A DNA stretch of 33,077 nt from Planctomycetes bacterium GWF2_41_51 (GTDB lineage Bacteria; Planctomycetota; Phycisphaerae; Sedimentisphaerales; UBA12454). The stretch covers positions 21,547-54,623 of the forward strand of contig MHXZ01000061.1 in the NCBI GenBank assembly GCA_001825665.1, written 5' to 3'. Both the position numbers and the translations under genes were made by a program. This document shows, piece by piece, positions 1-33,077 of this stretch. How positions within the stretch are numbered: position 1 is the stretch's first letter; every line of letters starts with the position of its first letter. The notes beneath the pieces were generated by a model. The model saw only the letters and a program-made list of their open reading frames with translations, had not been told where the DNA came from and did no database searches.

Positions 1-429
1 CACTGATACAATGAAGCTATAATCGCGTATCACCATAAAAAGAACAGCACCGAGAATTGCGCAGTTTACTGTAATTAGAGGCAGAAAAATGCCAAGGTTG
101 TGATAGAGCACGGGAGAGTACCGATCAATAACCATTTCAATAAACTGAACAAAGGCGGCGATTATAATTATGAAAAGAATAAAGCGGAAAAATTCCAAAT
201 GAAGGGGTACAAGCACATAATGATAAACAAACCAGTTAATCGCGCAGGTTGTGGTCATTACGAAAATCACAGCAATCCCTAATCCTCCTGCGGTTTTAAG
301 CTGTTTTGAAACTCCAACAAAGGAACACAATCCGAGGAAATATATCAGCAGTATATTCTGTGTGAAAATCGCAGAGAAGAATACGATAAATGCCTGCCAG
401 ATTTGAACATTGAAGGATTGTTCGTTCAT
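1..429 (-). CDS. nqrE: Na+-translocating NADH:quinone reductase subunit E (partial)
   Basis: Membrane subunit of the Na+-pumping NADH:quinone oxidoreductase. The visible 143 residues run from the ATG at 429 to the window edge, so about 55 C-terminal residues of a family usually near 200 are missing. Several transmembrane segments are visible. Family signatures are FLGLCSFVGVSKQLKTAGGLG near the start, VIDRYSPVLYHNLGIFLPL, and ITVNCAILGAVLFMVIRDYSF. These match NqrE better than the paralogous RnfA, particularly the VSK..KTA.GLG stretch. The start codon overlaps the end of nqrD by four bases (ATGA), which indicates translational coupling. nqrF would be expected next, outside the window. The family call is firm; NQR rather than Rnf rests on remembered sequence signatures. 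Confidence 0.9.
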   Translation of the reverse strand, partial: MNEQSFNVQIWQAFIVFFSAIFTQNILLIYFLGLCSFVGVSKQLKTAGGLGIAVIFVMTTTCAINWFVYHYVLVPLHLEFFRFILFIIIIAAFVQFIEMVIDRYSPVLYHNLGIFLPLITVNCAILGAVLFMVIRDYSFIVSV

Positions 430-1052
430 TTTGTTTCTTTCTCCTTAGAATGCTGAATGGTTCTGAAAACCCATACAACTATAGCGAGCATAAAGAATGC
501 ACCCGGAGGCATAACCATCATAATCCATTTATCAAAGTAAACGGAACTGAAATATGGAAGAGGAAGACCAAGGAAAGTGCCCATGCCGAGGATTTCTCTG
601 AAGGTTGCTACAATGAGCAAAATATATGAATAGCCAAGGCCGTTGAAAAAGCCATCCCAGAACGCCCCGACCGGAGGATTCGATAATGCACAAGCTTCGG
701 TTCTGCCTAAGACAATGCAGTTTGTTATAATAAGTCCGACGTAAGGACCGAGATTAGCACTCATCTGTGGCCAATAAGCCTTTAGAATTATATCGACGAT
801 AATTACGTAAAAAGCGATTATGAGCGTCTCAACCATTATTCTGATATTTCTGGGAGTTACATTGCGAAGATATGACACTGTCGCGGAACTGAGGGCTAAA
901 GTAAAGACCAGCGCAGCACACATAACAACAGTATTGATAACAAGATTCGTAATCGCAAGCGTACTGCAAAGTCCCAATACCTGTCTGAAGATTGGATTGT
1001 TGTTCCAAATGCCTTCGATAGCGTATTTTTTTGCTGTATTAGCCGTTGCCAT
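426..1052 (-). CDS. nqrD: Na+-translocating NADH:quinone reductase subunit D
   Basis: A 208-residue integral membrane subunit, the usual NqrD length (about 210). Visible signatures are NNPIFRQVLGLCSTLAIT near residue 18, IIVDIILKAYWPQ near residue 85, VGLIITNCIVLGRTEACAL near residue 105, and GLGYSYILLIVATFREILG. The GLIITNCIV.GR.EA motif is the hallmark of the NqrD/RnfE family, and the preceding VVD.ILKAY segment favours NqrD. With NqrE it forms the inverted pair of subunits in the membrane core that binds a 2Fe-2S centre in characterised NQR. Its ATG follows the nqrC stop codon directly, and it overlaps nqrE by four bases, so the genes form one operon. Confidence 0.9.
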   Translation of the reverse strand: MATANTAKKYAIEGIWNNNPIFRQVLGLCSTLAITNLVINTVVMCAALVFTLALSSATVSYLRNVTPRNIRIMVETLIIAFYVIIVDIILKAYWPQMSANLGPYVGLIITNCIVLGRTEACALSNPPVGAFWDGFFNGLGYSYILLIVATFREILGMGTFLGLPLPYFSSVYFDKWIMMVMPPGAFFMLAIVVWVFRTIQHSKEKETK

Positions 1053-1664
1053 CTATTGCATCTCCTGCTGCCATTTTTTTAAACCGTCATTAATGATTTT
1101 TTCCAGGCGTACACTGGTTTGTGTTGCACCGGTAATCGCATGAACGCTGCTTTGGTTCAATGGTGCACCGGGGCGGGCGAAATCAATCAGTGTTGGAGGT
1201 TCTGAAATTATTTTGCCTTCGAACTGGTTTTTGAACTCCGGCTTTGCGATTTCAGCGCCAAGGCCGGGAGTTTCATTCTGCTGATAAACTGCCAAACCTA
1301 AAATAGTTTTTTTGTCATCAGCTATTCCTATAACAATTTTAATTTCAGCCCAAAATCCCTGTCCTTCAAGCGGGAGGGCATAAGCTGTTATATTGCCGTT
1401 TTGGGTTACTGTGTAAGCACCTGCTGATTGCTGGTCAGGCGGCTGTACTTTTTCAAGGAAAAGGCTATGCATCTGTATTCCGGACAATTTCTGATTAGGG
1501 TCATAAACATTCGGCAAAACGGACAGGATAGCAGTTTCAAAAATTAAAGTTTGATTAGCTTCGACTCTTTTGCTTGTCGCTTGTGTAAGGCCAATTACAA
1601 TTGCGCTGAAAAAGGCGGTAATGAGGAACATATAAATAACAGGATACCATTTTTTCTCTGTCAT
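1053..1664 (-). CDS. nqrC: Na+-translocating NADH:quinone reductase subunit C (FMN-binding)
   Basis: A 203-residue protein with one N-terminal transmembrane helix (about residues 7-28) and a soluble FMN-binding domain facing the periplasm. Key motifs are NETPGLGAEI at about residue 130, typical of NqrC/RnfG, and ITGATQTS near residue 178. The threonine of that GAT motif is the expected attachment site for covalent FMN, placed by the ApbE flavin transferase. The protein is shorter than well-known NqrC proteins (about 255) and close to RnfG length, so length alone would not separate the two; neighbours NqrB and NqrE support NQR. The ATG overlaps the nqrB stop (ATGA). Confidence 0.87.
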   Translation of the reverse strand: MTEKKWYPVIYMFLITAFFSAIVIGLTQATSKRVEANQTLIFETAILSVLPNVYDPNQKLSGIQMHSLFLEKVQPPDQQSAGAYTVTQNGNITAYALPLEGQGFWAEIKIVIGIADDKKTILGLAVYQQNETPGLGAEIAKPEFKNQFEGKIISEPPTLIDFARPGAPLNQSSVHAITGATQTSVRLEKIINDGLKKWQQEMQ

Positions 1665-2680
1665 TTTGCTTTTCCAGTTTTGTTCTTGGCTTTAATCTCT
1701 TTGACGATTTTGTCCATAAGCGGCGCAAACATATTTGCGAATAGTATCGAAAACATCAGGCCGCCATTGAATATTGAAAAATTTCTTATTACAACTGTAC
1801 AGATAGCTATAATGATGCCGAAGGCAATTTTTGCTTCCTGAGTTCTCGGAGCGCTTATTGGGTCAGTGGCCATAAAAAATGCGCCGAAAAGAAATCCGCC
1901 GCCAAGTAAAGCGGCCAGAGCATCGTTGACCGGCTCGACGCCTGACATATAAAGTACCTGATTCAAAACAGCATAGGATATTACTACAGATAGGATAATC
2001 GTTCTGTTTGCGGTTTTGGTAATGTAGAGATAAAATCCGCCGATTAAAATAAGCAGGGCACTTGTAACTCCGACAGTTCCGCTGATTCGCCCGAAAAAAA
2101 GCTGTTTATAAAAACCTATTCTATTAACTGTTTTTGCATCTTCTCTGGGTTGAGAACCAATAAATAGATTGCCATTTTTTAAATCAGCCATGGGGGTAGC
2201 TGAAGTTACAGCGTTGGTTTTGTTTACGGTTGTCCATCTGTCCAAAGCACCCCATTTTTCCTGTGCGACAGGTGCCCAAAGAGCAGTCATTGACAAAGGG
2301 AAACAGATATAAACAAAACATCTGCCTGCCATTGCGGGGTTGAAAAAGTTTTTGCCGAAACCTCCGAAGATTTCTTTTGTGAACATAACAGCAAAAACAA
2401 CGCCAATAATAAGGACATACCAGGGAACTGTAGGGGGCATAATCAGGGCGTAAATGGTTGTCGTAACGAAGACGGATTCGGTAACGGGTTCTTTGCGACT
2501 GTTTGTGAAGATATATTCTGTAATAAAGCCGACCAAAGCGGAAACAAAAATCATAACAAGGCTTCGCCAGCCAAAAAAGTAAATGCTTCCTACAACACAG
2601 GGGAGAAGAGCGATTAACACTCTTGTCATTATTGCCTGCTTGAGCAAAATTTTAAGTTTTTTCTTTTCCTGCAAGGCCAT
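1661..2680 (-). CDS. nqrB: Na+-translocating NADH:quinone reductase subunit B
   Basis: Large membrane subunit with about eight to ten transmembrane helices, 339 residues from the ATG at 2680. That start is chosen over the GTG three bases earlier because AAGGA lies five bases upstream of the ATG. NqrB-like signatures are VTTTIYALIMPPTVPWY, the segment GGFGKNFFNPAMAGRCFVY, and FFMATDPISAPRT. The expected covalent FMN site appears as TSAT rather than the usual SGAT; the acceptor threonine is kept. The protein lacks much of the N-terminal extension of Vibrio NqrB (about 415), so it is RnfD-sized. No nqrA precedes it: upstream lies a terminator and csrA. That makes nqrB the first gene of its transcription unit. 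Confidence 0.87.
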   Translation of the reverse strand: MALQEKKKLKILLKQAIMTRVLIALLPCVVGSIYFFGWRSLVMIFVSALVGFITEYIFTNSRKEPVTESVFVTTTIYALIMPPTVPWYVLIIGVVFAVMFTKEIFGGFGKNFFNPAMAGRCFVYICFPLSMTALWAPVAQEKWGALDRWTTVNKTNAVTSATPMADLKNGNLFIGSQPREDAKTVNRIGFYKQLFFGRISGTVGVTSALLILIGGFYLYITKTANRTIILSVVISYAVLNQVLYMSGVEPVNDALAALLGGGFLFGAFFMATDPISAPRTQEAKIAFGIIIAICTVVIRNFSIFNGGLMFSILFANMFAPLMDKIVKEIKAKNKTGKAK

Positions 2681-2713
2681 CACAATCCTTTATTATTATG
2701 GCTTTTCTCTTTT

Positions 2714-2742
2714 ATCATAAAGTTTGAATTTTTCAATTTAAA
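2714..2742 (-). promoter_or_regulatory. Putative sigma-70-type promoter of the nqr operon
   Basis: On the minus strand, TTTAAA (2742-2737) and TATGAT (2719-2714) are separated by 17 bases and lie about 35 bases before the nqrB start. The -10 matches five of six consensus positions, the -35 four of six. It sits just after the csrA terminator, where a promoter is needed. Prediction by eye only. Confidence 0.4.
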
Positions 2743-2745
2743 GTT

Positions 2746-2783
2746 AAATAAAAACTGCCCCAAATAATAATTACTTGGGGCAG
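2746..2783 (-). terminator. Intrinsic terminator downstream of csrA
   Basis: A perfect 9-bp stem, CTGCCCCAA (2755-2763) and TTGGGGCAG (2775-2783), encloses an 11-base loop. On the minus strand it is followed by a T-rich run (GTTTTTATTT). It ends the transcript that runs through csrA and separates it from the nqr operon. Confidence 0.8.
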
Positions 2784-2843
2784 CCAGGAGGAGGAAGAAG
2801 AAGAAACCTTTATTATATAAAAGATTTATCAAACCTATTATCG

Positions 2844-3062
2844 CTACCTGTTAAAAGACGTAACCAAATTTTGCGGAGTCGGTTTTTTATTAACTTTCTC
2901 AGCTTGCCCGAATAAAGGAGCAATTTCCTTTCGGTAAACAGGTATGTTTTTCGGAGCTGTAATGCCGATTCTTACCTGATTACCATTTATTCTTGCGATT
3001 TTCACCTCTATTCCCGAACCGATAATTATGCTCTCATTGAGCTTCCTTGTCAGTACAAGCAT
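2844..3062 (-). CDS. csrA: Carbon storage regulator CsrA
   Basis: A small RNA-binding translational regulator, 72 residues when started at the ATG at 3062, giving the family's standard N-terminus [15 protein letters not shown]. An in-frame ATG three codons upstream is rejected because the Shine-Dalgarno AAAGGA would abut it, while it lies eight bases before the chosen start. The core [20 protein letters not shown] and VYRKE match CsrA; the C-terminal tail is slightly longer than in E. coli (61). Known CsrA dimers bind GGA motifs in mRNA leaders and control carbon flow and motility. Its start lies 32 bases after the stop codon of the CBS-pair gene, so the two are probably co-transcribed. Confidence 0.95.
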
Positions 3063-3094
3063 CGCAGCCATCCTTTCTTTTAAAATTAAATTAT

Positions 3095-3526
3095 TTAAAA
3101 TCTTGCCGGTACACAGACCTTTTCAAGTACTTCATGAACTAAATGATCCTGTTCGTCCTGAGTTTTTCTTGCGATATCTCCTATTGACAGAATACCAGTA
3201 ACGGCTCCGTCATCTCCAAGAACAAGCAGTCTGTGAACCTGCTTTTCTTCCATCAATTGCGCAGCTTCTTCAAGTTCCATATCTTCCGAGCAACTCCATA
3301 TATCCGTACTCATAGCTTTTTTAACCTGAGTTTTTTGCGGGTCGAGATTCTCAGCGATTATCCTTACTACAATATCTCTGTCCGTGATTATGCCCACAAC
3401 TTCATCTTCCTTCATAACAGGCAGCACACCCACATCGAACGCTTTCATTTTTTCGGCGGCATTCGTTATAGTCGCTTCAGAACTGACGGTTTCCAAAGGA
3501 CTGCTCATAATTTCGCTTACTTTCAT
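3095..3526 (-). CDS. CBS-domain-pair protein
   Basis: A 143-residue protein made almost entirely of two CBS domains (about residues 1-60 and 70-135). Visible CBS features are [18 protein letters not shown] at the start, [21 protein letters not shown] closing the first repeat, then [23 protein letters not shown] closing the second. Such stand-alone pairs usually bind adenine nucleotides or related ligands and sense energy state, but no partner enzyme is fused here, so the output is unknown. The start is supported by an AGAGGTGA ribosome-binding site. It sits between an AhpD-like gene (45-base gap) and csrA (32-base gap) in one apparent operon. Confidence 0.9.
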
Positions 3527-3571
3527 AACTCACCTCTCATTCAAGAAGAAACGATTTAGAACTTTCACCTC

Positions 3572-3880
3572 TCATGTGAGATATTTCATATAAAGATCTT
3601 TTTGCCAGGCAAGCTGAGTGCCCGCCCCTTCAACAGCCGCAATAAGCAGCGTTTCAGTTATTTCTTCTTTTGTAGCGCCTGCGTCCATCGCTCCTTTCAA
3701 ATGCGATTCGGTGCAGTGAGGGCAACGGAATGCGCAGGCAAGAGCGACCATCAGCAGCTCTTTTGTCTTTTTATCTAATACTCCTTTGTTCAGACAGGCA
3801 TCATAAAAATCGTGGAAGCATTTTCCGATCTCCGGCGAATTCGCTTCATACCATGTTGCCTTTGTTTTCGTCATTGTCAT
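3572..3880 (-). CDS. AhpD-like / carboxymuconolactone decarboxylase family protein
   Basis: About 102 residues, all-helical, of the carboxymuconolactone decarboxylase/AhpD fold. The redox signature CPHCTESH (about residues 53-60 from the chosen start) gives the CxxC pair followed by the conserved histidine, preceded by KTKELLMVALACAFRC. In AhpD relatives this motif carries alkylhydroperoxidase-type disulfide chemistry. The exact substrate is unknown. The ATG at 3880 is preferred; a TTG at 3895 would add five residues. First gene of an apparent operon with the CBS-pair protein and csrA. Confidence 0.85.
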   Translation of the reverse strand: MTMTKTKATWYEANSPEIGKCFHDFYDACLNKGVLDKKTKELLMVALACAFRCPHCTESHLKGAMDAGATKEEITETLLIAAVEGAGTQLAWQKDLYMKYLT

Positions 3881-3949
3881 AAAAGCTTCTTTCAACTTTA
3901 CCTGTCAAACGTTTTTAGCGGGGTTTAGATTATCTGTGCGCAGACATAT

Positions 3950-3970
3950 ATAAAATAGGGAATCTCCCTA
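3950..3970 (-). terminator. Possible terminator after the sensor-kinase-regulator operon
   Basis: A 6-bp perfect stem, TAGGGA (3956-3961) and TCCCTA (3965-3970), has a 3-base loop. On the minus strand it is followed by TTTTAT. It lies about 120 bases after the response-regulator stop. The stem is short, so this is tentative. The rest of the 3881-4087 gap holds no coding signal. Confidence 0.35.
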
Positions 3971-4087
3971 AAAAAATACTCTCATTTACTTAAATGTGAT
4001 TTTACAGGAAATGGTATGTTAAACTGCGAATTTCAGCTAAAATAAGTAAACTTGTTTTGTGGTTGAAATGTTCGTCGCATGAACGAT

Positions 4088-4738
4088 TTAAGGTTCCGGT
4101 GCAGTCATGCCTTCCTGAATAGCATACTTGGTAAGTTTGGCGATGCTGTCTATACCAAGCTTTTCCATCATTCTCAATCGATGGCCTTCGACAGTTTTTG
4201 GACTAATATGCAGCATTCGCGCTATTTGTTTAGTTGTTTGACCCTCAGCCAAAAGCTGGAGAACTTCTCTTTCTCTTTCACTTAAAATTGAAAACGCGCT
4301 TTGGTCTTTATCGGGCAAACTGACGTATTCTCGGATTATTAAATCACCGACAGATGAGCCTATAAAAGTTTTTCCTCTTAAAATAGTTCTAACCGCTTTT
4401 ACCAGTTCTTCAAACGGACAATTTTTCAAAAGATATCCGCTTGCTCCTGCTCTGAACATTTCGCGTATATATTTATCGTTAGAATGCATTGACAGACCTA
4501 AAACTTTTACCTGTGGACATTCTTTCATGATCCTGTGTGTTGCTTCGATACCGTTAAGATCGGGCATTTCGATATCCATCACAACCAAATCAGGCTGCAA
4601 TTGTCTGACAAGGTCTAAAGTACTTCGGCCGTCTTTTGCCTGACCGACGATCTCGATATCATCTTCTTCTTTGAAAGATTTTGCCAGGCTCTGGCGTAAA
4701 ATAGTATGGTCATCGGCCAATACAATTTTTATACTCAT
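4088..4738 (-). CDS. NarL/FixJ-family response regulator (REC + LuxR-type HTH)
   Basis: A 216-residue DNA-binding response regulator. The receiver domain (about residues 3-118) has the acidic pair D9/D10, the phosphoacceptor D55 in VVMDIEMP, and the lysine in YLLKNCPFEE. A LuxR-type helix-turn-helix follows (about residues 148-210) with LSEREREVLQLLAEGQTTKQIA and ISPKTVEGHR. Its start overlaps the stop of the histidine kinase gene (ATGA), so it is the cognate regulator of that kinase. Target genes cannot be read from this window. Confidence 0.95.
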   Translation of the reverse strand: MSIKIVLADDHTILRQSLAKSFKEEDDIEIVGQAKDGRSTLDLVRQLQPDLVVMDIEMPDLNGIEATHRIMKECPQVKVLGLSMHSNDKYIREMFRAGASGYLLKNCPFEELVKAVRTILRGKTFIGSSVGDLIIREYVSLPDKDQSAFSILSEREREVLQLLAEGQTTKQIARMLHISPKTVEGHRLRMMEKLGIDSIAKLTKYAIQEGMTAPEP

Positions 4739-5382
4739 ATCGATTTGTCCTGTATTGCATTAATACCAAAAGGCACAATCAAATCTACTCTTGTTCCTTT
4801 ATTTTTAACAGATTTAATTTCAAAACTTCCACCTGTATGTTCGATGCGCTCACGGATATTAAACAAACCAAAACCTTTTGTTTTGTCGGATTTGTCAATT
4901 TCCGAAATATCGAATCCAACACCGTCATCTTCAACAGTAACCTGAATATTGTCGCCGACTCTAACAAGTGATACTTTGATGTTTTTGGCTTCAGCATGTT
5001 TTGCAATGTTCATCAGAAGTTCACGGATTGAACGGTATAACACAACTTTAAGAGGGATTGTCAATGGTTTATGGTGGTTATCATTTTCAAACTGTCCATT
5101 AATTTTTCTTTCATTTGAAAATTTTTCAACCAAATCTTCCACAGCGATTTCAAAACCGATATCATAAAGAATGCTGGGACTAAGATCAAAGCTCAAAGTT
5201 CGAGTCTGACTTATCGCTTTATCAAGCTGTTCGGCTATTTCCATTAAAGCATCGCTTTGTTTTTTCGGCAAAGTCTTGCGCATAAACTTCAGCTCTCTTG
5301 TAGCGAAAGCCAGAATTTGCCCGACAGAATCGTGTAAATCGCTTGCGATTTTTCGGCGTTCCTGTTCTTCAATCAATTCCAT
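4735..5382 (-). CDS. Histidine kinase catalytic part (HisKA_3 + HATPase)
   Basis: A 215-residue kinase core without sensor or membrane segment. The dimerisation/phosphoacceptor segment at the N-terminus reads QERRKIASDLHDSVGQ, with the phosphorylated histidine at residue 17. The ATPase domain shows the N box (RELLMNIAKHAEAKNI), VEDDGVGFD and KGFGLFNIRERIEHTGG. This is the NarX/DesK-like class that pairs with NarL-type regulators, as here. The ATG lies ten bases inside the upstream PAS gene in another frame and has no clear Shine-Dalgarno. Its first residues continue the coiled coil at the end of the PAS protein. Adding one A to the AAAA run at the junction would fuse both into one sensor kinase, so this may be the C-terminal half of a frameshifted gene. 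Confidence 0.9.
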   Translation of the reverse strand: MELIEEQERRKIASDLHDSVGQILAFATRELKFMRKTLPKKQSDALMEIAEQLDKAISQTRTLSFDLSPSILYDIGFEIAVEDLVEKFSNERKINGQFENDNHHKPLTIPLKVVLYRSIRELLMNIAKHAEAKNIKVSLVRVGDNIQVTVEDDGVGFDISEIDKSDKTKGFGLFNIRERIEHTGGSFEIKSVKNKGTRVDLIVPFGINAIQDKSI

Positions 5383-7244
5383 TTTAGCCGGCTCAGAAGA
5401 AGCTGGGTTTCAGCTTTTTTCTGTTCGGTGACATCCTGGATGGTACCGACCATTTTTAAAGCTTTGCCTTTTGGGTCGCATTCAACTTCAGCTCTTTTAT
5501 GAACAAAACGCTGAACCCCATCAGGTCTGATTATGCGATGCTCAATATCGTAGGTTTTGCATTTGGCGATAGATTCCTCAACGGTCTGCTTGACAAGCTG
5601 ACGGTCTTCAGGATGTACAAATCTCAATAAAGCTTCGAATCTGCGTGCGTACCTGCCTTCAAATTTATCGTGCTCGATCCCGAAAATTCTGTAAGACTCA
5701 TCAGAAAGCCACAAGCTGTTATTAATTATGTCCCAATCCCAATTACCAAGATGAGCGATTCGCTGTGCTTCGTCAAGTCTGAATTTGATGCGTTTTAAAT
5801 CGGTTTCCTGCTTTTTGCGCAAGCTGATGTCCTGGAAAATTATTAAAAGCCCTTTTTCAGCTTCATAATCTACCGGCGCAATAGTAACTTCACTTTCTAT
5901 CAAAGAACGGTCAGTGCGAATAATAGTAACTTCAACCATTCCGATATCATTTTGATTTTTTTGATATCTTTCAATTTTTTCTTTAATAACGGCCAATGAG
6001 TCCGGATGAACGAATCGCCAGATGGATTTTCCTATAATCTCCCTCGTACTCGCCGCTTTTAAAATTCTAACAGCCGTTTGGTTTGCGAAAACAATTTTAT
6101 CAGCCACCACGACACATATCGCCTCTGGTGAAACTTCCACCAGAGTTCTGTATTTTTTTTCGTTTTCCTCCAGAGCTTTCTGTACTTTTATATTCTCAGT
6201 TACATTTTTCAGAGATAACGCAAGGAGTTCGACATTACCCGATTCATCGAGAACAGGAACCAGATTCCAGTCCCAGTATGTTACTCCTAATTCGGGATGA
6301 TCAGGGAATATAAAAGGCATGGCTGCTGCCTGATGAGGTTTTTTAGATTGAACGACTTGACTGTATATCCGCTTATTTTCTTCGCATGTGCAGAACTCAA
6401 AATAATTACGTCCAGTAAAATCGGATATATTCCGACCCCATGCGTCGGCGTAAGCCTTGTTTAACCGGATAATGTTGAATTTGCTATCGAGTATTACAAG
6501 AGGGTTGATAGAGCCGGAAAAGAACGCATCGAGGTCTCTTGTTTGTTTTTGCAGGGTCAGTTCAGCCTTTTTACGCTGTTCGATTTCGCCGCGGAGAAGG
6601 TTAACCACTTCAAGCAGATCAGATGTTTTTTCCTTTACCCGCTTTTCAAGGTCCTGTCGATTTTTGTGAAGTTCATCCTCCATCTTCTTTCGTTGCGTGA
6701 TATCTATCATTGCAATACGGCAATTAACGGTTTTGCCGCTGTCGTTTGTTATCGGGTCGAGAATAAGCTCAGCAAAAAAATGTTCGGTATCTTTTTCCCG
6801 AATCATTTTAAGTTCGCAGCGTCTGGAGGCTCCTGTTTCAAAAACTTCCCTGCGATTCAAATAAAAAATATCCTGACTTTCTTTGCAAATACAAAGTGAG
6901 AATGGTTTGTTGAGCAGCTTATTTCTTTCCATTCCGAGCATGGCCGAGGCGTTTAAATTTACTTCGGCAATGGCTCCTTTTCCATCAATAACAAAATAGC
7001 CAACAGGTGCGAAATCATGCAAATCGGCGTTTTTATATCGAGACTCTTCCAATTCTATTTGTGCCTTGCGAAGCTCCTCATTCTGCATCTCAAGTTCGAT
7101 TTGATGAACCAAGAGCCCCGGTGTTATTTTAGTCGATTTTTCAGTCGAATTGTTATGCAGATAAGAATATTTTTTTCTAAATTTATTCTCAGCTTTTTTA
7201 TGAAGCTCGGTTTTCCTGTCGTTTTCTGTTTTATCGCTGCTCAT
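5373..7244 (-). CDS. Multi-PAS sensor protein (probable N-terminal half of a sensor kinase)
   Basis: A 623-residue cytoplasmic sensor without transmembrane segments. After a charged N-terminus and a helix (LLVHQIELEMQNEELRKAQ) come four PAS domains at about residues 73-190, 240-355, 365-480 and 495-610. Each of the first, third and fourth ends in a PAC-like ITQRKK, ISLRKKQ or VTEQKKAE linker, and a coiled coil (about 195-240) separates PAS1 and PAS2. The fourth has the PAS_3-type LGNWDWDIINNSLWLSDESYRIFG. The protein stops within the linker that normally leads to the kinase domain, which lies immediately downstream in another frame. No ligand or cofactor can be assigned. A short inverted repeat (AGAGTT/AACTCT) lies in its leader. 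Confidence 0.85.
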   Translation of the reverse strand: MSSDKTENDRKTELHKKAENKFRKKYSYLHNNSTEKSTKITPGLLVHQIELEMQNEELRKAQIELEESRYKNADLHDFAPVGYFVIDGKGAIAEVNLNASAMLGMERNKLLNKPFSLCICKESQDIFYLNRREVFETGASRRCELKMIREKDTEHFFAELILDPITNDSGKTVNCRIAMIDITQRKKMEDELHKNRQDLEKRVKEKTSDLLEVVNLLRGEIEQRKKAELTLQKQTRDLDAFFSGSINPLVILDSKFNIIRLNKAYADAWGRNISDFTGRNYFEFCTCEENKRIYSQVVQSKKPHQAAAMPFIFPDHPELGVTYWDWNLVPVLDESGNVELLALSLKNVTENIKVQKALEENEKKYRTLVEVSPEAICVVVADKIVFANQTAVRILKAASTREIIGKSIWRFVHPDSLAVIKEKIERYQKNQNDIGMVEVTIIRTDRSLIESEVTIAPVDYEAEKGLLIIFQDISLRKKQETDLKRIKFRLDEAQRIAHLGNWDWDIINNSLWLSDESYRIFGIEHDKFEGRYARRFEALLRFVHPEDRQLVKQTVEESIAKCKTYDIEHRIIRPDGVQRFVHKRAEVECDPKGKALKMVGTIQDVTEQKKAETQLLLSRLKWN

Positions 7245-7252
7245 GTTTTAGA

Positions 7253-7273
7253 AGAGTTAATAACAAAAACTCT
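7253..7273 (-). repeat. Short inverted repeat in the PAS-gene leader
   Basis: AGAGTT (7253-7258) and AACTCT (7268-7273) form a 6-bp dyad with a 9-base spacer, about ten bases upstream of the sensor start at 7244. It could be a leader hairpin or a protein site; nothing further supports either. Confidence 0.3.
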
Positions 7274-7805
7274 AAATTAACATTTTACATTATACTCTGC
7301 TAACCTTTAGTAATATCTCGTGAGAAGTATTTAAACGCAAATTGCTGTGAAAAAACCTGTCCGGATTGCCTCTAACGCTGTAGATATAATGGATTTATTC
7401 TTGATGGCAGAAATTTCTATTCCTTTCTTAATTTCTTTTTTATGTCCTGCCATATTCTCACAATTCGTTTGAAAAACATACATTTTTTTACTATAGCAAT
7501 ATGAATATATAGTTATCCACTCGTGGAAAATAACGTGCATCCCTGCGTGATTTTGATGTTCGATTTTATCATTTTGAAAATCTAAATCAATAACATTATG
7601 AAAAAAGGTGTATAAAATCCAATATTTTCTGGATAGGTTCTTTACAGGTGTTAAAATGGCAAAAATAGTTAAATTGCTATGGGGAATTTGGAGCCTTGAA
7701 TTAAGGATTATTCTTATTTTTAACAGGGCAATGATAGTTTTTAATGAAAGAAGGAAAAAATTACAAATTAAGCCTAAATAGACTTTTGTTTGAAGAAGCA
7801 ATTTT
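7274..7805. other. Intergenic region between the sensor and glgP
   Basis: About 530 bases between two divergently oriented genes. It is AT-rich and should hold both promoters, but none stands out clearly. A minus-strand open frame of 163 codons here has no recognisable domain and poor protein-like composition, and is not called. A 41-codon plus-strand ORF is listed separately. Confidence 0.5.
7656..7781 (+). CDS. Possible small hydrophobic/basic protein (41 aa)
   Basis: A short frame from ATG at 7656 to TAG at 7781. It has AGGTG about seven bases upstream. The product has a hydrophobic first half (residues 5-30) and a basic tail (ERRKKLQIKPK), consistent with a small membrane-associated peptide. 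I do not recognise a family. It lies 24 bases before glgP. It may equally be chance; low confidence. Confidence 0.2.
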   Translation: MAKIVKLLWGIWSLELRIILIFNRAMIVFNERRKKLQIKPK

Positions 7806-10346
7806 ATGATTTTTAAGAACATATTTGTTTACCCAAAATTCCCCGACAATCTGAGACCTTTATTTGAACTTGTTCGCAATTTATGGTGCGTATGGGATTA
7901 TGATGCGATAAATTTGTTTTACAGAATTGACGGCCTGCTTTTCAGGCAGGTCGAACATAATCCTTTACAATTTCTTAATTCGTTAAGCAGGCAAAAACTT
8001 GATGAGCTTTCAAAAGATACAGGTTTTTTGCATGAGCTTGATAAGGTTTGGAAAAAATTTCAGACTTATCTTGGGCATACAACATCATTCAAAGATGAAT
8101 GTCGATGTTTATATAATCCCGGGCAGGAAGATTTAATCGCATATTTTTCGATGGAATTCGGACTGCATGAATCTGTGCCGATATACGCGGGAGGGCTTGG
8201 AGTACTTGCGGGCGATTATCTTAAGGGAGTTTCTGATCTTGACCTTCCGGTTGTGGGCATTGGCTTGTTATACAAATATGGATACTTCAAACAGTTCATC
8301 GATTCAAAAGGTCATCAGCAGGAATTTCAGATTCCATTTGAAAATTATCTTATACCTGCAAGGGAAATACATACCCCCGCGGGTATGGCGCTCACAATGA
8401 AAATGCTCAACGAGGATATTAAAATTAAATTGTGGGAGATAGATGTAGGGAAAACGAAATTGATTTTGCTGGATACCAATATAGAAGGAAATACGCCTAA
8501 TGTACGCAGTATAGTCGATGAGTTGTATATATCCGACAGAGAAAAAAGAATTCAGCAGGAAATTCTGATTGGAATGGGTGGCATAAAAGCTCTCGAATTT
8601 CTCAATATAAAACCAGCGGTGTATCACCTTAACGAAGGTCATTCGGCTTTCGCAATTATTGCGAGATTATGCAATTTGATGCATGATAGAAAAATATCAC
8701 TGTCACAGGCCAGGGCAATTATAAGGGCTTCAACAGTTTTCACTACTCACACACCGGTGATTGCTGGTAATGAGCATTTTAAAAACGAACTGGTAAAGAA
8801 GTATATACAGCCAAGACTCAAAGATGCATACCTGTCGTATGAAGAAGTGGCGAAATTCGGTTATATTGACAACGATGGGGATGTGTTTTGGATGCCGGCG
8901 TTTGCTATAAATTTTTCACGTTATGTAAATTCAGTCTCGATGCAGCATGGTGTTGTAGCGCGTAAAATGTGGGCAAACCTGTTTCCGCAAAGAGCTGATA
9001 TAGAAATTCCCATCTTCGCTGTAACTAACGGCGTTCACGTATCGTGGATAAGTCCTCCGATTACGGAATTATTTAACAGGTATCTCGGACCTGATTATAT
9101 ACATTGCGGCAGAGAGCGAGAAATATGGAACAGAATATATAATATCCCCGATGAAGAACTATGGGAAGAACATCGCAAAAACAAAAAAGGCTTAATTAAT
9201 TATATCAGGAGAAAATTCAGCGGGCAGACATCCGATTCAGGATACCTGTTGTCAAACCCATCTGGTCCCAAGCTTTCACTTAATACAGATTATCTGACAA
9301 TCGTATATGCAAGACGATTTGCTGCTTATAAAAGGCCAACTCTGCTGCTGAGAGATAAGGAAAGGTTTCTTAAGATTTTGACAAATCCATTACGACCGAT
9401 ACAAATGATTTTCGCAGGCAAAGCACATCCGGCAGATCATCAAAGTAAAGCGATGATTAAGGAAGTAATTAATTTCGCAAAAGATAATCAGATTGAAGAT
9501 CGTGTGATTTTTCTTGAGAATTACGATATGAATACTGCGCGGCATCTGGTCTGGGGAGCGGATGTCTGGCTGAATGTTCCTGTGAGAAATCTTGAGGCCT
9601 GCGGAACAAGCGGTATGAAAGCGGCAATGAACGGAGCACTGCATCTCAGTACGCTCGAAGGATGGTGGGAAGAAGGATACAACGGCAGAAATGGATGGGC
9701 GATAACTGCCGGCAAACTATACGAAAAACAGGAATTGCAGGATATTGCTGATGCCAATCAGTTGTACGATATGCTTGAGCATGAGGTTTCTGTTTTATAT
9801 TACGACAGAAATAAAGCTGATGTGCCGCAGGAATGGGTGCGTATGATTAAGGAATCTATATTTTCTGTTTGCCAGAATTTCAATATAAATAGAATGCTAT
9901 GCGATTATCTGCGTCAATGCTATATGCCTGCGATGCAGGATTCAAGGGAAATGGCAACAGATGATTATAAACTGCTTAAAACAGCGGCGCAACAGGAAAA
10001 AGATTTGCTAAAGTATTGGGATTTTATAAAAATTAGTTCATATTCAACGGATATCGACGAAAAAGAAAAGTTAGTCAAAGGTGATATGGTTAACGTGCAA
10101 TGCGGAGTACAATTGGGTCAAATACCAACGGAAATGCTCAGCGTTGAACTATTTTATATGCTCGATAATAATACGACCTATAAAATTATCCCTATGGATA
10201 TGACAAGAGCCGAAAACCCGGTCTGTGTATATAAATGCAGCTTTGAAATAGAAGGTTTTGGCTTGCAGGGAATCAATATCCGTGTCAGACCTGCAAACAA
10301 AATCATTCAGGATTTGCATCCGGAACTTATCAAATGGGCAGAATAA
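7806..10346 (+). CDS. glgP: Alpha-glucan (glycogen/maltodextrin) phosphorylase, GT35
   Basis: An 846-residue pyridoxal-phosphate enzyme that releases glucose 1-phosphate from glycogen or maltodextrin in the cytoplasm. The N-terminus (FPDNLRPLFELVRNLWCVWD) is the short-form phosphorylase extension. The core follows with YFSMEFGLHESVPIYAGGLG near residue 117, VTNGVHVSW near 405, YARRFAAYKRP near 500, and the PLP site EACGTSGMKAAMNGAL with the Schiff-base lysine at K605. The last 110 residues form the beta-rich C-terminal extension seen in this subgroup. Start supported by GAAGAAG upstream. It converges on the esterase operon with only nine bases between stop codons. In context it may feed glucose 1-phosphate into the same sugar metabolism as the adjacent locus. 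Confidence 0.95.
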   Translation: MIFKNIFVYPKFPDNLRPLFELVRNLWCVWDYDAINLFYRIDGLLFRQVEHNPLQFLNSLSRQKLDELSKDTGFLHELDKVWKKFQTYLGHTTSFKDECRCLYNPGQEDLIAYFSMEFGLHESVPIYAGGLGVLAGDYLKGVSDLDLPVVGIGLLYKYGYFKQFIDSKGHQQEFQIPFENYLIPAREIHTPAGMALTMKMLNEDIKIKLWEIDVGKTKLILLDTNIEGNTPNVRSIVDELYISDREKRIQQEILIGMGGIKALEFLNIKPAVYHLNEGHSAFAIIARLCNLMHDRKISLSQARAIIRASTVFTTHTPVIAGNEHFKNELVKKYIQPRLKDAYLSYEEVAKFGYIDNDGDVFWMPAFAINFSRYVNSVSMQHGVVARKMWANLFPQRADIEIPIFAVTNGVHVSWISPPITELFNRYLGPDYIHCGREREIWNRIYNIPDEELWEEHRKNKKGLINYIRRKFSGQTSDSGYLLSNPSGPKLSLNTDYLTIVYARRFAAYKRPTLLLRDKERFLKILTNPLRPIQMIFAGKAHPADHQSKAMIKEVINFAKDNQIEDRVIFLENYDMNTARHLVWGADVWLNVPVRNLEACGTSGMKAAMNGALHLSTLEGWWEEGYNGRNGWAITAGKLYEKQELQDIADANQLYDMLEHEVSVLYYDRNKADVPQEWVRMIKESIFSVCQNFNINRMLCDYLRQCYMPAMQDSREMATDDYKLLKTAAQQEKDLLKYWDFIKISSYSTDIDEKEKLVKGDMVNVQCGVQLGQIPTEMLSVELFYMLDNNTTYKIIPMDMTRAENPVCVYKCSFEIEGFGLQGINIRVRPANKIIQDLHPELIKWAE

Positions 10347-10355
10347 AAATGCTGT

Positions 10356-12305
10356 CTAATTCAAAGGCCAATCGTCTGTTCTGAACGATGATGCAGGCAG
10401 CAGGGCGGAATTATAAAGATTCGGTGCGGCACAATTGCTCCAGCCGAAACGAACCGCTATCGGTTTTGCTACATCAGGACTTGATACAACAACACTGTTC
10501 CCATCAATCATAGCTTTTGCAGGTGTGAATTTTTTGTCCTCTCCTGCAATTGTGAACTCAGTTAGTTCACTTCCTTTAACCATTAAACCGTTTGCGGTAT
10601 AATCGAAGAAAATTCTGATCTTTGCCCCTTCGATTTTTATTTCCTTATATAAAGGCCCTGAAAAAATGACATCTGTTTTGCCGTAATGTTTGTTTAATGC
10701 CCATCTGGCGAGTCTGTCGCCGACATCGTGCTTGTTTCGCGGATGAATATCTTTTTCTTCACCTATATCCATAGTAACGGCCATACCTGTGTTCGGCAGC
10801 GAGAGAGTCATCATCTGGGCTTCACGCAAAGCCTGGCTGAAACATGAATCGCCGTATGCCCACGGTGCTATCTGGACATAATAAAACGGAAAATCTCCCT
10901 GCCCCCATCTGTTTCTCCAGTTTTGAATCATAGCAGGAAACAGAGTTCGATATTCGATTGGAAAGACAACGTTTCCTTCGCCCTGGTACCAGATGACACC
11001 TGCGAATTTAAAAGGTATAAGCGGGGCGATCATGCCATTGAATAAAGCAGTTGGAAAATTCTGACTGATTTTTGTAAACCGAGGCTCATGCCAATCCGTT
11101 TTCGGATTTGAAGTTTTGTATTTCCACTCGCCGGCGAGATTTACCAGTTCTTCGGAAGCAGTGGCAATTTTCATATCTTTTGATTCGCCGATAAAGCCGC
11201 CATCACCGCCGGTATCTATCACTCGAACAGCAATTATGTTGCGGCCTTTGTTTAAATATCCATAAGGAATTTTGTATGTTCGCTTTACATTGTATCCGAT
11301 TGTTGTACTGATGTAATGATTGTTAATCCAGACGCTGTCAATATCATCGATTTGGCCAAGATTTATTTCCAGGTTACGCGGAGGATTCTTTTCAAGATTA
11401 ATTTCTTTTCTGAACCAGACGCTGCCGTGAACGCCTTTGAGCGGACTATTTCCCCACCATGCGGGCTGATTTATCTGCTGCCAATCACTATCGTTAAAAT
11501 CCTTGTCGAACCATTTATCTTTTATGCCCTGATCTTCATCTTCGATTTTTTTGAGCCAGTCATTAATCATCTGCGCAAAAGCAACGTCGGGGTCTTCGTT
11601 GTTGTCTCTTACGCCTGTGATGATGTTTGCGGTATTCTTAAGCCTTTCAAAATTTTTAATCGTATCAAGGTCCATCCAGCATTCGGCTTCAGTTCCTCCC
11701 CAGTGCGAAGAAATAAGTCCGATTGGAACATTCAATTCCTCCTGGAGTCTTTTTCCGAAATAATATCCGACGGCTGAAAACCATTGGATATTGTCGCTTG
11801 TCGCAGGCAGCCAGGTGTTCCAGGAGCCGATGCAATCGTTTTCTTCGAAAATGGAATATCGTTGTTTTATATCGAATATTCTGATTTTGTCATTATTCGC
11901 ACGTGAAATATCTGTTCTGCTTCTCTCGGTTCCGAGCCATCCCATTGAAACTTGCATATTAGATTGACCTGAACAAATCCACACTTCTCCGATCAAAATA
12001 TCGGAAATAGTAATTTCATTGTTCCCTTTAATGTTAATTGAATGAGGTCCGCCTGCCGCCGGGGTAGGTATTTCGACCTTCCAGTTGCCATTGGCGTCTG
12101 CGATTGTGGAAATTTCCTGCTGCTGCCAGCTTGGAAGAATCGTTATTTTCTCCTGAGGCAAAGCCCATCCCCAGATTGGTACATTGCTTTTCTGTTGAAG
12201 TACCATATGGTCGCAAAAAACAGAAGCCGGCTTTGCATCGGGAAAAGCCTTTGTTGAAAATACTGCTGCAAGAACGCAAACCGTCAAAATCCATTTTTTT
12301 ATCAT
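10356..12305 (-). CDS. Sialate O-acetylesterase-like secreted carbohydrate esterase
   Basis: A 649-residue exported esterase of the SASA (SGNH-like) family, which removes O-acetyl groups from sugars. Start is the ATG at 12305, preceded by GAGG. It gives a signal peptide IKKWILTVCVLAAVFSTKAF. The catalytic serine is in ICSGQSNMQ (about S115). WYQGEGNV gives the conserved QGE block, and DIHPRNKHDVGDRLA supplies the Asp-His pair. A jelly-roll domain like that of GH2 N-terminal domains is inserted at about residues 250-390 (WFRKEINL, IDSVWINNHYI), a common arrangement in this family. It is second in a two-gene operon behind an SGNH lipoprotein. The context suggests deacetylation of a plant or algal glycan rather than sialic acid. 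Confidence 0.87.
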   Translation of the reverse strand: MIKKWILTVCVLAAVFSTKAFPDAKPASVFCDHMVLQQKSNVPIWGWALPQEKITILPSWQQQEISTIADANGNWKVEIPTPAAGGPHSINIKGNNEITISDILIGEVWICSGQSNMQVSMGWLGTERSRTDISRANNDKIRIFDIKQRYSIFEENDCIGSWNTWLPATSDNIQWFSAVGYYFGKRLQEELNVPIGLISSHWGGTEAECWMDLDTIKNFERLKNTANIITGVRDNNEDPDVAFAQMINDWLKKIEDEDQGIKDKWFDKDFNDSDWQQINQPAWWGNSPLKGVHGSVWFRKEINLEKNPPRNLEINLGQIDDIDSVWINNHYISTTIGYNVKRTYKIPYGYLNKGRNIIAVRVIDTGGDGGFIGESKDMKIATASEELVNLAGEWKYKTSNPKTDWHEPRFTKISQNFPTALFNGMIAPLIPFKFAGVIWYQGEGNVVFPIEYRTLFPAMIQNWRNRWGQGDFPFYYVQIAPWAYGDSCFSQALREAQMMTLSLPNTGMAVTMDIGEEKDIHPRNKHDVGDRLARWALNKHYGKTDVIFSGPLYKEIKIEGAKIRIFFDYTANGLMVKGSELTEFTIAGEDKKFTPAKAMIDGNSVVVSSPDVAKPIAVRFGWSNCAAPNLYNSALLPASSFRTDDWPLN

Positions 12306-12349
12306 TTGTGCCTCAATCAAAAATATTATATAGATGACAAAATAACAGA

Positions 12350-13084
12350 TTAATTATTTTTTTCAATCAAAGGTTTTACAAGGGATGTCCAAAGTTCATA
12401 TCCCTTTTCATTTATATGCAAACCATCTTCTTTGAAAAGTTCTTTGCGGGGATAACCTGTTTCATCGAGCATTACTTTCGATACATCAACAAAATATATT
12501 TCTTTTTGTGTCTTACAATACTCGTTTATGAGTGTGTTTGCTTCTTTCATTTTCGGCCAGTATTTCCATCTGTCTATACTTGGTTTAGTAGATACCACAA
12601 TAATTCTGGTTTCAGGAAAGGTTTTTCGAATTACAGAGACAAGCACTTTAAAATCTGCAAGCAGCATTTGGGGTGATTTATTGTCGGCAATGTCATTGTC
12701 GCCGGCGTAAAAAACTATAGTTTTGGGTTTGTAGGGGAGAATGATATCATCAGCATAATAAACAGAATCACATATATAGGAACCGCCAAAACCTCGATTA
12801 ATTGTTTTTGTGTCGCTAAACCATTTTTGAGTATCCCAGCCTACAATGCTTGAACTCCCAACAAACAGAACCTCGTTTAAAGGAGGGGGGTTATTTACGT
12901 CAATTTCTTTAAATTTTTGAATATTATTTTTCCATCTTTCAGGGTTTTTTACTAATAATGACTCATTATGCAGCTTTTTATCGGAATCAGAAAGGTCGCC
13001 ACTGCTAAGACAACTGGCGGAACAAAAAGCTAAAACAATGTAAACAATTATAGCCCAAAAGTTTTTGAACCGTGAATGAAACAT
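12350..13084 (-). CDS. SGNH/GDSL-family esterase, probable lipoprotein
   Basis: A 244-residue exported esterase. The ATG at 13084 is chosen because AGGAG lies seven bases upstream; a longer frame to 13123 lacks such a signal. The N-terminus has a hydrophobic helix ending in LAFCSASC, a possible but imperfect lipobox. SGNH blocks are visible: FVGSSSIVGW (block I, catalytic serine about S78), NRGFGGS (block II glycine), FYAGDNDI (block III), and DGLHIN near residue 220 (block V Asp and His). Likely activity is removal of acyl groups from a polysaccharide. It heads the minus-strand operon and is transcribed from a promoter carrying one copy of the 20-bp operator-like sequence. Confidence 0.87.
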   Translation of the reverse strand: MFHSRFKNFWAIIVYIVLAFCSASCLSSGDLSDSDKKLHNESLLVKNPERWKNNIQKFKEIDVNNPPPLNEVLFVGSSSIVGWDTQKWFSDTKTINRGFGGSYICDSVYYADDIILPYKPKTIVFYAGDNDIADNKSPQMLLADFKVLVSVIRKTFPETRIIVVSTKPSIDRWKYWPKMKEANTLINEYCKTQKEIYFVDVSKVMLDETGYPRKELFKEDGLHINEKGYELWTSLVKPLIEKNN

Positions 13085-13115
13085 TTCCAAACTCCTAAAA
13101 TTGAATATTTTAATT

Positions 13116-13135
13116 TTGTGCAACTATTTACACAG
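13116..13135 (-). promoter_or_regulatory. Operator-like near-palindrome, copy 1
   Basis: The minus strand reads CTGTGTAAATAGTTGCACAA, with half-sites TGTGTAA and TTGCACA. It starts two bases after the -10 box of the esterase promoter, over the expected transcription start. A second copy, differing at one base of 20, lies before the LacI-type gene. Confidence 0.7.
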
Positions 13136-13137
13136 TC

Positions 13138-13166
13138 ATTTTAACCGCATTTTATAGGAATTTCAA
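13138..13166 (-). promoter_or_regulatory. Promoter of the esterase operon
   Basis: On the minus strand TTGAAA (13166-13161) and TAAAAT (13143-13138) are spaced by 17 bases, each matching five of six consensus positions. The expected transcription start falls inside operator copy 1, giving a leader of about 45 bases before the SGNH-esterase ATG. Confidence 0.65.
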
Positions 13167-13273
13167 GTTTAAAATAATTTATTTGGCATTAAATTTGTTA
13201 TTATAAGACATTCAAGTGCAATGATTTACAAATTTAAATGAGATGTTTATTCTTTAAAAAAGCGATTTTTTGT

Positions 13274-13302
13274 TTGACAAAAGGATGTGAATATGGAAAA
13301 AT
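13274..13302 (+). promoter_or_regulatory. Promoter of the LacI-type regulator gene
   Basis: TTGACA (13274-13279, full consensus) is followed after 17 bases by AAAAAT (13297-13302, four of six). Operator copy 2 begins four bases downstream, over the expected start of transcription, and the TTG start codon lies about 45 bases further on. Confidence 0.5.
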
Positions 13303-13306
13303 AGGC

Positions 13307-13326
13307 CTGTGTAAATACTTGCACAA
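13307..13326 (+). promoter_or_regulatory. Operator-like near-palindrome, copy 2
   Basis: The plus strand reads CTGTGTAAATACTTGCACAA. It is identical to copy 1 (read on the minus strand) except for one base in the centre, and it has the same position and orientation relative to its own promoter. It probably mediates autoregulation by the LacI-family protein encoded just downstream. Confidence 0.7.
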
Positions 13327-13354
13327 GACCTTATTTGTATCGGAGGGTAAAATT

Positions 13355-14410
13355 TTGGCAGTAGGTGTATCGAGTTTGAAAGACGTAGCACAAGCGGCAA
13401 ATGTATCTGTTCCAACAGCTTCACGTATCCTAAGAAAGATAAATCTTACGAGGTTCTCTGAAGAGACTCGCAATAAAGTGTGGGATGCTGCCGCCAAGCT
13501 TCGCTATCGTCCAAATATGCTGGTGAAAGGAATTCAAACCGGAACGACTCATACAATAGGAGTTATGGTTCCGCCGTTTGATTCGTATTGGTCATCTATA
13601 TTATATGGTATTCACGACACTCTTATTACAGTTGATTTTGTTCCGATTAATCTTTGGGTTCGTCATGGAGATAATTTTTCCAGCAGCGGTCCTGTTGACG
13701 ATTTGGAGCAAATACATAGACTAATTGATAGACGTATTGACGGCGTAATAATGTGGCCGCCAATCACACCTGATTTTTATGCTCACAATGAAGAGCTTAC
13801 TTCAAGAAATGTTCCTGTATTGACAATTGACCATGAACTGCCGCCGGAATTTGGTGCTGATTCGATAACAACTAATGAAGAACATGGTGCGCAACTTGTA
13901 GCAAAACATCTGCTCGATCTTGGTCACAGGCGAATAGCACATTTGGGCGATGTGGGCCTTGAGACATATAGCTGGGCACAGAGACGCAGAATGTTTTTTG
14001 AAAAAGAAATAGCCGCTGTTCCGGGTGCTTCCTGTTTCGCTGTAGAAAAAAGGAAGAATGCCGATGGCCTTGAACTTGCCAAGAAAATTCTAACGGCAGA
14101 CCCAAGGCCGACAGCAGTTTATGCTGCCAGTGATTTGCTTGCACGGTACGTTTATCTTGCTGCTGCGGAACTTAAACTGAGAATTCCCGAAAATGTATCT
14201 GTTGTAGGATTCGCTGATTTGGATTTTGCGGCTTATATGATGCCGCCATTAACATCTGTAAGACAGAAAGGTTATGAAGTCGGCAGAAGAGCTGCAAAAC
14301 TCCTGATAGATCGTATTCAGGGCAAGTTCGCTCAAAACGGCATACAAAGCATAGTAATGAATTGTGAATTGGTCGTGCGTGGTTCCACCGCACCAGCCGC
14401 GAAGCAATAA
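13355..14410 (+). CDS. LacI-family transcriptional regulator
   Basis: A 351-residue sugar-responsive repressor. The TTG at 13355 is taken as start because GGAGGG lies eight bases upstream and the helix-turn-helix begins just after it (SSLKDVAQAANVSVPTASRIL). The open frame extends further upstream but over the promoter and operator. The linker (AAKLRYRPNMLVKGIQTGTT) and a periplasmic-binding-protein-like sensor domain follow (IGVMVPPF through VVRGST), with DLGHRRIAHLGD, AVYAASDLLA and VSVVGFADLDFA typical of the family. A 20-bp dyad overlaps both this gene's promoter and that of the divergent esterase operon. The inducer is unknown, presumably an oligosaccharide of the locus. Confidence 0.93.
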   Translation: MAVGVSSLKDVAQAANVSVPTASRILRKINLTRFSEETRNKVWDAAAKLRYRPNMLVKGIQTGTTHTIGVMVPPFDSYWSSILYGIHDTLITVDFVPINLWVRHGDNFSSSGPVDDLEQIHRLIDRRIDGVIMWPPITPDFYAHNEELTSRNVPVLTIDHELPPEFGADSITTNEEHGAQLVAKHLLDLGHRRIAHLGDVGLETYSWAQRRRMFFEKEIAAVPGASCFAVEKRKNADGLELAKKILTADPRPTAVYAASDLLARYVYLAAAELKLRIPENVSVVGFADLDFAAYMMPPLTSVRQKGYEVGRRAAKLLIDRIQGKFAQNGIQSIVMNCELVVRGSTAPAAKQ

Positions 14411-14459
14411 CAATTCCTTATAAGCAGAAGAAAAAAATATTAACTTTAGGAGGTAAGTT

Positions 14460-15905
14460 ATGAAGGCAAGAAAAATGATAAAGTATTTTGTAATAGTTTT
14501 GATGCTTTGCAGTATTTCGCAGGCAGCGGAATTACTTATTGAGGATTTTGAATCTTACGCTGATTCTATTGAGCTTTCTGCTGTTTGGAAGGAGAGGAAT
14601 ACAGCTGTTGTTGCGTTAAGCCTTGAAACCCTGGAAGCTAAAGACGGCTATAACTCGTTAGTTGTCGATTACAACAGCCGTGTTTCTCCGTACTGGTCTG
14701 AGACTTACACTATATACCCTGAAAATCAGGATTGGTCTGCATACAACACTTTGAATGTCTGGGTAAAAGGTTATGTAGGTACTGGTGTTCCGGGACAGAC
14801 ATCTGGTCAGTCAAACGAAAATATGTATGCTGTAATGTATAAACCCAAGCCAGAGTATCCGGATCCAATTAGTCATGACCAGTTGAGTATGTTGGGCAAA
14901 GTAGCGGTATACAGAGCTACGCAAATAGCTGATTGGACATTATTGCAATTTAATTTAGCGACTGATTTTGAACCGTTAACAAAAGTTTGCGCTATTGGAA
15001 TTGGAATATCTCCCTATTCATATGGTCCTGGAGTTGTAAAACTTGATGGCATATCTCTAAGCACTGAAAGCTATGGCGGCATTATTAATGATTTCGAGCG
15101 ATATGAAAATACAGCACAACTTCAAAGCGCTTTGGATGTCAATGAAGGTAATTCAGTTTGTTCTACAATGGAACTGGCCCTTGCTATTGAAGACGCAAAT
15201 GTCATATATGGTGACAAGGCTTTGAAATTCTCCTTTGACAATGGCTTGAATCCGTTTTGGTCAAAAGTGATGTTTAGACTACTTTATTCGCGTTCAATAA
15301 AGTACGCTTGGGGACCAGCCACATTTAATTACGGCATGAATTACAATCCATTGACTATTAATTTCAAAGTTATGGATGCTGAAGGCAAAATGCAGGTTGC
15401 ACTTATTGGTGAAGATGGTTTGGCTAAGGCATATTATAAATATAATGATGGTCAGCGCATTACCATAGGCGATTGGGTTCGGTGGGATATTAATCCACAG
15501 ACTGTATATAATGATCCAGAATCTCTGGGCACAGAGTTGGACGCAATTACCAGGGTAGAAATCCAATTCGTTCCTATTGGCGGAGATGATTATGGCACTG
15601 GAATAGTTTATCTGGATGATATTCATTTAAATTATTGCGGCCAAGGTGTCGGTGCTCCGGTTGTCGGAAATTTGAAAGCCGATTTTAATCAGGATTGTGT
15701 AATTGGCTTTATGGATTTTGTAGCCTTTGCTGAACATTGGCAGCAAACCGGCTGCACTGCCGGCAATCAATATTGCGGTGGAGCAGATTTCTTAGTCGGG
15801 CCTGATGGCGGCGTCCGAGACGGCGTAGTTAACACTGTGGATTTGGACGTAGTTTTTTATCGCTGGTTAGATTGCAATATGCTTTATCAGGGCGATTGCT
15901 TCTAA
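14460..15905 (+). CDS. Secreted protein with two CBM-like domains and a dockerin-like C-terminus
   Basis: A 481-residue exported protein; GGAGG precedes the ATG. A signal peptide (about residues 1-22, ending SQAAE) is followed by two copies of a beta-rich domain. Copy one begins LLIEDFESYADSIELSAVW (about 22-205), copy two begins IINDFERYENTAQLQSAL (about 208-390) and ends GIVYLDDIHLNY. The fold is probably a jelly-roll carbohydrate-binding module, like CBM11 or CIA30 domains; that is inference. The C-terminus has a dockerin-like pair of calcium-loop repeats, ADFNQDCVIGFMDFVAFAEHW and a second ending DVVFYRWLDC. No catalytic domain is seen. It lies 49 bases after the regulator gene and 14 before the glycosidase. 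Confidence 0.75.
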   Translation: MKARKMIKYFVIVLMLCSISQAAELLIEDFESYADSIELSAVWKERNTAVVALSLETLEAKDGYNSLVVDYNSRVSPYWSETYTIYPENQDWSAYNTLNVWVKGYVGTGVPGQTSGQSNENMYAVMYKPKPEYPDPISHDQLSMLGKVAVYRATQIADWTLLQFNLATDFEPLTKVCAIGIGISPYSYGPGVVKLDGISLSTESYGGIINDFERYENTAQLQSALDVNEGNSVCSTMELALAIEDANVIYGDKALKFSFDNGLNPFWSKVMFRLLYSRSIKYAWGPATFNYGMNYNPLTINFKVMDAEGKMQVALIGEDGLAKAYYKYNDGQRITIGDWVRWDINPQTVYNDPESLGTELDAITRVEIQFVPIGGDDYGTGIVYLDDIHLNYCGQGVGAPVVGNLKADFNQDCVIGFMDFVAFAEHWQQTGCTAGNQYCGGADFLVGPDGGVRDGVVNTVDLDVVFYRWLDCNMLYQGDCF

Positions 15906-15919
15906 GCGAAAGGTTTTTT

Positions 15920-17992
15920 GTGACTTTTAAAATAGCTACATCTTTGTTTATATGCTTTTTCATTGTAGCCGGATTGTATGCTGCGGATATTGTGATGAAC
16001 GCCTCTGATGTGTCGCACCCGTTCTACGGATTTGGCGCACAGGTTTGGCCTGGCGACTCTCGTGTAGAATCGCTGACTACCGGTCTGAACCTTAAATATT
16101 TCCGCATAGCACCAGGCGGATGCCCAACACCTCCGACAGATGCGACAGTTGCACAAATGGATGCTTATGTTAGTTCACAATATAACGGCACAGGCAGAGG
16201 CAACAATGTTACGGCTTCACTGCAAATGGCTGAAAATCTAAATGTAACAGTTATCTTTGTTAGGTTCGGCGGCCCGTCAGCATGGCTCGGAACCAATAAT
16301 CGGCTTTTAAGTCTATACTTCGATGATTATGCCAGACTTTGGGCTTCTGAGATTTATTTCTTCAAAAGCCGCGGTTTAAAAATCGATTATGTTGAACTGT
16401 TCAATGAGCCGGAAGGCGATTGGAATGTTTTGTGTCCCGGTGCTGATTATAATACATTTGTGAAACTTGTTCGGGCAGAACTCGACAGCAGAGGTCTGAC
16501 AGATGTCGGTATTGTCGGACCGGGATTGGCGTATCTTTATCATGGCACATCATGGATTGGCTCGCTTGATACTCAGGGTAAAAATGCTTTGGCAGCATGG
16601 TCAACGCACGCATGGGATGAGAGCTGGGGTAATACAAGTGCTCTGCCGAGTTTTCTTGATCAGCGGTGGCAAGATTACTTCGGAGCTGCGGTTAATTCAG
16701 CCGACCCTCAACATCTTAAACCAGTCATTGTAACCGAATATGCCAGTGGAGTACATACTTTTAATGGTGTTACTTTTGGCACAGATGAGTACGGCGATAC
16801 CTATCAGTTTGCTCAAAGATGTTACGAAAACACCCTGACTCTGGCCAATAATGGCGCAAACGTTCTTTGTTTCTGGGAAGCGGCGAATCAGAGCTGGCAA
16901 AGTCAGCCTATGTATGCTTTTATGCGAATCAATTCGACTTTAAGGCCAACATATTACGCTTTCTCTACGATTGCACCTTATGTCCCTGTGAATTCTATGG
17001 TATTAACTAAGACCTGGAACGACCTTGTTATCAGTGCGGCTGGATTTGTTAATGAAGATCGTCTTGTGCTCGCATTCGCCAACAGTTCGGCTAACACCAT
17101 TATTCGCTCGGTTCAGATTTCCGGCGTTACAACATTGGCAATTACCAATGCATTGGCATTCGAATTCGGCAATGTGATCGATAAGCGGTCGGAAATTTCG
17201 TATGATTACACGACTAATTCTATGAATATCAGCTTGCCGCGGGAAAGCACTCTCACCGTTGTAATGTCTCTTGATGAATGTTCGATAAAAACCGGCGGCG
17301 ATTTAAATGCTGACTGCAAAGTCAATATCGAAGATTTTTCAAAAGTTGCTTCTGATTGGATGACTGATAATCGCAATCCACAAAGCGACATTATTGAAAG
17401 TTTTGAATCTTATTCCGACTCCGCTGCATTGATTGCCAGATGGCTGCCTACGGCGAACGTAACTCTAACGCTCGACACCTCTGTCGTCCATATCGGAAGC
17501 AAATCTATGAAATATCAATACAACAATGGTATTTCCCCATATTTTTCAAAAGCTTCACATACGCTTGTTGGCGGCGGTTCAGGTGTTGACTGGTCGAATT
17601 ATGACACCCTGACCCTTTGGTTTAAATGTACCGCGGCAAAAGAGCCGCTGCAGGTGAATATCGTTAATAAAAACGGTGTTAATGTTTTAAATGTTCCCTA
17701 TGGTACTCCGAGCATTGGCGACTGGATAAGATGGGACATTGATTTAACACCGACTGCCGCAAGTGAAATAACACAAATTGGCCGTGTTGATATTTTCTTT
17801 ACCGCCAACCAATACGGTGCAGGGACTGTTTACATTGATGATATTTCAGTTTCAAATTCGGAATTACTGGCCTGCTCACAAATGATTGAAAATGACGTTA
17901 ATCAAGATTGTTCTGTAAATTTGAAAGATATAAAAATTATCGGTGATAATTGGCTCGATTGTACGTTAATCGAGCAGTCTGATTGTTGGTAA
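15920..17992 (+). CDS. Secreted clan GH-A glycoside hydrolase with dockerin-like and CBM-like domains
   Basis: A 690-residue exported glycosidase. The GTG at 15920 is chosen because AAAGG lies six bases upstream and a signal peptide follows at once (TFKIATSLFICFFIVAGLYA). The catalytic barrel starts at FYGFGAQVWPGD. It has the probable acid/base E163 in VELFNEPEGDW and nucleophile E273 in PVIVTEYASG, the clan GH-A pattern. Family is uncertain (GH30- or GH39-like). After a beta-domain come a dockerin-like repeat (about 458-480, DLNADCKVNIEDFSKVASDW), a CBM-like domain (about 490-645) homologous to the products on either side, and a second dockerin-like repeat (about 656-690). Likely cuts a polysaccharide outside the cell. 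Confidence 0.82.
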   Translation: MTFKIATSLFICFFIVAGLYAADIVMNASDVSHPFYGFGAQVWPGDSRVESLTTGLNLKYFRIAPGGCPTPPTDATVAQMDAYVSSQYNGTGRGNNVTASLQMAENLNVTVIFVRFGGPSAWLGTNNRLLSLYFDDYARLWASEIYFFKSRGLKIDYVELFNEPEGDWNVLCPGADYNTFVKLVRAELDSRGLTDVGIVGPGLAYLYHGTSWIGSLDTQGKNALAAWSTHAWDESWGNTSALPSFLDQRWQDYFGAAVNSADPQHLKPVIVTEYASGVHTFNGVTFGTDEYGDTYQFAQRCYENTLTLANNGANVLCFWEAANQSWQSQPMYAFMRINSTLRPTYYAFSTIAPYVPVNSMVLTKTWNDLVISAAGFVNEDRLVLAFANSSANTIIRSVQISGVTTLAITNALAFEFGNVIDKRSEISYDYTTNSMNISLPRESTLTVVMSLDECSIKTGGDLNADCKVNIEDFSKVASDWMTDNRNPQSDIIESFESYSDSAALIARWLPTANVTLTLDTSVVHIGSKSMKYQYNNGISPYFSKASHTLVGGGSGVDWSNYDTLTLWFKCTAAKEPLQVNIVNKNGVNVLNVPYGTPSIGDWIRWDIDLTPTAASEITQIGRVDIFFTANQYGAGTVYIDDISVSNSELLACSQMIENDVNQDCSVNLKDIKIIGDNWLDCTLIEQSDCW

Positions 17993-18051
17993 AAGTAAAA
18001 ATGTAAAGTTTGGAAATTTTTTTATTAACCCCTTTTTTTGGAGGACAAAAC

Positions 18052-18657
18052 ATGAGAAGAAGTTTAAGTTTATTGTTGGTGTTGGTTGTAGCGGCGTTGA
18101 GCCAGGCTGAAATCATTCAGATTGACAACTTTGAATCGTATACTAATACGATTGCATTGAAAACTGAATGGGCAAATACAGCTAATGTGACTCTGACGCT
18201 GGATACAGCAGAAGTTCATGGCGGCGCAAAATCAATGAAATATGCTTACAACAACGGGGCCAATCCCTGGTATGCAAAAGCAGAATATAATTTGAATGAA
18301 GTTGAGGACTGGACCGGCACAACAAGCGTTAATTTTTGGTACAAAGTAACAGCTAAAAAAGAACCAATGTGGATTAAGCTTGTCGTAGATGGTGGTAATG
18401 CTTATCAGAAGAATTTTGGTTCCGTATCAGTGGGAGATTGGACAGAAGGCGTATTGGATTTAACACAGCCGGATTCTTATGGCAACACTTTAACAGCTTA
18501 TCAAATTTCGCATATCGGAAGAATTGACATTGTTTTTTCCGCTGTGAACTATGGCGCAGGCACAGTTTACTTCGATGATTTTACACGTACTGTTCCGGAA
18601 CCTGCAACAGTTGCTCTGCTTAGCCTTGGCGGACTTTTATTAAGAAGACGTAAATAA
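18052..18657 (+). CDS. PEP-CTERM protein with a CBM-like domain
   Basis: A 201-residue exported protein; GGAGG precedes the ATG at 18052. A signal peptide (RRSLSLLLVLVVAALSQAE) precedes one CBM-like domain, beginning IQIDNFESYTNTIALKTEW and ending YGAGTVYFDDFTRT. This is close to the domain inside the upstream glycosidase: both share the NVTLTLDT..VH.G.KSMKY.YNNG pattern. The tail VPEPATVALLSLGGLLLRRRK is a PEP-CTERM signal (VPEP, hydrophobic helix, basic end) for exosortase processing. No catalytic residues are seen. It may display the binding domain at the cell surface. It ends 16 bases before a terminator, closing this part of the operon. Confidence 0.85.
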   Translation: MRRSLSLLLVLVVAALSQAEIIQIDNFESYTNTIALKTEWANTANVTLTLDTAEVHGGAKSMKYAYNNGANPWYAKAEYNLNEVEDWTGTTSVNFWYKVTAKKEPMWIKLVVDGGNAYQKNFGSVSVGDWTEGVLDLTQPDSYGNTLTAYQISHIGRIDIVFSAVNYGAGTVYFDDFTRTVPEPATVALLSLGGLLLRRRK

Positions 18658-18673
18658 ATTTTACGAATGTATG

Positions 18674-18705
18674 AAGCGCCGGGTTTCGGCTCGGCGCTTT
18701 TCTTT
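18674..18705 (+). terminator. Intrinsic terminator after the PEP-CTERM gene
   Basis: AAGCGCCG (18674-18681) and CGGCGCTT (18692-18699) form a perfect 8-bp GC-rich stem with a 10-base loop, followed by a T-rich run (TTTTCTTT). A clear rho-independent terminator. Confidence 0.85.
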
Positions 18706-18747
18706 AAAAAGCAAAAATATGATTGAAAGAGATTTAAGGAATTGTTT

Positions 18748-19569
18748 ATGAGAACCGGCAAAAAAGCATTTACATTAGTTGAGTTATTGGTAGTAATTTC
18801 GATAATAGCTCTGCTTCTTGCAGTACTGATGCCTGCTTTGAGTCGGGCAAGACTCATGGCTGAAAGAGTTGTTGATGCTGCTCGTGAGAAAGATGCATAC
18901 ACCGCATTCTTGGCATATTCGTCTATGGAGAACGACGGTAAACTGCCTATCGGAGCCATGGGCAAGGGCTCCACCGAAGATTATACTATATATTTCACTG
19001 GTACAAAGTGGAGTATGCTCAATTATGTAACCGAGGCAACCTGGAAATCTGTAAAGAGACATATAAAGGATACCAGAACTTTAATGTGCAACAGTTTTCT
19101 GAAAACCAAGGCTGTGCGGGAAGACGAAAATTTTCAAAAAGGTGACGGCGGACCGTATGTTCCTAAAGACAGTACCTGGAACCCGCCTGCTTATAAATTG
19201 GGATTTAACTATCATGGCGGTCACTTTGCAGAGAAATGGCCCACTCCAAGAAACACACTAACAAAAACTTGGGTCTCGCCATATAGAATTACAGATAAAG
19301 GCAATCTCGTGCTGTTTAGTTGTATGATTACGATGTCTGATTCCTATTATGGCACATTTATAGCGCATTCCGCAAAAGGTGCTATTACAGGGAAAGTCGC
19401 GCAGGATCCAAAAAAACTTTCATTAAACAGTGGATCAAATATTACATATCTCGACGGATCTGTTAAATGGAAAGCTCTTAAAGATATGGAGAGATATCAC
19501 AGAGCTAAAAACTTCGGCAGTAATTATGCTGTGGATCCTGGTACCGTTACTTCATTCGGATATTGGTAA
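18748..19569 (+). CDS. Type II secretion pseudopilin-like protein
   Basis: A 273-residue protein with a class III (prepilin) signal: GKKAFTLVELLVVISIIALLLAVLMPALSRAR, cleaved before F and N-methylated by a prepilin peptidase in known members. The start ATG at 18748 has AAGGA seven bases upstream. The rest is a globular domain with no catalytic motif I recognise; the late ITYLDGSVKW resembles the (V)DGHV-type motif of planctomycete DUF1559-like pseudopilins. These are abundant in Planctomycetota and their roles are mostly unknown. The gene sits between two hairpin terminators inside the sugar-utilisation region, so it may be its own unit. A role in secretion or surface assembly of the neighbouring enzymes is only a guess. 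Confidence 0.85.
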   Translation: MRTGKKAFTLVELLVVISIIALLLAVLMPALSRARLMAERVVDAAREKDAYTAFLAYSSMENDGKLPIGAMGKGSTEDYTIYFTGTKWSMLNYVTEATWKSVKRHIKDTRTLMCNSFLKTKAVREDENFQKGDGGPYVPKDSTWNPPAYKLGFNYHGGHFAEKWPTPRNTLTKTWVSPYRITDKGNLVLFSCMITMSDSYYGTFIAHSAKGAITGKVAQDPKKLSLNSGSNITYLDGSVKWKALKDMERYHRAKNFGSNYAVDPGTVTSFGYW

Positions 19570-19625
19570 TAGGCATTGTGAAGCAGAAATCATTTGATAT
19601 TTATATGTAAACAATTAAAAGTTAA

Positions 19626-19665
19626 ATGGCGTCGAGGGAACACAAAATCGGCGCCATCTTTGTTT
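19626..19665 (+). terminator. Terminator-like hairpin directly before the SSS transporter gene
   Basis: ATGGCGTCGA (19626-19635) and TCGGCGCCAT (19648-19657) pair over ten positions with one G-T wobble and a 12-base loop, followed by TCTTTGTTT. It ends the pseudopilin transcript or acts as an attenuator, since only 16 bases separate its T-run from the transporter start. Confidence 0.7.
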
Positions 19666-19681
19666 CGAGCCGGAGGCAATT

Positions 19682-21703
19682 ATGAAATATTTAGGGATGC
19701 CGGATTATCTTATCATAGGCGCGTATTTTCTTTCGCTGATAGTCTTGGGTTTATACCTGAGCAGGAAAGCTTCTTCGAGCCTTGATGATTATTTTTTGGC
19801 AGGCCGAAAATTGCCTTGGTGGGTTTTAGGTGTCGGCGGAATGGGGTGGTCAGTAGATATAGCGGGAACAATGCTTATCGTTTCGCTGCTTTATTTGCTT
19901 GGTCCCCGCAGCTTGTTTATCGAATTCCGCGGCGGAGTTCCGCTCGGCCTTGTTTTTACAATGATATGGACAGGCAAATGGCACAGGCGCAGCGGCTGTA
20001 TGACTGGCGCTGAATGGATGTCTTTCAGATTCGGTAACTGCTTCGGGGCAAATTTTGCTCGAATCGCAAAGGTAATCGCCTTGCTTGTTTTCACAATCGG
20101 AATGCTCGTCTATATGATAAAGGGTGTCGGACTATTCTTTGCAATGTTTATTCCTCTTACACCTTTTCAGTGCTCTCTTATTATGATTGGCTTAACAACT
20201 CTTTATACCATCGCATCGGGTTTTTATGGAGTTGTATTCAGCGATTTACTCCAGTGCGGACTTGTTTTGGCAGGTATGGCATTTATCACTGTATTGGCTG
20301 TACTTAAAATTGCAAACGCAGGCGGCGATTTAAGCGGTATTACTGAAACTGTTACAGGATGCAGCCAATGGTTGACCTCCTTCCCTCAACAGTTCGCGAA
20401 TATGCCGAAAGGTTACGAAGTTTACGAGTCGCTGTTTATGTTTACTATCTTTCTGCTGCTTCGAAATATTATTATGGGTTTCGGCACCGGCGACGACCCT
20501 CATTATTTCGCAGCAAAAAATGAACGCGAATGCGGCAAAGTCGCATGTCTGTGGATGTCGCTAAGTACATTTCGCTGGCCGATGATGATTAGTTATGCAA
20601 TTCTGGGAATATTTATAGTCAAGGATATGTTTCCAGACCATGCGGTTCTCGCTCAAGCTGCGATACTTATTAAACAACAGCTCGGTAATGTTACACCCGG
20701 GCAATGGGCAGATGCACTTGCGAACATAATGAATAATCCGGCAGCTTATCCTGCCGAATTTATAGAAAGTCTAAAAAGTATGTTAGGGAGCAATTGGGGC
20801 GAAAGACTTCATTTGCTCAGTTATGATGGAACTGTCAACGCCGAGAGAATAATGCCTGCTGTTCTTCTATATTCGATTCCATCCGGATTCAGAGGACTTA
20901 TTTTTGTATCGCTGCTTGCCGCGGAAATGTCCACTTTTGATATTACTATCAACAAAGCGGCATCATTTTTCACTAAAGATATATATCAAAGATATCTCCG
21001 TCCTGCGGCAGTAAACAGAGAATTGATGTGGGCGACTTATTTATTTACTATCGCACTTGTCGCAAGCGGTTTTGCAATGGCTTATTCCGTGAAGAATATA
21101 AATGATATATGGGGCTGGATTACAATGGGACTTGTTTCAGGCTTATCTGTTCCTTCGCTGCTGAAAATGTATTGGTGGCGATTTAACGGTGGCGGTTTTG
21201 CAATCGGTACTATGGCTGGAACATTTGGTGCAGTTGCGCAAAGGCTGTTTTGGCCGCAGCTTCCTGAACAATGGCAGTTTGTATCTTTGACCCTTTTTGC
21301 AGGTGTTTGCTCGATTATCGGCACTTATCTTACGAAACCGACAGAAAAACAGGTTTTAGAGAATTTTTATAGGATTACGAGACCTTTTGGTTTTTGGAAT
21401 CCTCTGCTTCATATTCTACCTGAAGACATCAGGACAAAAATGAAGAAAGAGCACAAAAACGATTTGCTTGCTGTTCCGTTTGTGGGAATATGGCTTGTAA
21501 CGATGTTTCTGATGCCAATGCAATTGATTATAAAACAGTATAAGGCTTTTAATATTTCACTTGGTCTTTTTGTTTTAAGCATTATCTTTATATATATTTT
21601 CTGGTACAAAAATCTTCCATCCGTTGAGGATGTTAGAATAACAGAGAAACACCTGGAAAATCAAAATATTAAACAGGAAGAAATTGTTTGTGAAAAAAAC
21701 TGA
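19682..21703 (+). CDS. SSS-family sodium:solute (probable oligosaccharide) symporter
   Basis: A 673-residue inner-membrane transporter with about 13-15 helices. The start has GGAGG five bases upstream. SSS-family features are YFLSLIVLGLYLSRKASSSLDDYFLAGR at the N-terminus, the GGMGWSVDIAGTMLIVSLL helix, IASGFYGVVFSDLLQ near residue 180, and AAEMSTFDITINKAASFFTKDIYQRY near residue 420. Members use a Na+ gradient to import sugars or other small solutes. It heads a tight operon with a GH5-like glycosidase and two GH130 enzymes, which points to import of mannose-containing oligosaccharides; specificity cannot be read from the sequence. The last 40 residues form a charged cytoplasmic tail. The NQR complex at the left of the window could help supply the Na+ gradient. 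Confidence 0.9.
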   Translation: MKYLGMPDYLIIGAYFLSLIVLGLYLSRKASSSLDDYFLAGRKLPWWVLGVGGMGWSVDIAGTMLIVSLLYLLGPRSLFIEFRGGVPLGLVFTMIWTGKWHRRSGCMTGAEWMSFRFGNCFGANFARIAKVIALLVFTIGMLVYMIKGVGLFFAMFIPLTPFQCSLIMIGLTTLYTIASGFYGVVFSDLLQCGLVLAGMAFITVLAVLKIANAGGDLSGITETVTGCSQWLTSFPQQFANMPKGYEVYESLFMFTIFLLLRNIIMGFGTGDDPHYFAAKNERECGKVACLWMSLSTFRWPMMISYAILGIFIVKDMFPDHAVLAQAAILIKQQLGNVTPGQWADALANIMNNPAAYPAEFIESLKSMLGSNWGERLHLLSYDGTVNAERIMPAVLLYSIPSGFRGLIFVSLLAAEMSTFDITINKAASFFTKDIYQRYLRPAAVNRELMWATYLFTIALVASGFAMAYSVKNINDIWGWITMGLVSGLSVPSLLKMYWWRFNGGGFAIGTMAGTFGAVAQRLFWPQLPEQWQFVSLTLFAGVCSIIGTYLTKPTEKQVLENFYRITRPFGFWNPLLHILPEDIRTKMKKEHKNDLLAVPFVGIWLVTMFLMPMQLIIKQYKAFNISLGLFVLSIIFIYIFWYKNLPSVEDVRITEKHLENQNIKQEEIVCEKN

Positions 21704-24038
21704 TTTCATATTTTGCTTTTATGTTTTCTTTTTCTATCTGGCCGCATTGTCTTCAACGGCTATAGGGGGCTACTCTGTCGCTGTGATGGAAAATGACAAA
21801 ACAGCGGATAACCTGCTTTCTGCATTGAATTCAGATTTTAAAGTCGATTCGATTGCATACAGCAATTTTAATAAATTAAGTAATTACGATTGTCTTATCA
21901 TTTCGGATAATATCAGCCTCTCTGACGTTCAGCAGAAAAAATTATTGAACTTCCTCAAATCGGGAAAAGATTTAGTCCTGCTGGGCGCGAAAGATATTAA
22001 CCTCCCCCAGTTGCCTGTTTTCGAACGGCGAGAAATTTATTATTATAAAAAAACAACTGGTATAGTATCGTATAATAATCAAAAAGTCACAAAGTCTAAA
22101 ATAAACATGAAGGGTGATTTTTCCGGTACATCCGCCATCGCATTCGAATATCCCGAAGTATCACGATATGTTCCTTTGTTAGCTGTCAAAGATAAATATT
22201 CGCGAAATAGCGGTTTTGCAGCCGGCCTATTAGTTAACTATGCAGGTGAATTTGAAAACAGCAGTTGGCTCTTGTTCGGAGTTGATTCGAAAGATTTTTA
22301 CGCAAGCGATGAATTTGTGAATATCACAGTTGAAGTAATTAATAAAATTAAAAACAAAAATTTTGCATTAGATTTTAGAAAAGAAGATAAGGCTGATAAA
22401 AACACATATTTGCCAATATCCTCACCTGCACCCACTGATTTTATAAGACTAAGTAGTGATAAAAAACATTTTATATTGCCAAACGGAAAAAAGTTTTTCG
22501 CTTTAGGTTGCAACTATATTGGTCCTTTTGAAAGAAAAACCGAATACGGCGAAGATTACTATAATGCAAAACGTCTCGAACAGGATTTTCAAAAGGCAAA
22601 AGAAGCAGGCATTAATTCCTTTAGATTTTGGAACGTTCGTATCGACCAATACCCTGAGAGATTTAAAACTATAATAGAGTTGGCGAGGAAATACCAAATT
22701 TATTTAATTTTGCAGCCTCGTGAGCATCCTCTGCCTACCGATAAAAAACAAATGAAATTGTTCCGGAGAAATGCTTCTGTAGTTAATGATGAGACCATCG
22801 CTTTGGGATACGACCTGATGAACGAACCTTACATTACTATGGTTGGTTCGACAAGTGTGAATGGCAGAAAAACTGAGATATTACAGCATAAAGTATATGA
22901 AAACTATTCTGATGATTATTTTGATAGAAAATGGGTTGATGATATTGTTGCTAATCCAGGTGGCTGGCCGGAACTTGGAAAATGGATAAAAGGCAAAGAT
23001 GCCAAAAATCTTTACGCCGCTCATTCGATGTTAAGAAATTATATTGAAAAATACAATCCTGCAACGGACTACTCCACCCTTTACGGCTTAGATGGCGAAT
23101 TGCCAATAGAACCGGAATATGAAAATTTCATAGCGTCTGTTGATAAAACTTTCGCTGACTGGATACTTTTTCATAAAAAGTCTATAGAACAATTCGGTAA
23201 AAACCATTTTATATCAGTCGGCTATAATACCTCATTGGCGGCTCTTCCATGTAATAATCTTCTCGATTTCGCATCACATCATATCTATCAGATGCCTTAT
23301 TCCTATGAAGATGTAATGAAAAGCGTAACAACTTTCGACCGTTTAAGAGCTTTTTGGCCCGACAAACCAATTACTCTCGGCGAATTTGGTTTCTCAGGCG
23401 GCTTAAAAATGCCTGATGGAAAGTATCTCGGTCAGGACGCTGCAAGTGTTGCTGAGATGATTGTATATTTATATGCTTTCGCAAATGATTACTCAGGCGC
23501 TTATCTTTGGATGCTTTCAGAATGGCCTCTTGCGAATATGAGATATAATGCTCCCTGGATATCAGATGACAGGCAGGTTTACGAATCGCAATTTGGAATG
23601 TATTACTATGATGGTACTCCGCAGGGCCATCCAAAACCAATAGCTTACGCGACTAAATTCTTCCGTGAATATATTGATTCTCACAATCCGGGTGATGGCA
23701 AGCTGGACATAATTCACGCAGATACACCTACGAAGACAGGATATGTTTTTTCGGATGCAGACGCTTTGTTTGTAGGTAACACAAAATACGATTCCAAATG
23801 TTTGAAGTTCTACAGCTCATCACCTGTTAACGTAATGTTGAAATGGAACTCGGATGAATTAAAAATTATGGCTACGAAGGATATAGAAGTAAAATTAAAT
23901 ATGGCAGAGTTTGGTTTTTCAAAAAACAATGTTTTAAACGCGGACAGCTTATATGACTCTTTTGAAAAAACCGATGACTCAATTAAAATTAAATTACTTA
24001 AAGGAAATATTGTAACATTTACTGGAAAAAAGAAATAA
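21690..24038 (+). CDS. Glycoside hydrolase, GH5/mannanase-like, with N-terminal GATase-like domain
   Basis: A 782-residue protein. The GTG at 21690 is preferred over a TTG two codons earlier, because GGAAG lies nine bases upstream. It overlaps the transporter gene by 14 bases. An N-terminal hydrophobic segment (about 5-27) looks like a signal peptide. Residues about 28-230 resemble a glutamine-amidotransferase/ThuA-like fold (YSVAVMENDKTADNLLSAL, YDCLIISDNISLSD, LLNFLKSGKDLVLLGA) but lack an obvious catalytic cysteine. The catalytic barrel starts near residue 260 (LPNGKKFFALGCNYIG). It has acid/base E379 in YDLMNEPY and nucleophile E565 in ITLGEFGFSGG, as in clan GH-A mannanase-like GH5 enzymes. 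With the GH130 genes downstream, beta-mannan or mannoside cleavage is likely. Confidence 0.8.
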   Translation: MKKTDFIFCFYVFFFYLAALSSTAIGGYSVAVMENDKTADNLLSALNSDFKVDSIAYSNFNKLSNYDCLIISDNISLSDVQQKKLLNFLKSGKDLVLLGAKDINLPQLPVFERREIYYYKKTTGIVSYNNQKVTKSKINMKGDFSGTSAIAFEYPEVSRYVPLLAVKDKYSRNSGFAAGLLVNYAGEFENSSWLLFGVDSKDFYASDEFVNITVEVINKIKNKNFALDFRKEDKADKNTYLPISSPAPTDFIRLSSDKKHFILPNGKKFFALGCNYIGPFERKTEYGEDYYNAKRLEQDFQKAKEAGINSFRFWNVRIDQYPERFKTIIELARKYQIYLILQPREHPLPTDKKQMKLFRRNASVVNDETIALGYDLMNEPYITMVGSTSVNGRKTEILQHKVYENYSDDYFDRKWVDDIVANPGGWPELGKWIKGKDAKNLYAAHSMLRNYIEKYNPATDYSTLYGLDGELPIEPEYENFIASVDKTFADWILFHKKSIEQFGKNHFISVGYNTSLAALPCNNLLDFASHHIYQMPYSYEDVMKSVTTFDRLRAFWPDKPITLGEFGFSGGLKMPDGKYLGQDAASVAEMIVYLYAFANDYSGAYLWMLSEWPLANMRYNAPWISDDRQVYESQFGMYYYDGTPQGHPKPIAYATKFFREYIDSHNPGDGKLDIIHADTPTKTGYVFSDADALFVGNTKYDSKCLKFYSSSPVNVMLKWNSDELKIMATKDIEVKLNMAEFGFSKNNVLNADSLYDSFEKTDDSIKIKLLKGNIVTFTGKKK

Positions 24039-25051
24039 TGAAACTGACAAGATACGAAAATAATCCTATTCTCTCTCCTAATTCTGTCAACGCATGGGAA
24101 AATCTGGTTACTACTAATCCGGCGGCATGGTATGACTCTGACATTGGCGAAGTAAAGCTGATATATCGTGCTGCCGGCGATGATGATAAACATTATGTTC
24201 ATCTTGGTTTGGCGACGAGTAAAAACGGTTATGATTTTGTTCGTAAAAATGGTAAACCAATTGTTTCGCCGATTAAAGATGTCGGTGCAGGCTGTATTGA
24301 GGATCCGCGCGTAATAAAGATGGACGGCTGTTACTATATTACTTTTGCATTTAGACCTTTTGCTCCGGGCAAGTATTGGATACCCGAAGATCTTCGAAAA
24401 TACAGTCCTCCGGTTCTGAATAATAGTTATCCAAGGTTTTTACGTGAAAATCTTTCCGGCACGGGTTTGCTTGTTTCGCCTGATTTAAACGAGTTTACTT
24501 ATGCAGGTATGCTTACGAACCCGTCATTTGATGATCGTGATGTTATAATTTTCCCTGAAAAAATCAAAGGCAAATATGTTACTCTTCATCGCCCGATGGA
24601 GTGGTGCGGGAAACAGTATGGAACCGATTATCCCGCTATGTGGATAGCTTTTTCAGATGATTTACTGGGCTGGAAAGACATCAAACTTCTTGCTAAAGGA
24701 AAATACGACTGGGAACAAAAAATTGGCGGCTCTACGCCTCCAATTAAAACTAAAGATGGCTGGCTTGTTATTTACCATGCTGTAGGTAAAGATAGATTTT
24801 ACCGTGTAGGCGCTATGCTGCTCGATCTCGAAAATCCTATGAAAATTCTTCATAGAAGTCCTGACTGGCTTTTACAGCCGGAAAAAACCTACGAAACACA
24901 AGGCCTTTATAATGGCGTAATTTTCCCTTGCGGGAATGTTGTTATTGATGGTAAATTATTTGTTTATTACGGCGGCGCAGACAAATATGTGGGTCTTGCA
25001 ACCTGCGAACTTGATGAATTACTTGACTATTTATGTACATGTTCTGATTGA
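24038..25051 (+). CDS. GH130 family mannoside phosphorylase/hydrolase, copy 1
   Basis: A 337-residue cytoplasmic enzyme with the five-bladed beta-propeller signatures of GH130. Visible are YENNPILSP at the start, the catalytic region GCIEDPRVIKMDGCYY (about residue 88; D of EDPR is the likely proton donor), FDDRDVIIFPEKIKGKYVTLHRP, KIGGSTPPIKTKDGWLVIYH, and FVYYGGADKYVGLAT at the end. GH130 enzymes act on beta-mannosides by phosphorolysis, giving mannose 1-phosphate, or less often by hydrolysis. The subfamily is not assigned. The stop of the preceding gene overlaps its start (TAATG), so translation is coupled. No signal peptide. Confidence 0.9.
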   Translation: MKLTRYENNPILSPNSVNAWENLVTTNPAAWYDSDIGEVKLIYRAAGDDDKHYVHLGLATSKNGYDFVRKNGKPIVSPIKDVGAGCIEDPRVIKMDGCYYITFAFRPFAPGKYWIPEDLRKYSPPVLNNSYPRFLRENLSGTGLLVSPDLNEFTYAGMLTNPSFDDRDVIIFPEKIKGKYVTLHRPMEWCGKQYGTDYPAMWIAFSDDLLGWKDIKLLAKGKYDWEQKIGGSTPPIKTKDGWLVIYHAVGKDRFYRVGAMLLDLENPMKILHRSPDWLLQPEKTYETQGLYNGVIFPCGNVVIDGKLFVYYGGADKYVGLATCELDELLDYLCTCSD

Positions 25052-25063
25052 ATGAGGTATACA

Positions 25064-26083
25064 ATGAGTGACGGACTTGCAAATACAATTAATGATATCT
25101 TAAAAAAGAAAAAAGAAACTGCGATAAAATCTATCCCATGGGAAGAACGTCCGGCCGGCTGCACTGATATAGTCTGGCGTTCACAAAGGAATCCTATTAT
25201 ACCGCGTAATTTGCTGCCGAAATCGAACAGCATTTTTAATAGTGCGGTTGTGCGATTTGGCCAGGGTTTCGCTGGTGTTTTTCGCTGTGATGATAAAATG
25301 AGAAATATGCAGCTTCATGTGGGCATTAGCGATGACGGAATCAAATGGCACATAGAATCTGAAAGATTAAAATTCAAATGCAAAGATAATAATCTCGGCA
25401 ATTGGGAGTTCGGCTATGACCCGCGCGTTTGCTGGATAGAAGACCGTTATTATGTAACATGGTGCAATGGTTATCATGGGCCGACAATAGGAATGGCGTA
25501 CACTAATGATTTCATTGATTTCCATCAATTGGAGAACGCATTCCTGCCGTTCAATAGGAATGGTGTGCTTTTTCCGCGTAAAATCAAAGGCGAGTATGCT
25601 ATGCTTTCGCGTCCGAGCGACAATGGTCACACTCCCTTCGGTGATATTTTTTATAGCCAAAGCCCAAATATGATTCACTGGGGCAGGCATCGATTTGTTA
25701 TGGGTACGACATCAGGTTGGCAGGCAACTAAAATTGGAGCAGGTCCGATTCCTATCGAAACCCCCCAGGGATGGCTGCTGTTTTATCATGGTGTTTTGAC
25801 AAGCTGCAATGGTTTTGTTTACAGTATGGGTGCTGCGTTACTCGATTTGGACGAACCATGGAAAGTTCTCGCCAGAACTTCCTCCTATTTGCTCTCACCT
25901 CAGCAAAATTATGAATGCGTCGGTGATGTGCCTAATGTCGTATTTCCCTGTGCGGCTTTGTATGATGAACCTACAGGCCGAATAGCCGTTTATTATGGCG
26001 GTGCAGACACTGTTACGTGTTTGGCATTTTGCAAAATAGAAGAGGTATTGCAATTTCTTAAAGAAGATAATTGTATTAAATAG
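25064..26083 (+). CDS. GH130 family mannoside phosphorylase/hydrolase, copy 2
   Basis: A 339-residue cytoplasmic GH130 enzyme. The ATG at 25064 is chosen because TGAGG lies six bases upstream; an ATG four codons earlier would overlap that site. Motifs are [38 protein letters not shown] with the likely proton donor aspartate, [38 protein letters not shown] and [15 protein letters not shown]. It is clearly diverged from copy 1, with a different N-terminal extension, so the two probably act on different linkages or chain lengths, as seen in other mannan loci. Last gene of the transporter operon, ending 13 bases before a hairpin. Confidence 0.9.
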
Positions 26084-26084
26084 A

Positions 26085-26124
26085 AGAAAATAAAAAAGGC
26101 GGGCAATGCAAACATTACCCGCCT
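26085..26124 (-). terminator. Terminator between convergent GH130 and chemoreceptor genes
   Basis: AGGCGGGCAATG (26097-26108) and CATTACCCGCCT (26113-26124) form a 12-position stem with one mismatch and a 4-base loop. The T-run (TTTTTTATTTTC) follows on the minus strand, so it mainly terminates the chemoreceptor transcript. It may also stop the plus-strand operon weakly. Confidence 0.8.
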
Positions 26125-26147
26125 GGAATTTTAATCCATAATCAGCT

Positions 26148-28184
26148 TCAACTGTTAAAATTATTGAATCGGTCATCACTATTATTGTCATCCATCGGAA
26201 TAGCAGCCTTTACGGTTTTGGCTTTTGCAGAGAATTTTGTTTCTGTTTTTTTGCCTGTGCCGCTGGCTATATGATGAATCGTATGGTCAAAACTTGTCAA
26301 TTTATGTGTCTGTTTTGATGCAGACTGATGAGCTTTCTCCCTGAAGTTGCTCTGCTGATTATTTACCGAAGCTCCGCCGACAAGATTTACCAGCTCTTGT
26401 ACTATGCTGTTCATCTGTTCAGCCTGAGCACTAAGCTCTTCCGATGCGCTCGCTGATTCCTCAGCATTAGCGGCATTCTGCTGCGTTACTTTATCCATCT
26501 GTGCGACAGCGGTATTGACCTGATCAATGCCCTGTGCCTGTTCAGATGAAGCCGCGGCTATCTCACCAACCAAGTCAGTTGTTTTGCCGATGCCCTGTAC
26601 TATCTCTTCAAGAACTTTGCCGACTTCTGTTGCTATATCAACGCCGTTCTTTGAATTCTTTACAGATTCTTCAATCATATTGGCAGTATTCTTTGCTGCT
26701 TCCGCTGACCTCATAGCTAAGTTGCGTACTTCTTCAGCGACAACTGCAAAGCCCTTACCAGCTTCGCCTGCACGAGCCGCTTCAACTGCCGCATTAAGAG
26801 CAAGAAGGTTGGTCTGGAAAGCTATTTCATCGATGACTTTAATAATCTTTGCTGTTTCATCAGATGATTTTTGTATATCCTTAATCGCGCTGCTCATTCT
26901 GTTCATAGCTTCCATGCCTTCGTTAGCTGCTTTACGTGCTTCCGCTGCGAGAGTATTTGCCTGCTGAGCATTGTCAGCATTTTGTTTTGTCATTGAAGAC
27001 ATCTCTTCAAGACTTGAAGATGTTTCCTCAAGACCTGCCGCCTGCTCTGTAGCTCCTTCAGCAAGAGACTGCGAAGCGCTCGATACCTGACCCGATGCCG
27101 AAGCAACCTGTTCAGACCCTTCAGTAAGAGCATTAATGATTTTTTTCAAAGCTGATATTATTCCTTTACCTATGAAAAAGGCTAAAACCGAACCTAATAT
27201 AACAGCCGCAATAGATATTGTACTCACACTATTTCTTGTGTAACTGGCCGATGAAAGCATGCCCTGATTTGTTTGTTCCACTACCTGTGATACGCATCCA
27301 TTTGCTTTACGGAGCAGTTCCTGAATCTTTGCAAGGTTTGGCATTGTCTGAGTTACAAATATTTGATTGGCTTTAACCGTGCCGGTCAATGTATTCTCTG
27401 TTGCTTCTTTCATCTCATCCAGATGTTTCAATGTTTCATGCAGGAGCGGCAAAGTTTTTTCATTCAATACCTTTTTAGCTTGAATTTTGCCGTCTTCACC
27501 TTCACCAATAAACTTGCAGATATCTGCCGCTGATTTATGAAGGCTGCTATGGTTTGATGTCATCTCATCCCATGCACGTTTGAATTCAGCAGATCCATTA
27601 GTATATGCATTACGAGCCTGCTCACTGGAAAGCCATTTGCCTAATCCGCACTTTGTTGGGTCCGTTTCAACGGTTAAAGAGGTTTTATTCTCTAAAAAAC
27701 TGTCACGGATTGTATTAGCCCAATGCAGATGGTCAACTTGACGAGCAGCTAAAATTCCCGGCAATGCAGTATCTGCTCGGTGAAAATGAGTTTTGATACC
27801 TACTGCCGAAGTATGTAGATTAGCATGATAACCCTCGATTTCTCTCAAAATAGGAGCTAATTCGGGAATATCTTTTTCTGCTTCTGTACGGCTGTCGCTG
27901 TATAACCATTTGCCAAATGCACATTTATGATCATCGGTTTCAACATTAAGTTCTATTATTTTATCATTTGTGAATAATTGACTGACCTTACCGGCCCAAT
28001 TAAGGTGATCAACTTCTTTGGCGGTAAGATTCGCAATTAATTCATTCTTACTGATCACATCCTTTGCATTATTGCTTATGCAGTTAACGCCAACAAATGA
28101 CAATGTGCCTGTAATGGTCAGTAAAATCAGAATTATTCCAAAACCCAATCCTATTTTTTTACCTATTGTCAAAGACTTAAACAT
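26148..28184 (-). CDS. Methyl-accepting chemotaxis protein with two CZB domains
   Basis: A 678-residue membrane chemoreceptor. TM1 lies at about residues 10-32 and TM2 near 320-345. The periplasmic part carries two CZB (chemoreceptor zinc-binding) domains. Copy 1 has H60 (VDHLNWA), C88 (KCAFGKW), H120 and H124. Copy 2 has H152 (VDHLHWA), C179 (KCGLGKW), H212 and H216. Each thus keeps the His-Cys-His-His zinc set. A standard HAMP is not evident after TM2. The cytoplasmic signalling domain is complete, with the tip [31 protein letters not shown] precedes the ATG. The upstream region has a sigma-28-like promoter, divergent from cheY. CZB ligands elsewhere include zinc and hypochlorite; the signal here is unknown. 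Confidence 0.92.
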
Positions 28185-28251
28185 TTTATTCTCCTAATTT
28201 TATAAAGAATTTAGTACCCAAAAGATGCATTCTCTTTGTCGCGCCTTGTTT

Positions 28252-28279
28252 TTCTCGGCTTATCTGCTTAAGAACTTTA
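28252..28279 (-). promoter_or_regulatory. Sigma-28-like (flagellar) promoter of the chemoreceptor gene
   Basis: On the minus strand TAAAGTTC (from 28279) and GCCGAGAA (28259-28252) each match seven of eight bases of the known consensus TAAAGTTT-N11-GCCGATAA, but with a spacer one base longer. It lies 68 bases before the start codon. Confidence 0.6.
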
Positions 28280-28396
28280 TGACGGAAAGTACCAGATTTA
28301 TCAATATTCTCGAAATAATCAGATGACTTATTTTGTACGCACAGTTTTTAAAAGGAAAATCTATACTGAAAAAGTCTTTTAATTGATAGTTTTAGC

Positions 28397-28423
28397 TAAA
28401 GTATTTTATTATTTAGCCGAAAA
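28397..28423 (+). promoter_or_regulatory. Sigma-28-like (flagellar) promoter of the cheY operon
   Basis: TAAAGTAT (28397-28404) and GCCGAAAA (28416-28423) are separated by exactly 11 bases, and each matches seven of eight positions of the sigma-28 consensus TAAAGTTT-N11-GCCGATAA. The cheY start lies about 58 bases downstream. Confidence 0.7.
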
Positions 28424-28439
28424 CAGGTTAGGCACTATT

Positions 28440-28461
28440 GTTACTTTAAATACTTAGTAAC
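28440..28461. promoter_or_regulatory. Dyad in the cheY leader
   Basis: GTTACT (28440-28445) and AGTAAC (28456-28461) form a perfect 6-bp inverted repeat with a 10-base spacer, 20 bases upstream of cheY and just downstream of the sigma-28-like promoter. It could be an operator or a leader hairpin near the ribosome-binding site. Confidence 0.35.
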
Positions 28462-28481
28462 AAAAATACGGAGAAGTAAAT

Positions 28482-28859
28482 ATGTCTAAATCGTTAATGA
28501 TAGTAGATGATTCGGCGACTATGCGTAAGATAATTATGCGCACGGTTCGTATGTCAGGGCTTGAATTCGAGAGAACTGAAGAGGCGGGCAACGGGGCTGA
28601 AGCAATTGAAAAGCTCAAAACCGCGCCAGTTGATTTGGTTCTTTGCGATGTAAACATGCCTGAAATGAGCGGACTTGAAATGGTAAAAAAGATTCGCACG
28701 GAGTTGAAAATCTGCGAAGGCACCAAAATTATTATGGTGTCAACGGAAAGTTCGCAGGAGCTTATTGATGGCGTAATTGCCGATGGCGCAAATGGTTTTA
28801 TCACAAAACCGTTCACTCCTGAAAAATTCCAGGAAAAGCTGACACCTTTTATGAACTAA
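28482..28859 (+). CDS. cheY: CheY-like single-domain response regulator
   Basis: A 125-residue stand-alone receiver. The acidic pair D9/D10 (LMIVDDSATMRK), phosphoacceptor D56 (LVLCDVNMPEMSG), the switch threonine in MVSTESS and the lysine in FITKPFTPEKF are all present. There is no output domain, as in CheY, which carries the signal from CheA to the flagellar motor. GGAGAAG lies upstream of the ATG. It is followed by two CheX/CheC-type genes, whose products in other bacteria dephosphorylate CheY. No cheA, cheW or cheB is seen here, so the core kinase is elsewhere. Confidence 0.9.
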   Translation: MSKSLMIVDDSATMRKIIMRTVRMSGLEFERTEEAGNGAEAIEKLKTAPVDLVLCDVNMPEMSGLEMVKKIRTELKICEGTKIIMVSTESSQELIDGVIADGANGFITKPFTPEKFQEKLTPFMN

Positions 28860-28900
28860 TTCGATGTTTTGCAACCTTCAAATGAAAGTGAGGATTTCTA

Positions 28901-29371
28901 ATGGTTGAGCAAATATGCTTTAACACGGTTTTGTTAGACAGCGCAAAGGAAATATTTAGTACTATGGTCTTTATGGACCTTGTTGAAATAACAGAACCCG
29001 ATGTCAAAATAGACCGTGCATTGCTGGGTTCGATAACATTCAAAGGAGGCCTGGAAGGCTGCCTGGGAATATGCTGCGATGTACAATGCGCAAGAGCTAT
29101 TGCGGTAAATATGCTTGGAATGGACTCAGACAGCGAATTGACAGAAGAAGGTACTTGCGATGCCATCGGTGAAATAGTTAATATGATTATGGGCGGCGTA
29201 AAATCACGAATACTCAAAGATGTCGGAAATCTCGAAGTTTCGATACCATCAGTTGTAAGCGGCAATAACCTTAATAGTTTAGAACATAAATCAATAAGGG
29301 TAACAATCCCAATTAACATTGACGATAAATATGCCGCTGAATTGAGTCTGTTGTATCGCGAAAGTATATAA
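28901..29371 (+). CDS. CheX-like chemotaxis phosphatase
   Basis: A 156-residue protein of the CheC/CheX/FliY family. The diagnostic helix DAIGEIVNMIMGGVKSRI (about residues 86-103) supplies the Glu and Asn (E..N) that insert into the CheY active site in known family members. The preceding ALLGSITFKGGLEGCLGICCD is the typical beta-strand start. One such helix is present, as in CheX, rather than the two of CheC. The predicted role is removal of phosphate from the CheY encoded 41 bases upstream. GTGAGGA precedes the ATG. Confidence 0.82.
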   Translation: MVEQICFNTVLLDSAKEIFSTMVFMDLVEITEPDVKIDRALLGSITFKGGLEGCLGICCDVQCARAIAVNMLGMDSDSELTEEGTCDAIGEIVNMIMGGVKSRILKDVGNLEVSIPSVVSGNNLNSLEHKSIRVTIPINIDDKYAAELSLLYRESI

Positions 29372-29398
29372 ACTCTTATATAACTATGGTTTAAAAAA

Positions 29399-30742
29399 AT
29401 GGCAGTATCCCAAACTGAAGCCAAAGCACAATCGATAGAACTTGCTACGCAAGCGTTCGAAGCTTTTTGTGATGACATTTCCGGTATGTTCGGTATTGAT
29501 ATGAAATGTTCGCAGAAGGGCATAAGTACCGAAACTGTTAAAAGTCTAAGTAAAAAATTTAAAAAACTGGCGGCAGTTACTTTTGTTAAAACAAATGGTG
29601 TTTTAGATGGTATTTTTAATTTAGTTTTTGACCAGGGCGGAATGTTTACGCTGGCGGGCATAATTGTGATGCTGCCAAAGCAGAAAATTATCGATACTAT
29701 AAAACGCGGTTCTGATAAAGAAGCGATGGAAATGACAGATACCATCAAAGAAGTGGGAAATCTGCTGGTGGGGAGCTGGGACAGGGTTTTTAGAGAAGGA
29801 ATGGAAGGGCATGGCCATTTTCTTCAAACCAATACGTTTATTGGGAATCCGTGGGAAGGGTCAAAAGATAAAATAGGCATTTCCGAGACCGAAGAATTCT
29901 CATTCGTTTCTTATGAAATAACAGTCGATGATTATCCGCCATTCAGCTGCGGAGTTATTTATCCGGAAGCAATTTTTGGAACGGCAGAAGTACAGACACC
30001 ACAAGCAGTTATAGAAGCGAAAAAGGAAGAAAAACCTGCTGCGGAAGTTCAAAAACCAGCGGCGGAACCAAAACCAACTGCGCCACCGGAGCGAAAACCG
30101 GTTGCGGAAGTTAAGCCGGAAGAGAAAAAACCTGCTGCGGCACCAGAGCAAAAACCGGCAGCTGCGCCAGAGCCAAAACTGGCGGAAACAGTAGCGCCAC
30201 CTGTAAAAGAGGAAGCTGCGCAACCTGTTGCTAATAAAGAACCTGTGTTAGGGCCTGTTTCCGAAACTATACAGAAAATGGTAAAATCGACTTCGGCAGG
30301 GGAGAACGGGTCAGTATCGTTAAACCTGTGCGCAAAACAATTTATGCAGACAAATATATTGTGGGGAAAGGGCGATGACAGCGTTCAGCAGGCAATGGAT
30401 AAAATGCAGCAAGTCCAGGCCAGCTATATACTTATAGGTGAGCAAGGCGTCGCCGAGGGGATCGTGTCAACGTACGATATAGCCTCGGCGGTGAGCATTT
30501 ATCTGAGGCCGGTGTTTGCGAAATGGAGACGGCCAACCGATGATGCGACACTGCAAATAAAATTGAAATGGATAATGACAAGGCCTGTAAGTACAGTAAA
30601 CGCAGATACTTCCATTTCAGCAGTGATGGAGAAAATGTGTCAAACCGGGCTGCACTGCCTGCCAGTAACAGAGAATGGGAAAGCAGTCGGACTTATCACA
30701 ATGTTCGATGTTTTTAAGTCAATTCTTAACACACAAAAATAA
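29399..30742 (+). CDS. CheX/CheC-like domain fused to a CBS pair via a Pro/Ala/Lys-rich linker
   Basis: A 447-residue cytoplasmic protein. Residues about 1-190 resemble the CheX/CheC fold: DTIKEVGNLLVGSWDRVF (about 116-133) has the E..N phosphatase pattern, followed by the usual terminal strands (FSFVSYEITV, FSCGVIYPE). Residues about 200-290 form a low-complexity linker rich in Pro, Ala, Lys and Glu with repeated KPAA.PE.K units. Residues about 310-447 hold two CBS domains (QASYILIGEQGVAEGIVSTYDI, then IMTRPVSTVNADTS and GLHCLPVTENGKAVGLITMFDV). A nucleotide-sensing CBS pair joined to a CheY-phosphatase domain would link energy state to motility; that is inference. No clear Shine-Dalgarno is seen. 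Last gene of the cheY operon. Confidence 0.8.
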   Translation: MAVSQTEAKAQSIELATQAFEAFCDDISGMFGIDMKCSQKGISTETVKSLSKKFKKLAAVTFVKTNGVLDGIFNLVFDQGGMFTLAGIIVMLPKQKIIDTIKRGSDKEAMEMTDTIKEVGNLLVGSWDRVFREGMEGHGHFLQTNTFIGNPWEGSKDKIGISETEEFSFVSYEITVDDYPPFSCGVIYPEAIFGTAEVQTPQAVIEAKKEEKPAAEVQKPAAEPKPTAPPERKPVAEVKPEEKKPAAAPEQKPAAAPEPKLAETVAPPVKEEAAQPVANKEPVLGPVSETIQKMVKSTSAGENGSVSLNLCAKQFMQTNILWGKGDDSVQQAMDKMQQVQASYILIGEQGVAEGIVSTYDIASAVSIYLRPVFAKWRRPTDDATLQIKLKWIMTRPVSTVNADTSISAVMEKMCQTGLHCLPVTENGKAVGLITMFDVFKSILNTQK

Positions 30743-31190
30743 GCAAGAACGCGCAAGTTTTTACCTTTGTTTTTGAGCTAAAAACGCAGTTTGCACGTCG
30801 AATGCAAAAAATTATGTTTTCCACGCAAAATAAAGACTTATGGCAGTTTTTTAAACATTAAGTCCCTGGAATCGCAGGCATTTATAACTAATTTGCTAAA
30901 AATGAACAATTTTGCAAAAATTTGATTCGATTTTGATAAAAAATTGAAAAAAATGGTATGAAAAGTATATCAAAATGAAGCGTTTTCTGTAGAGGTTCAG
31001 GGTCTTTAATAGCCTACATTTGATGCATCTGACGATTTTTGACGCAGATTGCGCAGTTCCGGGTACTAATTTCGGACAATTTTTAACCGCGAATAAACGC
31101 TAATTTTTTTTCACCACGAAGCGAAGAAGGACCACGAAGATTTTTTAAAACACAGATTTCGCAGATGACGCTGATTTACACTGTTGATAA
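30743..31190. other. AT-rich intergenic stretch with short degenerate repeats
   Basis: No credible gene. Short repeats are visible: ACCACGAAG at 31113-31121 and 31131-31139, and near-repeats of the CGCAGATT type around 31040-31180. Similar ACCACGAAG and CGCAGATT strings are, from memory, common between genes in many environmental genomes. Nothing suggests translation. Confidence 0.5.
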
Positions 31191-31311
31191 TTTGCTTTAA
31201 GGCGTGTTCTGCGAACACATAAAAAAATTAAAAATAACCCTTCCGCAAGCAAGCTTGCTCCAGTGTTATCTTTTTAATTTTTTAGCCTTGCAGGCTTTGC
31301 CTTAAAGCAAA
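31191..31311. repeat. Cloverleaf-shaped nested inverted-repeat element (121 bp)
   Basis: Outer arms TTTGCTTTAAGGC (31191-31203) and GCCTTAAAGCAAA (31299-31311) are a perfect 13-bp inverted repeat. Inside lie three further arms: hairpin GTGTTC-TGC-GAACAC (31204-31218); a long AT-rich stem, 31220-31238 with 31265-31284, capped by the palindrome AGCAAGCTTGCT (31248-31259); and hairpin AGCCT-TGC-AGGCT (31284-31296). The side hairpins share the loop TGC. It may be a MITE/REP-like mobile repeat or a structured RNA. Confidence 0.7.
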
Positions 31312-31373
31312 ATGATGCGGCCGTAACGGCAGCAGCTAAAGATAAGTGAAAAGTTAATAGTGAATAGTGGAAA

Positions 31374-31397
31374 CTCGGGGAAGCCGAGAGTTTTTTT
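31374..31397 (+). terminator. Possible intrinsic terminator
   Basis: CTCGG (31374-31378) and CCGAG (31384-31388) form a 5-bp stem with a 5-base loop, followed after two bases by seven T. No gene lies directly upstream, so it may serve a transcript covering the cloverleaf element. Confidence 0.45.
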
Positions 31398-31474
31398 AAA
31401 GCAGGCATATTAAAACGAAAAACATCAATCTTAACTCAATAAGATATTTAGAATGTTTAAGAGAAAAAAACATA

Positions 31475-31502
31475 TTGAGATTGAATAAATTGAGGATATA
31501 AT
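31475..31502 (+). promoter_or_regulatory. Sigma-70-type promoter of the TPR gene pair
   Basis: TTGAGA (31475-31480, five of six) and TATAAT (31497-31502, six of six) are spaced by 16 bases. The first start codon lies at 31527 after a GGGAGG ribosome-binding site. Confidence 0.7.
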
Positions 31503-31526
31503 TAATCGAGAGAGAGGGAGGTTATA

Positions 31527-31804
31527 ATGAAAATTGTTCGAAATGTAATTGTCATAATTTTAACCATAACCGCTATATCCATAGCGGAGGTTAATTCCAT
31601 TCCAAAAAAAGCGCCGATACAAATTCTACCACACAAACAGCACCAATTGCTGCAACACCTCCCATAAGTGTACAACAGAATACACCGAATGAAGAAGTTG
31701 TGAAAGCACAACAGCAGCAGGAGATAAATCAATTGAAGATGGACTATTCTCTACAGGAAAAAGTTGTCAATGCTTATGAAAAATCTATAAATGATTTAAA
31801 ATGA
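31527..31804 (+). pseudogene. Frameshifted secreted/anchor ORF upstream of the TPR protein
   Basis: After a strong GGGAGG site, the ATG at 31527 encodes a signal-peptide-like start (KIVRNVIVIILTITAISIAEV). The frame then stops at 31667 after a nonsense stretch. One extra A in the seven-A run at 31601-31607 would restore a continuous frame: a Thr/Gln-rich segment (TTQTAPIAATPPISVQQ), then a helical stretch (INQLKMDYSLQEKVVNAYEK), ending at the TGA at 31802-31804. That stop overlaps the start of the TPR ORF. Adding one A to the AAAA just before it would also join this segment to the TPR protein. The result would be one membrane-anchored protein with a short exported N-terminal part. Either a decaying gene or sequence errors. 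Confidence 0.55.
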
Positions 31805-32682
31805 GCATGGGAATAATTATTGGTCTTGTCGGTGCTTTTGTTGGTGTTATGACTTTTAAAAATACAAGGGAATATCGTGAGGCAATACAAGAGACCAAGG
31901 AAGCAGCAAAAGAGGCTGAAAAGGCTGCTGATAAAGCCAGAGACTGGGAAATAAAAGCCCAGAAAACATTTAATGAAATTGATATGGCAGTAGTAACAAA
32001 GCTCAATGAGATCGAGAAACGTGGTAATCAAGTTATTGAAACTAAGGCTAAAGAAGCAATTGATCAGATAAACAAGAAGGCAGAGGAAGAACGTAAGAAG
32101 AGCCAAGAAGAAGCGAAAAAACAAAGAAAAATATCTGAATTATGGAATGAAGGATTACGCGCCAAAAAAGAAAAAAGATATGAAGATTCCTACAAGTGCT
32201 GGCAGGAAATGATTTCAATTAAATCAGATATGCACGAGGCTTGGAATAACTGGGGCATTGCGCTTTTGGATCACGCTCGAAGGAAAGAGGGTGGCGAGGC
32301 AGATAATTTATTTGCGGAGTCATATACAAAATTTCAAGAGGCAGTAAAGATTAAGCCTGACAAGCACGAGGCTTGGTGTAACTGGGGCAATGCGCTTTTG
32401 AATCAGGCTAAGAAAAATGACGGAGTAGAGAAACAAAAGCTTTTACAGGAAGCTAAAGAAAAATATTTAAGAGCAGTAAAAATGAAAAGAGGTGCAGAGG
32501 TATATAATCTTGCCTGTATAGCAGCAATAGAAGAAAATGAAGAAGATTGTAAGAGATGGCTAAAAATAGGTGAAGAAGCAGGGGAATTGGCGCCGAGAGA
32601 ACATGCAATGAAAGACGAGGACCTTAAAGCTTATTGGGACAAGGATTGGTTTCAAGCAATAAAATGGAAAGAGGGAAAATAA
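31801..32682 (+). CDS. Membrane-anchored coiled-coil and TPR-repeat protein
   Basis: A 293-residue protein. It starts with a transmembrane helix (MGIIIGLVGAFVGVMTF), then a long charged coiled coil (about residues 20-115, rich in Ala, Glu and Lys). About four TPR-like repeats follow (about 117-260): SELWNEGLRAKKEKRYEDSYKCW, HEAWNNWGIALLDHARR, HEAWCNWGNALLNQAKK and VYNLACIAAIEENEEDCKRW. TPR arrays mediate protein-protein contacts; no enzyme domain is seen. Its ATG overlaps the stop of the upstream frameshifted segment, and no good Shine-Dalgarno precedes it. It may therefore be translated by coupling, or be the C-terminal part of one longer protein. Confidence 0.75.
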   Translation: MSMGIIIGLVGAFVGVMTFKNTREYREAIQETKEAAKEAEKAADKARDWEIKAQKTFNEIDMAVVTKLNEIEKRGNQVIETKAKEAIDQINKKAEEERKKSQEEAKKQRKISELWNEGLRAKKEKRYEDSYKCWQEMISIKSDMHEAWNNWGIALLDHARRKEGGEADNLFAESYTKFQEAVKIKPDKHEAWCNWGNALLNQAKKNDGVEKQKLLQEAKEKYLRAVKMKRGAEVYNLACIAAIEENEEDCKRWLKIGEEAGELAPREHAMKDEDLKAYWDKDWFQAIKWKEGK

Positions 32683-32684
32683 AC

Positions 32685-32863
32685 ATGGATGATAAAACAA
32701 ATATATAAAAAAAGTTATTCAAAAATGTTACCGACAGATTGATTGTATTCAAATTCATAATAAAGAATTAAGTCGACAACTTCTAAATGAAAAATTAGCG
32801 GAAGCTGCGAAAGATTTGGGCGGCAGGGAAATTGAGATTGCTTCGGCTGCGGCCCCCCTCTGA
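32685..32863 (+). pseudogene. Broken small ORF after the TPR gene
   Basis: ATG at 32685 (GAGGG nine bases upstream) opens MDDKTNI and stops at once. A second frame from about 32708 to the TGA at 32861-32863 reads like real protein (KVIQKCYRQIDCIQIHNKEL, then LLNEKLAEAAKDLGG). A one-base insertion in the ATATATA stretch near 32703 would join them into a protein of about 59 residues. Its last codons run into the repeat that follows. I do not recognise a family. Confidence 0.4.
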
Positions 32864-32970
32864 TTTTGTTTTCGAGTTTCCGCTGCGCTCCAACCCCGCT
32901 TTGCTTATGGGTTTTCGCTGCGCTCCAACCCCGCTTTGCTTATGGGTTTTCGCTGCGCTCCAACAAAATC
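32862..32970. repeat. 35-bp tandem repeat flanked by 9-bp inverted repeats
   Basis: About 2.5 copies of a 35-base unit (CGCTGCGCTCCAACCCCGCT...) start at 32881, 32916 and 32951. The block is bracketed by GATTTTGTT (32862-32870) and its exact reverse complement AACAAAATC (32962-32970). Outside it are GAGATTGCTTCG and CTTCGTTCGCAATGA, which resemble halves of a common intergenic repeat. Confidence 0.75.
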
Positions 32971-33022
32971 CTGAGGAATCGGGGACTTCGTTCGCAATGA
33001 TTTTATGAAAGCGTGTGTCTCC

Positions 33023-33046
33023 TTTTGCGGGTATTATACCCCAAAA
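33023..33046. repeat. Inverted repeat near the right edge
   Basis: TTTTGCGGGTAT (33023-33034) and ATACCCCAAAA (33036-33046) pair with one bulged base. A moderate T-run follows on the plus strand (ACTTTTTTATT). It may be a terminator or part of the repeat-rich tail. Confidence 0.4.
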
Positions 33047-33077
33047 GAAAACTTTTTTATTCGCGGCAACAAGCCGT

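What the first reader, a model, noticed from the sequence alone, without database searches (positions are those of the whole stretch)
13116..13326. Twin 20-bp operators on divergent promoters of the esterase operon and the LacI-type gene
Seen directly: the 20-mer CTGTGTAAATAsTTGCACAA (s = G or C) occurs on the minus strand at 13135-13116 and on the plus strand at 13307-13326, with one difference. Each copy begins two to four bases after a -10 box of a promoter with 17-base spacing (TTGAAA/TAAAAT leftward, TTGACA/AAAAAT rightward). The copies therefore have equivalent positions for two diverging transcripts. The site is a near-palindrome (TGTGTAA/TTGCACA) and lies beside a LacI-family gene. Inference: the encoded regulator represses both operons, including its own. 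The dyad lacks the central CG usual in LacI-family operators and has too wide a spacing for CRP, so it may be an unusual operator class.
Basis: partly seen in the sequence, partly recalled or inferred. Interest (0 to 1): 0.75.

Follow-up and report, generated by a model that had tools for sequence, protein, structure and literature searches.

The report
Twin TA-centred operators of LacI-type repressor
Two near-identical 18-base palindromes sit on back-to-back promoters and are very probably the docking sites of a LacI-type repressor that controls itself and a set of glycan-digesting genes; they are ordinary in layout, but their TA centre, in place of the family's usual CG, is shared by a whole branch of related repressors and goes with changes in the part of the protein expected to touch that centre.

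Summary
CTGTGTAAATAsTTGCACAA occurs twice in the window, at the stated places, directly after the -10 boxes of two divergent promoters, and nowhere else in the 4.8-Mb genome with fewer than 3 mismatches. The 18-bp core is an even palindrome, TGTGYAART|AYTTRCACA, centred on TA. Both copies persist at equivalent places in four relatives (regulator identity 95, 90, 89, 73%) while the DNA between them diverges, so the autoregulatory operator reading is strongly supported. Neighbouring genes encode esterases, a sodium:solute symporter and two GH130 phosphorylases, pointing to a beta-mannan or similar locus. The layout is textbook LacI-family. The missing central CG is real and systematic: relatives of this regulator across Planctomycetota carry other TA-centred candidates (TGATAAAGT|ACTTTATCA, GGCGCAAAT|ATTTGCGCA, TACGTAAAT|ATTTACGTA, AAAGAAAGT|ACTTTCTTT), whereas other LacI-type genes sampled mostly have CG. 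The TA clade has Val/Ile in place of hinge-helix Ala51 (PurR numbering), with Leu50 and Gln55. Non-CG even operators were already reported for about 4% of LacI-family regulators, so this is a new variant of a known kind. Binding and repression are inferred, not shown.

The parts
13117..13134 (-). Left operator, 18-bp even palindrome TGTGTAAAT|AGTTGCACA (on - strand), over the start of the esterase-operon transcript
   Evidence: conserved in L010/L014, L015, L016, L017
13308..13325 (+). Right operator, TGTGTAAAT|ACTTGCACA, over the start of the regulator transcript
   Evidence: conserved in L010/L014, L015, L016, degenerate in L017
13138..13166 (-). Esterase-operon promoter TTGAAA-17-TAAAAT
13274..13302 (+). 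Regulator promoter TTGACA-17-AAAAAT
   Evidence: TTGACA-17-NAWAAT recurs in the four relatives
13355..14410 (+). LacI-family regulator, TTG start, 351 aa; hinge RPNMLVKGIQTG (V51, I54, Q55 in PurR numbering)
   Evidence: Pfam LacI 6.9e-13 and Peripla_BP_3 1.2e-31; PurR is the best solved relative, E about 1e-32
12350..13087 (-). GDSL-type esterase, first gene of the leftward operon
   Evidence: Pfam Lipase_GDSL_2 4.3e-15
10356..12320 (-). SASA-type carbohydrate esterase, second gene of the leftward operon
   Evidence: Pfam SASA 3.4e-16
14460..18657 (+). Putative secreted or carbohydrate-binding proteins downstream of the regulator (weak CBM_11; PEP-CTERM)
19682..21703 (+). Sodium:solute symporter
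   Evidence: Pfam SSF 1.2e-23
21684..24038 (+). Large protein with a weak GH5-like segment, putative glycoside hydrolase
   Evidence: Pfam Cellulase E 0.0026, below the curated cut-off
24038..26083 (+). Two GH130 phosphorylases
   Evidence: Pfam Glyco_hydro_130 1.7e-51 and 1.3e-71

Best explanation
The two copies are operators of the LacI-family protein encoded at 13355-14410. A dimer binds each 18-bp site over the transcription start region (about -2 to +17, inferred from the -10 boxes) and blocks both the leftward esterase operon and its own rightward operon; a sugar released from a beta-mannan-like glycan is the likely inducer. The operator is of the ordinary even LacI/PurR/GalR type except for the central step, TA instead of CG. 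This departure is a property of a clade of planctomycete regulators whose hinge helix has Val/Ile where the family has Ala51, together with Leu50 and Gln55. The sequence, the places and the conservation are shown; binding, repression, inducer and the causal role of the hinge residues are inferred.
For: Two sites unique in window and genome. Conservation of both sites and of the promoter in four relatives amid diverged DNA; in the family, matches at this locus occur only in genomes with the ortholog. Arg at recognition-helix position 20 goes with G at NT-6, as the published LacI code says (PMC2978694); relatives with Ile or Leu there tend to T. Twin sites in relatives too: TGATAAAGT|ACTTTATCA-type sites about 65 bp and about 220-440 bp upstream of group-C regulators, with symporter, GH5-like and GH130 genes divergent in L103. 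Centre versus residue 51, gene by gene: V/I 14 TA and 3 CG; A 1 TA and 21 CG; stricter site set: V/I 12 TA of 14, A 12 CG of 15. L098 has Ala51 although it lies inside the V/I clade, and its candidate sites are CG-centred.
Against: No binding data. The centre counts are not phylogenetically independent and rest on an automatic palindrome call that is noisy (it picked an A/T-rich, probably chance CG site for the window's own gene). Residues 50, 51 and 55 change together. L092 has Val51 with a weak CG-centred candidate, and several clade members (for example L018, L019, L020, L079, L091, L095) show no clear site. The 83-85% identical second copies L032 and L033/L011 lack the site upstream.
Confidence: 0.88

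Rival explanations
1. The dyads are sites of another regulator (a CRP/FNR- or Rex-like protein, or one of the other 22 LacI-type genes), and the neighbouring lacI-type gene is only a target.
For: The genome has 23 LacI-domain matches; the TGTG...CACA ends resemble CRP and Rex half-sites.
Against: Spacing is TGTG-N10-CACA, two bases wider than the CRP or Rex consensus (from general knowledge); the sites occur only at this locus in the genome, which does not suit a global regulator; they travel with this ortholog, and other TA-centred sites sit beside its distant relatives.
Confidence: 0.07
2. The dyads act in RNA, as hairpins in the two 5' leaders.
For: Each can form a 7-bp stem with a 4-base loop.
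Against: The leaders fold no better than shuffles (z 0.11 and -0.41) and have no Rfam match; the copies keep a fixed place just after the -10 box.
Confidence: 0.02
3. About the centre only: residues other than 51, such as Leu50 or Gln55 or the hinge as a whole, set the TA centre, or TA is a neutral relic of shared ancestry.
For: Leu50 and Gln55 split the data nearly as well (15 TA:3 CG and 14:4); the V/I51 genes are mostly one lineage.
Against: L098 keeps Ile54 and Gln55 but has Ala51 and CG-centred candidates; the outer half-sites diverged widely in the clade with the TA centre kept.
Confidence: 0.45

Closest known systems
LacI/GalR-family local sugar repressors with divergent autoregulated operons
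   Same: Even palindromic operator, G at NT-6 with Arg20, sites over promoters, autoregulation (72% of studied members, PMC4052901), sugar operon next door
   Different: Central TA; Val51, Ile54, Gln55 in the hinge
PurR (E. coli), best solved relative
   Same: Colinear LacI domain and hinge; half-site of the G-C-A-A type
   Different: PurR operators have a central CG; PurR has Ala51, Leu54, Lys55; different ligand and genes (general knowledge)
Minority LacI-family motifs: even with another central pair (49 of 1251, PMC4052901) and odd EbgR-like ones (PMC2329647)
   Same: No central CG, which in the EbgR-like case coincides with loss of the usual hinge Ala and Leu
   Different: EbgR-like sites have odd spacing with a single central base; here spacing is even and the centre is TA
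Roseburia intestinalis mannan utilization loci (PMC6385246)
   Same: LacI-type regulator with GH130 phosphorylases and two carbohydrate esterases, and an epimerase as in group B here
   Different: Firmicute; ABC transporter rather than sodium:solute symporter; its operator was not compared

Membership tests
LacI/GalR family regulator | N-terminal LacI HTH plus periplasmic-binding-protein-like core | tested here: met
   PurR alignment over residues 7-346
LacI/GalR family regulator | Hinge helix with Ala51 and Leu54 (PurR numbering); majority, not universal, features of the family | tested here: not met
   V51 and I54 in RPNMLVKGIQTG
LacI-family operator | Even palindrome of 16-22 bp near the promoter of the regulator or a neighbour | tested here: met
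LacI-family operator | Central CG pair (1173 of 1251 even motifs; majority, not universal) | tested here: not met
   Central TA in both window sites and in 7 of 8 sites of the four relatives; the eighth, the right site of L017, has CA. So a minority form of the family's operator
LacI-family operator | Conservation with the regulator's orthologs | tested here: met
LacI-family operator | Specific binding by the cognate protein, released by a ligand | not testable with these tools
   needs gel shift or DAP-seq
CRP site | TGTGA-N6-TCACA spacing | tested here: not met
   read directly: TGTG-N10-CACA
Beta-mannan utilization locus | GH130 mannoside phosphorylase with mannanase, esterases, transporter | tested here: inconclusive
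   GH130 x2, esterases, SSF found; no confident mannanase, and GH130 also includes beta-1,2-mannoside enzymes

The most novel reading that the evidence does not exclude
A planctomycete clade of LacI-family repressors has changed the central step of its operators from CG to TA through replacement of hinge-helix Ala51 by Val/Ile (with Leu50/Gln55), a swap that one lineage (L098) has undone; this would separate the role of residue 51 from that of residue 54 in choosing the central step.
Probability: 0.35. Interest if true: 0.6.

Novelty: new variant of a known kind. Interest (0 to 1): 0.42.

Why it matters
The link between hinge residues 51/54 and the central CG could not be resolved by covariation in earlier work because both sides hardly vary (PMC2978694). 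This clade varies both, so it gives natural pairs for asking which residue reads the central step, and TA-centred repressor/operator sets that may be orthogonal to CG-centred ones. It also supplies an operator motif for a putative mannan regulon in a phylum for which the large LacI-family survey (PMC4052901) does not mention any member.

Tried and rejected
Regulon beyond the locus: no site with fewer than 3 mismatches elsewhere in the genome, none convincing in the rest of the window; one extra 1-mismatch site in G001 was looked at but not resolved. A third site midway at 13215 (14 of 18 consensus positions) is within the shuffle range and not seen in L010. RNA hairpin rejected. The protein-first search of genome contigs gave 3 loci only. 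Paper searches for LacI operators with a TA centre found nothing, which is weak evidence since most subscription papers are not held. The L025 repeat (CTTGGCGCCAAG twice) forms one long inverted repeat and was not counted as an operator.

Full report
What is there. The 20-mer is present twice, exactly where stated, with no third copy at up to 3 mismatches and none in shuffles. In the 4.83-Mb genome the 18-bp core has the two window matches and seven at 3 mismatches, against five for the reversed control. The core reads TGTGYAART|AYTTRCACA: an 18-bp even palindrome centred on TA. The copies begin 4 and 2 bases after the -10 boxes of two divergent promoters with 17-base spacers.

Gene starts. 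The longest ORF for the regulator begins at 13238, which would put the right copy inside the coding region. The ribosome-binding site GGAGG and the relatives place the start at TTG 13355 (TTG or GTG in all five orthologs). The esterase most likely starts at ATG 13087. Both dyads are then in untranslated DNA.

Conservation. Relatives with 95, 90, 89 and 73% identical regulators (L010/L014, L015, L016, L017) keep a site at both places and keep the promoter TTGACA-17-NAWAAT; the same kind of esterase is divergent in L100 and L101. In an alignment of five intergenic regions 24 of 36 operator columns are invariant against 23% of 203 columns between the operators. L013 and L014 are close, so the effective depth is about four. 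In the family, matches at this locus are found only in genomes with the ortholog; other matches there have 2 mismatches, apart from one 1-mismatch site in G001.

Recognition logic. PurR is the best solved relative and aligns without gaps through the hinge: YSPSAVARSLKV against YRPNMLVKGIQT, so Ala51, Leu54, Lys55 become Val51, Ile54, Gln55. Arg20 with G at NT-6 fits the published code (PMC2978694). Regulators of group C and L230/L231, which have Ile or Leu at position 20, tend to have T at NT-6.

The centre. Ravcheev and colleagues found CG in 1173 of 1251 even motifs, another pair in 49 and a degenerate one in 29 (PMC4052901). I searched order, phylum and class for relatives, fetched other LacI-type genes of eight genomes and scored even palindromes upstream. 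In the stricter set Val/Ile51 genes gave 12 TA, 1 CG and 1 GC sites, and Ala51 genes 12 CG and one each of TA, GC and AT; shuffled sequence gave at most about one site per centre and class. Gene by gene, with a looser rule and more loci: V/I51 14 TA, 3 CG, 1 GC; A51 1 TA, 21 CG, 5 AT, 1 GC. Fisher P is 6e-7 for TA against CG but is overstated, since the V/I51 genes are mostly one lineage. Best single examples: TACGTAAAT|ATTTACGTA (L235), GGCGCAAAT|ATTTGCGCA (L093), AAAGAAAGT|ACTTTCTTT (L240, Ile51), TGATAAAGT|ATTTTATCA (L029) against GTAGTAAAC|GTTTACTTG (L048, own genome) and TTGGGGAAC|GTTCCCTAT (L012, Paenibacillus). L098 lies inside the V/I clade with well-supported branches but has Ala51, and its candidates are CG-centred. 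L092 (Val51, Lys55) has a weak CG-centred candidate and is an exception.

Mechanism. Shown: sequence, place, conservation, association of centre with clade. Inferred: dimer binding over the start site blocks both promoters; a glycan-derived sugar releases it. Why TA might suit Val/Ile: a TpA step lacks the guanine amino groups of the minor groove and kinks easily, so a bulkier residue 51 could be accommodated. This is chemical reasoning from general knowledge and was not tested.

Biology. Leftward: GDSL-type and SASA-type esterases. Rightward behind the regulator: secreted proteins, a pilin-like protein, symporter, weak GH5-like protein, two GH130 phosphorylases. One operon for the whole rightward stretch is assumed, not shown. 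Group C and B relatives stand divergent to a symporter, GH5-like and GH130 genes (L103), or to a pilin-like gene, symporter and epimerase (L105). This resembles mannan loci of Roseburia (PMC6385246), but the substrate is not settled because GH130 includes beta-1,2-mannoside enzymes.

Verdict. Ordinary in layout; a systematic variant in the centre of the operator.

Noticed in passing
L032 (G002), L033 and L119 (G001), L011: Two genomes carry a second, 83-85% identical copy of the regulator without an upstream operator; in L119 it follows an ORF of 387 codons that ends 34 bases before the conserved domain. Its targets are unknown.
   Followed up: partly
G503 (7.4 Mb, same class; for example L150-L209): A single planctomycete genome has at least 127 LacI-domain matches, an extreme expansion.
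   Followed up: no
13355 and orthologs L014-L017: All five orthologs start the regulator with TTG or GTG, never ATG, which may keep repressor levels low.
   Followed up: partly
L027, L034, L035, L036, L037, L039, upstream of the regulator: A second conserved inverted repeat, TTTGCG-N7/8-CGCAAA with small variations, lies between the TA-centred site and the regulator gene in group B.
   Followed up: no
L097, about 30-70 bases upstream of the regulator: Two overlapping TA-centred sites 12 bp apart (AGCGCAAATACTTGCGCAAGTATTTGCGCT) share a half-site.
   Followed up: no
L025, about -109 and -134: CTTGGCGCCAAG occurs twice and the two form a long inverted repeat with a 9-base loop; nature unknown.
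   Followed up: no
L248 (G001:C203:2506-2523): One extra 1-mismatch site, TGTGTAAATACTTACACG, upstream of an ORF that resembles a SIS-domain protein by eye, far from the locus.
   Followed up: partly
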